A stretch of DNA of 64,000 nucleotides. Source: Pseudomonas sp. 31-12. GTDB lineage: Bacteria; Pseudomonadota; Gammaproteobacteria; Pseudomonadales; Pseudomonadaceae. Shown one piece after another: positions 1-64,000 of the stretch (its first letter is position 1; each line of letters begins with the position of its first letter). The translations under genes were made by a program, and so were the position numbers. The DNA lies in NCBI RefSeq assembly GCF_003151075.1, contig NZ_CP029482.1, positions 372,001 through 436,000 of the forward strand, read 5' to 3'. The notes beneath the pieces are model-generated. The model had not been told where the DNA came from, made no database searches, and saw nothing but the letters and a program-made list of their open reading frames with translations.

Positions 1-1513
1 TACCACCCTTCGCATCATCAATCTTGACGCTCAGCGAACCGCCGCCAGCCAATGCATCGTTCGGTGCAACGAAGTTCACGCTGGCGCTGCTCGAACCGAC
101 CGGAATGGTGATGGTCTGGCCGTTCGAGAGGCTCACAACCACTGGCGAACCCGTAACCGGTGCGGTAACGGACGCGGTGTAAACCACGGTGCCGCCTTCG
201 GCCACGCTGCTATTGGCCGTCAAACTGACGGTCGAAGTGTCGACGGTGTCGGTCACATCGGTAACCGCAGCCGCCGGGTCTTTGACCAGGCTTTCGAAGT
301 TGCCGCCAGTAGCATCCTTGATGGTCGCTTCGACTTTGCCTGCGTCTTTGTAGACGTCATCGGCTGGCGCTTTGACAGTCACGGAGCCGGCAGTCGCGCC
401 AGCAGCGATGGTGATCACCGCGCCGTTGCTCAGAGTGACTGTGACCGGCGTGCCGGCTGCGTTGGTCAGGTTCGCGGTGTAGACAATCGAGCCGCCTTCA
501 GCCACGGAATCCGTCGCAGTCAGGCTAATAGTCGTGGTGTCAGCCGAGTCGGTGACCGAGGTGTCCGCCGACTTGCCATCGACATCCAGCTTCTCGTAGT
601 TACCACCCTTCGCATCATCAATCTTGACGCTCAGCGAACCGCCGCCAGCCAATGCATCGTTCGGTGCAACGAAGTTCACGCTGGCGCTGCTCGAACCGAC
701 CGGAATGGTGATGGTCTGGCCGTTCGAGAGGCTCACAACCACTGGCGAACCCGTAACCGGTGCGGTAACGGACGCGGTGTAAACCACGGTGCCGCCTTCG
801 GCCACGCTGCTATTGGCCGTCAAACTGACGGTCGAAGTGTCGACGGTGTCGGTCACATCGGTAACCGCAGCCGCCGGGTCTTTGACCAGGCTTTCGAAGT
901 TGCCGCCAGTAGCATCCTTGATGGTCGCTTCGACTTTGCCTGCGTCTTTGTAGACGTCATCGGCTGGCGCTTTGACAGTCACGGAGCCGGCAGTCGCGCC
1001 AGCAGCGATGGTGATCACCGCGCCGTTGCTCAGAGTGACTGTGACCGGCGTGCCGGCTGCGTTGGTCAGGTTCGCGGTGTAGACAATCGAGCCGCCTTCA
1101 GCCACGGAATCCGTCGCAGTCAGGCTAATAGTCGTGGTGTCAGCCGAGTCGGTGACCGAGGTGTCCGCCGACTTGCCATCGACATCCAGCTTCTCGTAGT
1201 TACCACCCTTCGCATCATCAATCTTGACGCTCAGCGAACCGCCGCCAGCCAATGCATCGTTCGGTGCAACGAAGTTCACGCTGGCGCTGCTCGAACCGAC
1301 CGGAATGGTGATGGTCTGGCCGTTCGAGAGGCTCACAACCACTGGCGAACCCGTAACCGGTGCGGTAACGGACGCGGTGTAAACCACGGTGCCGCCTTCG
1401 GCCACGCTGCTATTGGCCGTCAAACTGACGGTCGAAGTGTCGACGGTGTCGGTCACATCGGTAACCGCAGCCGCCGGGTCTTTGACCAGGCTTTCGAAGT
1501 TGCCGCCAGTAGC
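1..1513 (-). repeat. 600-bp perfect tandem repeat inside lapA
   Basis: Bases 601-1513 are identical to bases 1-913, so a 600-bp unit (two 100-residue domains, one of NDALAGGG type and one of DDVYKDAG type) is present at least two and a half times with no differences. The first mismatch with this period is at 1514 (A to G). The array runs off the left edge, so the copy number is unknown. Older copies of the same pair further in (2400-3600 and 5400-6900) are diverged, which suggests recent duplication or gene conversion at the left end. Confidence 0.95.
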
Positions 1514-4500
1514 GTCCTTGATGGTCGCTTCGACTTTGCCAGCATCTTTGTAGACGTCGTCGGCAGGTGCCTTGACGGTCACGGAGCCGCTGGTGGCGCC
1601 AGCCGCGATGGTGATCACCGCGCCGTTCGACAGGTTTACGGTGACCGGCGTGCTGGCAGCGTTGCTCAGGTTCGCCGTGTAAACAATCGACCCACCTTCA
1701 GCCACCGAATCAGTCGCGCTCAAGCTCAGCGTCGTGGTATCCGCGCTGTCGGTCACTTTGGTGACGACAGCCGAGCGGTCGGTGTCGAGTTTTTCGAAGT
1801 TGCCGCCAGCGCTCTCTGCGATCGCTGCCCGGACCGGCGAGGCGCCGGTGTAGACGTCGTTCGGTACGGTGTACGGCGCCGAACCGCTGGACTCGCCGGC
1901 CTTGATGTTGATCACCAGGCCATTGTTCAGGGTCACGGTCATGGCCGTGTCGGCCGGGTGGCTCAGCGTGGCGGTGTAGGTGATCTGGCCACCTTCGCCG
2001 ACGGTGCTCACATCGGCGCTGAGTTTCAGCGTTGTGGTGTCGATGGTGTCGTTGACGGTGGTGGTGTGCGTGGTTTTGCTGACGTCGAGTTTTTCGAAGT
2101 TGCCGCCGTCGGTGCTGGTGATGCCAACGGTGATCTTGCTGCCGTCCTTGTAAACGTCATCGGCCGGCGCCGGGATGGTGATGAAACCCGACTTGTCGCC
2201 GGCCTTGATCACGACGCTCTCGCCGTTGCTCAGTTTGACCGTCATGTCAGTGCCGGCGGCGTTGCTGAGGTTGACGGTGTAAGTGATGGTGCCGCCCTCG
2301 ACCACGTAGTCGCTGGCGGTCATGGTCACTTTGGTGGTGTCCGTTGTGTCGCTGATGGCGGTCGAGGTAGGGGTCTTGTCGGCGACCAGGTTCTCGTAAT
2401 TGCCGCCCGTGACTTCCTTGATGGCATTGGTCAGCGGTTCGTGGCCGACCAAGGCATCGTTCGGTGCTTTGACGGTGATCGAGGCGTTGCTTTCGCCGAC
2501 CGCAATAGTGATTTTTTCGCCATTGGACAAGGTCACGACGACCGGCGAACCCGTGACCGGCGCGGTGACGGAAGCGGTGTACACCACGTTGCCGCCTTCG
2601 GCCACGGACGAAGTCGCTGTGAGGCTGACTGTCGAGGTGTCGATGGTGTCGGTGACGCTGGTCACGGCTGCTGCCGGGTCTTTGACCAGGTTCTCGAAGT
2701 TACCGCCAGTGGCGTCCTTGATGGTCGCTTCGACTGTACCTGCATCTTTGTAGACGTCATCGGCAGGTGCCTTGACGGTGACGGAGCCGCTGGTGGCGCC
2801 GGCGGCGATGGTGATTACCGCGCCATTGCTCAGGGTGACGGTCACCGGAGTGCCGGCCGCGTTGGTCAGGCTCGCCGTGTAAACAATCGAGCCACCTTCA
2901 GCCACGGAATCCGTCGCTGTCAGGCTAAGAGTGGTGGTGTCAGCCGAATCGGTAATAGAGGTGTCCGCCGATTTGCCATCGACATCCAGCTTCTCGTAAT
3001 TGCCACCCTTCGCGTCGTCGATTTTGACGCTCAAGGAGCCGCCGCCAGCGAGGGCATTGTTCGGCGCAACGAAGTTCACGCTGGCGCTGCTCGAACCGAC
3101 CGGGATGGTGATGCTCTGGCCATTCGAAAGGGTTACGACGACTGGCGAGCCGGTCACCGGAGCGGTAACGGACGCGGTGTAAACCACGGTGCCGCCTTCA
3201 GCCACGGACGAAGTCGCGGTCAGGCTGACGGTCGAGGTATCGAGAGTGTCAGTAACGTCAGTCACTGCCGGAACAGTGCTTGGCACCAGGTTTTCGAAGT
3301 TGCCGCCAGTCGCGTCCTTGATGGTCGCTTCAACTTTCCCGGCGTCTTTGTAGACGTCATCGGCAGGCGCCTTGACGGTCACGGAGCCGGCAGTGGCGCC
3401 CGCTGCGATGGTAATCACGGCACCGTTCGACAGGTTCACGGTGACCGGCGTGCCGGCAGCGTTGGTCAGGGTCGCGGTGTAGACAATCGAACCGCCTTCA
3501 GCCACCGAATCCGAAGCGCTCAGGCTGACGGTTGTGGTGTCTTTGACGTCGGTCACCGAAGTGACCGCCGGGGTTTGATTCGCCACCAGGTTTTCGTAAT
3601 TGCCGCCGGTGGTGCCGTCGATTTTCACGCTCAGTGAACCGCCGCCCGCCAAGGCGTCGTTCGGTGCAACGAAGTTCACGCTGCCCGAACTCGCGCCGAC
3701 CGGGATGGTGATGAACTGGCCGTTGGACAACGCCACCACCACCGGAGAACCGGTTACTGGCGCATTGACCGAAGCGGTGTAAACCACCGTGCCGCCTTCG
3801 ACCGTGCTGGCCGTGGCAGTCAGGGACACGGTGCTGTTGTTGATGGTGTCAGTCACATCCGTGACCGCTGGCGTCTTGTCGGCCACCAGGTTTTCGAAGT
3901 TGCCACCCGTGGTTTTGGTGATGCTGGCGTCGACTTTGCCGGCGTCTTTGTAGACGTCATCCTTGGGGGCGGCGAAGTTCACCGAACCGGTGGTGGCGCC
4001 CTTGGCGATGTTGATCACCGCACCGTTGCTCAACGTCACGGTCATGGCGGTGCCGGCGGCATTGGTCAGGGTCGCGGTGTAGACGATCGAACCGCCCTCG
4101 GCGACCGAGCCGGTGGCGCTCAGGCTCAGGCCGGTAGTGTCGGCGGTATCGGTGACAGTGGTGACCGCCGGCGAAGGGTCGGTGACGACTTTTTCGAAGT
4201 TGCCGCCGCTTTGGCTGGCGATCGTCGCTTGGACTTTGCCGCCGTCGATGTACGGCGTGTTGGCCGGTGCGGCGAAGTTGACCGAACCGCTGCTGGCGCC
4301 GGCGGCGATGTTGATCACTGCGCCGTTGCTCAACTTCACGGTCATCGCCGTGTCTGTCGGGTTACTCAGTGTGGCGGTGTAGGTGATCTGGCCACCTTCG
4401 CTGACGGTGTGACTGGACGACAGGGACAGGGACGTCGTGTCCACCGTGTCTTTGACGGTGGTGCTCACGGCCGTCTTGCTGACGTCGAGTTTTTCGAAGT

Positions 4501-7500
4501 TGCCACCGCTGGCGTCAGTCATCTTGACGGTGAGCTTGCCGGCATCCTTATAGACGTCGTCGCTTGGTGCCGCGATGGTGACCGAACCGCTGGTCTTGCC
4601 GGCCGCGATGGTGATGGTCTCGCCGTTGCTGAGCTTGACGGTCACCGGGGTTTGCGCGGCGTTGCTCAGGGTCGCGGTGTAGGTGATGTTCGAACCTTCG
4701 AGTACAGACTTGTCAGCGCTGAGGGTCAGTTGAGTGGTGTTTGTGGTGTCGGCAACGTTGGTCACGGCCGGATTCGGGCTGGTGACCAGGTTTTCAAAGT
4801 TGCCGCCAGCGGCGTCCTTGATGGTGACTTCGACTTTGCCGGCGTCCTTGTAGACGTCGTCTTTTGGTGCGTCGACGGTCACGGTGCCGGTGGTTTTTCC
4901 GGCCGCAATGGTGATCACGGCGCCGTTGCTCAGGGTCACGGTGACTGGAGTGCCGGCCGGATTGGTCAGGGTCGCGGTGTAGACGATCGAGCCACCCTCG
5001 TTGACGTTGCCAGTGGCGGTCAGCGACAGAGTGGTGGTGTCGACGGTGTCGGTCACGCTGGTGCTGACCGGGGTTTTATCGGCGACCAGGTTTTCGTAGT
5101 TGCCGCCGCTGACGTTGGTGATCGAATTGGTCACCGGCGCGTGGCCGCTCAGCACATCGTTGGAGACCACGGCGTTGACGGTGCCGCTGCTGGCGCCGAC
5201 CGCGATGGTGATGGTCTGACCGTTGGCCAGCGTCACGATTACTGGCGAACCGGTGACAGGTGCGCCGACGGAGGCGGTGTAAACCACGGTGCCGCCTTCA
5301 GCCACAGTGCTTGTGGCGGTCAGCGTGACGGTCGACGTATCGAGGGTGTCGGTGACGCTGGTCACGGCGGCTGCCGGGTCTTTGACCAGGTTCTCGAAGT
5401 TGCCGCCAGTCGCGTCCTTGATGGTTGCTTCGACTTTGCCGGCGTCTTTGTAGACGTCGTCGGCTGGCGCCTTGACGGTCACAGAGCCGCTGGTGGCACC
5501 GGCGGCGATGGTGATTACGGCGCCGTTGCTCAATGTCACGGTGACCGGAGTGCCGGCCGCGTTGGTCAGGTTAGCGGTGTAGACGATGGAGCCGCCTTCA
5601 GCCACGGAATCCGTCGTACTCAGGCTCAGAGTGGTGGTGTCTGCGGAGTCGGTGACCGAGGTGTCAGCCGACTTGCCATCGACGTCCAGCTTCTCGTAGT
5701 TGCCGCCCTTGGCGTCGTCGATCTTGACGCTCAGGGAACCGCCGCCGGCCTGGGCATCGTTCGGCGCGACGAAGTTGACGCTGGCGCTGCTCGAACCGAC
5801 CGGAATGGTGATGGTCTGGCCGTTGGACAAGGCCACCACAACTGGCGAACCGGTCACTGGCGCAGTGACGGACGCGGTGTACACCACGGTGCCGCCTTCA
5901 GCCACGGACGAAGTCGCGGTCAGGCTGACCGTCGACGTGTCGACGGTGTCGGTCACGTCAGTTACAGCCGCTGCCGGGTCTTTGACCAGGTTCTCGAAGT
6001 TGCCGCCTGTAGCGTCCTTGATGGTCGCTTCTACTTTGCCGGCGTCTTTGTAGACGTCATCGGCAGGCGCCTTGACGGTCACGGAGCCGCTGGTGGCACC
6101 GGCGGCGATGGTGATTGCGGCGCCGTTGCTCAATGTCACGGTGACCGGAGTGCCGGCCGCGTTGGTCAGGTTAGCGGTGTAGACGATGGAGCCGCCTTCA
6201 GCCACGGAATCCGTCGCGGCCAGGCTCAGAGTGGTGGTGTCTGCAGAATCAGTGACCGAGGTATCCGCCGACTTGCCGTCAACATCCAGCTTCTCGTAGT
6301 TACCGCCCTTCGCATCATCAATCTTGACGCTCAGCGAGCCGCCGCCGGCCTGGGCATCGTTCGGTGCGACGAAGTTCACGCTGGCGCTGCTGGCGCCAAC
6401 AGGAATGGTGATGGTCTGGCCATTCGAGAGGCTCACAACCACTGGCGAACCGGTGACCGGAGCAGTCACGGACGCGGTGTACACCACGGTCCCACCTTCA
6501 GCCACGGACGAAGTAGCGGTCAGGCTGACCGTCGACGTGTCGACGGTGTCGGTCACGTCAGTCACAGCCGCTGCCGGGTCTTTGACCAGGTTTTCGAAAT
6601 TGCCGCCAGTCGCATCCTTGATGGTCGCTTCTACTTTGCCGGCGTCTTTGTAGACGTCATCGGCTGGTGCCTTGACGGTCACGGAGCCGCTGGTGGCGCC
6701 GGCTGCAATGGTGATCACCGCGCCGTTCGACAGGTTTACGATGACTGGTGTGCCGGCCGCGTTGGTCAAGTTCGCGGTGTAGACGATCGAACCGCCTTCG
6801 GCGACCGAATCGGTTGCTGTCAGGCTAAGCGTGGTGGTGTCTGCAGAATCAGTGACCGAGGTGTCCGCCGACTTGCCGTCAACATCCAGCTTCTCGTAGT
6901 TACCGCCCTTCGCATCATCAATCTTGACGCTCAGGGAGCCGCCGCCCGCGAGGGCATCGTTTGGTGCAACAAAATTCACGCTACCCGAACTTGCGCCAAC
7001 CGGGATGGTGATGGTCTGGCCGTTGGACAAGCTCACGACAACTGGCGAGCCGGTCACGGGCGCAGTCACGGACGCGGTGTAAACCACGGTGCCGCCTTCA
7101 GCCACAGTGGACGTCGCGGTCAGGCTGACGGTCGAGGTATTGAGGGTATCGGTAATGTCAGTGACTGCCGGAACAGTGCTCGGCACCAGGTTCTCGAAGT
7201 TACCGCCCGTTGCGTCCTTGATGGTCGCTTCGACTTTACCGGCGTCTTTATAGACGTCATCGGCCGGAGCCGGGACGCTCACGCTGCCAGTGGTCGCGCC
7301 CGCCGCGATGGTGATCACCGCGCCGTTCGAAAGGGTGACGGTGACCGGCGTGCCAGCCGCATTGGTCAGGGTCGCGGTGTACAGAATCTGACCCCCCTCG
7401 GCCACTTCGGTGGACGCTGACAGGCTCAGGCCGGTGTCGTCCTTTGAGTCGGTAATGGTGGTCAGCGCCGGCTCAGTGCTCGGGGTCAGTTGCTCGAAAT

Positions 7501-9457
7501 TTCCGCCGGTGGTCCCGGTGATGGTGGTGCTGACGGTGCTGCCGTTGTTGTAGACGTCATTCGCCGCGGTATCGACCGTCACGCTGCCAGTGGTCTTGCC
7601 CGCTTCGATGGTGATGACCGAGCCATTGCTCAAGGTCACGGTCATCGGCGTGCCGGCCGGGTTGGTCAGTGTCGCGGTGTAGGTGATCTGGCCGCCTTCG
7701 ACGACAGTGCCGGTGGCGCTGAGGCTCAGGCCGGTGTTGTCGACCGAGTCGGTAATGGTGGTGACCGCGGGCGTGGTGCTCGGGGTCAGTTGCTCGAAAT
7801 TGCCGCCGGTGGTCCCGGTGATGGTGGTGCTGACGGTGCTGCCGTTGTTGTAGACGTCATTTGCCGCCGTCTCGACGGTCACGCTGCCGGTGGTCTTGCC
7901 CGCTTCGATGGTGATGACCGAGCCATTGCTCAAGGTCACGGTCATCGGCGTGCCGGCCGGGTTGGTCAGCGTGGCGGTGTAGGTGATCTGGCCGCCTTCG
8001 ACGACAGTGCCGGTGGCGCTGAGGCTCAGGCCGGTGTTGTCGACCGAGTCGGTAATGGTGGTGACCGCAGGCGTGGTGCTCGGGACCAGGTTCTCGAAGT
8101 TGCCGCCGGTGGCACCAGTGATCGTTGTGCTGACGGTGCTGCCGTTCTGATAAACGTCGTTGGCCGCGGTGTCGACGTTCACGAAGCCGGTGGTTTGGCC
8201 GGCTCCGATGGTGATGGTCGAGCCGTTGGACAGGGTGACAGTGACCGGCGTTTGAGCCGGATTGGTCAGGGTGGCGGTGTAAGTGATCTGACCGCCTTCG
8301 GTGACCGTCGAGCCCGCCGTCAGTGTGAGGGTGGTGGTGTCCGGCGAGTCGGAAATGGTGGTCACGGCTGGGGCCGGGTTTGGCACCAGGTTCTCAAAAT
8401 TGCCGCCGGTGGCGCCGGTAATGGTGGTGGTGACCGTGCTGCCGTTGTTATAGACGTCGTTGGTCGGTGTCGACACGTCAACAGTGCCGGTGGTTTTGCC
8501 AGCCTCGATGGTGATGGTCGAACCGTTGGACAGGGTGACGGTGACCGGTGTCTGCGCCGGGTTGGTCAATGTTGCGGTGTAAGTAATCTGGCCGCCTTCG
8601 GTGACGTTGGCGCCGGCGGTCAGGGTGACGGTGGTGGTGTCGACGGTGTCGGTGATCTGGGTCACGGCCGGGGTCGTCGGCGGGGTGACGGTGATGCCGT
8701 TGCCACCCGTGGTGCCGGTGACGGTCACGTTGATCTGGGTCGAGTCGTTATAAACGGTGTCGTTTGGCGCGAGCGGGACGTTGACGGTGCCGGTCAACTG
8801 GCCGGCCTGGATCACGATCACCGAGCCGTTGGACAAGGTGATGGTCAGGTCGGTCAGCGGTGCCTGGGTCAGGGTCGCCGTGTAAACGAGTACGCCGCCT
8901 GCTTCGGTAATCGTCGGCGTAGCGCTGAGGCTCAGGTTCGATTCGCGCTGCACATTGGCACTGGTGTCAGCCGTCTGGCCGCCAGTGGTGAGTTGTGCAG
9001 CCTGTGCCGCAGAACTGAGGCCCGCGGTTGGGAAACCAATGGTCGGATCGACCCGGCCAGCGGTGGCATCCAGCATCACGAAGCTGTGACCGCCACCCGC
9101 CGCACCGCCCGTGCCCGCAGCAGTCGGGCCGGCGGCGGTGGCTTCGAGTTCAGTGGTCGGGTCGGCACCGGCAACGATGGCTTGTTGCAGTTCTTCAACC
9201 GATGGCGCGGCTTGTGCAGTGGCTTCTGACAGGTCAGTGCTGGAATCCGGGTCGCTGGCGCTCCATTGCGTGTCGCGGCCCAGGTCGAGAGTCCGGCCGT
9301 CAGCCAGTTCCAGCGTAACGGCGCCCGCCGCGCCCGTGTCTACCTGATCGCCGACAAACAACCGGTCGCCTTCAACGAGTACTCGGCGAATGCCCTCTGG
9401 GGACACCGCGAAAACCTGACCGACAATGCTTTTGACGATGGCCACAACACTGCTCAT
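1..9457 (-). CDS. lapA: LapA-type giant biofilm adhesin, N-terminal 3152 codons (partial)
   Basis: Cell-surface adhesin exported by the LapEBC type I system and anchored through its N-terminus. The ATG is at 9457 behind GGAGAG and the frame stays open to the left edge, so the C-terminus (normally VWA, RTX and secretion signal) is outside the window. Residues 1 to about 110 form a retention module beginning MSSVVAIVKSIVGQVF. A TAAG di-alanine motif sits at residues 107-110 (9128-9139), the position at which LapG is known to cut P. fluorescens LapA, and a second TAAG follows at 112-115. From about residue 165 there are 30 Ig-like repeats rich in T, V, D and G, with recurring TVTLSNG, TITIxxG, DDVYKDAG and TGGNFE signatures. 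Reading from the left edge, 29 repeats are exactly 300 bp, and the N-terminal-most has one extra codon. Long plus-strand frames over this region are antisense artefacts. Confidence 0.93.
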   Translation of the reverse strand, partial: MSSVVAIVKSIVGQVFAVSPEGIRRVLVEGDRLFVGDQVDTGAAGAVTLELADGRTLDLGRDTQWSASDPDSSTDLSEATAQAAPSVEELQQAIVAGADPTTELEATAAGPTAAGTGGAAGGGHSFVMLDATAGRVDPTIGFPTAGLSSAAQAAQLTTGGQTADTSANVQRESNLSLSATPTITEAGGVLVYTATLTQAPLTDLTITLSNGSVIVIQAGQLTGTVNVPLAPNDTVYNDSTQINVTVTGTTGGNGITVTPPTTPAVTQITDTVDTTTVTLTAGANVTEGGQITYTATLTNPAQTPVTVTLSNGSTITIEAGKTTGTVDVSTPTNDVYNNGSTVTTTITGATGGNFENLVPNPAPAVTTISDSPDTTTLTLTAGSTVTEGGQITYTATLTNPAQTPVTVTLSNGSTITIGAGQTTGFVNVDTAANDVYQNGSTVSTTITGATGGNFENLVPSTTPAVTTITDSVDNTGLSLSATGTVVEGGQITYTATLTNPAGTPMTVTLSNGSVITIEAGKTTGSVTVETAANDVYNNGSTVSTTITGTTGGNFEQLTPSTTPAVTTITDSVDNTGLSLSATGTVVEGGQITYTATLTNPAGTPMTVTLSNGSVITIEAGKTTGSVTVDTAANDVYNNGSTVSTTITGTTGGNFEQLTPSTEPALTTITDSKDDTGLSLSASTEVAEGGQILYTATLTNAAGTPVTVTLSNGAVITIAAGATTGSVSVPAPADDVYKDAGKVEATIKDATGGNFENLVPSTVPAVTDITDTLNTSTVSLTATSTVAEGGTVVYTASVTAPVTGSPVVVSLSNGQTITIPVGASSGSVNFVAPNDALAGGGSLSVKIDDAKGGNYEKLDVDGKSADTSVTDSADTTTLSLTATDSVAEGGSIVYTANLTNAAGTPVIVNLSNGAVITIAAGATSGSVTVKAPADDVYKDAGKVEATIKDATGGNFENLVKDPAAAVTDVTDTVDTSTVSLTATSSVAEGGTVVYTASVTAPVTGSPVVVSLSNGQTITIPVGASSASVNFVAPNDAQAGGGSLSVKIDDAKGGNYEKLDVDGKSADTSVTDSADTTTLSLAATDSVAEGGSIVYTANLTNAAGTPVTVTLSNGAAITIAAGATSGSVTVKAPADDVYKDAGKVEATIKDATGGNFENLVKDPAAAVTDVTDTVDTSTVSLTATSSVAEGGTVVYTASVTAPVTGSPVVVALSNGQTITIPVGSSSASVNFVAPNDAQAGGGSLSVKIDDAKGGNYEKLDVDGKSADTSVTDSADTTTLSLSTTDSVAEGGSIVYTANLTNAAGTPVTVTLSNGAVITIAAGATSGSVTVKAPADDVYKDAGKVEATIKDATGGNFENLVKDPAAAVTSVTDTLDTSTVTLTATSTVAEGGTVVYTASVGAPVTGSPVIVTLANGQTITIAVGASSGTVNAVVSNDVLSGHAPVTNSITNVSGGNYENLVADKTPVSTSVTDTVDTTTLSLTATGNVNEGGSIVYTATLTNPAGTPVTVTLSNGAVITIAAGKTTGTVTVDAPKDDVYKDAGKVEVTIKDAAGGNFENLVTSPNPAVTNVADTTNTTQLTLSADKSVLEGSNITYTATLSNAAQTPVTVKLSNGETITIAAGKTSGSVTIAAPSDDVYKDAGKLTVKMTDASGGNFEKLDVSKTAVSTTVKDTVDTTSLSLSSSHTVSEGGQITYTATLSNPTDTAMTVKLSNGAVINIAAGASSGSVNFAAPANTPYIDGGKVQATIASQSGGNFEKVVTDPSPAVTTVTDTADTTGLSLSATGSVAEGGSIVYTATLTNAAGTAMTVTLSNGAVINIAKGATTGSVNFAAPKDDVYKDAGKVDASITKTTGGNFENLVADKTPAVTDVTDTINNSTVSLTATASTVEGGTVVYTASVNAPVTGSPVVVALSNGQFITIPVGASSGSVNFVAPNDALAGGGSLSVKIDGTTGGNYENLVANQTPAVTSVTDVKDTTTVSLSASDSVAEGGSIVYTATLTNAAGTPVTVNLSNGAVITIAAGATAGSVTVKAPADDVYKDAGKVEATIKDATGGNFENLVPSTVPAVTDVTDTLDTSTVSLTATSSVAEGGTVVYTASVTAPVTGSPVVVTLSNGQSITIPVGSSSASVNFVAPNNALAGGGSLSVKIDDAKGGNYEKLDVDGKSADTSITDSADTTTLSLTATDSVAEGGSIVYTASLTNAAGTPVTVTLSNGAVITIAAGATSGSVTVKAPADDVYKDAGTVEATIKDATGGNFENLVKDPAAAVTSVTDTIDTSTVSLTATSSVAEGGNVVYTASVTAPVTGSPVVVTLSNGEKITIAVGESNASITVKAPNDALVGHEPLTNAIKEVTGGNYENLVADKTPTSTAISDTTDTTKVTMTASDYVVEGGTITYTVNLSNAAGTDMTVKLSNGESVVIKAGDKSGFITIPAPADDVYKDGSKITVGITSTDGGNFEKLDVSKTTHTTTVNDTIDTTTLKLSADVSTVGEGGQITYTATLSHPADTAMTVTLNNGLVINIKAGESSGSAPYTVPNDVYTGASPVRAAIAESAGGNFEKLDTDRSAVVTKVTDSADTTTLSLSATDSVAEGGSIVYTANLSNAASTPVTVNLSNGAVITIAAGATSGSVTVKAPADDVYKDAGKVEATIKDATGGNFESLVKDPAAAVTDVTDTVDTSTVSLTANSSVAEGGTVVYTASVTAPVTGSPVVVSLSNGQTITIPVGSSSASVNFVAPNDALAGGGSLSVKIDDAKGGNYEKLDVDGKSADTSVTDSADTTTISLTATDSVAEGGSIVYTANLTNAAGTPVTVTLSNGAVITIAAGATAGSVTVKAPADDVYKDAGKVEATIKDATGGNFESLVKDPAAAVTDVTDTVDTSTVSLTANSSVAEGGTVVYTASVTAPVTGSPVVVSLSNGQTITIPVGSSSASVNFVAPNDALAGGGSLSVKIDDAKGGNYEKLDVDGKSADTSVTDSADTTTISLTATDSVAEGGSIVYTANLTNAAGTPVTVTLSNGAVITIAAGATAGSVTVKAPADDVYKDAGKVEATIKDATGGNFESLVKDPAAAVTDVTDTVDTSTVSLTANSSVAEGGTVVYTASVTAPVTGSPVVVSLSNGQTITIPVGSSSASVNFVAPNDALAGGGSLSVKIDDAKGG
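1514..9000 (-). repeat. Diverged 300-bp (100-residue) repeat array of lapA
   Basis: A T(A/G)CC(A/G)CC signature (antisense of the GGN(F/Y) turn) recurs at 1801, 2101, 2401 and so on to 8701 in exact 300-bp phase, with no insertion or deletion until the last unit. The unit at 8701-9000 is 3 bp longer. Units differ by scattered substitutions. Two main subtypes alternate between about 2400 and 7200, and a third type (GSTVSTTITG) fills 7500-8700. Confidence 0.9.
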
Positions 9458-9573
9458 TGAAGACTCTCCGGGTGTCACGTTCAGTTGACTTCCATGAACC
9501 TGATGGCGTTTTCGCCAAATCAGTCTGGACGTACTTTCAAGATATAATCGGCACAACTTTGACGCGGTTAATC

Positions 9574-9587
9574 GTCAACAAATTGGC
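9574..9587. promoter_or_regulatory. FleQ-box-like sequence 1 in the lapA-lapE promoter region
   Basis: GTCAACAAATTGGC matches the FleQ consensus GTCANTAAATTGAC, as I recall it, at all but two positions. It lies about 117 bp upstream of the lapA start. FleQ is known to control lapA-type adhesins in response to c-di-GMP. The site itself is an inference from sequence. Confidence 0.45.
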
Positions 9588-9612
9588 TATATTTTTTCGC
9601 TATAAACTATAT

Positions 9613-9626
9613 GCCAAACTATTGAC
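9613..9626. promoter_or_regulatory. FleQ-box-like sequence 2 in the lapA-lapE promoter region
   Basis: Read on the minus strand this is GTCAATAGTTTGGC, which differs from GTCANTAAATTGAC at three positions. It lies 39 bp from the first box, centre to centre. The surrounding 9540-9650 is AT-rich against a GC-rich background, as expected of a promoter. Confidence 0.35.
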
Positions 9627-9816
9627 CTTAGTGCTGTCATCCTAAACACTCGCCTCCGTAATGTCACATTGATATTTAGGTAACTACCCGCCCCACAGAG
9701 TGTGACTTCGCTACAAATTCAAACTTTCCGACACACGGTCATTCCGATGGTCATCATCCGATGCAGCGGCACGTCCTGCAGTGATTCAAGACAAGTAATT
9801 CCGGGAAATTCCAATC

Positions 9817-11169
9817 ATGCGTTTGCACCTGTTCAAGGCTTTACCGTTCGCCCTAGCCGCCAGTTTTGTTCAGGCGCAGTCACTTCCGGAGGCCATGCAA
9901 CAGGCGTTGGATGTCCATCCGGAAATCCAGGCAGGTGTTAATAGTCGATTGGCCGCGGATTATCAGTTAAAGGCGGCAAAAGGTGGATACCTTCCACGGG
10001 TCGATCTGCTGGGCGGTTATGGTCGCGAGGGCACTGACAGCGTCACCACGCGGGCTGCCGGGAATGACAATCACTGGGAAACCCTGAACCGCAGCGAGTC
10101 GAGTTTGCGTCTGTCGCAAATGGTTTTTGACGGTTTTGCGACGTCCAGTGAAGTGGGGCGTCAACAAGCCACCGTTAATTCCCGCGCCTATTCCTTGCTG
10201 GGCACGTCCGAACGCACCGCGCTGACCGTGGCCCAGGTTTACCTGGATGTACTGACCCGCCGCGAATTCGTGCGCCTGGCCACAGACAACCTGAAGAGCC
10301 ACGAAAGGATCTATGACCAGATCAAATTGCGCACCCAGCGCGGCGTCGGCAGCGGTGCCGACCTCGATCAGGCCGAAGCGCGTATGGCCCAGGCCCGCAA
10401 CAACCTGATCACCGAACAGACCAACCTGGCAGACGCCGAGACCAACTTTCTCAGCGCCGTGGGCCAGATGCCCGATCAACTGGAGCGGCCTGCCGATTTC
10501 CTCGCGCTGTTGCCGGCCAACCTGAACGAAGCCCGCGCGCAGATGCTGGAGAACAGCCCGATCCTGCGTTCCGCCGAGTCCGACATCGCCGCGGCCGAGA
10601 AACAGTACGACGCGGCCAAATCGTCCTTCTACCCGCGCTTCGATGCCGAACTGGGTCGCTCCGCCGACAACGATCTCGACGGTCAGAACGGCCACAGCAA
10701 CGAATGGCAGGCCATGCTGCGCATGCGCTTCAATCTGTATGCCGGCGGCAGCAACAAGGCTGATCTGGAATCCAAGTCCTACCTGTCCAGCCAGGCGCTG
10801 GATATCCGCAACAACGCCCTGCGCGTATTGAATGAAGAACTGGGCCTGGCCTGGAATGCGCTGAACAACGCCAACGCCCAGGTGCCGATCGCCCAGCAAT
10901 ATGTCGATCACAGCACCAGCGTGCGCACCGCGTATCAGAAGCAGTTCAGCCTTGGCGAGCGCACCTTGCTCGACCTGCTCGACAGTGAAAACGAACTGTT
11001 CAGCGCTTCCCGTCGCCTGGCGGAGATCAAGAACATTCAGTTATTTACTCAATACCGAATCAAGGCGACCATGGGCGAGTTGCTCAAGAGCCAGGGAGTG
11101 GTCGCACCGTTGGCATCCGTTGTGCAGAACGACGTGAAGCCCAGGGTCCAGCTACCCGGGATGAATTGA
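9817..11169 (+). CDS. lapE: LapE, TolC-family outer-membrane channel of the adhesin exporter
   Basis: A 450-residue TolC/OprM-type outer-membrane pore that completes the type I secretion channel for LapA. The N-terminus MRLHLFKALPFALAASFVQAQS is a typical signal peptide. The SLPEAMQQALDVHPEI start of the mature part and two related halves rich in long alanine/glutamine helices fit the OEP fold. It is the first gene of lapE-lapB-lapC and diverges from the adhesin. The ribosome site is weak. The length is normal for the family. The adhesin and exporter next door make the LapE assignment strong. Confidence 0.92.
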   Translation: MRLHLFKALPFALAASFVQAQSLPEAMQQALDVHPEIQAGVNSRLAADYQLKAAKGGYLPRVDLLGGYGREGTDSVTTRAAGNDNHWETLNRSESSLRLSQMVFDGFATSSEVGRQQATVNSRAYSLLGTSERTALTVAQVYLDVLTRREFVRLATDNLKSHERIYDQIKLRTQRGVGSGADLDQAEARMAQARNNLITEQTNLADAETNFLSAVGQMPDQLERPADFLALLPANLNEARAQMLENSPILRSAESDIAAAEKQYDAAKSSFYPRFDAELGRSADNDLDGQNGHSNEWQAMLRMRFNLYAGGSNKADLESKSYLSSQALDIRNNALRVLNEELGLAWNALNNANAQVPIAQQYVDHSTSVRTAYQKQFSLGERTLLDLLDSENELFSASRRLAEIKNIQLFTQYRIKATMGELLKSQGVVAPLASVVQNDVKPRVQLPGMN

Positions 11170-11206
11170 GTCTTCCCTTTTTTACTGTTAGCCAAGAGTG
11201 CCGAGC

Positions 11207-13363
11207 GTGGAATCAGAAGTCAGTCGAGTTCAACTCATTCATGATCCACGCGCGTTGCACGACGATCCGTTACTGGACGGTCTGCTAGCCCTGTGCACGC
11301 TGCATCAGAAGCCGGCCAGCGCCGCGATGCTGACCACCGGCCTGCCGTTACCCAAGCAGCGCTTGAGCGTTGAGCTGCTGCCCCGCGCCGCTGCTCGCGC
11401 CGGCCTGCAAGGGCGAGTGCTGGTGCGCAAACTGGAGCAGATTCCGGCGATTGCGATGCCAGCGCTGTTGCTGCTCAAGGACGGTCGCAGTGCCGTCCTC
11501 CTCGGCTGGCACGGTGAAGACCAGGCCCGCCTGCTGATCAGCGAAAGCGACGGTGGCGAAAGCCTTGTCAGTCGCGAACTGCTGGCCGACGACTACATCG
11601 GCAAAGTGTTCTTCGCTCAACCCCAGCACAAATTCGACGTCAATCACGGCACGCTGATCCCGCGCGCGCGCTCGTGGTTCCGCGACACCCTCAAGCGTTC
11701 GCGCTGGCTGTACGCCGACGCCATCGCCGCCAGTTTCCTGATCAACATCATCGCCATGGCCGCGCCGCTGTTCGTGATGAACGTCTACGACCGCGTGGTG
11801 CCGAACCAGGCTGAATCGACGTTGTGGGTGCTGGCTATCGGCATCACCGGCGCTTACTTGTTCGACCTGATTCTCAAAAGCCTGCGCAGCTTGTGCCTGG
11901 ACCTGGCCGGGAAGAAAACCGACCTGATCATCTCGGCGACGCTGTTTGAACGCATCGTCGGCATGGCCATGAAATACCGCCCGGCCCGGGTCGGCAGCTT
12001 CGCCCAGAACATCCATGAGTTTCAGAGCCTGCGCGATTTCCTCGCGTCGCTGACCCTGACCAGCCTGATCGACCTGCCGTTTACGCTGTTGATCTTCATG
12101 GTCATCGCGATTCTCGGTGGCCATCTGGTGTGGATTCCGGTGCTGGCGTTCCCGATAGCGCTACTGATCGGCTATGCGCTGCAGAAGCCACTGGTGGCGA
12201 CCATGGAACGAACCATGGCCCTGGGCGCCGAGCGTCAGTCGAGCCTGATTGAAACCCTTGCCGGCCTCGATGCGGTGAAGGTCAACAACGCCGAAAGCGA
12301 ACGCCAGTATCAGTGGGAACAGACCATCGGCACCCTCAGCCGCCTCGAGTTGCGGGTAAAAATGCTTTCCGGCCTGGCGATGAACATCACCTTGCTGATC
12401 CAGCAACTGGCCGGGGTGATCATGATCGTCTTCGGCGTGTACCAGATCATCGCCGGCAACCTGAGCATGGGCGGTCTGATTGCCTGCTACATGCTCAGTG
12501 GCCGCGCGCTCAGCCCGCTGGCTTCGTTGTCCGGCCTGCTGACCCGCTACCAGCAAGCGCGGGTGACCATGGTGTCGGTGGACCAGATGATGGAGCTGCC
12601 GCAAGAACGCAACTTCGAAGAGCGCCCGCTGAGCCGCAAAGTGCTGCAAGGCGCCATCGAATGCCGGCAGATGAACTTCACCTACCCGAACCAGCAGAAC
12701 GCGGCGCTGAACAACATCAACCTGGTGATCAAACCGGGCGAGAAGATCGGCATCATCGGTCGCAGCGGCTCGGGCAAAAGCTCCCTGGCCAAACTGCTGG
12801 TCGGTCTCTATCAACCGGATGACGGCGCGCTGTTGGTGGACGGCGTCGACATCCGCCAGATTGATGTCAGCGAATTGCGCCACAACATCGGCTACGTCGC
12901 GCAGGATATCCAGCTGCTGGCCGGCACCCTGCGCGACAATCTGGTCTCGGGTGCACGCTATGTAGAAGACGAAATGGTCTTGCAAGCCGCCGAACTGGCC
13001 GGCGTGCACGAGTTCGCCCGGCTGCACCCGCAAGGCTATGAACTGCAAGTCGGTGAGCGCGGGCAGAACCTGTCCGGCGGTCAGCGCCAGAACGTTGCCC
13101 TGGCCCGTGCGTTGCTGCTCAACCCGCCGATCCTGCTGCTCGACGAACCGACCAGCGCCATGGACAACACCGGCGAAGAACGCCTCAAGCAACGCCTCGC
13201 CGCGGTAGTCGAAAACAAGACCGTGGTGCTGGTGACGCACCGGGCATCGCTGTTGTCGCTGGTCGATCGCCTGATCGTCATCGATCGTGGACAAATTCTC
13301 GCTGATGGCCCGAAAGCCACCGTGATGGAAGCGTTGAAAAAGGGGCAGATCAGTGTTGCTTAA
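11207..13363 (+). CDS. lapB: LapB, type I secretion ABC permease/ATPase
   Basis: Inner-membrane ATP-driven exporter for the LapA adhesin. The first 140 residues are a C39-like domain. I see no clear C39 catalytic motif, so it is probably non-proteolytic and substrate-binding. A six-helix transmembrane domain follows (about 165-440). The ATPase has Walker A GRSGSGKSS, signature LSGGQRQNVALARAL and Walker B ILLLDEPTSAMD. The frame also opens at GTG 11198, but GTG 11207 (MESEVSRV, 718 residues) is better spaced behind AAGAG. It starts 37 bp after lapE and overlaps lapC by 11 bp. Confidence 0.93.
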   Translation: MESEVSRVQLIHDPRALHDDPLLDGLLALCTLHQKPASAAMLTTGLPLPKQRLSVELLPRAAARAGLQGRVLVRKLEQIPAIAMPALLLLKDGRSAVLLGWHGEDQARLLISESDGGESLVSRELLADDYIGKVFFAQPQHKFDVNHGTLIPRARSWFRDTLKRSRWLYADAIAASFLINIIAMAAPLFVMNVYDRVVPNQAESTLWVLAIGITGAYLFDLILKSLRSLCLDLAGKKTDLIISATLFERIVGMAMKYRPARVGSFAQNIHEFQSLRDFLASLTLTSLIDLPFTLLIFMVIAILGGHLVWIPVLAFPIALLIGYALQKPLVATMERTMALGAERQSSLIETLAGLDAVKVNNAESERQYQWEQTIGTLSRLELRVKMLSGLAMNITLLIQQLAGVIMIVFGVYQIIAGNLSMGGLIACYMLSGRALSPLASLSGLLTRYQQARVTMVSVDQMMELPQERNFEERPLSRKVLQGAIECRQMNFTYPNQQNAALNNINLVIKPGEKIGIIGRSGSGKSSLAKLLVGLYQPDDGALLVDGVDIRQIDVSELRHNIGYVAQDIQLLAGTLRDNLVSGARYVEDEMVLQAAELAGVHEFARLHPQGYELQVGERGQNLSGGQRQNVALARALLLNPPILLLDEPTSAMDNTGEERLKQRLAAVVENKTVVLVTHRASLLSLVDRLIVIDRGQILADGPKATVMEALKKGQISVA

Positions 13364-14720
13364 GTCGGGTTTCAAGGATTCGATCCGCCGTTACTTCAAA
13401 GGCTCCGAGTCGCTGCATGGCCAGCCACTTCCGGAGGTCAATAAAGCGCTCATCGAAGACGCCCCGCGCGTGGTGCGGCTGACGATCTGGGCGATCATCG
13501 GCTTCTTCGTGTTCCTGATGCTCTGGGCCAATTACGCGGTGATCGACGAAGTCACCAAGGGCGACGGCAAGGCGATTCCGTCGTCGAAGATCCAGAAAAT
13601 CCAGAACCTTGAGGGCGGTATCGTCTCCGAGCTGTTCGTCACCGAAGGGCAGATCGTCGACGCCGGGGCGCCGCTGATTCGCCTCGACGACACACGGTTT
13701 GCCTCCAACGTGGGCGAAACCGAAGCTGATCGGCTGTCGATGTTGCTACGCGTGGAGCGCTTGAGCGCCGAGGTCGATGACCGTCCGCTGAATTTTCCCG
13801 CCGATGTGCTGAAGGCTGTTCCCGGCCAGGCGGCCAGCGAAGAGTCGCTGTACATCAGCCGCCGTCAGCAGCTGCACGATGAGATCGGCGGGTTGCAGGA
13901 GCAGTTGATCCAGCGTCAACAAGAGCTGCGCGAATTCACCTCCAAACAGTCGCAGTACCGCAATGGGCTGTCGTTGCAGCGTCAGGAAATAGCCATGTCC
14001 GAGCCGCTGGTGGCCCAGGGCGCGGTGTCGCCGGTCGAGGTGTTGCGGCTCAAGCGTGCCGAGGTCGAAACCCGTGGGCAACTGGACGCCACGACGCTGG
14101 CAATCCCGCGCGCCGAATCGGCAATCAAGGAAGTGCAGCGCAAGATCGACGAGACGCGCGGCAAGTTCCGCAGCGAAGCCCTGACCCAACTCAACGAAGC
14201 CCGCACCGACCTGAACAAGGCCCAGGCCACCGGCAAAGCGCTGGAAGACCGGGTCAGCCGGACGCTGGTGACATCGCCGGTACGCGGCATCGTTAACAAG
14301 TTGCTGGTGAACACCATCGGCGGCGTGATCCAACCGGGCAGCGACCTGGTGGAAATCGTGCCACTGGACGACACCTTGCTGGTGGAAGCAAAGATTCGCC
14401 CGCAAGACATTGCGTTCCTGCATCCCGGACAGGAAGCGACGGTGAAGTTCACCGCGTATGACTACACGATTTATGGTGGGCTGAAGGCCAGGCTTGAACA
14501 GATCGGTGCTGACACCATCACCGATGAAGACAAGAAGACCACGTACTACATCATCAAACTGCGCACGGATCGCAGTCACCTGGGGACGGATGAAAAGCCG
14601 TTGCTGATCATCCCGGGGATGGTGGCTTCGGTGGATATCATTACCGGCAAGAAGACTGTTCTCAGTTATCTGCTGAAACCGATTATCCGGGCTCGGGCAG
14701 AGGCGTTGCACGAGCGGTAG
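13353..14720 (+). CDS. lapC: LapC, HlyD-family membrane fusion protein
   Basis: A periplasmic adaptor that joins LapB to LapE. It has 455 residues. The one transmembrane helix is at about 47-67 (VVRLTIWAIIGFFVFLMLWANY), followed by a lipoyl/barrel-sandwich half-motif (NLEGGIVSELFVTEGQIV), a long coiled-coil hairpin (about 125-300) and the closing barrel (VTSPVRGIVNKLLV). The GTG start lies inside the end of lapB behind AAGGGG, which implies translational coupling. No lapD or lapG is present in the window. Confidence 0.92.
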   Translation: MLLKSGFKDSIRRYFKGSESLHGQPLPEVNKALIEDAPRVVRLTIWAIIGFFVFLMLWANYAVIDEVTKGDGKAIPSSKIQKIQNLEGGIVSELFVTEGQIVDAGAPLIRLDDTRFASNVGETEADRLSMLLRVERLSAEVDDRPLNFPADVLKAVPGQAASEESLYISRRQQLHDEIGGLQEQLIQRQQELREFTSKQSQYRNGLSLQRQEIAMSEPLVAQGAVSPVEVLRLKRAEVETRGQLDATTLAIPRAESAIKEVQRKIDETRGKFRSEALTQLNEARTDLNKAQATGKALEDRVSRTLVTSPVRGIVNKLLVNTIGGVIQPGSDLVEIVPLDDTLLVEAKIRPQDIAFLHPGQEATVKFTAYDYTIYGGLKARLEQIGADTITDEDKKTTYYIIKLRTDRSHLGTDEKPLLIIPGMVASVDIITGKKTVLSYLLKPIIRARAEALHER

Positions 14721-14741
14721 TTCTCCGCCGGGCCTTATCCT

Positions 14742-14815
14742 CATCGCGGGCAAGCCCGCTCCCACAGGGTTTTGTGATCGTCATAGAACCTGTGGGAGCG
14801 GGCTTGCCCGCGATG
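14742..14815. repeat. REPIN (paired REP palindromes)
   Basis: Two 27-bp REP arms in inverted orientation (14742-14768 and 14789-14815), each containing GCGGGCAAGCCCGC and a CTCCCACAG tail, are separated by 20 bp. It lies 21 bp after the lapC stop and may act as the transcript end. Confidence 0.9.
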
Positions 14816-14846
14816 GCGGCCTCAAGAGCGATAAAAATCAAAAGCC

Positions 14847-14869
14847 ATATCGTTATTCAATAACGATAT
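14847..14869. promoter_or_regulatory. Perfect 10-bp inverted repeat upstream of the TauD-like gene
   Basis: ATATCGTTAT and ATAACGATAT flank a TCA centre in the AT-rich region 150 bp before the dioxygenase start. It is probably an operator. No gene is seen in 14816-15020. Confidence 0.45.
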
Positions 14870-15020
14870 TTAAATTTCAATTCTTATATCTATAAAGTCA
14901 TCCTCCTGCGTACCTGCCGACCAATCGGCGCGCCGCACGACACGAACCAACACGGGACTTCCGTGAGTTTCTTGATCGATGCGCGCGCCCTTGAGCGTGC
15001 CGTGCGTGGGAGTGATTTTT

Positions 15021-15908
15021 ATGTCAGCCGTCTCTGCGTCAACCGCAATCGCGCCACAAACCTTCGACATTCGCCCGTTCAGCGGCGCTGTCGGTGCCGA
15101 AATCATCGGCCTGGACCTGTCCCGCCCGATCAATGATCAGGATTTCGCCCGTATCCACCGCGCGCATCTGGATCATCACGTCGTGGTGTTCCGTGACCAG
15201 CGCATCACTCCCGAGCAGCACATCGCCTTCAGCCGTCGCTTCGGCGTGTTGCAGATCCATGTGCTCAAGCAATTCCTGCTGGCCGGTCACCCGGAAATCC
15301 TCATCGTTTCGAACATCATCGAAAACGGCCAATCCATCGGCCTCGGTGACGCCGGCAAGTTCTGGCATTCCGATCTGTCTTATAAAGAACTGCCCAGCCT
15401 GGGCTCGATGCTGCACGCCCAGGAACTGCCTTCCGAAGGTGGCGACACCTTGTTCGCCGACATGCACAAAGCTTGGGACAACCTGCCCGAAGCACTGCGC
15501 AAAGCCGTCGAAGGTCGTTCGGCCGCGCACTCCTACACGGCGCGCTACAGCGAGACCAAATTCGAAGGCAACTGGCGCCCGACCCTGACCCCGGAGCAAC
15601 TGGCTCAAGTCGTCGAAGTGGTCCACCCGATCGTGCGCACGCACCCGGAAAACGGGCGCAAGGCGTTGTTCGTCAGTGAAGGCTTCAGCACGCGCATCGT
15701 CGGTTTGCCGGAAGACGAGAGCAAGCAACTGCTCGACGAGCTCTATGCCCACAGCGTCTTGCCGCAAAACATCTACCGCCATCAATGGCAGGCCCATGAC
15801 CTGGTGTTCTGGGACAACCGTTCGCTGATCCACCTTGCCGCCGGATGCCCAAGCCATCTGCGCCGCAAGCTGTATCGCACCACCATCCAGGGCGACGCGC
15901 CTTTCTGA
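15021..15908 (+). CDS. TauD/TfdA-family 2-oxoglutarate dioxygenase
   Basis: Probably a non-haem Fe(II)/2-oxoglutarate oxygenase that splits a sulfonate or related organosulfur compound. The metal-binding HxD is visible in WHSDLSY, the distal His in SLIHLAAG, and the 2-oxoglutarate-binding Arg in HLRRKLYRTT. ATG 15021 is 9 bp behind GGAG and gives 295 residues; the frame extends upstream without a ribosome site. It is the first gene of a run with a sulfonate/taurine-type ABC importer, which supports sulfur scavenging. The actual substrate cannot be read from the sequence. Confidence 0.85.
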   Translation: MSAVSASTAIAPQTFDIRPFSGAVGAEIIGLDLSRPINDQDFARIHRAHLDHHVVVFRDQRITPEQHIAFSRRFGVLQIHVLKQFLLAGHPEILIVSNIIENGQSIGLGDAGKFWHSDLSYKELPSLGSMLHAQELPSEGGDTLFADMHKAWDNLPEALRKAVEGRSAAHSYTARYSETKFEGNWRPTLTPEQLAQVVEVVHPIVRTHPENGRKALFVSEGFSTRIVGLPEDESKQLLDELYAHSVLPQNIYRHQWQAHDLVFWDNRSLIHLAAGCPSHLRRKLYRTTIQGDAPF

Positions 15909-15925
15909 TCTGTCGGAGAACTTCC

Positions 15926-16951
15926 ATGTCCAAACGTCTTCCATTCGCGCCGCTGGCCGCTGCCATCGGTTTGGGATTCAGCCTGGTCGCCGGCAGTCTG
16001 GTGGCGCCGACCGTGGCCCACGCCGAAGGTGAAATCCGCATCGCCGAGCAGTTCGGCATCGTCTACTTGTTGCTCAACGTGGTGCGCGATCAGAACCTGA
16101 TCGAGAAGTACGGCAAGCAGGAAGGCATCGACATCAAAGTCGACTGGACCCAGTTGTCCGGTGGCGCGGCGGTCAACGATGCGCTGCTCTCGGGTTCGAT
16201 TGATATCGCCGGGGCGGGCGTCGGTCCGTTGCTGACCATCTGGGACCGCACCCACGGCAAGCAGAACGTCAAGGCCGTGGCCTCCCTCGGCAACTTCCCG
16301 TACTACCTGGTGAGCAACAACCCCAAGGTCAAAACCATCGCCGACTTCACCGAAAAAGACCGCATCGCGGTGCCGGCGGTCGGCGTTTCGGTGCAGTCGC
16401 GTTTCCTGCAATACGCGGCCGCCAAGCAGTGGGGTGACAAGGAATTCAATCGCCTCGACAAGTACACCATTGCCGTACCGCATCCGGATGCCACGGCTGC
16501 GCTTATCGCCGGAGGTACCGAGTTGAGCGGGCACTTCTCCAACCCGCCATTCCAGGATCAGGCGCTGGGCAATCCCAACGTTCATGTGGTGCTGAACACC
16601 TATGACCTGCTGGGTCCGAACTCGCCAACCGTGCTGTTCGCCACCGAGAAATTCCGCAACGAGAACCCGAAAACCTATAAAGCCTTCGTTGAAGCGCTGA
16701 CCGAAGCCGCGCAGTTTGCCCAGAACGATAAAGGCGCCGCCGCCGACACCTACATCCGCGTCACCAAAGCCAAAATAGACCGCGCCGCGCTGCTGAAAAT
16801 CATCGACAACCCGCAGTTCGAATTCAGCGTCACGCCGAAAAACACTTACCCATTGGCCGAGCTCCTGTACCGCGTCGGCGCGATCAAAAACAAACCGGAT
16901 TCGTGGAAGGATTACTTCTTCCAGGACGCCAAGCCACTGCAAGGGAGCTGA
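15926..16951 (+). CDS. ABC transporter periplasmic substrate-binding protein (sulfonate/taurine type)
   Basis: A binding protein of the SsuA/TauA/NMT1-like fold with 341 residues. The signal peptide ends at about residue 34 (VAPTVAHAEG). The mature part begins with IRIAEQFGIVYLLLNVVRDQ, as in this family, and contains LSGGAAVNDALLSGSIDIAGAG. ATG 15926 follows GGAG and the gene begins 17 bp after the dioxygenase. With the ATPase and permease downstream it forms a complete importer. Ligand unknown. Confidence 0.88.
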   Translation: MSKRLPFAPLAAAIGLGFSLVAGSLVAPTVAHAEGEIRIAEQFGIVYLLLNVVRDQNLIEKYGKQEGIDIKVDWTQLSGGAAVNDALLSGSIDIAGAGVGPLLTIWDRTHGKQNVKAVASLGNFPYYLVSNNPKVKTIADFTEKDRIAVPAVGVSVQSRFLQYAAAKQWGDKEFNRLDKYTIAVPHPDATAALIAGGTELSGHFSNPPFQDQALGNPNVHVVLNTYDLLGPNSPTVLFATEKFRNENPKTYKAFVEALTEAAQFAQNDKGAAADTYIRVTKAKIDRAALLKIIDNPQFEFSVTPKNTYPLAELLYRVGAIKNKPDSWKDYFFQDAKPLQGS

Positions 16952-16956
16952 TCGAC

Positions 16957-17817
16957 ATGAACGCCCCTTTGCAAGGCCACACGGCCAGCAACCCGATCGC
17001 GGCAGCCCAGGCGCTGCTGTCCGTCGACCATGTCAGCCTCGAATACCGCACGCCGCAACGGGTGGTTCGGGCGACGCACCAAGTGAGTTTTGAAATCGAT
17101 CCGGCGGACCGCTTTGTGCTGCTGGGTCCGTCGGGTTGCGGTAAATCGACACTGCTCAAAGCGGTCGCCGGGTTCATTCAACCGTGCGAGGGCGAAATTC
17201 GGCTGCAAGGCCAGACCGTCCATGCGCCGGGGCCGGACCGGATTGTGGTGTTTCAGGAGTTCGATCAGCTGCCGCCGTGGAAAACCGTCAAACAGAACGT
17301 GATGTTTCCGCTGCTGGCGTCGAAAACGCTGAAGCGAAAAGAGGCTGAAGAACGGGCGCTGCACTACCTGGACAAGGTCGGTCTGGCGGCGTTTGCCGAT
17401 GCCTATCCGCACACCCTGTCTGGCGGCATGAAGGCGCGTGTGGCGATTGCCCGGGCGTTGGCGATGCAGCCGAAAATCCTCCTGATGGACGAACCTTTCG
17501 CCGCCCTCGATGCGCTGACTCGCCGCAAGATGCAGGAAGAGTTGCTGCTGCTCTGGGAGGAGGTGCGCTTCACGCTGCTGTTCGTCACGCACTCCATCGA
17601 AGAAGCGCTGGTGGTGGGCAACCGTATTCTGTTGCTGTCGCCGCATCCGGGGCGGGTGCGGGCCGAAGTTCACAGCCATCAATACGATTTGCACAGCCTC
17701 GGCGGCGTGGCGTTTCAGGAATCGGCGCGACGGATTCATCGGCTGTTGTTCGATGAAGGCCAGTCGCCGGAAACCGAGCGTGGGCTGGATTTTTCTGACA
17801 TTCGCATCGCTTATTGA
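16957..17817 (+). CDS. ABC transporter ATP-binding protein (SsuB/TauB type)
   Basis: A 286-residue ATPase with Walker A GPSGCGKSTLLK, Q-loop VVFQEFDQLPPWKTV, signature LSGGMKARVAIARAL, Walker B ILLMDEPFAALD and H-loop FVTHSIEEA. The PPWKTV after the Q-loop is typical of the sulfonate/nitrate/taurine subfamily. ATG 16957 follows GGGAG. It lies 5 bp after the binding-protein gene. Confidence 0.9.
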   Translation: MNAPLQGHTASNPIAAAQALLSVDHVSLEYRTPQRVVRATHQVSFEIDPADRFVLLGPSGCGKSTLLKAVAGFIQPCEGEIRLQGQTVHAPGPDRIVVFQEFDQLPPWKTVKQNVMFPLLASKTLKRKEAEERALHYLDKVGLAAFADAYPHTLSGGMKARVAIARALAMQPKILLMDEPFAALDALTRRKMQEELLLLWEEVRFTLLFVTHSIEEALVVGNRILLLSPHPGRVRAEVHSHQYDLHSLGGVAFQESARRIHRLLFDEGQSPETERGLDFSDIRIAY

Positions 17818-17837
17818 GCCATTGAGAGGAGTGTCCG

Positions 17838-18704
17838 ATGAGCCATTTATCATCTGCGCGTGAAGAGTTTGAAACCGTTTTGCAGCCATTGACCAGCGTG
17901 CCGGTGGAGCGCGAATTACCGCTCGGCCAACGCCTGTGGCAACAGGGCTGGCTGCGTAAGAGCCTGATCCTTATTTTGCTCGCAGTGCTGTGGGAGGTGG
18001 TTGCGCGCATTCAGAACAACGACCTGTTGCTGCCAAGTTTTCTACAAACCGGCAGCGCGCTGTATGACGGTTTGCTCAGCGGCGAGTTGCTGGGAAAAGT
18101 CTGGATTTCGCTGGTCGTTCTGCTCAAGGGCTACTTGATCGGCATCGTCCTGGCGTTTGCCTTGACCTCGTTGGCGGTGTCGACTCAGTTCGGTCGCGAC
18201 CTGCTGAGCACTTTGACCTCGATGTTCAACCCGCTGCCGGCTATTGCGCTGTTGCCGCTGGCGCTGCTGTGGTTTGGCCTGGGGCAGAACAGCCTGATTT
18301 TCGTGCTGGTGCATTCGGTGCTTTGGGCGTTGGCGCTGAATACTTATGCCGGGTTTCTCGGCGTCTCGGAAACCCTGCGCATGGCAGGGCGCAATTACGG
18401 CCTCAAGGGTATGCGTTTTGTGTTGTTCATCCTGATCCCGGCGGCGCTGCCGTCGATCCTTGCCGGGCTGAAAATTGGTTGGGCGTTTGCGTGGCGAACC
18501 CTGATCGCAGCGGAATTGGTGTTTGGCGCGACCAGTGGCAAGGGTGGGTTGGGCTGGTACATTTTTCAGAATCGTAATGAGCTGTACACCGACAAGGTGT
18601 TTGCCGGGTTGGCGGTGGTGATTTTGATTGGGTTGCTGGTGGAGAACCTGGTGTTTGATTCGTTGGAGCGGGTGACCGTTAAGCGTTGGGGGATGCAGCG
18701 CTGA
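17838..18704 (+). CDS. ABC transporter permease (SsuC/TauC type)
   Basis: A 288-residue inner-membrane permease with about six helices. The EAA-like loop (SETLRMAGRNYGLKGMRFVLFILIP) contacts the ATPase. ATG 17838 follows GAGGAG. This is the last gene of the importer operon; a REPIN follows directly. Confidence 0.88.
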   Translation: MSHLSSAREEFETVLQPLTSVPVERELPLGQRLWQQGWLRKSLILILLAVLWEVVARIQNNDLLLPSFLQTGSALYDGLLSGELLGKVWISLVVLLKGYLIGIVLAFALTSLAVSTQFGRDLLSTLTSMFNPLPAIALLPLALLWFGLGQNSLIFVLVHSVLWALALNTYAGFLGVSETLRMAGRNYGLKGMRFVLFILIPAALPSILAGLKIGWAFAWRTLIAAELVFGATSGKGGLGWYIFQNRNELYTDKVFAGLAVVILIGLLVENLVFDSLERVTVKRWGMQR

Positions 18705-18720
18705 GTTTTGCGGTGTCTGA

Positions 18721-18829
18721 ACCGGCCCCATCGCGGGCAAGCCCGCTCCCACAGGGTTATGTGTCGAACACAAAGTCTGCATCCATCGGAGATCACTGTG
18801 GGAGCGGGCTTGCCCGCGATGGGGCCGGT
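18721..18829. repeat. REPIN with extended arms
   Basis: REP arms at 18721-18752 and 18797-18829 are inverted and match perfectly over at least 32 bp, including an ACCGGCCCC flank. It lies between the permease gene and the LysR regulator. Confidence 0.9.
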
Positions 18830-18905
18830 ACGACCAACACATCACTTGAGGAATGTTTGCTAGCATTGCGTCTGAATCAATCCATCCCAGGCACGAGTGC
18901 TCAGC

Positions 18906-19826
18906 ATGCAACTCCCGGACATGAACCTGTTGGTCGCCCTCGACGCCTTGCTCGATGAGGGCAGTGTGGTGGGCGCCGCGCGGCGGATGAACCTCAGCCC
19001 GGCGGCCATGAGCCGAACACTCACGCGTATCCGCGAGGCCATCGGCGACCCGATTCTGGTGCGTGCCGGTCGTGGACTGGTGCCTACGCCCAAGGCGCTG
19101 GAACTTCGCGAGCAAGTGCGCGACGTCGTGGAACAGGCCGCGCTGCTGTTTCGCTCGGCCGATGCGGTGGAGTTGGGTTCATTGCGCCGTCGGTTCAGCA
19201 TCCGCGCCAATGATTTTTTCGTCGGCGTTTACGGCGGCAAGCTGTTCGACACCCTCGACCGCCAGGCGCCGCATTGCGAGCTGCGCTTCGTCCCTGAAGG
19301 CGATGGCGATGATGAAGCGCTGCGCGAAGGGCGGATCGACCTGAACATCAGCAACACCCGGCCGCTGACCCCGGAAGTGAAGGTGCAGAATCTGTTCTCC
19401 ACTCATTTCGTTGGTCTGGTTCGCGAGGACCATCCGCTGTTCGATGAAGAGATCACGGCCGAACGTTTCGCCGGGTTTTCGCATATCAGCATGTCCCGGC
19501 GCGGCATTGCCCGTGGTCCTATCGATACGGCACTGAATGCCTTGGGGCTGGAGCGGCGGGTGGCTGTGATTGCGCCGAGCTTCCACGCGGCGATGTTTGC
19601 GCTGCCGGATTCCGACCTGATTTTGCCGGTGCCCAAGGAAGCGTTGTTGAGCGTGCGACGCCTGGGCTTGAAGCTGCGCTCGTTTACCCTGCCGATTCCC
19701 TTGCCCACCCTCATGCTGACCCAAGCCTGGCATCCGCGTTTCGACAAGGATCCGGCCCACCGCTGGCTGCGAGAAACGCTCAAGGCTTGCTGTGACGAAA
19801 CGTGGCTGGCTGCGCAACCCACTTGA
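18906..19826 (+). CDS. LysR-family transcriptional regulator
   Basis: A 306-residue LysR regulator. The N-terminal winged helix (residues 1-60, with DEGSVVGAARRMNLSPAAMSRTLTRIREAIGDPIL) is intact and is followed by the effector domain. ATG 18906 gives MQLPDMNLL; a GTG nine bases earlier is also possible. It is separated by REPINs from both the sulfonate importer and the efflux operon, all in the same direction, so its target is not clear. The efflux operon downstream is the closer guess. Confidence 0.88.
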   Translation: MQLPDMNLLVALDALLDEGSVVGAARRMNLSPAAMSRTLTRIREAIGDPILVRAGRGLVPTPKALELREQVRDVVEQAALLFRSADAVELGSLRRRFSIRANDFFVGVYGGKLFDTLDRQAPHCELRFVPEGDGDDEALREGRIDLNISNTRPLTPEVKVQNLFSTHFVGLVREDHPLFDEEITAERFAGFSHISMSRRGIARGPIDTALNALGLERRVAVIAPSFHAAMFALPDSDLILPVPKEALLSVRRLGLKLRSFTLPIPLPTLMLTQAWHPRFDKDPAHRWLRETLKACCDETWLAAQPT

Positions 19827-19844
19827 AGTTTCACCGCCAATCCT

Positions 19845-19933
19845 TGTGGGAGCGGGCTTGCCCGCGATAGCGGTGTATCAGTCACATTGATGTTGGATGG
19901 GCTGCCGTCTTCGCGAGCAAGCCCGCTCCCACA
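19845..19933. repeat. REPIN
   Basis: Inverted REP arms at 19845-19868 and 19911-19933 are 42 bp apart. One arm has the GCGGGC...CCCGC core and the other the TCGCGAGCAAGC variant. Confidence 0.85.
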
Positions 19934-20045
19934 GGGATATGTATTGCTGCACCTGGCGCACTTATAACCTGCCGATAAGTCAATTTTCGTAACGTTCCAC
20001 GCTTCTTAAAATGCTTCGGTATTCCACCCCCGGAGCTTGCAGCAA

Positions 20046-21581
20046 ATGACTTCCCTCACGGTCACGGCACCTCTTGCCGCGACCAGTCCGGCCGCCGTTA
20101 CGCCTCCCGTCTTCGGCCCGCGAATCATCATCGGTCTGGTGGGGGTCTTGCTGGCGGTGCTGGTGTCGGGCCTCAACGAGATGGTGACCAAGGTCGCCCT
20201 GGCCGACATTCGTGGCGCATTGGCCATCGGCTACGACGAAGGCACCTGGCTGGTCGCCAGCTACACGGCGACCTCGGTAGCCGCCATGGCCTTCGCGCCG
20301 TGGTGTGCAGTGACCTTCTCGCTGCGGCGCTTCACCCTCTGCGCCATCAGCGCCTTCACCCTGTTGGGCGTGTTGTGCCCGTTCGCCCCGAACTACGAAA
20401 GCCTGCTGCTGATGCGTACCTTGCAAGGCCTGGCCGGGGGTGCGCTTCCGCCGATGCTGATGACCGTCGCGCTGCGCTTTTTACCGGCCAACGTGAAGCT
20501 CTACGGTCTGGCGGGTTATGCGCTGACGGCCACTTTCGGCCCAGGTCTCGGCACTCCTCTGGCCGGTTTGTGGACCGAGTACGTCGGCTGGCAATGGACC
20601 TTCTGGCAAATCATCGCTCCGTGCCTGATTGCCATGGCGGCCGTGGCGTACGGTTTGCCGCAGGATCCGCTACGTCTGGAGCGCTTCAAGCAATTCAACT
20701 GGCGCGGCTTGCTTCTGGGTTTTCCGGCGATCTGCATGCTGGTGATCGGCATCCTGCAAGGCAATCGTCTGGACTGGTTCGAGTCGAGCCTGATCTGCGG
20801 ATTGCTCGGCGGCGGGCTGTTGATGCTGGTGCTGTTCCTGATCAACGAATGGTCGCAGCCGATCCCGTTTTTCAAGATGCAGATGCTCGGCATCCGCAAC
20901 CTGGCGTTCGCCTTGTTGACCCTGGCCGGGGTGCTGGTGGTGTTGCTGGCGGTGATCATCATTCCGTCCAGCTACCTGGCACAGGTGCAAGGTTATCGCC
21001 CGGTTCAGACCGCACCGATCATGTTGCTGGCGGCCCTGCCACAGTTGATCGCGCTGCCCCTGGTGGCGGCGCTGTGCAACCTGCGGTGGGTCGATTGTCG
21101 CTGGGTGTTGGGGCTCGGACTGAGCATGTTGGCGCTGTCGTGCATCGGTGGTTCACAGCTGACGTCGGTGTGGATTCGTGACGATTTCTACGCGCTGCAA
21201 TGGCTGCAAATCTTCGGTCAGCCCATGGCGGTGCTGCCGCTGCTGATGCTCTCCACCGGCAGCATCACGCCGATGGAAGGCCCTTACGCCTCGGCTTGGT
21301 TCAACACCGTGAAAGGCCTGTCAGCGGTGATCGCTACCGGAGTGATCGAGGCGTTGACCACGGCAAGGCTGCATTTCCATTCGAGCATGCTGGTGGACAA
21401 CCTCGGCAATTCCCCTCTGACCGACAGCGACAGCGCCGGTCTTGCTCATCGGCTGCATGAACAGGCCGTGGTGTTGACCTCATCGGATCTTTATCTGTGC
21501 ATGGCCGGCGTCGCGCTGGCGCTGATCCTGCTGATTTTCTGGCTGCCGACGCGGATTTATCCACCGCGCGCACCGACATGA
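20046..21581 (+). CDS. MFS drug exporter, DHA2/EmrB type (14 helices)
   Basis: A 511-residue proton-driven exporter. Helix 1 is at about residues 27-48. DIRGALAIGYDEGTWLVASYTATSVAAM and the helix-5 stretch GPGLGTPLAGLWTEYVGWQWTFWQI are DHA2/EmrB signatures. ATG 20046 is 10 bp behind GGAG; a TTG three codons earlier is unlikely. It overlaps the adaptor gene by ATGA, and with the following lipoprotein makes a tripartite pump. The drug or metabolite exported is unknown. Confidence 0.9.
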   Translation: MTSLTVTAPLAATSPAAVTPPVFGPRIIIGLVGVLLAVLVSGLNEMVTKVALADIRGALAIGYDEGTWLVASYTATSVAAMAFAPWCAVTFSLRRFTLCAISAFTLLGVLCPFAPNYESLLLMRTLQGLAGGALPPMLMTVALRFLPANVKLYGLAGYALTATFGPGLGTPLAGLWTEYVGWQWTFWQIIAPCLIAMAAVAYGLPQDPLRLERFKQFNWRGLLLGFPAICMLVIGILQGNRLDWFESSLICGLLGGGLLMLVLFLINEWSQPIPFFKMQMLGIRNLAFALLTLAGVLVVLLAVIIIPSSYLAQVQGYRPVQTAPIMLLAALPQLIALPLVAALCNLRWVDCRWVLGLGLSMLALSCIGGSQLTSVWIRDDFYALQWLQIFGQPMAVLPLLMLSTGSITPMEGPYASAWFNTVKGLSAVIATGVIEALTTARLHFHSSMLVDNLGNSPLTDSDSAGLAHRLHEQAVVLTSSDLYLCMAGVALALILLIFWLPTRIYPPRAPT

Positions 21582-22675
21582 ACGCTTCACTGAAACAGAA
21601 GGTTTTTATGACGACTCAAACAAATCAAAAAGTGGTGGTCGGCGTCGCCGCAGTGGTGGCGGTCGGCGTGCTGATTTATTTGCTGGCGCCAGGCGTTTTT
21701 GGCAAGCGCACGCAGCAGAGCACCAACGACGCCTTCGTCTCGGCGGACTTCACCCTGGTGGTGCCTCGCGTCGCGGGCTTCATCAAGGAAGTGCTGGTGG
21801 AGGACAACCAGCAGGTCAAGGCCGGGCAATTGCTGGCGTTGATCGACGACCGCGACCTGCGTGCCGCCGCCCAGGCCGCCGACGCCGAAACGCTGGTGGC
21901 CAGGGCGCAACTGCAAAACGCTCGGGCAACCCTTGAGCGCCAGACGTCCGTGATCGCTCAGGCCCAGGCCACGGTGGTGTCGGCCAAGGCTGAAATGGCC
22001 TTCGCCGAGCACGAACTGAACCGCTACAACCACTTGGCCGGAGTCGGTGCCGGCACGGTGCAGAATGCGCAGCAAGCGCGCACGCGCATCGATCAGGCCA
22101 CCGCGCGGTTGGCCAACGTCACGGCGGTGCTGGCGGCGGAGCGCAAGCAGGTAGAGATCCTTACCGCTCAGCGCGACGCGGCTGACGGTGGATTGAAACG
22201 GGCGCAAGCGGCGTTGGAAATGGCCAGCTACGAGCTGTCTTACACGCGCATCGTTGCTCCTCAGGACGGCATGGTGGGTGAGCGGGCGGTGCGGGTTGGC
22301 GCTTACGTGACGCCGGGCAGCAAGATTCTGGCAGTGGTGCCGCTGGCACAGGCTTACGTGGTGGCCAACTTTCAGGAAACCCAACTGACTGACGTGAAGC
22401 CGGGGCAGGACGTGCAAGTGCGTGTCGACAGCCTCGGCGGTGAGGTTTTAACGGGGCGCGTCGAGAGTATCGCGCCGGCCACCGGTGTGACCTTTGCGTC
22501 GATCAAACCGGACAATGCCACCGGTAACTTCACTAAAGTGGTGCAGCGGATTCCGGTGAAAATTGTGCTGGAACCGGGTCAGGCATTGGCCGAGCGGTTG
22601 CGGGTTGGGATGTCGGTTGAAGCGAGCATTGATACCGCCGATGGGGCGACTGCGTCTGAGGTGGTTCAGCGATGA
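21578..22675 (+). CDS. HlyD/EmrA-family membrane fusion protein
   Basis: A 365-residue periplasmic adaptor: one transmembrane helix at about residues 21-42 (VVVGVAAVVAVGVLIYLLAPGVF), then TNDAFVSADFTLVVPRVAGFI, the classic EmrA start, the lipoyl half-motifs, a coiled coil (about 85-200) and the barrel (YTRIVAPQDGMVGERAV). ATG 21578 overlaps the stop of the MFS gene, so the two are coupled. Confidence 0.9.
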   Translation: MNASLKQKVFMTTQTNQKVVVGVAAVVAVGVLIYLLAPGVFGKRTQQSTNDAFVSADFTLVVPRVAGFIKEVLVEDNQQVKAGQLLALIDDRDLRAAAQAADAETLVARAQLQNARATLERQTSVIAQAQATVVSAKAEMAFAEHELNRYNHLAGVGAGTVQNAQQARTRIDQATARLANVTAVLAAERKQVEILTAQRDAADGGLKRAQAALEMASYELSYTRIVAPQDGMVGERAVRVGAYVTPGSKILAVVPLAQAYVVANFQETQLTDVKPGQDVQVRVDSLGGEVLTGRVESIAPATGVTFASIKPDNATGNFTKVVQRIPVKIVLEPGQALAERLRVGMSVEASIDTADGATASEVVQR

Positions 22676-24258
22676 AGAGCGTTGTTGACCGGGCTGACGC
22701 CTTCGCGAGCAAGCCCGCTCCCACATTGGGCCGGTTCAATGCACACAATCTTGGTACAAAAGTAGATTCCCTGTGGGAACGAGCTTGCTCGCGAAGCGGC
22801 CGCTGGCCTCACCTATCCCTTTATGCCTTGCTGGTCATGAGCCTTTCAGCCTGCACCGTCGGCCCCGACTTCCAGAAACCTCAACCCCAACAAATCACCG
22901 AATGGTCAAAACCGTCCAAATCTGCCGCCAGCGAAGCAGTCCCCACCGACATGAACGAACGCTGGTGGGAAGTCTTCAACGACCCGAAACTTTCGGCCCT
23001 CACCCAACGCGCCCTGACCGACAACCTCGACCTGAAACTCGCCAGCAGCCGCTTGCAGCAAAGTCGCGCCGCACGCCAGGTAATCACCGCTGACCGTTAC
23101 CCCAACACCGCCGCCACCGGCAGTTACGGGCGCAAACGCAACAGCGGCGAAGGTCTGAACGACCCATCTGGCAATAACGGCGACTCGGCGTTCAACCTCT
23201 GGGACGCCGGTTTCTCCGCCTCCTGGGAACTGGATTTCTGGGGCCGTGTGCGCCGCGAAACCGAAGCCGCTGATGCGACCCTGGAAGTGGCGGAAAACGA
23301 TCGACGTGGCGTGCTGCTGTCGGTGCTCGCCGAAACGGCTCAGGACTACATTCAACTGCGCGGCGTGCAGAGCACCCGAGTCGTCACCGAGCAAAACCTC
23401 GACGTCGCCCGACACAGCCTGAAACTCTCGCAACTGCGCCTGGCCGACGGCGTTGCCACCGACCTGGACGTCGCCGAAGCGGCGGCGCAAGTCGCCGCCA
23501 TCGAATCGCGCCTGCCGGCACTGGAACAGCGCCAATCACAACTGATCAACGCGCTCAGCCTGTTGATGGGCGAACCGCCGCAAGCGCTCCACGCCGAGTT
23601 ATCCACAGACGCCCCCGTGCCGCCTACCCCGCGTCAGGTCGCCATCGGGCTGCCGTCGCAACTGGCCGAACGCCGCCCGGACATCCGTCAGGCCGAAGCC
23701 CGCCTGCATGCCGCCACCGCGAGCATCGGCGTGGCCAGGGGTGACTTCTATCCGCGGATAACCCTGTCCGGCAACATCGGTTCACAAGCCATGCAGCTCA
23801 GCGATTTCGGCTCCTGGGGCTCGCGCGCATTCGGCATCGGTCCGCAATTCAGCCTGCCGCTGTTCGACGGCGGCCGCCTGCGCGGGGTCCTGAATTTACG
23901 CGAGGCCCAGCAACAGGAAGCCGCCGTCGGCTACCAGCAAACCGTACTGCGCGCATGGCATGAAATCGACGATCAACTGAGCGCCTACAACGCCAGCCAA
24001 CTGCGCCGCGACAGCCTCGCCGAAGCCGTGCGCCAAAACCAGATCGCTTTGCGCACCGCACAGCAGCAATACGTGGAAGGCGTTGTGGACTTCGTCAACG
24101 TCCTCACGGTGCAAGGCGCGCTGTTGGCGACTCAGGAGCAATTTGTGGAGAGCTCGACCGGGGTGTCGCTGGCGATGGTGGGTTTGTATAAGGCGTTGGG
24201 TGGGGGATGGGAGTCGGTGTATCCGGTGGCTCGCGTCGTTACCAGTAATCCGGTTTGA
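22672..24258 (+). CDS. NodT/OprM-family outer-membrane efflux lipoprotein with a REPIN-encoded N-terminus
   Basis: The outer-membrane channel of the EmrAB-type pump. The lipobox LSACTVGPDF (Cys at about residue 61) and two OEP halves are clear. The ATG at 22672 overlaps the adaptor stop as ATGA, the expected coupled start. Codons 8 to about 42 are read from a REPIN (22701-22796), giving an unusual 60-residue export signal with the hydrophobic core SLYALLVMSLSAC at its end. Relatives normally have about 20 residues before the Cys. The core gene is intact. Whether translation starts at 22672 or at a late non-ATG codon cannot be decided here. Confidence 0.85.
   Translation: MKSVVDRADAFASKPAPTLGRFNAHNLGTKVDSLWERACSRSGRWPHLSLYALLVMSLSACTVGPDFQKPQPQQITEWSKPSKSAASEAVPTDMNERWWEVFNDPKLSALTQRALTDNLDLKLASSRLQQSRAARQVITADRYPNTAATGSYGRKRNSGEGLNDPSGNNGDSAFNLWDAGFSASWELDFWGRVRRETEAADATLEVAENDRRGVLLSVLAETAQDYIQLRGVQSTRVVTEQNLDVARHSLKLSQLRLADGVATDLDVAEAAAQVAAIESRLPALEQRQSQLINALSLLMGEPPQALHAELSTDAPVPPTPRQVAIGLPSQLAERRPDIRQAEARLHAATASIGVARGDFYPRITLSGNIGSQAMQLSDFGSWGSRAFGIGPQFSLPLFDGGRLRGVLNLREAQQQEAAVGYQQTVLRAWHEIDDQLSAYNASQLRRDSLAEAVRQNQIALRTAQQQYVEGVVDFVNVLTVQGALLATQEQFVESSTGVSLAMVGLYKALGGGWESVYPVARVVTSNPV
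22701..22796. repeat. REPIN inside the 5' end of the outer-membrane lipoprotein gene
   Basis: Inverted REP arms at 22701-22725 and 22772-22796 (TTCGCGAGCAAGC variant, 46 bp apart) lie in frame between the start codon and the signal-peptide core of the efflux lipoprotein. Confidence 0.88.
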
Positions 24259-24723
24259 TGGCCGGGGCCTTACGGGTAGGTACCTTGTCCGGAAACTGGT
24301 GTGACTGCAACTCTTCTGCGGAGATGGCTTTTCGCATCCAGTGCGAATGTTCTTTCAACGAACCGGGTGGGATTCGTTTGAATCCTTTCCTGTATGGAAG
24401 AACGATACCTACGTTTATTTGAGGAAAGTCTTCCCGGATGGCTTTCAGTGCGGGAGCCATGTCTGTATCCCCGGACAGGGCGCGCGTGCAGGTTCGAGTT
24501 GGTGGCGACCATAGTGAACGGCAACATTGTGAGCCTTAAGGGCGCGGACGTAAGTGTCTTGAGCCTCCTTGGAAACGATGCCGCGGGTAGCCAGTTCTAG
24601 TTTGACCGAAGACGTGAAGTAGTCAATTGAGGCCGTAGAGCTTTGAGGGTTTTCAATGTGAGCGATGTAAGTCAACAACTGCGGCAGGTTTAGCCATTTA
24701 TAAGGCGTTAGTTGCCAAGTCAT
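24239..24723 (-). pseudogene. NYN-domain (PIN-like) ribonuclease gene, degraded
   Basis: Two minus-strand pieces belong to one family. The first is TPYKWLNLPQLLTYIAHIE ... VRALKAHNVAVHYGRHQ (24723 down to about 24490). The second, in another frame, is LSGDTDMAPALKAIREDFPQINVGIVLPYRKG ... APAIKPDYW (to 24239). NYN proteins have about 80 residues between these blocks, including acidic catalytic residues. Here they are lost and the frame shifts near 24480. The usual N-terminal (V/L)DGFNLYY block is also missing, replaced by MTWQL next to a solitary REP. The 3' end overlaps the preceding gene by 20 bp. Not functional as it stands. Confidence 0.75.
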
Positions 24724-24743
24724 GCATTGACAGCACTGACGCC

Positions 24744-24763
24744 ATCGCGGGCTTGCCCGCGAT
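24744..24763. repeat. Solitary REP palindrome
   Basis: ATCGCGGGCTTGCCCGCGAT is a compact REP core with no partner. It lies between the broken NYN gene and the DUF6124 gene. Confidence 0.75.
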
Positions 24764-24795
24764 ATCGATCTTCAACTCACCACAAATCTACCCGG

Positions 24796-25179
24796 CTAAA
24801 CCTTGGCCTGAGCCTGCTGAATCTGCAACGCCTCCCAATGATCCATCGCCCGCTCAACCAGCAACTGCACACCATCGGCCATACGGCTGAGCGCCAGGGC
24901 GACCGAGCGCCGCGTCCCGTCCACATCGTCCGCGAGATCGGCCGCAATGGCGCTGATGGACAGCAGGTCTTCGGAGGCATTGGCCAGCAGGGCTTCGGTG
25001 TCGATGTCGGGGGAAACGGTGAAGAGATGGCCTTTGCGGCGTTTGGTTGGTTTTCCATCAGCCGGGGGGAAGTAGTGGGCGAAGGCGCGGTCAGCGGCTT
25101 CCTTGAGTTTTTCGGCTTCGAGGGAATCGTCGGAATCGGTGCCAGGGTTACCTGGCGGATTCGGAGTAATCTTGTGCAT
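24796..25179 (-). CDS. DUF6124-family protein (function unknown)
   Basis: A 127-residue Pseudomonas-type protein beginning MHKITPNPPGNPG, which I recognise as a DUF6124/DUF3077-like start. It has a disordered, charged N-terminal half (to about residue 60) and a helical C-terminal half (SEDLLSISAIAADLADDVDGTRRSVALALSRMADGVQLLVERAM). No signal or membrane segment. ATG 25179 is chosen because TTTAGGA lies 9 bases upstream. The frame continues upstream through the leader, but without a ribosome site. The long structured leader suggests translational control. No function can be assigned. Confidence 0.8.
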   Translation of the reverse strand: MHKITPNPPGNPGTDSDDSLEAEKLKEAADRAFAHYFPPADGKPTKRRKGHLFTVSPDIDTEALLANASEDLLSISAIAADLADDVDGTRRSVALALSRMADGVQLLVERAMDHWEALQIQQAQAKV

Positions 25180-25425
25180 ATATAAAAATCCTAAACAGTA
25201 AGTGAGAGCCGTCACCGTTCGCTTGCACGCGAATGGGGTGGCGGCCGAGCGCAGGTGTGCAAGACCGGGACTGTTTAGGACACCCAGCAGATCCGAGGAT
25301 CTCCTGCGCGCAGCCGCCATTAAGCAATGAGACATGGCAATTGCGACCCAAACAGTTTCGTCGGACTTGCACGTCCGTGTCACCGTTTATTCAGTGACAA
25401 ACCCAGACTAGACCTGGGTTCAGGC
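25180..25425 (-). ncRNA. Structured 5' leader of the DUF6124 gene, candidate RNA switch
   Basis: Elements in order on the transcribed (minus) strand. First, a hairpin with 7-bp arms AACCCAG/CTGGGTT (25400-25420). Then a hairpin GTCACtgaataaacgGTGAC, 6 bp if extended by one pair (25378-25399). Next CGGAC-GTGCAA-GTCCG (25362-25377), then ACTGTTTGGG (25347-25356). A 15-nt long-range stem (25304-25318 with 25240-25254, 13 of 15 matched) encloses AGATCCTCGGATCT (25289-25302), TCCTAAACAGT (25270-25280) and CTTGCAC. Then TTCGC-GTGCAA-GCGAA (25218-25233), and ACTGTTTAGGA (25189-25199), which carries the ribosome site. TCCTAAACAGT can mask the ribosome site (11 perfect pairs) or pair with upstream ACTGTTTGGG. 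Inference from base pairing only. Confidence 0.6.
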
Positions 25426-25505
25426 CGGAACAAGTTCACCAACACCACTACAACTTGAAGGAAATCTCCGACGGAGTTACCAGACGTTGGTGTTTTCGCA
25501 GAAGG

Positions 25506-26264
25506 TCAGGATTTGGACGACAAATCCGCCATCCCCTTGAGCAATTCGATCGGCAGCGGAAAGACAATCGTCGCTGTCTTGTCCCCGGCAATCGAACTCA
25601 ACGTCTGCATGTACCGCAACTGCATCGCCCCCGGCTGACGCCCCAACATCTCGGCCGCTTGCATCAGTTTTTCCGAAGCCTGCAATTCACCTTCGGCGTG
25701 AATCACCTTGGCCCGGCGTTCCCGTTCGGCTTCGGCCTGTTTGGCGATGGCGCGGACCATCGATTCGTTGAGGTCCACGTGCTTGATCTCGACGTTCGCG
25801 ACCTTGATGCCCCAGGCATCGGTCTGGGCGTCGAGCACTTGCTGGATGTCGATGTTCAGCCGTTCCCGTTCAGCCAGCAGTTCATCGAGTTCATGTTTAC
25901 CGAGCACCGCCCGCAGCGTGGTCTGAGCCAATTGGCTGGTGGCCATGAGGAAGTCTTCGACCTGGATGATGGCTTTCTGTGGGTCGAGCACGCGGAAATA
26001 CAGCACCGCGTTGACCTTGACCGAAACGTTGTCGCGAGTGATGACGTCTTGTGCCGGCACGTCGAGCACCACGGTGCGCAGGTCGACGCGAACCATTTGC
26101 TGGACCACCGGAATCAGCAGGATCAGGCCAGGCCCCTTGACCTGCCAGAAGCGCCCGAGCTGGAACACCACCCCGCGCTCGTATTCGCGCAGGATGCGGA
26201 AAGTCGAACCCGCCAGCGCGATCAGCAGTAACAGTAGCGCGGCAAAACCCAGTTGCAGGCCCAT
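25506..26264 (-). CDS. Slipin/stomatin-like SPFH-domain membrane protein
   Basis: A 252-residue SPFH protein: one N-terminal membrane helix (residues 4-24), then the stomatin fold ([60 protein letters not shown]) and a helical, charged tail ([29 protein letters not shown]). Such proteins form membrane microdomain scaffolds and usually pair with an NfeD protein. The NfeD gene lies 2 bp upstream in the same operon. Confidence 0.92.
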
Positions 26265-26266
26265 GT

Positions 26267-26797
26267 CTATTCTCCCTTCGACGCCGCATCAGCTGCGGCC
26301 ACTTCCAGCAGTAATCCCTTGCGTGCCACCACCCGGACCTTTTGCCCGGGTTGCAGCGGCGTAGTGCTGAGGACTTGCCACTTCTCTCCTTGCAAATGCA
26401 CCCAGCCGTTGTAGTCATTGCCGGCCAGCGACATCACCGGGGTCACGCTGCCCACCAGTCCTGCATCGCCACTGACGTTTTCGCGTGGTCGGGTTTTCAG
26501 GGCGTGAATCAGCAGGAAAACCAGTAGCAGGGCGCTGATCAGACCGAGGCCGATCATCAATGGCACAGGCACTTCGGTGTTGGTCAGAACCACCGCGCCA
26601 ATCACGAACATCACAATGCCGCCCAACCCGATCACGCCGTAATTGGGCAGCGCCGCTTCGGCGATCAGAAAGGCGATGCCGAATGTGATCAGCCAGATCC
26701 CGATAGGGTTGGGGGCCAGCAGGACGACGGTGTCCGCGGCGAAGACCGATCCGCTCACGACCAACAGCGACGCAACTGCACAGCAACGAATGTTCAC
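26267..26797 (-). CDS. NfeD-family membrane protein (short, protease-less form)
   Basis: A 176-residue partner of the slipin. GTG 26797 follows GGAGGG and gives a clean signal/first helix ([20 protein letters not shown]); the frame also opens at ATG 26818 without a ribosome site. Three membrane helices follow ([49 protein letters not shown]), then the C-terminal OB-fold ([32 protein letters not shown]). No N-terminal serine-protease domain. It is the first gene of the NfeD-slipin operon. Confidence 0.88.
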
Positions 26798-26995
26798 GTG
26801 ACCCTCCGGGAGAGTCATTGATGGTTCTTTATACAGTCTAGCTGAGCTCTCGATTGGACGAATTTTGATCAGTTGTCGACGTCCGCCGATGGGCAGATTT
26901 CCCTGCGCAATCCCCCAGCGGGCCTAGACTTTCAGTACGGAGAAAAGTGTTAACCATCGTCCGCCAAACAGTGTTTGCGGACACCGAGGTGCATC

Positions 26996-27457
26996 ATGCG
27001 TATGGCAAAAACCCTGCAGAGCAGCCTGGAGAAGGCGCGCTGCGAATATGACATCGTGTCCCACCCGCACTCGGCCAGCAGCCTTGAAACCGCGCGACTC
27101 GCGGGCATTCCTGCCGAACGGGTGGCCAAGTCAGTCATCCTCGACGACCAACACGGGCATTTCCTGATGGCTGTACTGCCCGCCAGCCGCCATCTGGACC
27201 TGAGCAAAGTGCGCAGCAGTGGCGAATGGCAGGTTTCCCGGGAAAGTAACCTGCCGCACCTGTTCGATGATTGCGAACGCGGCGCCGTGCCCGCCCTTGG
27301 CGAGGCCTATGGGCTCGACGTGGTCATCGACCCGCTGCTGACCCGGCAGAAAGACATCTACCTGGAAGCCGGCAACCACACCAATCTGCTGCACATGAAC
27401 GTGCCAGAGTTTCTGAAAATGGTGCCGCATGCGGAGGTGCGTGAGTTGAGCCAGTGA
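26996..27457 (+). CDS. YbaK/ProX-type aminoacyl-tRNA deacylase domain protein
   Basis: A 153-residue single-domain editing enzyme that likely hydrolyses mis-charged aminoacyl-tRNA in trans. Family features are HPHSASSLETARLAGIPAERVAKSVILDDQHGHFLMAVLPASRHLDL near the start, and the YLEAGNHTNLLHMN strand near the end. ATG 26996 lies 6 bp behind GAGG. It diverges from NfeD, and a REPIN follows the gene. The amino-acid specificity cannot be read from sequence. Confidence 0.82.
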   Translation: MRMAKTLQSSLEKARCEYDIVSHPHSASSLETARLAGIPAERVAKSVILDDQHGHFLMAVLPASRHLDLSKVRSSGEWQVSRESNLPHLFDDCERGAVPALGEAYGLDVVIDPLLTRQKDIYLEAGNHTNLLHMNVPEFLKMVPHAEVRELSQ

Positions 27458-27482
27458 GTTTTGCGGCGTTAGTGATACCGTC

Positions 27483-27546
27483 TTCGCGGGCAAGCCACGC
27501 TCCCACAGGGTTATCGCAATCCTGTGGGCACGTGGCTTGCCCGCGA
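27483..27546. repeat. REPIN (GTGGCTTGCC variant)
   Basis: Inverted arms at 27484-27508 and 27521-27546 carry GCCACG in place of the usual GCCCGC, changed on both arms so that pairing is kept. Confidence 0.85.
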
Positions 27547-27594
27547 TTGACTGCAAAGCAGTCACCCATCATCTGCCATAAACAGGAGCCAGAC

Positions 27595-27840
27595 ATGGAA
27601 TCCCCAACCCACACCCTCCCTTCCCTGTTCAAACAACTTGGCCTGCCGGACGACGCCGAAAGCATCGATAAATTCATCGCCACCCACTCACCGCTCAAGC
27701 CCGAATTGCATCTGGCCGATGCATTTTTCTGGAGCGAGGGCCAAGCGCAGTTGTTGCGGGAGGAAATTCTGGATGATGCAGATTGGGCTGAGGTGGTGGA
27801 TCAACTGGATGTGCTGATGAGGAAGGGGCGGGGGGTGTAA
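27595..27840 (+). CDS. DUF2789 family small protein
   Basis: An 81-residue soluble protein. MESPTHTLPSLFKQLGLPDDAESIDKFIATHSPL and the acidic tail WSEGQAQLLREEILDDADWAEVVDQLDVLMR match the DUF2789 pattern as I know it. ATG 27595 follows AGGAG. Its stop codon lies inside the first of three A-rich direct repeats. Function unknown. Confidence 0.8.
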   Translation: MESPTHTLPSLFKQLGLPDDAESIDKFIATHSPLKPELHLADAFFWSEGQAQLLREEILDDADWAEVVDQLDVLMRKGRGV

Positions 27841-27900
27841 AAAAATCTGAGGGAAAATGGCGAAATGTAAAAAAAACTGGTGAGCGGTAAAAAAATCTGA
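27837..27900. repeat. Three A-rich direct repeats downstream of DUF2789
   Basis: GTAAAAAAATCTGA occurs at 27837-27850 and 27887-27900, exactly 50 bp apart, with a degenerate copy (GTAAAAAAAACTGG) at 27867-27880. No function recognised. Confidence 0.6.
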
Positions 27901-27962
27901 CGACAAATCCAATTTGAGAGGTTTTTCTGGGTTGCTCATAAAACGTGAATGGACCAGAATCT

Positions 27963-27980
27963 AGACCTGAATTGAGGTCT
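27963..27980. promoter_or_regulatory. Inverted repeat at the antitoxin start, candidate autoregulatory operator
   Basis: AGACCT-gaattg-AGGTCT ends 5 bp before the antitoxin ATG and includes its GAGG ribosome site. YefM/Phd-type antitoxins bind such palindromes to repress their own operon. Confidence 0.5.
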
Positions 27981-27985
27981 TAATT

Positions 27986-28231
27986 ATGCAAAATGTTCTG
28001 GCCGACATCGCTGTCAGCGTGTCTGAGTTGAAGAAAAATCCATCAGCGGTACTGAACGGCGCTCATGGCGGGCCTGTGGCAGTGCTAAATCACAATCGCG
28101 TCATGGGCTACATGGTTCCGGCCGATGTTTTCGAGTGCATGATGGAGCGACTCGATGATCTGGAACTGGCGGAAATTGTCCGCTCTCGCAGGCATGAGAC
28201 ACCGGTGCCGGTAAATCTGGATGACCTATAA
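27986..28231 (+). CDS. Phd/YefM-family antitoxin
   Basis: An 81-residue type II antitoxin. The Phd/YefM DNA-binding fold shows in VSVSELKKNPSAVLNGAHGGPVAVLNHNRVMGYMVPADVFECMMERLDDLELAEIV, followed by a short toxin-wrapping tail (RRHETPVPVNLDDL). The toxin gene starts 11 bp before its stop, the usual coupled arrangement (StbD/StbE-like). Confidence 0.88.
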   Translation: MQNVLADIAVSVSELKKNPSAVLNGAHGGPVAVLNHNRVMGYMVPADVFECMMERLDDLELAEIVRSRRHETPVPVNLDDL

Positions 28232-28502
28232 GCTCGAATTCCTGCCGTCCGCACGCAAGGAGTGGGACAAACTGGGTCATACATTGCGAGAGCAATTCAA
28301 AAAGAAATTGGCAGAGCGACTTCAGCTCCCGCGAGTACCGTCAGACTCACTACATGGAATGCCTGACTGCTACAAAATCAAGTTGCGCTCATCGGGGTAC
28401 AGATTGGTGTACGAAGTTATTGATGAACGTGTAGTCGTTTCCGTGGTGGCAGTGGGTAAGCGTGAACGCAGCGCTGTTTACGACCGAGCCAAGAAACGTT
28501 AA
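28221..28502 (+). CDS. RelE/ParE-family toxin
   Basis: A 93-residue toxin of the RelE/StbE type, likely a ribosome-dependent mRNA endonuclease. MTYKLEFLPSARKEWDKLGHTLREQFKKKL and YKIKLRSSGYRLVYEVIDERVVVSVVAVGKRERSAVYDRAKKR carry the basic and aromatic residues of the family (Lys/Arg in KIKLRSSGYR, RERSAVY). It overlaps the antitoxin by 11 bp and ends 16 bp before the convergent small gene. Confidence 0.88.
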   Translation: MTYKLEFLPSARKEWDKLGHTLREQFKKKLAERLQLPRVPSDSLHGMPDCYKIKLRSSGYRLVYEVIDERVVVSVVAVGKRERSAVYDRAKKR

Positions 28503-28518
28503 TAGGTTTCCGACCTTT

Positions 28519-28701
28519 CTACTCCGCCGCCTGCGCCCGCCTGGCGGCGAATTTTGTTTCGATCTCTTCATTGCTTAAATATTGGCCCTGGCGCTGTGAT
28601 AGCCGTGCCGCGTCCACTTTCCTTTGCAGGAAACCGCGGTACTGCTTTGAGTCTGCAGAATTCAAGGTGTTTTCAGATTCTGATGCAGGAGGTTTAGTCA
28701 T
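28519..28701 (-). CDS. Small antitoxin-like protein without a toxin partner
   Basis: A 60-residue charged protein (MTKPPASESENTLNSADSKQYRGFLQRKVDAARLSQRQ ... LSNEEIETKFAARRAQAAE). The layout, a short flexible start, a helix with Y..FL..KV and a LSNEEIE..FAARRA tail, resembles PaaA-type stability determinants paired with ParE toxins. Downstream on the same strand there is no toxin, only the antisense of the RelE gene. The ribosome site is weak, so this may be a remnant. Confidence 0.5.
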   Translation of the reverse strand: MTKPPASESENTLNSADSKQYRGFLQRKVDAARLSQRQGQYLSNEEIETKFAARRAQAAE

Positions 28702-28835
28702 TGTTAAGGCTCAATCAGGCAAAGCGTTACGAAGTTTCGAATGCTACGGCGATTCCTGCCGAAGCTAGGCATGGGTCATGCCCGCCAATATGTTTCAAAA
28801 CTTGACCAACTTTCCCCTCCAATGCCATATTGATA

Positions 28836-28849
28836 GTTAGCAAACTAAC
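28836..28849. promoter_or_regulatory. Inverted repeat upstream of the MarR gene, candidate operator
   Basis: GTTAG-CAAA-CTAAC is a perfect palindrome just before the MarR reading frame. MarR proteins usually bind such sites and repress their own operon. Confidence 0.5.
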
Positions 28850-28854
28850 AGTGT

Positions 28855-29322
28855 GTGTTTCCCCTCGTGCCGAAAAACCTCGACGCTCTCCAGATGAACA
28901 TCAGCAGCTCCATGGTGGTGGCCGCCAGGCATTGGCGGAAGATCTGCCAGACCACGCTGGTCAACTATGGAATCTCTGAAGCCTGCGCCGTCCCGTTGTT
29001 GATGATCGGGCGTCTGGGCGAGGGTGTGCGGCAGGTGACGGTGGCGCAGGCGGCGGGGATGGAGAGTCCGTCACTGGTGCGTTTGCTCGATCAGTTGTGT
29101 CATGCCGGCTACGTTCGTCGCACCGAAGACGTCCATGATCGACGCGCCAAATGCCTGAGCCTGACGGAAACTGGCCGGGAATTGGTGCAGGCGGTCGAGA
29201 TCGAGTTGGTGCGGTTGCGCCATGAAGTGCTCGAAGGGATCGACCGCAGTGATCTGGAAGCAACGCTGCGGGTGTTGAGAGCCTTTGAAGGGGCCAACCC
29301 GCCGTCGGTGGCCAACCCTTGA
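28855..29322 (+). CDS. MarR-family transcriptional regulator of the FUSC efflux operon
   Basis: A winged-helix regulator of up to 155 residues with the MarR core (VTVAQAAGMESPSLVRLLDQLCHAGYVRRTEDVHDRRAKCLSLTETGRELV). The start is uncertain: GTG 28855, GTG 28867 (MPKNLDALQM) and ATG 28894 are all in frame and none has a good ribosome site. Its stop overlaps the TTG start of the FUSC gene, so it is probably the first gene of the efflux operon and its ligand-sensing repressor. Confidence 0.85.
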   Translation: MFPLVPKNLDALQMNISSSMVVAARHWRKICQTTLVNYGISEACAVPLLMIGRLGEGVRQVTVAQAAGMESPSLVRLLDQLCHAGYVRRTEDVHDRRAKCLSLTETGRELVQAVEIELVRLRHEVLEGIDRSDLEATLRVLRAFEGANPPSVANP

Positions 29323-31391
29323 GCGGATTTTTTACCGGCGTTCCTCCGGCGCGGGACTGGTTTTACGGGGTACGCACGTTCGCGGCATCGATGATTGCGT
29401 TGTACATCGCCATGCTCATGCAAATGCCGCGTCCGTATTGGGCGATGGCTACCGTGTATATCGTTTCCAGCCCGTTTGTCGGCCCTACCAGTTCCAAGGC
29501 GTTGTACCGCGCGGTCGGCACCTTGCTCGGTGCGGCGGCAGCGGTTTTTTTCGTGCCGATGTTTGTCCAGAGCCCCTATGTGCTGGTGGTGGTGATCGCG
29601 CTGTGGACCGGGACGTTGTTGTTCCTGTCCCTGCATCTGCGCACGGCCAACAGTTACGCGCTGATGCTCGCCGGTTACACCTTGCCGCTGATCGCCTTGC
29701 CGGTGGTGGATAACCCGTTGGCGGTGTGGGACGTGGCCGAAGCGCGGACCGAAGAAATCTTCCTCGGCATCGCGGTGGCGGCCGTGGTCGGTGCCATGTT
29801 CTGGCCACGGCGGCTGGCGCCGGTGTTCAACGATTCGGTGAACAAATGGTTCGCCGATGCCTCGACCTACAGTCTGCGTTTTCTCAGCCGCAACGTGCAG
29901 CCGGATGAAGTCAGCGCCTTGCGCTCGGCGATGGTGGCGACCTTCAACAGCCTGGAGCTGATGATCGGCCAGTTGCCCCACGAAGGCGCGCGGCCGCAGA
30001 CGGTGCGCAATACCAAAGAGCTGCGCGGGCGGATGATTCACCTGCTGCCGGTGATTGATGCCCTCGATGACGCGCTCTATGCCCTCGAACGCAGAACGCC
30101 CGAGCTTGTGGATAAGTTCGCGCCGCTGCTGACTGCGACCACCGAATGGCTGAATCACAAGGATGCCGACCTCGCCCGCTGGCAAGCGCTGAAAGATCAA
30201 CTTGAGGCCTTGCAACCGTCCGCCGAAGCGCTGGATGACCGTAAGCAGTTGCTGTTTTCCAACGCCCTGTATCGCCTCGGCGAGTGGATCGATGTGTGGC
30301 AAGACTGCCGCAGCCTGCAATACGCCATTCAGTGCGAAAGTCAGGACAGCTGGCGCGCGGTGTATCGGCACTGGCGACTGGGTCGCCTGTCGCCGTTTCT
30401 CGACCGTGGGCTGATGCTGTATTCGGCGGCGTCCACGGTGACCGCGATCATTGTCGCCTCGGTGCTGTGGATTCTGCTCGGCTGGACCGACGGTGGCGCC
30501 GCGGTGATTCTGGCGGCGGTGGCGTGCAGCTTCTTCGCCTCGATGGACGACCCGGCGCCGCAGATTTTCCGGTTCTTTTTCTGGACCGCGATGTCGGTGT
30601 TGTTTGCCAGTCTTTACCTGTTCCTGGTCCTGCCCAACCTGCATGACTTCCCGATGCTGGTACTGGCGTTTTCCGTGCCATTCATTTGCATCGGCACCCT
30701 GACGGTCAAGCCGCAGTTTTACCTGGGCATGCTGCTGACCCTGGTCAACACCTCGTCGTTCATCAGCATTCAGGGCGCTTACGACGCGGATTTCCTCAGC
30801 TTCGCCAACTCCAACCTCGCCGGCCCCGTCGGCTTGCTGTTTGCCTTTGTCTGGACCCTGATTGCCCGGCCATTCGGTGCGGAACTGGCGGCCAAGCGCC
30901 TGACCCGGTTCAGCTGGCGCGACATTGTCAGCCTGACCGAGCCGGCCACGCTGGCCGAACACCGGCACCTCGGCGTGCAGATGCTCGATCGCCTGATGCA
31001 GCATCTGCCGCGCCTGGCCATGACCGGACAAGACACCGGCATCGCGCTGCGGGAAGTGCGCGTAGCGCTGAATTTGCTCGACCTGCTGGCCTACACGCCC
31101 CGAGTGCACGGCACGCCGCAAGCGTTGCTGCATCAAGTGGTGGCCGAGGTCGGCGAATACTTCAAGGCCTGCTTGAAGGCGGGCGAGCGATTGCCGGCAC
31201 CGAGCCCGCTGCTGATGACCCTCGACCGCACCCGCCGCGCCCTCAACACCGAGTGTGATGACGGCGCGCGTCTGCACCTGCTGCATGCCCTGAGCGGTTT
31301 GCGCCTGTCGCTGCTGCCGGGGGTGGAATTCGTCGCCTCGGGCGAACGCGAAGAACCGCTTCCCCATGGCATCGATGGAGCGCCTTTATGA
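29319..31391 (+). CDS. FUSC/AaeB-family inner-membrane efflux protein
   Basis: A 690-residue aromatic-acid-exporter-type protein (AaeB/PET family). Two blocks of membrane helices (about residues 15-165 and 360-510) each precede a cytoplasmic helical domain, as in FUSC proteins. The TTG start at 29319 overlaps the MarR stop (TTGA) and gives MSGFFTGVPPARDW; no ATG lies near. The following DUF1656, HlyD and NodT genes overlap by ATGA, so the pump is fully coupled. Substrates are probably aromatic acids or other weak acids, by analogy only. Confidence 0.9.
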   Translation: MSGFFTGVPPARDWFYGVRTFAASMIALYIAMLMQMPRPYWAMATVYIVSSPFVGPTSSKALYRAVGTLLGAAAAVFFVPMFVQSPYVLVVVIALWTGTLLFLSLHLRTANSYALMLAGYTLPLIALPVVDNPLAVWDVAEARTEEIFLGIAVAAVVGAMFWPRRLAPVFNDSVNKWFADASTYSLRFLSRNVQPDEVSALRSAMVATFNSLELMIGQLPHEGARPQTVRNTKELRGRMIHLLPVIDALDDALYALERRTPELVDKFAPLLTATTEWLNHKDADLARWQALKDQLEALQPSAEALDDRKQLLFSNALYRLGEWIDVWQDCRSLQYAIQCESQDSWRAVYRHWRLGRLSPFLDRGLMLYSAASTVTAIIVASVLWILLGWTDGGAAVILAAVACSFFASMDDPAPQIFRFFFWTAMSVLFASLYLFLVLPNLHDFPMLVLAFSVPFICIGTLTVKPQFYLGMLLTLVNTSSFISIQGAYDADFLSFANSNLAGPVGLLFAFVWTLIARPFGAELAAKRLTRFSWRDIVSLTEPATLAEHRHLGVQMLDRLMQHLPRLAMTGQDTGIALREVRVALNLLDLLAYTPRVHGTPQALLHQVVAEVGEYFKACLKAGERLPAPSPLLMTLDRTRRALNTECDDGARLHLLHALSGLRLSLLPGVEFVASGEREEPLPHGIDGAPL

Positions 31392-31597
31392 TCGGTGATC
31401 TGGATATCAGCGGAGTGTTCCTCCCCACGCTGCTGGTGCTGATGGGCATTACGTACGTGCTGTTCCTGTTGGTGCACGGGTTGCTGACGCGCCTGCACTT
31501 TTACCGTCTGGTCTGGCACCGGGCATTGTTTAACGTGGCTCTCTACGCCTTGCTGCTCGGCGCCGTGGACTCACTCAGTCGATACCTGATGACATGA
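31388..31597 (+). CDS. DUF1656 (AaeX-like) small membrane protein
   Basis: A 69-residue protein with two membrane helices (LPTLLVLMGITYVLFLLVHGLL and ALFNVALYALLLGAVDSL), standard for the AaeX/DUF1656 family found between FUSC and HlyD genes. It overlaps both neighbours by 4 bp. Its exact role in the pump is unknown. Confidence 0.88.
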   Translation: MIGDLDISGVFLPTLLVLMGITYVLFLLVHGLLTRLHFYRLVWHRALFNVALYALLLGAVDSLSRYLMT

Positions 31598-32481
31598 AAA
31601 AGCCTTTTTTGACCCTCGGTCGCGTGGTCCTGACCCTGCTGATCGTGACCTTCGCCGTCGTCGTGGTCTGGCGCATGGTGATGTATTACATGTTCGCGCC
31701 CTGGACCCGGGACGGGCACATCCGTGCCGACATCGTGCAGATCGCCCCGGATGTGTCCGGGCTGATTCAGCAAGTGCAAGTGCGCGACAACCAGTTGGTG
31801 ACGCGCGGCCAGGTGCTGTTCAGTATCGATCAGGACCGCTTCAAGCTAGCCCTGCGTCAAGCCAAGGCTGCGGTCGCCGATCGCCAGGAAACCCTGGCCC
31901 AGGCGCAACGCGAAGCCAAGCGTAACCGTGGCCTCGGCAATCTGGTGCCGGGCGAGCAACTGGAAGAAAGCCAGTCCCGCGTGGCCCGCGCCGAAGTGGC
32001 CTTGATGGAAGCCCAGGTGGCGGTAGACAGCGCCCAACTTAACCTCGACCGCTCGACCATTCGCAGCCCGGTGGACGGTTACGTCAACGACCGCGCGCCG
32101 CGTGCGCAGGAATTCGTCACCGCCGGGCGCCCGGTGTTGTCGGTGGTGGACAGCAATTCATTCCACATCGACGGCTATTTCGAAGAAACCAAACTCGACG
32201 GTATTCATGTCGGCCAGAGTGTCGACATTCGGGTGGTCGGCGACCGCGCGCGTTTGCGCGGCCATGTCGAAAGCATCGTCGCCGGCATCGAGGACCGCGA
32301 CCGCAGCAGCGGCAGCAACCTGTTGCCCAACGTCAATCCGGCGTTCAGCTGGGTGCGTCTGGCCCAGCGGATTCCGGTGCGGATTGCCTTTGACGACGTG
32401 CCGGCGGACTTCCGCATGATCGCCGGGCGCACCGCCACAGTGTCGATCATGGATGACCAACCGCAGGAGCCCGCGAAATGA
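31594..32481 (+). CDS. HlyD/AaeA-family membrane fusion protein
   Basis: A 295-residue adaptor with an N-terminal membrane helix (about residues 10-30), the start WTRDGHIRADIVQIAPDVSGLI, a short coiled coil and the closing barrel (STIRSPVDGYVNDRAPRAQEFV). It links the FUSC pump to the outer-membrane channel encoded next. It overlaps both neighbours by ATGA. Confidence 0.9.
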   Translation: MKKPFLTLGRVVLTLLIVTFAVVVVWRMVMYYMFAPWTRDGHIRADIVQIAPDVSGLIQQVQVRDNQLVTRGQVLFSIDQDRFKLALRQAKAAVADRQETLAQAQREAKRNRGLGNLVPGEQLEESQSRVARAEVALMEAQVAVDSAQLNLDRSTIRSPVDGYVNDRAPRAQEFVTAGRPVLSVVDSNSFHIDGYFEETKLDGIHVGQSVDIRVVGDRARLRGHVESIVAGIEDRDRSSGSNLLPNVNPAFSWVRLAQRIPVRIAFDDVPADFRMIAGRTATVSIMDDQPQEPAK

Positions 32482-33926
32482 GCAGGGCCTCGGGTTTGGC
32501 GGTTGTCGGCTTAGGTTTTTTGCTGTCGGCCTGTCAGGTGGTCGGGCCGGATTATCATCTGCCGGAAGAGGCCGCTATCCACCGCGAAGACTTGCAGGGC
32601 GACTTGGCGGTGAACGGTAAAAATGTCGTGTCGGCCCCGGTGCCTGCCGATTGGTGGCGCCTGTATCAGGATCCGCGCCTTGACCAACTGGTGCAGCAGG
32701 CCATGGCCAGCAACACCGATTTGCGCGTGGCGGCGGCGAGCCTTGCCCGGGCCCGCGCTCAAGTCGACGAAGCGCAGGCGGCGGGCGGCTGGAGCGGCGG
32801 TGTGAAGATCGGCGCGCAGCGGTTGCAGGAGTCCGGCGAAGCGTTCTTGCTGGCGGATAAAGTGCCGGTGGCCAACGTCGGTGATATCGGCATTACCACC
32901 TCGTATCAGTTCGACCTGTTCGGCACCTTGCAACGCGGGATCGAAGCGGCCAAGGCCAATGCCGACGCGACTCAAGCCGCCGCCGATACCGCACGCATCA
33001 CGTTGGTGGCCGATGTAGTTCGGGCTTATACCCAAGTGTGCGCGGCCAATGAAGAGCAGGAAATCGCCCAGCATTCCCTCGACCTGCAAGCCCAGAGCAC
33101 CACGCTGATCCAGCGTCTGCGCGATGCCGGGCGCGGCGACGAAACCCAGGTCACCCGCTCGCAAACCCAATTCAAATCCTTGCGCGCCGACATGCCGCGT
33201 TATGAAGCGGCGCGTCAGGCCGGGTTGTTCCGCTTGTCGATGCTGTTGGCCAAACCCGTCGAGCAGTTGCCGGCCGGAACCGCCACCTGCAACGAACTGC
33301 CTAAAATCACCCAATTGCTACCGGTCGGTGACGGTGCCACCTTGCTCAAGCGCCGACCCGATGTGCGTCAGGCCGAACGCCGACTGGCGGCCGCGACCGC
33401 CGGCATCGGTATCGCCACGGGCGAGTTGTACCCGGACATCAGCATCGGCGCGACGGTCGGTACCGTCGGCATCCTGGAAAACCTCGGCAAACCGGCGACC
33501 AATCGCTGGGGCTTCGGCCCGTTGCTGACCTGGACCGTGCCGTCCAACGGTTCCCGGGCGCGAATCCGCGAGGCGGAAGCGGCCACCCAAGGCACGTTGG
33601 CGCATTTCGATGGCGTGGTGCTCAACGCCATCCGCGAGACCCAGACCGGCCTGGCGCAGTACTCGGCGCTGCTGCAACGTCGCGATGCGTTGGCCGACGC
33701 CGAACAATCGGCGCAATTGGCCGCTGACCAGACCCACCGCTTCTTCCAGGCCGGCCGCGCGTCGTTCCTGGCGGACCTGCAAGCCACCCGCACTTACACC
33801 GATGTACGGGCGCAACTGGCCGCCGCCAACACCCAGGTTGCCATGAGCCAGATCGATCTGTTCCTCGCCTTGGGCGGCGGCTGGGAAAGCGGACGAACGC
33901 AAGCGTCACAGCCCGGCAAACCCTGA
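32478..33926 (+). CDS. NodT-family outer-membrane efflux lipoprotein
   Basis: A 482-residue OprM/NodT-type channel. The lipobox LLSACQVVGPDYHLP puts the acylated Cys at about residue 19. Two OEP domains and the terminal ALGGGW signature are present. It is the last gene of the MarR-FUSC-DUF1656-HlyD-NodT operon; E. coli aaeXAB has no such dedicated channel gene. Confidence 0.9.
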   Translation: MSRASGLAVVGLGFLLSACQVVGPDYHLPEEAAIHREDLQGDLAVNGKNVVSAPVPADWWRLYQDPRLDQLVQQAMASNTDLRVAAASLARARAQVDEAQAAGGWSGGVKIGAQRLQESGEAFLLADKVPVANVGDIGITTSYQFDLFGTLQRGIEAAKANADATQAAADTARITLVADVVRAYTQVCAANEEQEIAQHSLDLQAQSTTLIQRLRDAGRGDETQVTRSQTQFKSLRADMPRYEAARQAGLFRLSMLLAKPVEQLPAGTATCNELPKITQLLPVGDGATLLKRRPDVRQAERRLAAATAGIGIATGELYPDISIGATVGTVGILENLGKPATNRWGFGPLLTWTVPSNGSRARIREAEAATQGTLAHFDGVVLNAIRETQTGLAQYSALLQRRDALADAEQSAQLAADQTHRFFQAGRASFLADLQATRTYTDVRAQLAAANTQVAMSQIDLFLALGGGWESGRTQASQPGKP

Positions 33927-34007
33927 GGCCGTTGCTATGCTTTGATTTGATGAGGTCGCGCGTTGGCTTCATCGATCAAGGCTCGCGTTGGTCATGGGGA
34001 TCTAATA

Positions 34008-34643
34008 ATGAAAAACCCTTATGCTCCCGGCTTCTGGTGCGCTATTACGGCATTGGTCCTGCTGTCGGCCACCTATTTCTACGGCATCATGCTGGCCCAC
34101 CAGATCGACAAGGCGCTGGTGTTCCTCGACAGCGCTGCCGCGCTGATTGCGGTGATGGCAATCGTCGTGGTGGCCTGGGCGTCAGTCCAGGGCCAGCGCA
34201 TCAAGAAAAGACAACTCGAACAAGGCAAGACCCTGGTGCTGATCTGGGACACCAAGGTGGCGTTGCGTCGGGTCGAAACAGTGTTCGACCGGTATTTCTG
34301 GGGCAGCTACTGGCAACCGGGGCGTACGTTCCAGGAAGTCATGGGCGAACTCACCGGCACGCCGCTGGAAAAAAGCCTCGAGATCCTGAAAAAGCAATGC
34401 CTGGAACTGGACAAGCAAGTTTCCGATGACGACAGGCACTGGCTCAACAATGCCCGTGAACTCTCCGATGTGGCGGCCGCCATGGCCCGAGAACGCTATC
34501 AACTGGACTTCTGCGACCCGCGCGCGGAAGTGACGGGCGGGGCGGTGATCAATCGCGACTTTGAAGTGCTGGTGTATACGTGGACGGCGCGGCTGAAAAG
34601 CTTTGATCATCAGCTGGATGAGATGGAAGTCCAGTATTCCTGA
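34008..34643 (+). CDS. Unknown protein with two N-terminal membrane helices
   Basis: A 211-residue protein I do not recognise. Two membrane helices (FWCAITALVLLSATYFYGIML and AAALIAVMAIVVVAWASV) precede a soluble domain with a charged coil (QRIKKRQLEQGKTLVLIWDTKVALRRVETVF) and conserved-looking tryptophans. ATG 34008 lies 7 bp behind GGGA. It stands alone between the efflux operon and a REPIN. Confidence 0.75.
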   Translation: MKNPYAPGFWCAITALVLLSATYFYGIMLAHQIDKALVFLDSAAALIAVMAIVVVAWASVQGQRIKKRQLEQGKTLVLIWDTKVALRRVETVFDRYFWGSYWQPGRTFQEVMGELTGTPLEKSLEILKKQCLELDKQVSDDDRHWLNNARELSDVAAAMARERYQLDFCDPRAEVTGGAVINRDFEVLVYTWTARLKSFDHQLDEMEVQYS

Positions 34644-34663
34644 ATGTGTGTCGTCCGTACTGA

Positions 34664-34734
34664 CGCCATCGCGGGCAAGCCCGCTCCCACAGGATTGCGA
34701 TAAACCTGTGGGAGCGGGCTTGCCCGCGATGGCG
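34664..34734. repeat. REPIN with 30-bp perfect arms
   Basis: Inverted arms at 34664-34693 and 34705-34734 are only 11 bp apart, forming a near-continuous hairpin just after the unknown membrane-protein gene. Confidence 0.92.
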
Positions 34735-34924
34735 ATTTCATGCCCGCCGAAACTCTCAACCCTCATGTGCGGTCCATAGACACTCTTTAACCTTTAAACA
34801 TTGGGCCGCCCGGTGCGCCTGATGCTAATCTGCATCGCACTTTCAGCGCAGTCGTGACCGCAACCCGTCATGGGTTCAGGGAAGACGACCACATTTTCAA
34901 CAACGGACATTCATCGGGTAATTC

Positions 34925-36430
34925 ATGAATAAATCAGCAGGCGTGCTTCTTGGAATCGTCGTTGCCATCGGTGCAATCAGCGCCGGTGGTGCCTGGTACA
35001 CCGGCACCAAAATCGAAGGCGTGCTGAACACCTCGATCGCCGACGCCAACAAAGAGCTGAAAGCCGCGCTGGTCGGTTCCAACGGCACAGCGACGCTGGA
35101 ACTGGTGTCGCTGGAGAGACACATTTTCAGCAGCACCGCGCACTACCGCCTCAAGGGCGAAGGCGAAATGTTCGGCGAAGCGCCGGTCGAGTTGCTGTTC
35201 GTCGATCGCCTCGAACACGGTCCGCTGCCGTTCTCGCGTCTGGTGTCGCTGAAATGGTTGCCGGTCATGGCCACCAGTCACTACGAACTGGAAAGAACCC
35301 CGACGACGGAAAAATGGTTCGCCGCTGCCAAGGACAAATCCCCACTCACGGGTGTGGTCAACATCGGTTACGACAATGCCACCAACGGCACCCTGCAATT
35401 GTTGCCGCTGGACGTAGCGCTGGATGACAAGTCCAACCTGAAATTCTCCGGTCTGAACCTCGACGTCGCCGCCAGCGCCCAGGCGCAAAAGGTCAAGGCC
35501 AACGGTTACATGGACAGCCTGACGTTGACCACGGTGGCTGAAGACCAGACGCCGGTGAAGGTCGAGCTGAACGGTCTGACCGTGGCCAGCAACCTGACCA
35601 AAAGCACCTACGGCTATTACGTCGGCGACAACACCCTGGAGCTGACCGACAGCAAAACCACCTTCGGCGCCAAGCAATCGATTCTGGGTTTCAAGAAATT
35701 TGAAATGAAGAACCAAACCGAAGAGTCGGGCACCAGCGCTTCGGGGCGTGCCGATTACAAGGTGGGTGAAGTGTCGCTGAACGGCAAGAACGTCGGCTCT
35801 GCGCAGATGGCCATGAGCCTGAAGAACCTCGACATCCCGGCGACCATGTCGCTGATGCAGGTCTACCAGACCAAACTGCAGCCGTACGAAAAGGCTGCCG
35901 CTGAAGCCGCTGCCGCCGGTGAACCGGCTCCAGAGCTGGTGCTGACCCCGGCCGAAGAGGCGCAGGTCAAAACCGGCCTGGAAAAACTGCTCGCGGCTGG
36001 CCCGCAGGTGGCCCTGGAGAATCTGTCGTTCAAATCCACCAACGGTGAAAGCCGCGCCAATCTGGTGCTCGACCTGACCAAGCCGCAATCCATGGACCTG
36101 CCGCCAGACCAGTTGACCCAACAGCTGATCGCGCTGCTGGATTTCAATCTGCAAGTGTCCAAACCAATGCTCGTCGACCTGCTCACCGTGCAATCGCAAA
36201 TCGAAGGCCAGACCGACGCCAAGCTCATTGCCGATCAGGCAACAGCGACCGCGGACATGTTCAGCAGCATGGCGGTCGGCACGCAACTGGCCAAACTGGA
36301 AGGCAACGACATCGTCACCAAATTGCACTACGCCAACAATCAGGTGGAATTCAACGGCCAGAAAATGACCGTTGAGCAATTTGTCGGCTTCGTGATGAGC
36401 AAGCTCGGCGGCGCTCCACAGATTCAGTAA
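34925..36430 (+). CDS. YdgA-family protein (DUF945)
   Basis: A 501-residue protein with one N-terminal signal/anchor helix (SAGVLLGIVVAIGAISAGGAWYTG) and a long periplasmic part of repeated beta segments, as in E. coli YdgA. An acidic, alanine-rich stretch lies near residues 315-350. ATG 34925 is the only sensible start. A strong terminator follows. The molecular function of the family is not established. Confidence 0.85.
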   Translation: MNKSAGVLLGIVVAIGAISAGGAWYTGTKIEGVLNTSIADANKELKAALVGSNGTATLELVSLERHIFSSTAHYRLKGEGEMFGEAPVELLFVDRLEHGPLPFSRLVSLKWLPVMATSHYELERTPTTEKWFAAAKDKSPLTGVVNIGYDNATNGTLQLLPLDVALDDKSNLKFSGLNLDVAASAQAQKVKANGYMDSLTLTTVAEDQTPVKVELNGLTVASNLTKSTYGYYVGDNTLELTDSKTTFGAKQSILGFKKFEMKNQTEESGTSASGRADYKVGEVSLNGKNVGSAQMAMSLKNLDIPATMSLMQVYQTKLQPYEKAAAEAAAAGEPAPELVLTPAEEAQVKTGLEKLLAAGPQVALENLSFKSTNGESRANLVLDLTKPQSMDLPPDQLTQQLIALLDFNLQVSKPMLVDLLTVQSQIEGQTDAKLIADQATATADMFSSMAVGTQLAKLEGNDIVTKLHYANNQVEFNGQKMTVEQFVGFVMSKLGGAPQIQ

Positions 36431-36448
36431 CGCCGCTCGTTTCAAGGC

Positions 36449-36474
36449 AACGCCCGGTCTCTGCCGGGCGTTTT
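36449..36474 (+). terminator. Rho-independent terminator of the YdgA-like gene
   Basis: ACGCCCGG and CCGGGCGT form an 8-bp stem with a six-base loop, followed by TTTT. Confidence 0.8.
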
Positions 36475-36493
36475 GCTGTGCGCTGTTTAAAGC

Positions 36494-38023
36494 CTAATCC
36501 ACGTCCCGAACCAGCCGCCAGGCCTCATCTACCGGCAACGGCTGTTTCATCCGTTCAGCGAGCATCGCCATTGCCCGCTCTTTTTCGCAGGCAACTGCCG
36601 CCGCAACCACGCCGTTCTTGCTGAACAGGCCGATAAAGGGAGGATGGTCGGGGTCGCCCTTAAACTCGACTTCGTCCCAGCTTTCGGCGTGGCCGAGGTA
36701 GTCGTAGTTTTTGCCGAAATGCCAGGTCCAGAAATACGGTACGTCGAGGTAGTGTTCGTCGCCGCCCAGCATGTTCGCCGCGGCGATCCGCGCCTGTTGC
36801 TGGGCCAGGCGCCAGTGCTCGATGCGCTGGGGCTGGCCGTTGAGCGGGAAGGTCGCGATATCGCCCGCCACCCACAACCCTTCGGCCACGCGCATGCCGC
36901 CGTCGGCCTGCAGTGACCGATCCTTCTCCTTGGGCAGGTCTGTGAACGGTTCCGTTGCCGGGCTGACGCCGATGCCGACCAGCACCAGGTCGGCGGGCAA
37001 ACGTTGACCGTTTTCCAGTTTCACGGCTTCGACCTTATCCGTGCCTTCGATCGCTGCGGCGTCGCCATCGGTATGAAACACCACGCCATTGGCCTCGTGC
37101 AGGGCGCGAATCGCCTTGCCGACCGCTTCGCCGAACTGCTTGGCGAATGGCACGGCGTGGCGCGCCAGCACGGTGACCTCCAGGCCGTATTGGCGTAGGG
37201 CCGACGCGGACTCGAGAGCAATGAAGCTGTCGCCGATGATCACCGCCCGCTGGCCCGGTTTCGCAGCACTCAGGATGCGCGTCGCCTGATCCTTGGAACG
37301 CAGCAGGAAGACCTGCGGCAAGTCGGCGCCGGGCAGCGTGAGGGGGTTGGGTATGCCGCCGGTCGCGAGCAACGCCGCGTCATACGTCAGCGACTGACCG
37401 TCGGCCAGGCGCAGGGTTTTGTTGGGGGCATCCAGGCTCGCCACCTGGCCGGTTATTCGTTCGATCCGCTGTTCGCGGTAAAAGCTTTCCTCTCGTAGCG
37501 GCGGTACTTCTTCGGGTGGCATTTCCCCGGCGATCACGAATTTGCTCAGTACCGTGCGGTCGTAACCGGCATCGGCTTCGCGGTCGATCAACACGACGCG
37601 GCCGCCAAAGCCTTTCTCGCGCAATGCCGCCGCCCCCGCCGTGCCCGCGGCACCGGCACCGACGATCACAAACGTGCGCTCGTCATCGGCCGGCGGGGTG
37701 TGGGGATCCGATAGCGGCTGATCGTCGACCCAGACTTCGTCATCGCGCATTTCCAGGGGGTAGCGCTTGAGGCTGTCCAGAGATGGCGGTTCACACAGCC
37801 CGCCGTCCTCAATCCGGTACGCGGCCTTGTGCCACGGGCAAATCAGGCGCCCGTGACACAGCGCCCCCTCGGCCAGCGGCGCCCCGGCGTGGGGGCATTC
37901 GCCTTGATAGGCGCGCAATTGATCGCCGACCCGCAGCAAGACGATTTTGGTGTCCGCGATCCGTACTTCCAGGCCTCGGTTTTCGGGAACATCGGCGAAA
38001 CGGGCGACGCGGTGCAGGGCCAT
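36494..38023 (-). CDS. Rieske / FAD-NAD(P) oxidoreductase (AIFM3-like)
   Basis: A 509-residue fusion. Residues 1-105 are a Rieske [2Fe-2S] domain with the ligand pairs CPH and CPWH (ECPHAGAPL ... LICPWHKAAY). The rest is a pyridine nucleotide-disulfide oxidoreductase fold, with FAD-binding VIVGAGAAGTAGA and a second dinucleotide motif at VIIGDSFIALESASALRQYGLEVTVL. ATG 38023 is 7 bp behind GGAG. It likely passes electrons from NAD(P)H to an unknown acceptor; no partner oxygenase lies nearby. Confidence 0.88.
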   Translation of the reverse strand: MALHRVARFADVPENRGLEVRIADTKIVLLRVGDQLRAYQGECPHAGAPLAEGALCHGRLICPWHKAAYRIEDGGLCEPPSLDSLKRYPLEMRDDEVWVDDQPLSDPHTPPADDERTFVIVGAGAAGTAGAAALREKGFGGRVVLIDREADAGYDRTVLSKFVIAGEMPPEEVPPLREESFYREQRIERITGQVASLDAPNKTLRLADGQSLTYDAALLATGGIPNPLTLPGADLPQVFLLRSKDQATRILSAAKPGQRAVIIGDSFIALESASALRQYGLEVTVLARHAVPFAKQFGEAVGKAIRALHEANGVVFHTDGDAAAIEGTDKVEAVKLENGQRLPADLVLVGIGVSPATEPFTDLPKEKDRSLQADGGMRVAEGLWVAGDIATFPLNGQPQRIEHWRLAQQQARIAAANMLGGDEHYLDVPYFWTWHFGKNYDYLGHAESWDEVEFKGDPDHPPFIGLFSKNGVVAAAVACEKERAMAMLAERMKQPLPVDEAWRLVRDVD

Positions 38024-38162
38024 GGTCACTCTCCAGGCGGGCGTTTCACTTAAGAGTTTGGCGCGTAACCCGAGGTTCAGCCAATTCCCACTGCCACCGC
38101 ACGAACGGTACAGCTATAGTTCGCAAGCCGACGAAGGCCCCATCCGCACAAGGTGCTCCGGA

Positions 38163-38723
38163 ATGACCCGATTGACCTCTCTGAACCCTTGGCTGGCGGC
38201 CGTTGCAGTCGCCCTCTGCGTGCAGTTTCCAGCGCAGGCCCAGGAACGCTTCACCGTCAGCATTCCCGGTGTTTCGGATAACCGATTGTTCACCTCGGCA
38301 GCGGCCAGCGACGCCAGCGGCTGCGGCGGCAAGAACCAGTCTCCGGCCCTCAGCTGGAACGCCGGCCCACCTGGCACCTTGAGCTACGCCATCGTCATGC
38401 ACGACCCGGACGGTCAGAAAGGCCTGGGCGTCGATCACTGGATTCACTACGGCATCAAAGCCACAACCCGCCAGATTCCGGCCGGCGTGGGCGCCAAATC
38501 TGCGCTCGAAGGCATGGGCGGCAGCAACAGCAAAGGCACTTCCGGCTACATCGGTCCTTGTCCGCCCGTCGGCGACAGCTCGCACCACTACATCATTCAG
38601 CTTTACGCCCTCGATTTGGCGCCGGACGCGTTGCCTGCCGGCCTGACCCGAGCGCAGCTGATGGAAAAAATCAAAGGTCATGTGCTGCGCAACAGCAGCG
38701 TGGTGCGGCGTTATCACCGCTGA
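38163..38723 (+). CDS. YbhB/YbcL-type PEBP-family protein, exported
   Basis: A 186-residue Raf-kinase-inhibitor-like protein with a signal peptide (LAAVAVALCVQFPAQAQE). The family core shows in FTVSIPGVSDNRLFTSAAASDASGCGGKNQSPALSW, HDPDGQKGLGVDHWIHYGI and YIGPCPPVGDSSHHYIIQLYAL. ATG 38163 is chosen because it gives the signal peptide directly. Function of the bacterial family is poorly defined. Confidence 0.88.
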   Translation: MTRLTSLNPWLAAVAVALCVQFPAQAQERFTVSIPGVSDNRLFTSAAASDASGCGGKNQSPALSWNAGPPGTLSYAIVMHDPDGQKGLGVDHWIHYGIKATTRQIPAGVGAKSALEGMGGSNSKGTSGYIGPCPPVGDSSHHYIIQLYALDLAPDALPAGLTRAQLMEKIKGHVLRNSSVVRRYHR

Positions 38724-38809
38724 AATTTTTTCAGCAGTGTTAACCCGAACCTGAACGGGGGCTCGTCTCAGAGGATGAATGGATCAATTTCCTCCTGAGG
38801 TCAGCCCCC

Positions 38810-40522
38810 ATGTCCCTCCCTCTGCATTTCCTCCGCCCGGCCGCCCAGGGTTTCACCGTCGGGCTGCTGTTGGCCGTTGCCGGTTGCGGCGTTTCCTCTA
38901 AACCTGAGTCCGCTGTTGTGTCGCCACCGGCTCAAGGTGCAATGAAGACTGAGGCGCTGGTGCGCAACGAATCCGTGGCGGCGGATGCGTCGATGGCCAA
39001 ACGCAGCGTTCGTCCGGCCCCCATTGCTGGCTATGCGCCGATGCCGGCGGGCGAGGCCTACCCGCAGGGTTATCGGGATGAGCAGCGCGAGCAATATCAG
39101 GTATTGGCGGATAACCCGATTCACAGCGTGGCCGAGACGCCGGTTTCGACCTTCAGCGCCGACGTCGATACCGGCGCTTACGCCAATGTCCGCCGCTTGC
39201 TGAACCAGGGACGCCTGCCGCCCGAAGGCGCGGTGCGACTGGAGGAAATGGTCAATTACTTTCCCTACGATTACGCGTTGCCCACCGATGGCTCGCCTTT
39301 CGGCGTAACCACCGAACTGGCGCCGTCGCCGTGGAATCCGCATACCCGTTTGCTGCGCATCGGCATCAAGGCCTCGGACCGTGCAGTCGCGGAACTGGCC
39401 CCGGCCAACCTGGTGTTTCTGGTGGACGTCTCCGGCTCAATGGACCGTCGCGAAGGTTTGCCGCTGGTCAAAAGCACCCTGAAATTGCTGGTCGATCAAC
39501 TGCGCGAGCAGGATCGCGTTTCGCTGGTGGTTTATGCCGGCGAATCGCGTGTCGTACTGGAGCCAACTTCCGGACGCGAGAAAGCGAAGATTCGTACAGC
39601 GATCGACCAATTAACCGCCGGCGGCTCGACGGCGGGTGCGTCGGGCATCGAACTGGCCTATCAGATGGCGCAGCAAGCCTTCATCGCCAAAGGCATCAAC
39701 CGCATCCTGTTGGCCACGGACGGTGACTTCAACGTCGGCATCAGCGACTTCGACAACCTCAAGCAAATGGCTGTGGATAAACGCAAGACCGGCGTGTCCC
39801 TGACCACCTTGGGTTTTGGTGTGGATAACTACAATGAACACCTGATGGAACAACTGGCCGACGCTGGCGATGGCAACTACGCCTACATCGATAACCTGCG
39901 CGAGGCGCGTAAGGTGCTGGTGGATCAGCTCGGCTCGACCCTCGCGGTAGTGGCGAAGAACGTGAAGCTTCAAGTGGAGTTCAACCCGGCGCAGGTCAGC
40001 GAATACCGGCTGTTGGGGTATGAGAATCGGGCGTTGAAGCGTGAGGATTTCAGTAATGACAAAGTCGATGCCGGAGAAATCGGCGCAGGACACACGGTGA
40101 CGGCGTTGTACGAAATTGTGCCGAAGGGCGAGAAGGGCTGGCTGGAACCGTTGCGGTACGGCAAGGCTGAGTCGGCGGCTTCCGGTACCACCGGGGAATT
40201 GGCGATGCTTCGTGTGCGTTATCAGCTGCCAGAAGGTGGGAAAAGTCGCTTGATCGAGCGGCCGATCGCGGGTGATTCGGTCGGCAAAGCCAGTGATGAC
40301 CTGCGCTTTGCGGCGGCTGTCGCAGCGTTTTCCCAGCAACTCAAGGACGGGCGATATACCGGTGATTTCAGCTTGAAGGACACCGAGGCCTTGGCGCGCG
40401 GTGCACGGGGCGACGACCGATTCGGCCTGCGGGCAGAGTTCGTGCAACTGGTTGAGTTGGCGCAGAGCCTGCGGACCACTACCGCCTCCAACAGTGAGCC
40501 GCATAAAGGAGAGTACAACTGA
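38810..40522 (+). CDS. VWA-domain lipoprotein (YfbK-like)
   Basis: A 570-residue protein with lipobox LLLAVAGCGVSS (Cys near 27), a YfbK-type N-terminal region (YPQGYRDEQREQYQVLADNPIHSVAETPVSTFSADVDTGAYANVRR), a von Willebrand A domain with an intact metal site (VDVSGSMD, about residue 205), and a C-terminal DUF3520-like domain. It lies 1 bp before the sigma-factor gene, so the three genes 38810-41725 are one operon. A surface or periplasmic adhesion/assembly role is inferred from the fold. Confidence 0.87.
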   Translation: MSLPLHFLRPAAQGFTVGLLLAVAGCGVSSKPESAVVSPPAQGAMKTEALVRNESVAADASMAKRSVRPAPIAGYAPMPAGEAYPQGYRDEQREQYQVLADNPIHSVAETPVSTFSADVDTGAYANVRRLLNQGRLPPEGAVRLEEMVNYFPYDYALPTDGSPFGVTTELAPSPWNPHTRLLRIGIKASDRAVAELAPANLVFLVDVSGSMDRREGLPLVKSTLKLLVDQLREQDRVSLVVYAGESRVVLEPTSGREKAKIRTAIDQLTAGGSTAGASGIELAYQMAQQAFIAKGINRILLATDGDFNVGISDFDNLKQMAVDKRKTGVSLTTLGFGVDNYNEHLMEQLADAGDGNYAYIDNLREARKVLVDQLGSTLAVVAKNVKLQVEFNPAQVSEYRLLGYENRALKREDFSNDKVDAGEIGAGHTVTALYEIVPKGEKGWLEPLRYGKAESAASGTTGELAMLRVRYQLPEGGKSRLIERPIAGDSVGKASDDLRFAAAVAAFSQQLKDGRYTGDFSLKDTEALARGARGDDRFGLRAEFVQLVELAQSLRTTTASNSEPHKGEYN

Positions 40523-40523
40523 C

Positions 40524-41090
40524 ATGGCAGCGCCTGAACCGAGCGACGAATCGCTGCTGGCCCGATATCGCGCAGGCGACGGGCCAGCGTTCGAGATCTT
40601 GTACGCCCGTCATCGCCAAGGCCTCTACCGGTTCCTCTTCGGTTTGAGCGGCAAGCCCGAACTGGCCGAAGAGGTTTACCAGGACACCTGGCTGAGCCTG
40701 ATCCGCAGCACCAGTCAGCCACAAGGTCGGGCGAATTTTCGTACGTGGCTCTTTCAGATTGCTCGCAATCGACTGATCGACCACTGGCGCAAACATGGCA
40801 TTCACAACCCGTTGCATGACAGTTATGACGAGCAGATCCACGCCGTGATGGATGAGGCGACCGATCCGGAGCAACTGCTGAGCCTGAGCCGCGACAGCCA
40901 GCGCCTCGAAGCCGCCCTGCAAAACCTGCCCGCCGACCAGCGTGAAGTCTTCCTGCTGCGCGCCCACGGCGATCTCGACCTGCCGCAGATCGCCCACCTC
41001 ACCGAAACACCCCTGGAAACCGTCAAGAGTCGCTTGCGCTACGCCCAGCAAAAACTGCGTCGGCTGCTGGCCGAGGAGGTACTGACATGA
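40524..41090 (+). CDS. ECF-type RNA polymerase sigma factor
   Basis: A 188-residue sigma-70-family protein with region 2 (ARHRQGLYRFLFGLSGKPELAEEVYQDTWLSLI, FRTWLFQIARNRLIDHWRK) and region 4 (LPADQREVFLLRAHGDLDLPQIAHLTETPLETVKSRLRYAQQKLR). ATG 40524 follows AGGAGAG. It overlaps the downstream membrane-protein gene by ATGA, the usual sigma / anti-sigma arrangement. Confidence 0.9.
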   Translation: MAAPEPSDESLLARYRAGDGPAFEILYARHRQGLYRFLFGLSGKPELAEEVYQDTWLSLIRSTSQPQGRANFRTWLFQIARNRLIDHWRKHGIHNPLHDSYDEQIHAVMDEATDPEQLLSLSRDSQRLEAALQNLPADQREVFLLRAHGDLDLPQIAHLTETPLETVKSRLRYAQQKLRRLLAEEVLT

Positions 41091-41725
41091 CTGACGCCCG
41101 AAAAACACCGGAAGACGAAGTGCTTCAGCATTATCGTGAGCACTTGGCTGGCGAACCACCGGCTCATCTGGATGCATTCATCCTGGCAGCCGCACACCGT
41201 GAAACGCCTGCACGCAAACCGAACCTGTGGCAACGCTGGGTCCTGGCTTGCCAGAAACCCCGTTGGCAAGTCGCATTCGCCAGCCTGGTTGGCGTGGCAC
41301 TGATGTTGGCGCTGGTGCAACGTACGCCTGAGCAAGTGCCAACGTTCGATTCCAGCCCAGCGCCCGAAACCTCGTCTTTTGCCGCCAAGAAAGAAGCCGC
41401 AGAAGCACCTGCATCGGTTGCCCGCTCAATGGCTGCCCCGGCCGGCGCGATGTCCGCGCCTGCGCCCGCACCCGTAGCGCCAATGGCTGATTTTGCCGCG
41501 CCGGCGCAGAGCGAATCGATCAGCGCTGACATGGCTGAAGAGGCAAAGGTGAGCAAGCGCCCAGCGGCGGCGCCGGCAAAGTTTATCGACGATCAATTAC
41601 GTGAAGTGATCCGCCTGCAAAATGCAGGTCAAACCAAAGCGGCTGAAGAGCTGATGGCGACCTTGCACAAACGCTTTCCCAAGGAAAACCTCGCCGCCCG
41701 ACTGAAGAATTTGCAGAAAAACTGA
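41087..41725 (+). CDS. Putative anti-sigma factor, single-pass membrane protein
   Basis: A 212-residue protein with a short cytoplasmic part (1-57), one membrane helix (VAFASLVGVALMLALV, about 64-80), an alanine/proline-rich linker and a C-terminal helical periplasmic segment (FIDDQLREVIRLQNAGQTKAAEELMATLHKRFP). The position after an ECF sigma gene suggests an anti-sigma role. I see no HxxxCxxC zinc motif. The function is inferred from position only. Confidence 0.65.
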   Translation: MTDARKTPEDEVLQHYREHLAGEPPAHLDAFILAAAHRETPARKPNLWQRWVLACQKPRWQVAFASLVGVALMLALVQRTPEQVPTFDSSPAPETSSFAAKKEAAEAPASVARSMAAPAGAMSAPAPAPVAPMADFAAPAQSESISADMAEEAKVSKRPAAAPAKFIDDQLREVIRLQNAGQTKAAEELMATLHKRFPKENLAARLKNLQKN

Positions 41726-41805
41726 GGCGCAAAGCGGTCGGCCATTTGGCATCGACACCCGAAAGCGCGCACTATCGGCCTATAGCCGATGCGTTGGAGG
41801 ATGCC

Positions 41806-42012
41806 GTGGCAAAAAAAATCGACCGCATCGCCCAAATGCTCAACTGCCCGGAAAAGGGCGAGGAATTGCGGCGAGCAGTGACGGAGAGTCGTAAGGAGTT
41901 TCTTCTGGCGAAGCAGGCAGAAGAGGCGCTGGAGGAAGGCGTCCTTGATGATGAAGAGGTTGAGGACGAAGAGGATGATGAGTACGACGAGTTTGATTGG
42001 ACGACTGAATGA
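41806..42012 (+). CDS. Small acidic protein of unknown function
   Basis: A 68-residue protein starting at GTG 41806, 5 bp behind GGAGG (MAKKIDRIAQMLNCPEKGEELRRAVTESRKEFLLAKQAEEALE), with a highly acidic tail (DDEEVEDEEDDEYDEFDW). The frame also extends upstream to ATG 41746, without a ribosome site. A terminator follows its stop directly. Similar genes sit beside tRNA-Arg and gabD in other pseudomonads, from memory. Function unknown. Confidence 0.78.
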   Translation: MAKKIDRIAQMLNCPEKGEELRRAVTESRKEFLLAKQAEEALEEGVLDDEEVEDEEDDEYDEFDWTTE

Positions 42013-42035
42013 AAAAACCGCTTAGGCGGTTTTTT
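42012..42035 (+). terminator. Rho-independent terminator of the small acidic protein gene
   Basis: AAAAAACCGC-TTAG-GCGGTTTTTT forms a GC core with an A/T-tract stem and lies right at the stop codon. Confidence 0.85.
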
Positions 42036-42044
42036 GGTTCCCAC

Positions 42045-42075
42045 AAAAAAGCCCCAGACCCTAAGGCCTGAGGCT
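42045..42075 (-). terminator. Rho-independent terminator of tRNA-Arg
   Basis: On the minus strand AGCCTCAGGCC-TTAG-GGTCTGGGGCT gives an 11-bp stem (two G-T pairs) followed by T residues, 19 bp after the tRNA 3' end. Confidence 0.85.
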
Positions 42076-42093
42076 TTCTCGTTTCTACTATTA

Positions 42094-42170
42094 TGGTGCA
42101 CCAGGCGGGATTCGAACCCACGACCCCTGCCTTCGGAGGGCAGTACTCTATCCAGCTGAGCTACTGGTGC
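42094..42170 (-). tRNA. tRNA-Arg (anticodon CCG)
   Basis: A 77-nt cloverleaf with encoded CCA. The acceptor stem GCACCAG pairs with CTGGTGC, the anticodon stem CTGCC/GGCAG holds the loop CTCCGAA with anticodon CCG, and the T-arm is GTGGG-TTCGAAT-CCCGC. It reads arginine CGG codons. The 3' end could serve as an integration site, but no duplicated tRNA end or integrase is seen nearby. Confidence 0.97.
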
Positions 42171-42519
42171 AAGCGGGCGCCATGATACTCATATGCACTG
42201 CGGGCGTCCATGCTGCTGAATCGACTGCGGTTTTCGCAACCGTAACAACCGTTTGCTACGTTGATCAGAAAAAATAGGCAAATGCGCCGTTTTCGTTCTT
42301 TTTTTCGAACGCCCTATTGTCCTTTCCCGGCATTGATCCTAGGATTCGTTCGAGATTTCAAACGCTCTTGTCTGGGTGCTGAACCGCACGAGTTTCGAAC
42401 AGTGCGCTATTTATGTGCTTCAGCCCGGTGAATGATTTCCCTGACGGCAGCCTACAAGGCGCCTTTCTACAATCATAATTCGCTCCGCGCTGGCCGCGGT
42501 GCTGTTAAGGAAAGCCGAC
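42171..42519. other. Intergenic region between tRNA-Arg and gabD
   Basis: 349 bp without a gene. It must hold the tRNA promoter (leftward) and the gabD promoter (rightward). A small hairpin CGTTC-tttttttc-GAACG lies at 42294-42311 in an AT-rich section. I cannot identify a specific regulator site. Confidence 0.6.
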
Positions 42520-43962
42520 ATGCAGCTTAAAGACACCCAGTTGTTCCGCCAGCAAGCCTTTATCGATGGCGCTTGGGTTGATGCGGACAATGGTCTGACG
42601 ATCAAGGTCAACAACCCGGCAACGGGCGAAATTTTGGGCACTGTGCCGAAAATGGGCGCTGCCGAAACCCGCCGTGCGATCGAAGCCGCTGACAAAGCGC
42701 TGCCGGCCTGGCGTGCACTGACCGCCAAGGATCGTGCGAACAAGCTGCGTCGCTGGTTCGAACTGATCATCGAAAACCAGGACGACCTCGCTCGCCTGAT
42801 GACCCTGGAACAGGGCAAGCCATTGGCCGAAGCCAAAGGCGAAATCGTTTACGCCGCTTCCTTTATCGAGTGGTTCGCCGAAGAAGCCAAGCGCATCTAC
42901 GGTGACGTGATTCCGGGCCACCAGCCAGACAAGCGCCTGATCGTGATCAAGCAGCCTATCGGCGTGACCGCAGCCATCACCCCGTGGAACTTCCCGGCCG
43001 CGATGATCACCCGTAAAGCGGGCCCGGCACTGGCCGCCGGTTGCACCATGGTGCTCAAGCCTGCTTCGCAAACCCCTTTCTCCGCATTCGCGTTGGCTGA
43101 ACTGGCCCAGCGTGCGGGCATTCCTGCCGGTGTGTTCAGCGTTGTAACCGGCAGCGCCGGCGACATCGGCAGCGAGCTGACCAGCAACCCGATCGTGCGT
43201 AAATTGTCCTTCACTGGCTCGACCGAAATCGGTCGTCAGCTGATGGCTGAATGCGCCAAGGACATCAAGAAAGTGTCTCTGGAACTGGGCGGCAACGCGC
43301 CGTTCATCGTGTTCGACGACGCGGACCTGGATAAGGCCGTCGAAGGCGCGATCATTTCCAAATACCGCAACAACGGCCAGACCTGCGTCTGCGCCAACCG
43401 TCTGTACATTCAGGATTCGGTCTACGACGCGTTCGCCGAGAAGCTGAAAGTGGCCGTGGCCAAACTCAAGATCGGCAACGGTCTGGAAGAAGGCACCACC
43501 ACGGGTCCGCTGATCGACGAAAAAGCCGTAGCCAAGGTTCAAGAGCACATTGCTGACGCGATCAGCAAAGGCGCAACCGTGCTGGCGGGTGGCAAGGTCA
43601 TGGAAGGCAACTTCTTCGAGCCGACCATTCTGACCAACGTGCCGAAAAACGCTGCCGTGGCCAAGGAAGAAACCTTTGGTCCATTGGCGCCGCTGTTCCG
43701 CTTCAAAGACGAAGCCGAAGTGATCGCGATGTCCAACGACACCGAGTTCGGTCTGGCTTCGTACTTCTATGCTCGCGACCTGGGTCGTGTGTTCCGTGTG
43801 GCGGAAGCCCTGGAATACGGCATGGTCGGCGTCAACACCGGGTTGATCTCCAACGAAGTCGCGCCGTTCGGCGGCATCAAGGCGTCGGGCCTGGGTCGTG
43901 AAGGCTCCAAGTACGGCATCGAAGATTACCTGGAAATCAAATACCTCTGCCTGGGCATCTAA
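42520..43962 (+). CDS. gabD: Succinate-semialdehyde dehydrogenase (NAD(P)+)
   Basis: Oxidises succinate semialdehyde to succinate in 4-aminobutyrate breakdown. Its 480 residues are the usual length. The catalytic Cys lies in NNGQTCVCANR and the general base Glu in LELGGNAPFIVF; the nucleotide loop is FTGSTEIGRQL. ATG 42520 lies 7 bp behind AAGGA. gabT follows after 185 bp. Confidence 0.96.
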   Translation: MQLKDTQLFRQQAFIDGAWVDADNGLTIKVNNPATGEILGTVPKMGAAETRRAIEAADKALPAWRALTAKDRANKLRRWFELIIENQDDLARLMTLEQGKPLAEAKGEIVYAASFIEWFAEEAKRIYGDVIPGHQPDKRLIVIKQPIGVTAAITPWNFPAAMITRKAGPALAAGCTMVLKPASQTPFSAFALAELAQRAGIPAGVFSVVTGSAGDIGSELTSNPIVRKLSFTGSTEIGRQLMAECAKDIKKVSLELGGNAPFIVFDDADLDKAVEGAIISKYRNNGQTCVCANRLYIQDSVYDAFAEKLKVAVAKLKIGNGLEEGTTTGPLIDEKAVAKVQEHIADAISKGATVLAGGKVMEGNFFEPTILTNVPKNAAVAKEETFGPLAPLFRFKDEAEVIAMSNDTEFGLASYFYARDLGRVFRVAEALEYGMVGVNTGLISNEVAPFGGIKASGLGREGSKYGIEDYLEIKYLCLGI

Positions 43963-44147
43963 GCTCGGCAGACGGGAATGCAACAAGCGGAAAGGGCACG
44001 AGAGCGCTGTCCCTTTCTGCGCTTCAAACGGAATTTTCTCTGTGGCCGGGAAAGCTGTGGCAGTCGATCATCGCATGCTGCCGTAGTTGCCTCCCCGCCG
44101 CATTTTCCTTGAACCACGCCGCCCGATGAGCGGTGAATGAGGACTTT

Positions 44148-45425
44148 ATGAGCAAGACTAACGCATCCCTGATGAAACGCCGCGAAGCCGCTGTACCACG
44201 CGGTGTTGGCCAGATTCACCCGATCTTCGCCGAGTCCGCGAAGAACGCCACCGTGACCGACGTTGAAGGTCGCGAGTTCATCGACTTCGCCGGCGGTATC
44301 GCCGTACTGAACACCGGCCACGTGCACCCGAAAATCATCGCCGCCGTGACCGAGCAGCTGAACAAGCTGACCCACACCTGCTTCCAGGTGCTGGCCTACG
44401 AGCCGTACGTAGAAGTGTGCGAAAAAATCAACGCCAAGGTGCCGGGTGATTTCGCCAAGAAGACCCTGCTGGTGACCACCGGTTCCGAAGCGGTAGAAAA
44501 CGCCGTGAAAATCGCCCGTGCCGCCACTGGCCGTGCCGGCGTGATCGCTTTCACTGGCGCTTACCACGGTCGCACCATGATGACCCTGGGCCTGACCGGT
44601 AAAGTCGTACCTTACTCGGCCGGCATGGGCCTGATGCCAGGCGGCATCTTCCGCGCGCTGTACCCGAACGAACTGCACGGTGTGAGCGTCGACGATTCGA
44701 TCGCCAGCATCGAACGTATCTTCAAGAACGACGCCGAGCCGCGTGACATCGCTGCAATCATCATCGAGCCGGTTCAGGGCGAAGGCGGTTTCTACGTCGC
44801 GCCGAAAGAGTTCATGAAGCGTCTGCGCGCGCTGTGCGACCAGCACGGCATCCTGTTGATTGCTGACGAAGTACAGACTGGCGCTGGCCGTACCGGCACC
44901 TTCTTCGCGATGGAACAGATGGGCGTTTCCGCCGACCTGACCACCTTCGCCAAATCCATCGCGGGCGGCTTCCCGCTGGCCGGTGTTTGCGGCAAGGCCG
45001 AATACATGGACGCCATCGCTCCAGGCGGCCTGGGCGGCACCTACGCCGGTAGCCCGATCGCTTGCGCTGCGGCCCTGGCCGTGATGGAAGTGTTCGAAGA
45101 AGAGCACCTGCTGGATCGCTGCAAGGCAGTCGGCGAGCGTCTGGTCACTGGCCTCAAGGCCATTCAGGCCAAGTACCCGGTGATCGGCGAAGTCCGTGCC
45201 CTGGGCGCGATGATCGCAGTCGAGCTGTTCGTCGACGGCGACAGCCACAAGCCGAACGCTGCCGCAGTGGCATCGGTGGTGGCCAAGGCTCGAGACAAGG
45301 GTCTGATCCTGCTGTCTTGCGGCACTTACGGCAACGTTCTGCGCGTCCTGGTACCGCTGACTTCGCCGGATGAGCAATTGGACAAAGGTCTGGCGATCAT
45401 CGAAGAGTGCTTCTCGGAACTCTGA
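44148..45425 (+). CDS. gabT: 4-aminobutyrate--2-oxoglutarate transaminase
   Basis: A PLP-dependent class III aminotransferase that converts GABA and 2-oxoglutarate to succinate semialdehyde and glutamate, supplying GabD. 425 residues. The PLP lysine is in TFAKSIAGGFPLAG, with VTTGSEAVENAVKIARAATGR and LIADEVQTGAGRTG as further signatures. ATG 44148 follows GAGGA. A strong terminator closes the gene. Confidence 0.96.
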   Translation: MSKTNASLMKRREAAVPRGVGQIHPIFAESAKNATVTDVEGREFIDFAGGIAVLNTGHVHPKIIAAVTEQLNKLTHTCFQVLAYEPYVEVCEKINAKVPGDFAKKTLLVTTGSEAVENAVKIARAATGRAGVIAFTGAYHGRTMMTLGLTGKVVPYSAGMGLMPGGIFRALYPNELHGVSVDDSIASIERIFKNDAEPRDIAAIIIEPVQGEGGFYVAPKEFMKRLRALCDQHGILLIADEVQTGAGRTGTFFAMEQMGVSADLTTFAKSIAGGFPLAGVCGKAEYMDAIAPGGLGGTYAGSPIACAAALAVMEVFEEEHLLDRCKAVGERLVTGLKAIQAKYPVIGEVRALGAMIAVELFVDGDSHKPNAAAVASVVAKARDKGLILLSCGTYGNVLRVLVPLTSPDEQLDKGLAIIEECFSEL

Positions 45426-45461
45426 TCTAAGATGCTCAGATGAATGTGTGAGCTGATCGAC

Positions 45462-45488
45462 AAAAAACCCGCTTCGGCGGGTTTTTTT
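45462..45488 (+). terminator. Rho-independent terminator of gabT
   Basis: CCCGC-TTCG-GCGGG stem with a stable tetraloop, flanked by A and T tracts (seven T). Confidence 0.92.
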
Positions 45489-45563
45489 GTCCCCGAAACA
45501 ATTCGCACCATTCCAAATGACCAGCATTGACTAAGGTACAAGCATCGCAAAGGGAGTGTGTAG

Positions 45564-46778
45564 ATGACCGCTGTGGTTTTACCCGCTGTACCCCGTGTGC
45601 TGATTGCCGAGGCTGACCCTTGGTCTCGGGACCTGCTCAAGCAAGTGTTGTTGAGTGTGCGTTGCGACGCACGGCTGGATTTGTGTGCCGATGGCCCGCA
45701 GGCGCTGGAGCTGTTGGCGCAACATCCTTACGACCTGGTGATCGTGGACTGGGCGTTGCCTGGCATCGATGGCCTGAACGTCTTGCGCAACGTCCGTCAG
45801 CGCAAACGCAATCCGCCGCTGCCTTTCATTCTGATGAGCAGTCGCAACGACAGTGCCAGCGTGCGTGAAGCCTTGCCCCTGGCGCCCACGGCGTACCTGA
45901 CCAAACCCCTGAACATGGAAAGCCTGACCCAACGTCTGCAGGATCTGCTGCTGAACGCTGGTGAAGAGGTTTATTGTGAAATGCCGACGTTGGCGGCTGG
46001 CATGACCCTTTCGGTGTACCTGGAGCGCCGTCGTGAACTGGCGGAGGGTGCGCCGCTGATGGCCGATGTGCAGGTGGCGGTCAAAGCCAGCCTGAATACC
46101 CGTGGACTTGACCTGGTGCGGCTGGAAGAGGAAATCCGCACCGACCCGCACATCACTGCTGTGTTGATCGCGGCGTCTAACAGCGCGGCGCTGCATGTTG
46201 GCGATGCGGTCCAGACCTTGTCTCAGGCGCTGCACCGCTTGGGCTCCGCGCAAAGCATGAACCTGATCCTCGGGTTGGCACTCAAGCGAAGTGCCCGGCT
46301 CAGCGATCCGTTCCTGGCGGACTATGCCGAGCGTTTTTGGGACTTGTCACTGCACACCGCCGAATACGCTCGCAGGCTGGCGCGCTTGCTGGACCTGGAT
46401 CAGGAGCGCTGTTATTGCGCGGGCATGCTGCATTGCCTTGGCGACCTTGCGTTGCTCCTGTGTTTGCAGGAATGGAAGCAGGCCGGTGGCGAGCTGGATG
46501 AATGGGAGGAGGTGGGCAATGCCTTGGCCGAGTTCGGTGCAGCCTACGGTTCTTCGCTGCGGACGCGCTGGCGGCTGCCGCTGGAGCTGCGAGAGCTGAT
46601 TGCTGCGGCCTACCAGCTCGGTGGCGGGGTTTACTCCCGCGAAGCGCTGGTGATGAACATGGCCGCGCAACTGGCGCACCTGACCGAGCATGAGGGCGTT
46701 GAGGCATTGGCCAAGAGCCGGACTGCGCGGTTGCTCAAGATTGGCTTGCCGGAATTGATGCGCCTGCGCAAAAAATAA
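45564..46778 (+). CDS. Response regulator with HDOD output domain
   Basis: 404 residues. A receiver domain (1-125; phospho-acceptor Asp in LVIVDWALPG, Lys in YLTKPLNM) is joined to an HDOD domain (about 140-340: MTLSVYLERRRELAEGAPLMADVQVAVKASLNT ... AGMLHCLGDLALLL). HDOD outputs usually act by protein binding rather than catalysis. No kinase gene is nearby. ATG 45564 follows AGGGAG. Confidence 0.85.
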   Translation: MTAVVLPAVPRVLIAEADPWSRDLLKQVLLSVRCDARLDLCADGPQALELLAQHPYDLVIVDWALPGIDGLNVLRNVRQRKRNPPLPFILMSSRNDSASVREALPLAPTAYLTKPLNMESLTQRLQDLLLNAGEEVYCEMPTLAAGMTLSVYLERRRELAEGAPLMADVQVAVKASLNTRGLDLVRLEEEIRTDPHITAVLIAASNSAALHVGDAVQTLSQALHRLGSAQSMNLILGLALKRSARLSDPFLADYAERFWDLSLHTAEYARRLARLLDLDQERCYCAGMLHCLGDLALLLCLQEWKQAGGELDEWEEVGNALAEFGAAYGSSLRTRWRLPLELRELIAAAYQLGGGVYSREALVMNMAAQLAHLTEHEGVEALAKSRTARLLKIGLPELMRLRKK

Positions 46779-46796
46779 ACACTACGCATAACCCAG

Positions 46797-46958
46797 TGTG
46801 GGAGCGGGCCTTGTGGTGAGGGGATTTATCCCCGTTCGGCTGCGAAGCAGTCGCAGAACGAATGCACTCGGTGTATCTGATACTCCGTATCGCAGGTTTT
46901 GGGGCCGCTGCGCGACCCAACGGGGATAAATCCCCTCACCACAAAGGCTCGTCCCCAC
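46797..46958. repeat. Second intergenic repeat family (TTTATCCCC type), inverted pair
   Basis: Arms at 46797-46836 and 46919-46958 share TGTGG...GGTGAGGGGATTTATCCCCGTT in inverse orientation, with imperfect ends. A further arm lies at 48186-48210. This differs from the REP core used elsewhere in the window. Confidence 0.75.
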
Positions 46959-46988
46959 AGGGGTTTTGGGTTGGATCTGGGTTTTGGG

Positions 46989-47978
46989 TCAGCCCGAAAT
47001 GATGCGGTTTTTGCCCTGGCGCTTGGCCTCATACATCGCGGCATCTGCGCGGGCGAACACGCTGTCGAGGGAATCATCCTCCTCCGTCAGGCTGGTCAAA
47101 CCCTGGCTGACAGTGATGCCGAACATCTGGTCATCATGGCTGAAGCTCAATTGCTGGATTTGCCGTTGCAGGCGCTCGGCGACTTGCATGGCCATGTCGG
47201 GTGCGCATCCCGGGAACACCGCAGCGAATTCCTCGCCACCGATCCTTCCGAACAAATCCCCTCGGCGTAACGCGACACGACCGCTCTCGGCGATTCGTTG
47301 CAGCACGTTGTCGCCGGCTTGATGGCCGTAGGTGTCGTTAACCACTTTGAAGTTATCGATGTCCAGCAGCAGGAACGCCATGGGTGCGCCTTGCTTGCGC
47401 GCCAGGGCAAACTCGCGCTGGGCGCATTCGAAGAAGTGTCGGCGATTGCTGCTTTGCGTCAGCACGTCGGTGGTCGCCAGGCGTTGCAGCTCAGCCTCCA
47501 TTCGTTTCTTTTCGGTGATGTCTTCGGCAATGCCGACGATGATCACCGGTTGGCCCGGCTCGGCCTGGCGATTGATGAAGCACTTGTCGCTGACCCAGCG
47601 TACCTGGCCGTCGGCCGCGATGATGCGGTATTCGCGGTCTTCAACGGCGCCTTTGACCAGCACTTCGGCCAGGCTGCGCTCGGCATAGTCCAGATCATCG
47701 GGGTAAATGCAGTCGCGCCACTCGTTGTAGTCGGACAGCAACAGCCCGGCGGAACGGCCAAAAATCCGTTCATAGGCCGGGCTGACGTAGAGCACCTGAC
47801 GGGTTTCCCAATTGAATGCCCAAAGCACCGCGTTGACGCTCACCAGCAGGGAGCTGAACAGCTGTTCGCGTTCGCTCAGACGTGCGACTTCGCCTTGGGC
47901 ATGCATGAGTGCCATCAGGGTTTGAGCAGCGTCCGGCCACTGAGGAAGGGATGAGTCTTGTGGGTCTTTATGAACCAT
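46989..47978 (-). CDS. PAS-GGDEF diguanylate cyclase
   Basis: A cytosolic cyclic-di-GMP synthase of 329 residues from ATG 47978; the longer frame upstream runs through repeat sequence. A short coil leads to a PAS domain (about 38-160, VSVNAVLWAFNWETRQVLYVSPAYERIFGRS ... ITEKKRMEAEL), then GGDEF with the active-site motif GGEEF. The inhibitory RxxD (RRGD) lies exactly five residues before it, so product inhibition is likely retained. It may feed the LapA pathway, but no specific link is visible. Confidence 0.9.
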   Translation of the reverse strand: MVHKDPQDSSLPQWPDAAQTLMALMHAQGEVARLSEREQLFSSLLVSVNAVLWAFNWETRQVLYVSPAYERIFGRSAGLLLSDYNEWRDCIYPDDLDYAERSLAEVLVKGAVEDREYRIIAADGQVRWVSDKCFINRQAEPGQPVIIVGIAEDITEKKRMEAELQRLATTDVLTQSSNRRHFFECAQREFALARKQGAPMAFLLLDIDNFKVVNDTYGHQAGDNVLQRIAESGRVALRRGDLFGRIGGEEFAAVFPGCAPDMAMQVAERLQRQIQQLSFSHDDQMFGITVSQGLTSLTEEDDSLDSVFARADAAMYEAKRQGKNRIISG

Positions 47979-48185
47979 CGGGACGAATCTCAAAGGGCGT
48001 ACGCCGCTCGAGTTTCGAAAGCGGCTACAGCAAAGCCCGCCGGGTGGCGAAGTGTCTTTGAGATAGGGGATTTGGCGTTTGGTTCCCGCCCTTGGTGGCG
48101 AGGGAGCTTGCTCCCGCCGGGCGGTATAGGCGACGCGTTCAGTCAGTTGAAACGCGTCGCCGGTTTTGCGGTTGCTTCGCAACCG

Positions 48186-48210
48186 AACGGGGATAAATCC
48201 CCTCACCACA
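48186..48210. repeat. TTTATCCCC-type repeat arm
   Basis: AACGGGGATAAATCCCCTCA, as in the arm at 46919-46938. A degenerate GAGGGAGCTTGCTCCCGCC palindrome lies nearby at 48099-48118. Both fall in the 271-bp gap (47979-48249) between the cyclase and the desaturase, which otherwise shows nothing. Confidence 0.7.
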
Positions 48211-48249
48211 GGCAAGCCCCCTTTCCAGAGGCAAGCTTGTGGCGCCGGG

Positions 48250-49434
48250 TCAGACGGCGGCAGGGCGCAGGGAGTAGGTCTTCAACTGGTCGGCGAAGTC
48301 GCGCAGGGATTGAATCCCGCTGGCTTCGGCTTCGTGAACCCAATCCTTGATGGCGGCCAACATGTCGTGACCATTTGAGCTGGTCTTGACCCAGATCTGC
48401 TGCAAGGCCAGGCGTTTTTCGTAAATTACCTTCAGTGCCTGGCTGTGCTCGAGCATGGTCTGGATGCGCACGTGGTGTTTTTCGTCCAGCAGGCTGGTTT
48501 CTCGCGAAAGCAGACGTTTTGCCCGGTGAAACTGGTGACGGACCGAGTGATCGACCTTTTCCAGCTCTTGCTTGACCAGTGGAGCGATCACCAATTTGCG
48601 GTACTGGGCCATGATCTGGAAGCGGTTGTTGAGGATCGCCATGGCGGTGTCCATGTCCAGGCTGCCTTTGCCTTCGACGCGGTGGGCGATTGGCGCAACC
48701 CGCTGGACCTTGGCCAGACGGAAGAAACTGAAGACCTGAATCCAGGCCCAACCGAGGTCGAATTCCCACTTCTTCACCGACAATTTCGCCGAGTTCGGAT
48801 AGGTATGATGGTTGTTATGCAGTTCTTCACCGCCGATCAGGATGCCCCAAGGCACCAGATTGGTCGCCGCGTCGCGGCATTCGAAATTGCGGTAACCGAT
48901 GGCATGGCCCAGGCCATTGACCACGCCGGCGGCCCACACCGGAATCCACATCATCTGGATGGCCCAGATGGTGATGCCGATGGTGCCGAACAGCAGCAGG
49001 TCGATGACCGCCATGATCCCCACGCCCAGCATCGGGAAGCGGCTATACAGATTGCGCTCGATCCAGTCTTCCGGGCAATTCTTGCCGTAGATGCGCAGGG
49101 TCTCCGGGTTTTCCGCTTCGGCGCGGTACAGCTCGGCACCTTTGCGCAGAACGGTGGACAGGCCCTTGATGACCGGGCTGTGCGGGTCATCGACGGTTTC
49201 GCACTTGGCGTGATGCTTGCGGTGGATAGCGGTCCACTCGCGGGTGTTCTGCGCCGTGGTCAGCCACAGCCAGAAGCGGAAGAAATGTTTCAGGCCAGCA
49301 TTGAGCTCAAGCGAGCGATGGGCTGAATAACGATGCAGATAGACCGTGACGCCAACGATCGTGACGTGGGTCATCAGCAGGGTGACTGCCACCAGTGACC
49401 AGGGCGACAAGCCGAGAAAACCTTCGTACCACAT
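48250..49434 (-). CDS. desA: Acyl-lipid delta-9 fatty acid desaturase, DesA type
   Basis: A 394-residue membrane di-iron desaturase with three histidine boxes: HRYSAHR, HRKHH (IHRKHHAKC) and HNNHH (EELHNNHHTYP). Membrane helices lie at about 9-32, 42-62 and 135-180. The C-terminal 130 residues form a long charged helical extension beyond the usual desaturase fold. In P. aeruginosa the homologous DesA acts on membrane phospholipid acyl chains; the gene lies in the same place beside the PAS-GGDEF-EAL gene there. Confidence 0.88.
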   Translation of the reverse strand: MWYEGFLGLSPWSLVAVTLLMTHVTIVGVTVYLHRYSAHRSLELNAGLKHFFRFWLWLTTAQNTREWTAIHRKHHAKCETVDDPHSPVIKGLSTVLRKGAELYRAEAENPETLRIYGKNCPEDWIERNLYSRFPMLGVGIMAVIDLLLFGTIGITIWAIQMMWIPVWAAGVVNGLGHAIGYRNFECRDAATNLVPWGILIGGEELHNNHHTYPNSAKLSVKKWEFDLGWAWIQVFSFFRLAKVQRVAPIAHRVEGKGSLDMDTAMAILNNRFQIMAQYRKLVIAPLVKQELEKVDHSVRHQFHRAKRLLSRETSLLDEKHHVRIQTMLEHSQALKVIYEKRLALQQIWVKTSSNGHDMLAAIKDWVHEAEASGIQSLRDFADQLKTYSLRPAAV

Positions 49435-49569
49435 AGGCTATAGGGCCCTCGATAAATAAAAAAACAGCCGTTGCATTATCACTAAGCCCACAGATAAAAC
49501 CAGTCACCCTTTCAGATAAGAGTGGCTGGATGTTTCTTTATCCTATAATCCCAATCATTTTGCAGGGAC

Positions 49570-51501
49570 ATGGACGGTCGAATGTCTGCCACATATCGCG
49601 ATGCCTTACGTGCAGCGCTGCTTTACTTGGTGCTTTCCGCGGTCTGGCTGCAGTTTAGCGGTTACTTATTGAACAGTTTCTTCGATGACTCTGCTGAGTT
49701 ACTGCGATGGCAACTGATCAACGGTTACGTCTGGGTCGCGTTTAGTGCCGGGCTGATCTTCATCGCCCGAGCGCGATTGCTCCGGTGCCTTGGGATCGGC
49801 GCCACATTGCGTGAGCGTCATGACGACCGCGAGCGTTTGCGTCAGGCGGCTGCGGTATTCGATTGCACCCGTGAAGGTGTGCTGGTCACTGATAGCAACG
49901 GGTTGATCGTCCACGTTAACCGGGCGTTCATGGAAATCACCGGTTACTCGCTTGAGGAAGTGTTGGGTCAGCGGCCAAGTCTGTTCAAGTCGGGCCATCA
50001 CCCAGCGGATTTTTACCAGGCGATGTTCGCGACACTCAATAGCATCGGTGAGTGGAGCGGGGAAATCTGGAACCGCCGCAAAAGCGGTGAGATCTACCCG
50101 CAATGGCAGACGATCCGCATCATTCACGACGATCATGGCCAGCTCAGTCACTACGTCGCCGTGTTTTCCGATATCAGCGCAATCAAGAACTCCGAACATG
50201 AACTCAAGCATCTGGCGCATCACGACCCGCTGACGGATTTGCCTAACCGCCTACTGTTCACCGACCGTACCGAACAGGCATTGACGTCGGCGCAACTCCA
50301 CAAGCGTGGCTGTGCATTGCTGATGGTCGATCTGGATCATTTCAAGATGATCAACGACAGCCTCGGACACAGGGTCGGCGACGAACTGCTCAAAGCCGTG
50401 GCCGAGCGTTTGCAGGCCTTGCTTGGCCCGGAGATCACGTTGGCGCGACTGGGGGGGGATGAGTTCGCGGTGCTCGCCGAAAGCTGTCCGCAATTGATGC
50501 AGGCAGCGGCGCTGGCGCAGCGGATCATTGATGGACTCAAAGAGCCGTTCCTGATTGGCGGGCATCAACTGTTCATCAATACCAGCATCGGTATCAGCCT
50601 GTTCCCCGGCGATGCCTTGAGTGCTGAACAACTATTGCGTAACGCTGACTCGGCGCTGTTCAAGGCCAAAAGCGCCGGCCGCGATGGCTACGCCCTTTAT
50701 ACCGAAGAGCTGACAGCCCATGCCCAGAACCGGGTCGAGACTGCCGTAGAGCTGCGCCGAGCGCTGGAGCAGCAGGAGCTGCGCGTTTATTACCAGCCGG
50801 TTCACGACCTCAGGAGCCGTCGCCTGGTTGGCGTCGAGGCGCTGGTGCGCTGGGAGCACCCGAAGCGCGGGCTGGTGCCGCCAGCAGAATTCATTCCCAT
50901 CGCCGAACGCACCGGGTTGATCGCAGAAGTCGATACCTGGGTGATGCGCCAGGCTTGTCAGCAAATGTGTTTGTGGCAGCAGGCCGGTGTGGCGTTGTCG
51001 TTTGTCGCGGTGAACGTCTCTTCTCGATTGTTCGCTCGCCGTGAGCTCTTTCAGCAAGTGGCGAAAGTGCTGCACGAAACCGGGCTCGATCCAGCGTATC
51101 TGGAGCTGGAAGTTACAGAGAGCGCGGTGATGGAAGACCCGGAAGTGGCGTTGGAGCAGATGCATCGACTGCGCGAGCTGGGTGTGCGGCTGGCCATCGA
51201 TGATTTCGGCACAGGCTATTCGTCGCTGCTGCGGCTCAAGCGGTTGCCGGTGCAGAAGCTCAAGATCGATCAGGGTTTTGTCGCCGGTTTGCCGTGGGAT
51301 GAGGATGACGTGGCGATCGTGCGAGTGATCATCGCGCTGGCGCAAAGCATGGGGATGCAGGTGCATGCCGAGGGGATCGAGCAGGTCGAGCAGGCCCGCT
51401 TCCTGCTCGAACAGGATTGCGATCTGGGGCAGGGCTACTGGTTTGGGCGACCGGTTCCGGCCGAGCAGTTGCAGTGGTCGCACGAGCCGGAAATCCGCTA
51501 A
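49570..51501 (+). CDS. Membrane PAS-GGDEF-EAL c-di-GMP phosphodiesterase
   Basis: 643 residues. Two membrane helices (about 15-35 and 52-70), PAS (about 95-205), GGDEF (about 215-375; LARLGGDEFAVL, motif intact, no RxxD I-site) and EAL (about 385-640). The EAL site keeps EALVRW, NVSSRLF, DDFGTGYSS, KIDQGFV, HAEGIE and QGYWFG, so phosphodiesterase activity is expected. The start may be ATG 49582 (MSATYRD). It sits between desA and oscA, as I recall for PA0285. Confidence 0.9.
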   Translation: MDGRMSATYRDALRAALLYLVLSAVWLQFSGYLLNSFFDDSAELLRWQLINGYVWVAFSAGLIFIARARLLRCLGIGATLRERHDDRERLRQAAAVFDCTREGVLVTDSNGLIVHVNRAFMEITGYSLEEVLGQRPSLFKSGHHPADFYQAMFATLNSIGEWSGEIWNRRKSGEIYPQWQTIRIIHDDHGQLSHYVAVFSDISAIKNSEHELKHLAHHDPLTDLPNRLLFTDRTEQALTSAQLHKRGCALLMVDLDHFKMINDSLGHRVGDELLKAVAERLQALLGPEITLARLGGDEFAVLAESCPQLMQAAALAQRIIDGLKEPFLIGGHQLFINTSIGISLFPGDALSAEQLLRNADSALFKAKSAGRDGYALYTEELTAHAQNRVETAVELRRALEQQELRVYYQPVHDLRSRRLVGVEALVRWEHPKRGLVPPAEFIPIAERTGLIAEVDTWVMRQACQQMCLWQQAGVALSFVAVNVSSRLFARRELFQQVAKVLHETGLDPAYLELEVTESAVMEDPEVALEQMHRLRELGVRLAIDDFGTGYSSLLRLKRLPVQKLKIDQGFVAGLPWDEDDVAIVRVIIALAQSMGMQVHAEGIEQVEQARFLLEQDCDLGQGYWFGRPVPAEQLQWSHEPEIR

Positions 51502-51541
51502 ACCCACGCCCCATCAAATAATTTCATTTGGTTATATAAAC

Positions 51542-51566
51542 ATTCTTAAATAGTCTTTTTAAGAAT
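51542..51566. promoter_or_regulatory. Inverted repeat upstream of oscA
   Basis: ATTCTTAAA-tagtctt-TTTAAGAAT is a perfect 9-bp palindrome about 83 bp before oscA. It is a candidate regulator site (possibly CysB) for the sulfate operon. Confidence 0.45.
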
Positions 51567-51648
51567 ATCTGCGCGTCTCTACTATTGCTCTCACGCCGCA
51601 AGCAGTGCCGCCACTGCCAGGCAACCTCTCAGTTGAAGGAGCAGCACG

Positions 51649-51831
51649 ATGAGCGCATCCCTACGTAGCGTTGACGGTCAAGACGAAGCCACCATCTTGC
51701 GTGAGATTCAGAGCGCGCTGCGTGATCTGCGTTTTGGCGCTGTGGAAATCACCGTGCACAACGCCCAGGTGGTTCAGATCGAACGCAAAGAGAAATTCCG
51801 TTTGCAGAACCCGAGCAACAAACCGAGCTGA
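51649..51831 (+). CDS. oscA: OscA/YezD-like small protein (DUF2292)
   Basis: A 60-residue protein ([37 protein letters not shown]) of the DUF2292 family, located directly before sbp. In pseudomonads OscA is linked to sulfur limitation and chromate tolerance. ATG 51649 follows AAGGAG. It is expected to be co-transcribed with sbp and cysTWA. Confidence 0.9.
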
Positions 51832-51901
51832 CAAACCGGCAACCCGCTTCCAGCACACCATAAAAAAAGCCAACACACCAAGAATTCCAGGAGCTTTCAC
51901 C

Positions 51902-52915
51902 ATGTCGTCGATTCGTCATTTCGCTTTGGCCGCCCTGGCCAGTGCCCTTTTTGCCGGTTCTGCGGTTGCCAAGGATTACGAGTTGCTCAACGTGTCGTAC
52001 GACCCGACTCGCGAGCTGTACCAGGATTACAACGCTGAGTTCGTCAACTTCTGGAAGAAGGACCACGCTGGCGATAACGTGAAAATCCAGCAATCCCACG
52101 GTGGTTCGGGCAAGCAAGGCCGAGCCGTGATCGACGGTCTGCGCGCCGACGTGGTGACCCTGGCCCTGGCCGGTGACATCGATGAAATCGCCAAACTCGG
52201 CAAGACCCTGCCGGCCGACTGGCAAAAGCGTCTGCCGGAGGCGAGCACACCTTACACCTCGACCATCGTGTTTTTGGTGCGCAAGGGCAACCCTAAAGGC
52301 ATCAAAGACTGGGGCGATCTGGTCAAGAACGACGTGTCGGTGATCACCCCGAACCCGAAAACTTCCGGCGGTGCGCGGTGGAACTTCCTCGCGGCCTGGG
52401 CCTACGGCCTGAAAGCCAACGGTGGTGACGAAGCCAAGGCCAAGGAATACGTGCAGACCCTGTTCAAACACGTTCCGGTTCTGGACACCGGCGCTCGCGG
52501 TTCGACCATCACCTTCGTCAACAACGGTCAGGGCGACGTGTTGCTGGCCTGGGAAAACGAAGCGTTCCTGGCGCTGAAAGAAGACGGCGGCGCTGACAAG
52601 TTCGAAATCGTCGTGCCTTCGCTGTCGATCCTGGCTGAACCGCCGGTGGCTGTGGTCGACAAGAACGCCGAGAAAAAGGGCAATGCCGAGATCGCCGAGG
52701 CGTACCTCAAGCACCTGTACAGCCCGGCGGGTCAGGAAATTGCGGCGAAAAACTTCTATCGTCCACGTGACAAGGATGTGGCCGCCAAGTACAGCAAGCA
52801 GTTCCCGACCCTGGAGCTGGTGACCATCGACAAGGACTTCGGCGGCTGGAAAAGCGCTCAGCCGAAATTCTTCAATGATGGCGGCGTGTTCGACCAGATC
52901 TACCAGGCGCAATAA
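51902..52915 (+). CDS. sbp: Periplasmic sulfate-binding protein
   Basis: 337 residues with a signal peptide ([19 protein letters not shown]). The mature start [48 protein letters not shown] and [16 protein letters not shown] are sulfate/thiosulfate-binding signatures. It delivers sulfate to the CysTWA importer encoded downstream; a REPIN separates it from cysT. Confidence 0.95.
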
Positions 52916-52960
52916 CCTGACTTAAGCCTCACCACGAGCCTTATGCTTGGGCGCGTACTT

Positions 52961-53050
52961 TGTGGGAGCGGGCTTGCTCGCGAAGGCGGTGTGTCAGACG
53001 ACGACAATGTTGACTGATACCCCTTCTTCGCGAGCAAGCCCGCTCCCACA
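52961..53050. repeat. REPIN between sbp and cysT
   Basis: Inverted arms at 52961-52985 and 53026-53050 (TTCGCGAGCAAGC variant). Sitting inside the sulfate operon, it may uncouple the level of the binding protein from that of the membrane genes. Confidence 0.88.
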
Positions 53051-53090
53051 TTGATGCGTTTAGCGGATAGCTTTTTAACCAAGGACTTTT

Positions 53091-53909
53091 ATGTCGCGTC
53101 GTATCTCCCCCGTCATACCCGGCTTCGGGCTGACGCTGGGCTACACCTTGGTGTACCTCAGCCTGATTGTGCTCATTCCACTGGCGGCGATGTTCGTGCA
53201 TGCCGCTCAACTCACCTGGGATCAGTTCTGGGCGATTATCTCGGCGCCACGGGTGCTCGCCGCGTTGAAGCTGAGCTTCGGCACCGCGCTCTATGCCGCG
53301 ATCATCAACGGCATTATCGGCACGCTGCTGGCCTGGGTGCTGGTGCGCTATACCTTTCCGGGTCGAAAGATCATCGACGCGATGATCGACCTGCCCTTCG
53401 CATTGCCCACTGCCGTGGCCGGTATCGCGCTGACTGCGCTATACGCGCCCAATGGTTGGGTGGGTCAGTTTGCAGCGGACCTGGGTTTCAAGATCGCGTA
53501 TACCCCCCTCGGCATCACCCTTGCCCTCACTTTTGTGACGCTTCCATTCGTAGTACGTACCGTACAGCCAGTATTGGCCGATATCCCCCGTGAAGTGGAA
53601 GAGGCGGCGGCTTGCCTGGGCGCAAAACCGTTGCAGGTTTTCCGCCATATTCTGGTGCCCGCGCTGCTGCCAGCCTGGCTCACCGGTTTCGCGCTAGCCT
53701 TTGCCCGTGGGGTCGGCGAGTACGGTTCGGTGATTTTCATCGCCGGCAACATGCCGATGAAAACCGAGATCCTGCCGCTGCTGATCATGGTCAAACTCGA
53801 CCAGTACGATTACACCGGTGCCACGTCCATTGGTGTACTGATGCTGGTGGTTTCCTTCGTTCTGTTGCTGCTGATCAACTTGCTGCAACGACGCATCGAA
53901 ACCCCATAA
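53091..53909 (+). CDS. cysT: Sulfate ABC transporter permease CysT
   Basis: A 272-residue inner-membrane permease with about six helices and an EAA loop (EVEEAAACLGAKPLQVFRHILVP). LGYTLVYLSLIVLIPLAAM near the start is typical of CysT/CysU. ATG 53091 follows AAGGA. It pairs with CysW. Confidence 0.95.
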   Translation: MSRRISPVIPGFGLTLGYTLVYLSLIVLIPLAAMFVHAAQLTWDQFWAIISAPRVLAALKLSFGTALYAAIINGIIGTLLAWVLVRYTFPGRKIIDAMIDLPFALPTAVAGIALTALYAPNGWVGQFAADLGFKIAYTPLGITLALTFVTLPFVVRTVQPVLADIPREVEEAAACLGAKPLQVFRHILVPALLPAWLTGFALAFARGVGEYGSVIFIAGNMPMKTEILPLLIMVKLDQYDYTGATSIGVLMLVVSFVLLLLINLLQRRIETP

Positions 53910-53921
53910 GGAGGCGCAGAA

Positions 53922-54791
53922 ATGTCCCAATCGTCTATTGCTGCTGCTTCCTCGAACGCCGCCCGCCGTGGCAGCGCTTCATCGCGGCGAATCCTGATCG
54001 GCCTTGGCTGGCTGGTGTTCGCCCTGTTCCTGTTGCTGCCGCTGGTGATCGTGGTGTCTCAGGGCCTGAAGCTCGGAATCGGTGCGTTCTTCACCGCGAT
54101 CTTCGAACCCGACGCTTTGTCGGCCCTGAAACTCACGGTCATCGCCGTGCTGATTTCGGTGCCGCTGAACGTGGTGTTCGGCGTCAGCGCGGCGTGGTGT
54201 GTGAGCAAATACTCGTTCCGTGGCAAAAGTATGCTGGTCACGCTGATCGACCTGCCGTTCTCGGTCTCGCCGGTCATCGCCGGTCTGGTCTACGTGCTGA
54301 TGTTCGGCGCCCAGGGCCTGTTCGGGCCGTGGTTGCAGGATCACGACATCCAGATCGTCTTCGCCTTGCCGGGCATCGTGCTGGCGACGATCTTCGTCAC
54401 CGTGCCGTTCGTGGCGCGTGAGCTGATCCCGCTGATGCAGGAACAAGGTACGCAGGAAGAGGAAGCCGCGCGCCTGCTGGGCGCCAATGGCTGGCAGATG
54501 TTCTGGCACGTCACCGTTCCCAATATCAAATGGGGCCTGATCTACGGCGTGGTGTTGTGTACCGCGCGGGCGATGGGTGAATTCGGTGCGGTGTCGGTGG
54601 TTTCCGGGCACATTCGCGGGGTGACCAACACCTTGCCGCTGCACGTCGAGATCCTCTACAACGAATACAACCACGTGGCCGCGTTCGCTGTGGCGAGCCT
54701 GTTGCTGATCATGGCGCTCTTCATCCTGCTGCTTAAGCAGTGGAGCGAAAACCGTATTAACCGCCTGCGCGCCAGCGCCGCGGAGGAATAA
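53922..54791 (+). CDS. cysW: Sulfate ABC transporter permease CysW
   Basis: A 289-residue permease with an EAA loop ([22 protein letters not shown]) and the CysW-typical [19 protein letters not shown] segment (here [20 protein letters not shown]). It begins 12 bp after cysT behind GGAGG and ends 3 bp before cysA. Confidence 0.95.
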
Positions 54792-54794
54792 TTC

Positions 54795-55784
54795 ATGTCG
54801 ATTGAAGTGCGTAACGTCAGCAAGAATTTCAATGCGTTCAAGGCGCTGGACAACATCAGTCTGGACATCCAGAGCGGCGAACTCGTGGCCCTGCTCGGCC
54901 CTTCCGGTTGCGGTAAAACCACGCTGCTGCGGATCATCGCCGGCCTGGAAACCCCGGATCAGGGCAACATCGTGTTCCACGGGGAAGACGTTTCCGGCCA
55001 TGACGTGCGTGATCGCAATGTCGGCTTCGTGTTTCAGCACTACGCGCTGTTCCGGCACATGACGGTGTTCGACAACGTCGCGTTCGGCCTGCGCATGAAA
55101 CCGAAAAACCAGCGCCCGAGTGAAAGCCAGATTGCGGTGAAGGTGCATGAACTGCTGAACATGGTGCAACTGGACTGGCTGTCGGATCGCTACCCGGAGC
55201 AACTCTCCGGCGGTCAGCGTCAGCGCATCGCGTTGGCCCGTGCCCTGGCGGTTGAGCCGAAAGTGCTGCTGCTCGACGAGCCGTTCGGCGCCCTCGATGC
55301 CAAGGTCCGTAAAGAACTGCGTCGCTGGCTGGCGCGGCTGCACGAAGACATCAACCTGACCTCGGTGTTCGTGACCCACGATCAGGAAGAGGCCATGGAA
55401 GTCGCCGACCGTATCGTGGTGATGAACAAAGGCGTGATCGAACAGATTGGCTCACCGGGCGACGTCTACGAAAACCCGGCCAGCGATTTCGTTTATCACT
55501 TCCTCGGCGATTCGAACCGTCTGCATCTGGGTGAAGACAACCACGTGCTGTTCCGTCCGCACGAAGTGTCACTGTCGCGGCATGAGCTGGAAGATCACCA
55601 TGCGGCCGAGGTACGGGATATCCGTCCGCTGGGCGCGACGACTCGGGTCACGTTGAAGGTCGAAGGCCAGAGCGAGTTGATCGAAGCTGAAGTGGTGAAG
55701 GATCACGACAGCCTGATCGGTTTGGCGAAGGGCGAGACGTTGTTCTTCAAACCCAAGGTCTGGCAGAAACTCGCCAACATCTAA
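54795..55784 (+). CDS. cysA: Sulfate ABC transporter ATP-binding protein
   Basis: 329 residues. Walker [13 protein letters not shown], signature [15 protein letters not shown], Walker [13 protein letters not shown] and H-loop [10 protein letters not shown] are intact. A C-terminal regulatory barrel (about 240-325, [18 protein letters not shown]) completes the CysA type. It energises CysTW. Confidence 0.96.
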
Positions 55785-55792
55785 AGCAAAAG

Positions 55793-55869
55793 CTTCGCGA
55801 GCAAGCCCGCTCCCACACGGGATCTATGGTGTATATAGAACCCCTGTGGGAGCGAGGCTTGCCCGCGAA
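55793..55869. repeat. REPIN after cysA
   Basis: Inverted arms at 55793-55817 and 55845-55869 lie between convergent cysA and the DUF962 gene. One arm has an inserted G (GAGGCTTGCCCGC). Confidence 0.85.
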
Positions 55870-55875
55870 AGCGAT

Positions 55876-56394
55876 CTACGCAGCAGCACGCTTCGGATTA
55901 ACCCGCACACCCCCCACCCGCGCCTCGATCTGCTCTTTCAAATCCCGCCGTAACCCCAGCAAAAACGCCAGCTCAACCGCCACAAACAACGGCCCGACAA
56001 TCAACCCCGTCACATCATCGACAAACGCCGGTTTGCGTCCTTCGTAATGATGGCCGACAAACTGAATCGCCCAGCCCACCACAAACATCCCGAGCCCGCT
56101 CGCCAGCCACACCAGCGTACTTTGCTGCGCAAGCACCTGACCCGCCCAGACGCACAGCCCCAGCAAAACAGTCATCAACACCCCGAGCCGCACCTCCAGG
56201 CGCAGGTAAAACCACCCCGAGGCCAGTGCCACCAGCATCGCCGGGGAAACCCAGCCTCCAAGCCATTGCGGCCGCGACAGCAACACCGCCACGGCCACCA
56301 CAATCAACGGAATCCCGATAAAGTGGCTGGCAATGTTGCGCGGGTCACGGTGGTACGCGGCGTATTGACTGAGATGGTCAACGAGGCTTTTCAT
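55876..56394 (-). CDS. DUF962 / Mpo1-like membrane protein
   Basis: A 172-residue membrane protein. MKSLVDHLSQYAAYHRDPRNIASHFIGIPL and WAIQFVGHHYEGRKPAFVDDVTGLIVGPLFVAVE are the DUF962/Mpo1 signatures, including the HxxG and GHxxxEGRxPA histidines. About four helices. ATG 56394 follows GGAGG. Yeast Mpo1 is a dioxygenase acting on 2-hydroxy fatty acids; whether that holds here is inference. Confidence 0.87.
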   Translation of the reverse strand: MKSLVDHLSQYAAYHRDPRNIASHFIGIPLIVVAVAVLLSRPQWLGGWVSPAMLVALASGWFYLRLEVRLGVLMTVLLGLCVWAGQVLAQQSTLVWLASGLGMFVVGWAIQFVGHHYEGRKPAFVDDVTGLIVGPLFVAVELAFLLGLRRDLKEQIEARVGGVRVNPKRAAA

Positions 56395-56478
56395 TGTTAT
56401 TCCTCCTGTAGGGTGATTGATCATGCCTCGGGCTCACCTTTCGCTCTGTCAGGCAGGCGACAATCTCCAGGAGTTTTC

Positions 56479-57165
56479 ATGGACATGCAGGTCTGGCGTT
56501 CGCGCCTGGAGTCGGGGCAGTGGTTCAGTCATTTACCTGTCCACTTACAGGATAGTCTGCTGGCTGCGGCCCGGGTGCGACGGTTGTCGTCGGGGCAACT
56601 GCTGTTCAAGCGCGGTGATCCGCCGTGCGGGCTGTATGCGGTGCTCGAAGGCTCGGTGCGCATCGGCGCGGTCAGCGAGCAGGGCAAGGAAGCATTGCTG
56701 AGCCTGGTGGAGTCGCCCCACTGGTTCGGCGAAATCAGCCTGTTCGACGGCCAGCCCCGCACCCACGATGCGTTCGGCGTGGGCCAGTGCACGCTGTTGC
56801 ACATCCCGCAGGCGGCGCTGCTGGCGTTGCTCGACGAACAACCGGTGTACTGGCGGCAAGTGGCGCTGCTGATGAGCCACAAACTACGCCTGACCTTCGT
56901 CAGCCTCGAACAACTGAGCCTGATGCCAGCGCCGGCACGTCTGGCGCATCGCCTGCTGATGATTGCCGAAGGTTATGGCGAGTTCGATCCGCCGCGACGG
57001 GTGCTGCAACTGCCGCAGGAGCAATTGGCGTCGATGTTGTCGCTGTCGCGGCAGACGACCAATCAGATTCTGAAGGACTTGCAGGGGCAGGGGATTCTGG
57101 GTCTCAGCTACGGTGAAATTGAAATCCTGAACCTGGAAAAATTGCGGGCTACCTGTCAGATATGA
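56479..57165 (+). CDS. Crp/Fnr-family transcriptional regulator
   Basis: 228 residues. A cyclic-nucleotide-type sensor domain (about 10-130: LLFKRGDPPCGLYAVLEGSVRIGAVSEQGKEALL) is followed by a winged helix (LPQEQLASMLSLSRQTTNQILKDLQGQGILGLSYGEIEI). There are no clustered cysteines, so it is not an Fnr-type oxygen sensor. ATG 56479 follows CAGGAG. It diverges from the DUF962 gene. Ligand unknown. Confidence 0.88.
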   Translation: MDMQVWRSRLESGQWFSHLPVHLQDSLLAAARVRRLSSGQLLFKRGDPPCGLYAVLEGSVRIGAVSEQGKEALLSLVESPHWFGEISLFDGQPRTHDAFGVGQCTLLHIPQAALLALLDEQPVYWRQVALLMSHKLRLTFVSLEQLSLMPAPARLAHRLLMIAEGYGEFDPPRRVLQLPQEQLASMLSLSRQTTNQILKDLQGQGILGLSYGEIEILNLEKLRATCQI

Positions 57166-57207
57166 CAGTAGAAATAGGGTGTTCAGAGAGGTAAAAGGAG
57201 ATTGTCG

Positions 57208-57255
57208 ATGACGACAACCAAAGGAGATGGGCGTTATGAACGATATGAGCAATGA
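57208..57255 (+). CDS. Short upstream reading frame overlapping the Ig-like gene
   Basis: ATG 57208 sits 7 bp behind AAAGGAG and opens a 15-codon frame (MTTTKGDGRYERYEQ) whose stop lies 20 bp inside the next gene. This is either a leader frame that couples translation to the Ig-like gene, or the old start of that gene after a frameshift. No homology recognised. Confidence 0.35.
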   Translation: MTTTKGDGRYERYEQ

Positions 57256-57565
57256 CAATGAAGTGAAGGGTAGGTATAGGCCGTCACTTAACGCGATCCC
57301 TGCACCTGTAGTGAACTCTCCGGCGCCTGGCAGCAGCGTCAAAAGTCCCGTGGAATTCTCGGGCACTGGTGAGGAGGGCTGGCACGTCTATGTTGTCGCC
57401 GTGCCCATTGATGGAACGGAATACGCGTCTGCCGTGGTAAAAAACGGTGTGTGGTCGGTTTCGGTGGATATGGATGTACGGCGATATAGTGCGTTTGCGG
57501 TGCAAATGGACAATCGTGAAACATCTGAGTGGTCGAAAATATTCGATTTCACCGTCACTCCCTGA
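57236..57565 (+). CDS. Small Ig-like domain protein of unknown function
   Basis: A 109-residue protein made of one bacterial Ig-like domain (NSPAPGSSVKSPVEFSGTGEEGWHVYVVAV ... WSVSVDMDVRRYSAFAVQMDNRETSEWSKIFDFTV), the type usually found repeated in large surface or effector proteins. ATG 57236 is 9 bp behind AAGGAG. No signal peptide. It is more AT-rich than its neighbours, consistent with acquisition or with a remnant of a larger gene. Confidence 0.65.
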   Translation: MNDMSNDNEVKGRYRPSLNAIPAPVVNSPAPGSSVKSPVEFSGTGEEGWHVYVVAVPIDGTEYASAVVKNGVWSVSVDMDVRRYSAFAVQMDNRETSEWSKIFDFTVTP

Positions 57566-57591
57566 TCAGCACATGCTTAAAAACTTTCATT

Positions 57592-57612
57592 GCCGCACGT
57601 GGTGTGTGCGGC
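57592..57612 (+). terminator. Possible terminator-like hairpin after the Ig-like gene
   Basis: GCCGCAC-gtggtgt-GTGCGGC is a perfect 7-bp stem but has no following T tract, so termination is uncertain. Confidence 0.35.
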
Positions 57613-57749
57613 TTCAGGCAGATTGTCGAAAGCGTTGGTTCTATCAACAAAGCCATCCTCGTTAGTACCTTCAGCTTGAAACACAAGTTTGTCATGGGCA
57701 ACCCACTCGAAGAGGCTTAGCCTGTAAGCCTGAACAATCGAGGTGTGCC

Positions 57750-58115
57750 ATGCGTGTGCTGTTAGTAGAAGACGAACCGGAGATCGCCCAACGCCTGGCC
57801 AACGGCCTGAACGAGGCGAGTTATGCGGTCGACGTGGCGCTTAACGGAATGGACGGCCGGCGCTTTATCGAGTCCGGCGAATACCAACTGATCATCCTCG
57901 ACGTGATGCTGCCGGGCCTCAACGGCTGGCAGTTGCAGCAGCAGATCCGCAAGCTCGGCGACACGCCGGTACTGTTCCTCACTACCAAGGATGGCATCGA
58001 AGATCGCCTGCGCGGGTTGGAGCTGCATGAGGATGATTACTTGCTCAAGCCGTTTGCCGTGAGTGACCTGGTGGCGCGGGTGCGCAAGTTGTTGCGGCGG
58101 GATCGGGGGCGGTAG
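57750..58115 (+). pseudogene. OmpR-family response regulator, receiver domain only (truncated)
   Basis: 121 residues with a complete receiver domain: acidic pocket VEDEPE, phospho-acceptor Asp in LIILDVMLPG, Thr in LFLTTKD and Lys in DDYLLKPF. In CopR/OmpR-like relatives the linker RVRKLLRRDRGR leads to a winged-helix DNA-binding domain, but here the frame stops directly after it and no kinase gene follows. The sequence then becomes AT-rich and enters the HipBA module. Either a stand-alone receiver or the stump of a disrupted two-component system. Confidence 0.7.
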
Positions 58116-58181
58116 ATTCAAGGGTCTGGGATAAAAAATGAGCTGGACTTCGGTATAAAACTGCACTAAATACAATGCATA

Positions 58182-58196
58182 TCCACAATTTGTGGA
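58182..58196. promoter_or_regulatory. Palindrome upstream of hipB, candidate HipB operator
   Basis: TCCACAA-T-TTGTGGA is perfectly symmetric, 32 bp before the hipB ATG. It is flanked by related TACAATGCA (58171-58179) and TACGATGCA (58210-58218) copies. HipB-type antitoxins bind repeats in their own promoter. Confidence 0.45.
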
Positions 58197-58227
58197 AAAT
58201 TGCACGGTATACGATGCAGGTTGAACA

Positions 58228-58476
58228 ATGGAAAACCTTGGCGAACTCATCCGGTCTCTACGCAAAGAGCGAAAGCTTTCTCAGGATGCACTGGCAAAAC
58301 AGTACGGCATGAGCCGTTCCACGATTTCAGGTATCGAGAACAACACCCTCTCGGAAATTGGTCTGCGTAAGGTTGAGGCGATCCTTAATGGATTCGGATA
58401 CGTGCTTACCGCCGTGCCCCGTCAGTCGAAGCGCCCAACGTTGGACTCTCTGAAAAAGGCCAACTTCCATGGCTGA
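58228..58476 (+). CDS. hipB: HipB-like antitoxin (XRE-family HTH)
   Basis: An 82-residue Cro/CI-type DNA-binding protein (LGELIRSLRKERKLSQDALAKQYGMSRSTISGIENNTLSEIGLRKVEAILNGFGYVL) that represses its operon and neutralises HipA. It overlaps the toxin gene by 8 bp. Confidence 0.88.
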   Translation: MENLGELIRSLRKERKLSQDALAKQYGMSRSTISGIENNTLSEIGLRKVEAILNGFGYVLTAVPRQSKRPTLDSLKKANFHG

Positions 58477-59701
58477 GCAGCAGGAAAAGGACAGGCTGCA
58501 CATCAGTGTTTCCGGAGGGGCAATAGGCACCCTCGGTCGTGGTCAGTCTCGCGCAGATTCGGTTTTTACCTACGCCGAAAACGCGCAGGAAGAAAACGCA
58601 GTCTCGCTGACCATGCCGACGCGCCTTGAGAGTTACACGTGGGAGCAAGGTGTACTGCCCATTTTCGAAATGAACCTGCCCGAGGGCGCTCTGCGCGATG
58701 AATTGGTTCGTCGTTTCAGCAAAGCGGTGCGCGGGTTTGATGATTTCGCGATGCTGGCGATTGTCGGCCCGTATCAGCTTGGACGAGTGGGCATTGCGAA
58801 CGCGCAAGATGCGAGTGACCGGCCCCCGGAAACCAGCCTTGCGGATCTTCTTATACATGACGGCGCGCAAGGTTTGTTCGATGATCTGTTGCACACCTAT
58901 GGCCAGTATTCGGGTGTTTCGGGCGTCCAGCCGAAAGTGCTTGTCCGGGACAGTGCGACAACGGTCGACCGACTGACCCATCGAGGCGCGACGCACCTGG
59001 TCAAATCCTTTCGTCCAGAGGAATACCCCGAGCTCGCGGCCAACGAGTATTTCTGCATGCGTGCCGCGCTGCATTGCGGACTTGAAGTGCCGACATTTGA
59101 ACTCAGCGAGCACGGTAAATTTCTGGTCGTCAAACGTTTCGATCTCAATGATCGAGGGTATTTGGGGTTCGAGGATTTTTGTGTCCTCAATGCCTGGCCA
59201 TCGAAGGCCAAATACGATGGCTCGTATGAAGGTGCCGCGAAGCAAATCAAAGAATTTGTCTCCCCGTCATTGCTCAACCAGGCGCTTGAATCTTTCTTCA
59301 AGATCGTCGCGCTCTCGTCCGGTTTGAAGAATGGCGACGCTCACCTCAAGAACTTCGGGGTGCTGTACGAACATTGCGCCACCGATGCTCAGATCAACCT
59401 CGCTCCGGCCTACGACATCGTCACGACGTCGGTCTACATCAAGTCCGACAGCATGGCGTTGCTGTTAGGTGGATCAAAGGCTTGGCCCAAGTACAAAATG
59501 TTGATGCGGTTTGGTCGTTCGGCCTGCAACCTGACGGAAGGGCGCTGCAATGAACTGCTGCAACAGGTTGCTCATGGGATGGATGTGGCGATGGGCGAGA
59601 TGGTTCACTACATTCGGGCTAACCGCGGTTTTGCCGAGGTTGGCGACGCGATGATGGATCAGTGGAAATCAGGTGTTGCACGAAGTCTGATCAAAAGCTG
59701 A
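58469..59701 (+). CDS. hipA: HipA-family serine/threonine kinase toxin
   Basis: A 410-residue HipA-type kinase, known in E. coli to phosphorylate glutamyl-tRNA synthetase. The ATP-binding loop SGVQPKVL, the HipA catalytic loop NGDAHLKNF and the metal-binding Asp in LAPAYDIVTTS are intact, so it should be active. It shows the normal hipBA order with an overlapping start. Together with hipB it occupies the place where the rest of a response-regulator gene would be expected. Confidence 0.88.
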   Translation: MAEQQEKDRLHISVSGGAIGTLGRGQSRADSVFTYAENAQEENAVSLTMPTRLESYTWEQGVLPIFEMNLPEGALRDELVRRFSKAVRGFDDFAMLAIVGPYQLGRVGIANAQDASDRPPETSLADLLIHDGAQGLFDDLLHTYGQYSGVSGVQPKVLVRDSATTVDRLTHRGATHLVKSFRPEEYPELAANEYFCMRAALHCGLEVPTFELSEHGKFLVVKRFDLNDRGYLGFEDFCVLNAWPSKAKYDGSYEGAAKQIKEFVSPSLLNQALESFFKIVALSSGLKNGDAHLKNFGVLYEHCATDAQINLAPAYDIVTTSVYIKSDSMALLLGGSKAWPKYKMLMRFGRSACNLTEGRCNELLQQVAHGMDVAMGEMVHYIRANRGFAEVGDAMMDQWKSGVARSLIKS

Positions 59702-59728
59702 GAACGATGTAGTGCATTGACGATCGCC

Positions 59729-59747
59729 TTCGCGAGCTTGCTCGCGA
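59729..59747. repeat. Solitary REP palindrome after hipA
   Basis: TTCGCGAGCTTGCTCGCGA is a compact REP core in the 81-bp gap between convergent hipA and the AraC gene. Confidence 0.7.
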
Positions 59748-59782
59748 TGAACCCGGAACAGTCAATCCACCTTCCAGATTTG

Positions 59783-60787
59783 TCACCGCAACCCATCCCG
59801 AAACTGCCCCGGTGTCATCCCGGTCCAGCGTTTGAACGCGCGGCTGAAGCTGCTGGTATCGGCGAACCCCAACAAATAACTGATCTCACTCAATGAGCAT
59901 TGCGGATCACGCAGGTGCAGCAGCGCCAGGTTTTCCCGACTTTCGTTGAGCAGCGTATCGAACCGACAGCCTTCGTCCGCCAGATGCCGTTGCAGGCTGC
60001 GCAAGCTCAAGTGCAGGGCCTTGGCGATGTGTTCGGCGCTGGGTTCGCCTTCAGGCAATTGCTCTTCAATGGCATCGCGGACCTTGCGTTCCCAGGTCAG
60101 CGGTTTGAGTTGCGCCAGGGTGCGCTTGAGCACCGCTTCGTTGTGTTCGGCCAGTTCCGGGTTGGCGTCGTCCAGGTGACTGTCGAAGTCCATGAGGGCG
60201 AATTCCAGTCGGTCCTCGTCGGCAGCGAAATACACCGGTGAACGAAAGACTTTGTGCCATTGATGCGGGTCGGCCGGTTCCGGGCGGCGCAAGTACACCG
60301 CCATGGGAGCATATTCGCGGCCCAGGCGATTGCGGCAGGTGCGCACGTAGATCGCGGCAAATGCGTCGATGGCTTCGAGTGCCGGTGCGGGATTGCCTTC
60401 GGGAATTTTCAGGCGGAAACGGTAGCGATCCTCGGTGCGAGTCAGCTCCAGTTCCAAAGCATCGCTGACCACCTGGTGATAACGCACGATGCGCTCGAAC
60501 ACTTCACGCAGACTGCCACTGGCCACCAATGCATAACCGAGCGCATGAAACGTTGTCGGGCTGACAAAGCGCGACACCCGCAGGCCAATCGCCGGGTCGC
60601 CACTGACCTGCACCGCGATTTCCCACAGGCGCGTGGTGCCCGACAACGGGTAACGGGCGTTCGGGTCGTCCATCAACTGCGGGTCGAGCCCCGCCTGTTG
60701 GCACAGGGCGGTGCTGTCGAGGCCCAACGCATCAAGTTGCTTGCGCAGGGCGCGGGTCCAGCTGGCGAGGGAGGTCGGTTCAGTCAT
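59783..60787 (-). CDS. AraC-family transcriptional regulator
   Basis: 334 residues. An N-terminal PF12625-type effector domain (about 20-205) and a C-terminal double helix-turn-helix (SAEHIAKALHLSLRSLQRHLADEGCRFDTLL ... SEISYLLGFADTSSFSRAFKRWTGMTPGQFR). It diverges from the desaturase gene across 100 bp, so control of that gene is the natural inference. ATG 60787. Confidence 0.88.
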   Translation of the reverse strand: MTEPTSLASWTRALRKQLDALGLDSTALCQQAGLDPQLMDDPNARYPLSGTTRLWEIAVQVSGDPAIGLRVSRFVSPTTFHALGYALVASGSLREVFERIVRYHQVVSDALELELTRTEDRYRFRLKIPEGNPAPALEAIDAFAAIYVRTCRNRLGREYAPMAVYLRRPEPADPHQWHKVFRSPVYFAADEDRLEFALMDFDSHLDDANPELAEHNEAVLKRTLAQLKPLTWERKVRDAIEEQLPEGEPSAEHIAKALHLSLRSLQRHLADEGCRFDTLLNESRENLALLHLRDPQCSLSEISYLLGFADTSSFSRAFKRWTGMTPGQFRDGLR

Positions 60788-60887
60788 GCTGATTGGCGCT
60801 TCCGGTCAACAGGTTGGCGTTCACGGCTACCACCTTGCGAGGGTTCACAAGGCAGGATGCGAACATCAATAACCAGAGGATGGAAGC

Positions 60888-61961
60888 ATGGACCGTACTT
60901 CTGCAAGTCCCCAACGACTGAATGCCGCCCAACGATCAGCCCATATTCGCGAAGTGGTGCTGGCCAGAGGCGTCGAGCTGCGCAAACGCTACCCGATTCT
61001 CAACCATCAGGACGCCTTGGGCGCGGGCATTCTGGCCTTCGCCCTGGCTGGAATGATCGGTTCGGCGGCGCTCTACCTGACCGGGCACATGGCCTGGTGG
61101 GTGTGCCTGTTGCTCAATGCGTTCTTCGCCTCGTTGACCCACGAGTTGGAACACGACCTGATTCATAGCATGTACTTTCGCAAGCAACGCGTGCCGCATA
61201 ACCTGATGATGGGGCTGGTGTGGTTGGCACGGCCGAGCACGATCAATCCGTGGATTCGTCGGCATTTGCACCTCAATCACCACAAGGTGTCCGGTACGGA
61301 AGCCGACATGGAAGAGCGCGCGATCACCAATGGTGAACCCTGGGGTTTTGCGCGGCTGCTGATGGTCGGCGACAACGTGATGTCGGCGTTCATTCGCATG
61401 CTGCGGGCGAATACCTGGGCTCATAAAATCAGCATCATCAAACGCGCACTGAAGGTGTACGCGCCGCTGGCGCTGGTGCATTGGGGCGCGTGGTATGTGT
61501 TCCTCGGTTTTCATGCGGCTAATGGCATTGCCTATCTGCTGGGGACGCCAATCGAATGGTCGGCGACCACGCTGTCAGTGATGCAGGTGATCGACATCGC
61601 TGCCGTGGTGATCATCGGCCCGAACGTATTGCGTACGTTCTGCCTGCACTTTGTCAGCTCCAACATGCACTACTACGGAGACGTGGAGCCGGGCAATGTG
61701 ATTCAGCAAACCCAGGTGCTGAACCCTTGGTGGATGTGGCCGATGCAGGCGTTCTGCTTCAACTTCGGCAGCAGCCACGGGATTCATCACTTTGTGGTGA
61801 AGGAACCGTTTTACATCCGCCAGATGACCGTGCCGGTGGCGCATAAGGTGATGCGTGAGATGGGCGTGCGGTTCAACGATTTCGGGACGTTTGGGCGGGC
61901 GAACCGGTTTGTGCGCAAGGACGCGACGGAGCCACAGCAAGTGCATGCTGCTCAGGTCTGA
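60888..61961 (+). CDS. Fatty acid desaturase family membrane di-iron enzyme
   Basis: 357 residues with histidine boxes HELEHD..H (LTHELEHDLIHSM), HLHLNHH (RRHLHLNHHKVSG) and HGIHH (SSHGIHHFVV), and about four membrane helices. The HELEHD first box differs from DesA in this window and is closer to hydroxylase-like members of the superfamily. Likely controlled by the divergent AraC regulator. Substrate unknown; a fatty acid or sterol-like lipid is plausible. Confidence 0.82.
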   Translation: MDRTSASPQRLNAAQRSAHIREVVLARGVELRKRYPILNHQDALGAGILAFALAGMIGSAALYLTGHMAWWVCLLLNAFFASLTHELEHDLIHSMYFRKQRVPHNLMMGLVWLARPSTINPWIRRHLHLNHHKVSGTEADMEERAITNGEPWGFARLLMVGDNVMSAFIRMLRANTWAHKISIIKRALKVYAPLALVHWGAWYVFLGFHAANGIAYLLGTPIEWSATTLSVMQVIDIAAVVIIGPNVLRTFCLHFVSSNMHYYGDVEPGNVIQQTQVLNPWWMWPMQAFCFNFGSSHGIHHFVVKEPFYIRQMTVPVAHKVMREMGVRFNDFGTFGRANRFVRKDATEPQQVHAAQV

Positions 61962-62063
61962 GCAACGTCTGCGGAAACTCAAAAGCGAAAACGTCCGTCA
62001 TCAATTTGACCCAAAGGAACGGTAGGTTGTGACGCAAGCGACGATGATTCGACGGTTGTTCAG

Positions 62064-62222
62064 GATGATTGGTATATGTAATTCGGGTCTAACAAAGGAA
62101 TTAAATATTCCTTTATTGGATAACTGATCTCGCCAATCATCGGCTTCAGAATTGTTGATCAGCGCAAATAGATTTTGAGTTTCCGGGGCCGTCTCCTTGG
62201 CAGGGTGCGGTCCCTTTTTTTT
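62064..62222 (+). ncRNA. Candidate structured small RNA or leader with its own terminator
   Basis: In a 383-bp gap (61962-62344) with no gene, GATGATTGG (62064-62072) pairs perfectly with CCAATCATC (62133-62141). Inside it AAAGGAAT (62094-62101) pairs with ATTCCTTT (62107-62114). A terminator at 62185-62222 follows. This nested structure ending in a terminator on the plus strand suits a small RNA; it could also be the 3' end of the desaturase transcript. The start is not known and no RNA family is recognised. Confidence 0.4.
62185..62222 (+). terminator. Rho-independent terminator in the desaturase-hydrolase gap
   Basis: GGGGCCG pairs with CGGTCCC (one G-T pair) around a 16-base loop, followed by eight T. 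Confidence 0.75.
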
Positions 62223-62273
62223 GTCTATTCAAAATCGCTGCATATTCATTATAGATCTTAATAAATAGCTTCT

Positions 62274-62289
62274 TATTCCTTAACGAATA
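62274..62289. promoter_or_regulatory. Inverted repeat upstream of the alpha/beta hydrolase
   Basis: TATTC-cttaac-GAATA lies in an AT-rich promoter 56 bp before the ATG. It resembles in style the palindrome before oscA, and is a candidate site for a shared sulfur regulator. Inference only. Confidence 0.35.
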
Positions 62290-62344
62290 TAACTCCCGTC
62301 CCTATACTCGATCAGGAACAGACACGCAGCAGGAGAGTTCCCCC

Positions 62345-62926
62345 ATGCGCAACGAATCAATTCGCTACCTGATTGTGCCGGGCTGGCAAGGATCGCCGGA
62401 AGATCATTGGCAAAGCCACTGGCAGAACAGTCTGCCGAACAGCGCGCGGGTGGAGCAGGCCGATTGGTTGACGCCACGTCGTGAAGACTGGGTGGCGGCG
62501 CTGGCCGAGGCGATTGCCGCTGACAGCACGCCGGTGATCTTGATTGCGCACAGTCTGGGTTGCATTACCGTTGCCCATTGGGCCGCCACTGCACCTCTGA
62601 ATCTTTTGCGTCAGGTGCGCGGTGCCTTGCTGGTCGCGCCGGCGGACGTCGAGCGCCCCGCGTGCTCGCCGGCGCTGCGTAACTTCGCGCCGATCCCGAG
62701 CCACTTGTTACCCTTCCCGAGTCAGGTCGTCAGCTCCGACAACGACAGCGCCGTCAGTGCGCCGCGAGCTCTTGAGCTGGCCCGTAACTGGGGTGCCGAG
62801 GCGGGGATTCTGGCGGGTGCCGGACACATCAACGTGAAGTCCGGTCACCAGCGCTGGGAGCAGGGTTTTGCCTATCTCTATCGCCTGCAAAACCGTATGG
62901 AACATCACGCCCTGCGACGTGCGTAA
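62345..62926 (+). CDS. RBBP9/YdeN-family alpha/beta hydrolase
   Basis: 193 residues. YLIVPGWQGSPEDHWQSHWQ is the family start. The nucleophile elbow is AHSLGC, a later Asp lies in SSDNDSAVS and the His in GAGHINVKSG, so the catalytic triad looks complete. ATG 62345 follows AGGAGAG. It lies 57 bp before the sigma-54 activator gene in the same direction. Substrate unknown. Confidence 0.88.
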   Translation: MRNESIRYLIVPGWQGSPEDHWQSHWQNSLPNSARVEQADWLTPRREDWVAALAEAIAADSTPVILIAHSLGCITVAHWAATAPLNLLRQVRGALLVAPADVERPACSPALRNFAPIPSHLLPFPSQVVSSDNDSAVSAPRALELARNWGAEAGILAGAGHINVKSGHQRWEQGFAYLYRLQNRMEHHALRRA

Positions 62927-62983
62927 ACCTTTTTCCTGTTAAACGCCCCCCGTCTCCCCGGCGGTTTTGGGCGGGAGTCTGCC

Positions 62984-63916
62984 ATGAGTTTTGAAGCCTT
63001 CGGCCAGCCACTGCTGACCTTCCCCGACGCCGAAAAAAGCCCGCTGAGCATTCGTGCCAAGGCGCTGGTGTTTGTCGATCCGCGCTCCCGTCAGTTGCGC
63101 CAGGAGCTGGAGCAACTGGCGCCGCGCTCGATCTCAGTGTTGATCCGTGGCGAGACCGGCAGCGGCAAGGAATTGCTCGCGCGGCATATTCATCGTGCGA
63201 GTGATCGCGGCGGGTTGTTTGTCTCGGTCAATTGCGGTGCCATCAGCCCGACCTATGCCGACGCTGAACTGTTCGGCTACGCCGCCGGCAGTTACAGCGG
63301 TTCGGCCAGCAGCCGTGCGGGGTGGTTCGGTTCGGCCAACGGGGGAACGCTTTATCTGGATGAGATCGGCGACTTGCCGCTGCCAATCCAGATCAAATTG
63401 CTCGTCGCGCTGGAAAACCACGAAGTCACCCGCGTTGGCGCTCATCAACCGAGCCCGGTGGACGTGCGCCTGGTGGCAGCCACCAGCATCGACCTGGCGC
63501 AAGCGGTGGCGGCCGGGAAATTTCATGAACGGCTTTATCACTACCTCGGCGAAGGCCAGCTCGAACTGCCCGCATTGCGCGAGCGAGTCGGCGATATCCT
63601 TTCGTTGTCCGAATATTTCCTCGGCATCTACAGCCAGCGCCTCGACCTGCCGGTGCCGCTGATCAGCGAAGCCGCGCAGCTTGTGCTGGAGCGGCACAGT
63701 TGGCCGGGCAACACCCGGGAGCTGGAAAACGTCATTCACTTTGCGCTGCTGGTCAGCACCGGCGACGAGATTCTGCCTGAGCATTTGAATCTGCCGGAGG
63801 TGCCTGTGTCGTTGGTGCAGATTGAGCAACAAGTAACTCACACGATCAAAAGCGGCACGGCTGCCGAGCGTTCGGCACTCAAGCGTTTGCTGGAAAACCT
63901 GGCGCAGACGCTGTAG
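62984..63916 (+). CDS. Sigma-54-type AAA+ activator lacking sensor and HTH domains
   Basis: 310 residues, almost only a central AAA+ domain: Walker A RGETGSGKE, Walker B GGTLYLDEIGDLPL, sensor motifs VRLVAATSIDL and SWPGNTRELENV. The loop that contacts sigma-54, normally GAFTGA, reads GSYSGS. No receiver, GAF or PAS domain precedes the AAA+ domain and no Fis-type helix-turn-helix follows; the protein ends in a helical tail (AAERSALKRLLENLAQTL). Small SfnR-like activators of sulfur genes are the nearest relatives I can think of, but those normally keep the HTH. Confidence 0.8.
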   Translation: MSFEAFGQPLLTFPDAEKSPLSIRAKALVFVDPRSRQLRQELEQLAPRSISVLIRGETGSGKELLARHIHRASDRGGLFVSVNCGAISPTYADAELFGYAAGSYSGSASSRAGWFGSANGGTLYLDEIGDLPLPIQIKLLVALENHEVTRVGAHQPSPVDVRLVAATSIDLAQAVAAGKFHERLYHYLGEGQLELPALRERVGDILSLSEYFLGIYSQRLDLPVPLISEAAQLVLERHSWPGNTRELENVIHFALLVSTGDEILPEHLNLPEVPVSLVQIEQQVTHTIKSGTAAERSALKRLLENLAQTL

Positions 63917-63965
63917 TTATCGGTATGAACAAAATGGAATATGAAAGTGAATAAAAGATATTGTT

Positions 63966-63983
63966 CGGGAATAAAAAATCCCG
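63966..63983. other. Hairpin at the right edge
   Basis: CGGGA-ataaaaaa-TCCCG with no T tract, in an AT-rich section after the sigma-54 activator. It could be the promoter region of the next gene outside the window. Confidence 0.3.
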
Positions 63984-64000
63984 GTATTGTCCGCTTCACG

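Follow-up and report, generated by a model that had tools for sequence, protein, structure and literature searches.

Background

C4 is a classic phage antisense RNA; its usual target in phages P1 and P7 is a phage anti-repressor, and this target type is not part of the Rfam model. In P1 and P7, c4 is a separate 77-nt antisense RNA that acts in trans, binding the ant mRNA around its ribosome-binding site and blocking translation (PMC12197685, in part). In Salmonella, the short upstream RNA IsrK (Gifsy-1, RF01394) relieves a silent leader in trans, acting on its own silent read-through transcript, and anrP translation rose more than 100-fold in a wild-type fusion (PMC4825925, in part). The parts of that paper used here also describe an ~80-nt processed RNA directly downstream of IsrK and alternative cis structures demonstrated with compensatory mutants, and the term "C4 RNA" is absent from its main text. 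Phage P4 CI RNA with seqA and seqC, which we liken to the present locus by its description in part of PMC4825925, is an antisense RNA with partners upstream and downstream in its own transcript, but it acts on transcription termination. In Acinetobacter baumannii, 21 C4-like sRNAs with variable a' loops are abundant as processed species, and new bacterial targets have been suggested for them (PMC5320573, in part). They resemble the RNAs described here as a chromosomal family with constant stems and a variable a' loop; however, the parts of PMC5320573 used here name no targets and describe no cassettes of an RNA followed by its target. C4 antisense RNA and c4-a1b1 were both listed by Weinberg et al. 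2010 (PMC2864571, in part), and isrK and C4 stand side by side in a table on Xylella (PMC12189769, in part).

Our literature searches, which covered mainly open-access main texts, recognised no report of C4 cassettes before DUF6124 genes or of insulated C4 families in Pseudomonas. C4 as a kind is known; as far as these searches reach, the amplified, insulated family with DUF6124 targets described below is a new form of it.

A C4 antisense RNA in the leader of a DUF6124 gene

We analysed a stretch of 64,000 nucleotides from Pseudomonas sp. 31-12 (hereafter the window), in which the leader of a DUF6124 gene matched the C4 antisense RNA family (RF01695) over its full length at 61.1 bits, against a cut-off of 45. 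When 4227 Rfam families were compared with positions 25100-25500, C4 was the sole match at E up to 1. A sequence-only reading of this leader had recognised no known family and had itself named an existing Rfam family as a ground for giving up its proposal; because RF01695 matches, that ground is present. In the model alignment, the leader has three stems; a' lies in a loop, b' is single-stranded, and both are complementary to a target at the ribosome-binding site (Table 1). The target encodes a DUF6124 protein and is not of the usual anti-repressor type. The window leader is a member of the C4 antisense RNA family. It shares with C4 of P1 and P7 the P1/P2/P3 fold, the a' loop, the b' segment, the pairing of a' and b' with a two-part target at the ribosome-binding site and the transcript order of C4 before target; it differs in having DUF6124 as its target and ~50 copies with distinct codes in one chromosome, and action in trans and processing are putative here.

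Table 1. Elements of the DUF6124 leader in the window and the basis on which each was placed
Feature	Position	Strand	Basis
DUF6124 gene, 127 aa, ATG start	24796..25179	-	PF19619, E 1.6e-26; ORF
a2 = ACTGTTTAGGA, contains Shine-Dalgarno sequence	25189..25199	-	sequence; -16.8 kcal/mol with a'
Small hairpin carrying b2 = GTGCAAG (25222-25228)	25218..25233	-	sequence; b2 -10.7 kcal/mol with b'
C4 antisense RNA, stems P1, P2, P3	25234..25324	-	RF01695, 61.1 bits, model positions 1-87
b' = CTTGCAC, between P3 and P1 3' strand	25257..25263	-	sequence and model alignment
a' = TCCTAAACAGT, P3 loop	25270..25280	-	sequence and model alignment
a1 = ACTGTTTGGG, a' partner	25347..25356	-	sequence; -18.8 kcal/mol with a'
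b1 = GTGCAAG, b' partner	25366..25372	-	sequence; -11.8 kcal/mol with b'
Upstream partner, two a1b1-like hairpins, b1 in second loop	25362..25399	-	fold, RF03163-like layout
Promoter-like pair: TTGTTC (25428-25433), 17 nt, TAGTCT (25405-25410)	25405..25433	-	by eye
19-nt block GGAGATTTCCTTCAAGTTG, constant upstream of leader	25451..25469	-	identical in 8/8 aligned leaders

The three complementary segments marked in the sequence-only reading, which correspond to a2, a' and a1, were found at their places on the minus strand. In the leader (25180-25425), the longest perfect complement between segments at least 50 nt apart is 11 nt, a length reached by none of 500 dinucleotide-preserving shuffles, three of which reached 10 nt. 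The collinear extension of the upstream pairing was confirmed in the sequence: GTGCAAGTCCG (25362-25372) pairs with CGGTCTTGCAC (25257-25267) at 10 of 11 positions, and CGGTCTTGCAC is made up of part of the P3 3' strand and the b' segment. Two further proposals of that reading are supported, namely that one helix covers the ribosome-binding site and that the upstream near-copy is a competing partner. The b2 partner of b' had been overlooked. Because b' also pairs perfectly with b2, just 3' of C4, a two-part partner lies on either side of C4 (b1 and a1 upstream, b2 and a2 downstream), and C4 would be able to cover both b2 and the ribosome-binding site, as in P1 and P7. With its order 5'-a'-b'-3', C4 pairs with either set in the correct order.

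The C4 fold had a z score of -4.89, none of 200 shuffles being equally good, and the fold of 25347-25400 (-18.7 kcal/mol) one of -3.13 (2 of 200 shuffles). The b2 hairpin (25200-25236; z -0.55, 45 of 200 shuffles) is not above chance when taken alone, which counts against a C4 cassette, and so does the ribosome-binding region, predicted to be 35% unpaired even without C4 (mean of 52 loci of the genome, 39%). The single-sequence fold agrees with the RF01695 model in P1, P2 and the outer part of P3 and pairs part of a' inside P3.

The part of the leader upstream of C4 has the layout of c4-a1b1 (RF03163), that is, two hairpins, the second of which carries b1 in its loop, followed by a1, complementary to the downstream C4, as in the RF03163 alignment of another locus of the genome (L004). 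However, the RF03163 model missed the window's copy at E 1 and at E 10, a result that speaks against the cassette. L004 was matched by the isrK, a1b1 and C4 models; because of these three matches and the Xylella table, the IsrK and C4 systems look like one architecture, a link that we draw ourselves. The window resembles IsrK in its upstream RNA complementary to a downstream element and in a putatively silent leader with relief by the upstream RNA, but Rfam found no isrK match in the leader and a scan of 25150-25520 found no terminator-like site; the leader was therefore not placed in the IsrK family.

The promoter-like pair implies a start near 25398, and its TAGTCT is constant across the 8 aligned leaders; a sigma-70 consensus scan of 25150-25520 found no promoter, which counts against the cassette. 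The block GGAGATTTCCTTCAAGTTG, identical in the window's own leader (L081) and in L082, L083, L084, L086, L089, L094 and L095, is possibly a binding site. A sequence similar to it also precedes L049 and L050. Elsewhere in the window, at 44041-44102 on the plus strand, lies a gabT RNA motif (RF01738, 70.4 bits), a described Pseudomonas element.

Census of C4 cassettes in the genome

We searched the genome (6.73 Mb, one contig) for C4 at a threshold of E 0.001 and obtained 55 matches, 52 of them above the cut-off and 3 below. There are 41 DUF6124 and 6 DUF3077 matches, with one place (2565514) matched by both Pfam models. In 40 of the 55 cases, a DUF6124 or DUF3077 domain encoded on the C4 strand starts 87-299 nt downstream of C4, and C4 stands before 40 of the 46 distinct domains; at the six others (L056-L061), searches with Rfam and with our own model found no C4, which weighs against the cassette. 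A PrrF sRNA match lies near one of these six (L059), whose gene matches both DUF6124 and DUF3077. RF03163 gave 49 matches, 18 above its cut-off, and 48 of the 49 are located 26-65 nt upstream of a C4. A terminator-like site precedes C4 in 12 of 52 loci, compared with 2.5 expected from simple shuffles, although in at least two of these loci (L003, L015) the site found is the b1 hairpin. Four pairs of cassettes 1-4 kb apart (L023/L046, L024/L030, L027/L028, L038/L044) look like local duplications.

Other genes were also found behind C4. The protein of L005 is a Bro-N protein, like phage anti-repressors, and by eye the proteins of L034 and L054 resemble it. None of five small proteins tested (L010, L014, L017, L042, L049) was above a Pfam cut-off. 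Three DUF3077 loci (L002, L004, L045) have a leader ORF of 28-38 aa ahead of the DUF3077 gene, its start codon lying at the C4 target, an arrangement reminiscent of orf45-anrP coupling in the IsrK locus. An N-terminal motif, M-x-K-x-TPNPP (or PDPP), is common to DUF6124 proteins, the Bro-N-like protein of L034 and other small proteins, with further carriers behind C4 in L049, L192, L193, L200 and L206; judging from these sequences, it is one start module placed before different domains.

Profile comparisons bearing on a superfamily of DUF6124, DUF3077 and the small proteins were weak (A3-A4, probability 6.6%, E 0.0055; A3-A5, 0.3%; A4-A5, 0.2%). The window DUF6124 had no match among phage and plasmid records at E 0.01, and the DUF3077 protein of L001 had none among phage records; the one match to a solved structure, at E 0.81, is not meaningful. 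Anti-phage defence was considered and rejected, three proteins having no PADLOC match. With regard to type I toxin-antitoxin systems, the window DUF6124 lacks a strongly hydrophobic segment (19-residue means up to 1.08), and a mean of 1.6 was reached by 3 of 46 proteins of at least 60 aa.

Pairing codes within the genome

The pairing analysis covered 52 of the 55 loci; L053 was left out for want of a usable start, and L052 and L055 because neither has a recognisable gene. Each a' loop and each b' segment was scored against the target regions of all 52 loci, using loops only, with segment limits that were fixed after a first, looser pairing test. In the looser test, which included the P3 stem, the own target ranked first for 18 of 52 C4s by a' and for 9 of 52 by b' (permutation z 16.9 and 11.5). 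The start codons of L002, L004, L010, L021, L045, L049 and L050 were set by hand; that of L021 is probably wrong, and L021 was counted as a miss.

In the loop-only test, the mean joint pairing score was 36.3 for own and 22.7 for foreign targets, and the best of 10,000 permutations averaged 25.2. Of the 52 C4s, 43 paired best with their own target (42 of them untied), and 50 had it among the top three. Two observations disagree with a C4 cassette: the own target was not first for 9 of the 52, and a' of L017, L021, L023 and L031 makes poor pairings within the region that was searched. The own upstream partner was first for 37 of 52, in agreement with its role as a competing partner, and among the top three for 48. 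Nearest-neighbour energies averaged -21.4 kcal/mol for own and -11.7 kcal/mol for foreign pairs, with the own target first in 38 of 52. Two of 2652 foreign pairs (L004 with L045, L012 with L037) reached the median own score, and the a' score against foreign targets (11.0) was about equal to that against shuffled own targets (10.7). All 52 a' loops are different, and b2 loops recur, TTGGTAG seven times. The codes are mutually insulated by sequence, and most C4s fit their own gene best.

Close paralogues with different codes

We compared the 31 DUF6124 loci of the genome whose proteins have at least 100 aa, among which 40 pairs share at least 85% protein identity. In none of these close pairs does the mean cross-pairing score reach 16; it averages 10.8, against 19.7 for own pairs, and paralogues with 97-98% identical proteins carry unrelated codes. 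For example, L027 and L028, 981 bp apart, are identical at 79 of 81 upstream bases, 37 of 40 bases of the first half of C4 and 347 of 363 bases of the gene, but the a' loop agrees at just 8 of 15 bases and the region around a2 at 8 of 27. Over the 40 pairs, identity was 0.86 in the gene, 0.74-0.75 in outer C4, 0.51 in the a' loop, 0.46 in a2 and 0.40 in a1. The remaining bases between C4 and the start codon have an identity of 0.44, a value unfavourable to the cassette, and because of it a2 is not special by its divergence alone; what is special is the surviving pairing. Gene conversion of the coding part could be an alternative cause of proteins more alike than their leaders.

Distribution in Pseudomonas and other genomes

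Thirty DUF6124 loci of the genus were fetched, including the window's own. C4 was above the cut-off in 26 of the 30 (25 of 29 without the window), and neither Rfam nor our own model found it in L092, L107, L108 and L110. The code is the same as the window's or nearly so in L084, L086, L089, L094 and L095, and at other loci it has changed on both sides together, for example to TCCGTCTG/CAGACGGA in L090 and TTTCCGAGT/ACTCGGAAA in L105. Both sides of the pairing vary together within the genome, at 52 loci, and across species, as the sequence-only reading would have it. The window's chromosomal site lies behind nfeD and a band-7 gene; at this site, the window's code recurs in L084 and L086, but L082 and L083 have a different code, whose pairing extends to the start codon. 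The a' partners of L082, L083 and L109, near or over the start codon, were detected only with a wider search region. Weak a' pairs are also present (L091, L093).

Among the best 80 of 526 loci from named Pseudomonas genomes, C4 stands 45-56 nt before the start codon in 71, in keeping with the expectation that the element would be widespread before DUF6124 and DUF3077 genes. In this set of the best 80, the own target was first for 46 of 71 loci (z 24.0) and for 40 of 53 distinct loops (z 23.1). C4 was found in 110 of 119 sampled Pseudomonas genomes, our own included, and DUF6124 in 95 of 119, with up to 43 matches in one genome. The C4 counts come from the best 33 candidates scored per genome and are at least 33 for 17 genomes, our own (55) among them; among the matches listed (at most 33 per genome), C4 and DUF6124 copy numbers had a Spearman correlation of 0.88. 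In nine genomes (G009, G024, G025, G056, G071, G074, G082, G098, G099), at least 15 C4s occur with at most 5 DUF6124 matches, so C4 serves other genes too. In G009, three C4 loci (L191-L193) stand before other small proteins.

In a class sample, 19 of 275 other genomes contained C4, with 1-10 matches each among the best 15 candidates scored per genome. Thirty-five further C4 loci were read, 19 from this sample and 16 from Pseudomonas genomes. Apart from L071, the best a' partner starts 28-39 nt after C4 in all of them (34 of 35), though weakly paired in L198 and L199. By eye, the genes behind these loci include anti-repressor-like ones (L066, L070, L079) and many short ORFs. An ORF of ~52-57 aa (NPSA...ADSSLSVRLARYNAAMA) recurs directly behind C4 in L194, L195, L201-L203, L205 and L191, a position taken elsewhere by leader ORFs such as Icd or orf45.

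Proposed mechanism and alternative explanations

We consider it very likely that Pseudomonas has multiplied a phage-type C4 antisense-RNA cassette before DUF6124-like genes and that the leader is one of the copies, which are mutually insulated. A single transcript would carry, in this order, b1 and a1, the C4 RNA with a' and b', b2 and a2 at the ribosome-binding site, and last the gene. Whether released by cleavage or acting in cis, C4 would pair b' with b2 and a' with a2 and hide the Shine-Dalgarno sequence, and translation would stop; by analogy with c4 on ant in P1 and P7, C4 should repress DUF6124. The upstream b1 and a1 would compete for the same two segments of C4 and relieve this repression, with the short IsrK of Salmonella as precedent. 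We infer that the window cassette is likewise expressed and its RNA processed. The a' sequence, and to a lesser degree b', is a private code, and code and partners have changed together in ~50 cassettes of this genome, so that most C4s fit their own gene best. The off/on switch of the sequence-only reading was a fair sketch of this logic and resembles IsrK, although its middle element is probably itself an antisense RNA.

That earlier model was purely cis-acting: C4 would never be free, and the leader would flip between a'-a2 and a'-a1 within one molecule. All the elements do lie within ~200 nt of one transcript, the own pairing is the strongest, no terminator-like site precedes the window's C4 to release a short upstream RNA, and the alternative cis structures of IsrK are backed by compensatory mutants (PMC4825925, in part). 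We nevertheless regard such a switch as unlikely. Insulation between paralogues is unneeded by a cis element and therefore suggests a diffusible C4; moreover, the C4 fold is that of an RNA acting in trans in P1 and P7 (PMC12197685, in part), and the C4-like RNAs of A. baumannii accumulate as processed species (PMC5320573, in part).

It is far less probable that the cassettes are relics, that is, decaying copies of a phage-derived C4 that no longer function and owe their pairing to inheritance only, because decay would break the pairing faster than it would change both sides together, and all 52 a' loops differ and yet the own pairing is kept, between species too. Signs of decay do exist: L052 and L055 have no recognisable gene, L053 has no usable start, the DUF6124 match at 2802474 (L033) has an internal stop, and three of the 55 C4s are below the cut-off. 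A riboswitch or RNA thermosensor using the two helices, suggested in the sequence-only reading by mutually exclusive helices around the ribosome-binding site, is scarcely credible and was rejected, since C4 is the only Rfam match in the leader, no riboswitch family appearing at E up to 1 in 25100-25500, and the pairing code itself is what varies between loci.

Implications

Read more widely, and more tentatively, the cassettes may be ~50 naturally evolved, mutually insulated RNA switches on one scaffold in Pseudomonas chromosomes. After duplication, a1, a' and a2 would shift together to a new code, so that near-identical proteins would be controlled copy by copy, either as a host system choosing among paralogues or as addiction-like cassettes whose antisense RNAs avoid cross-reaction and so keep them separate; we put this reading at somewhat below an even chance. 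If it is true, a phage anti-repressor switch would have been turned into a host system of paralogue choice or into a large set of addiction-like cassettes. Independently of this reading, dozens of cassettes in a single genome show their targets, codes and insulation directly in the sequence, which makes it possible to test how RNA-RNA specificity evolves once genes have duplicated. The cassettes also offer a naturally occurring collection of candidate orthogonal antisense pairs, as well as a handle on DUF6124 and DUF3077, which are domains of unknown function.
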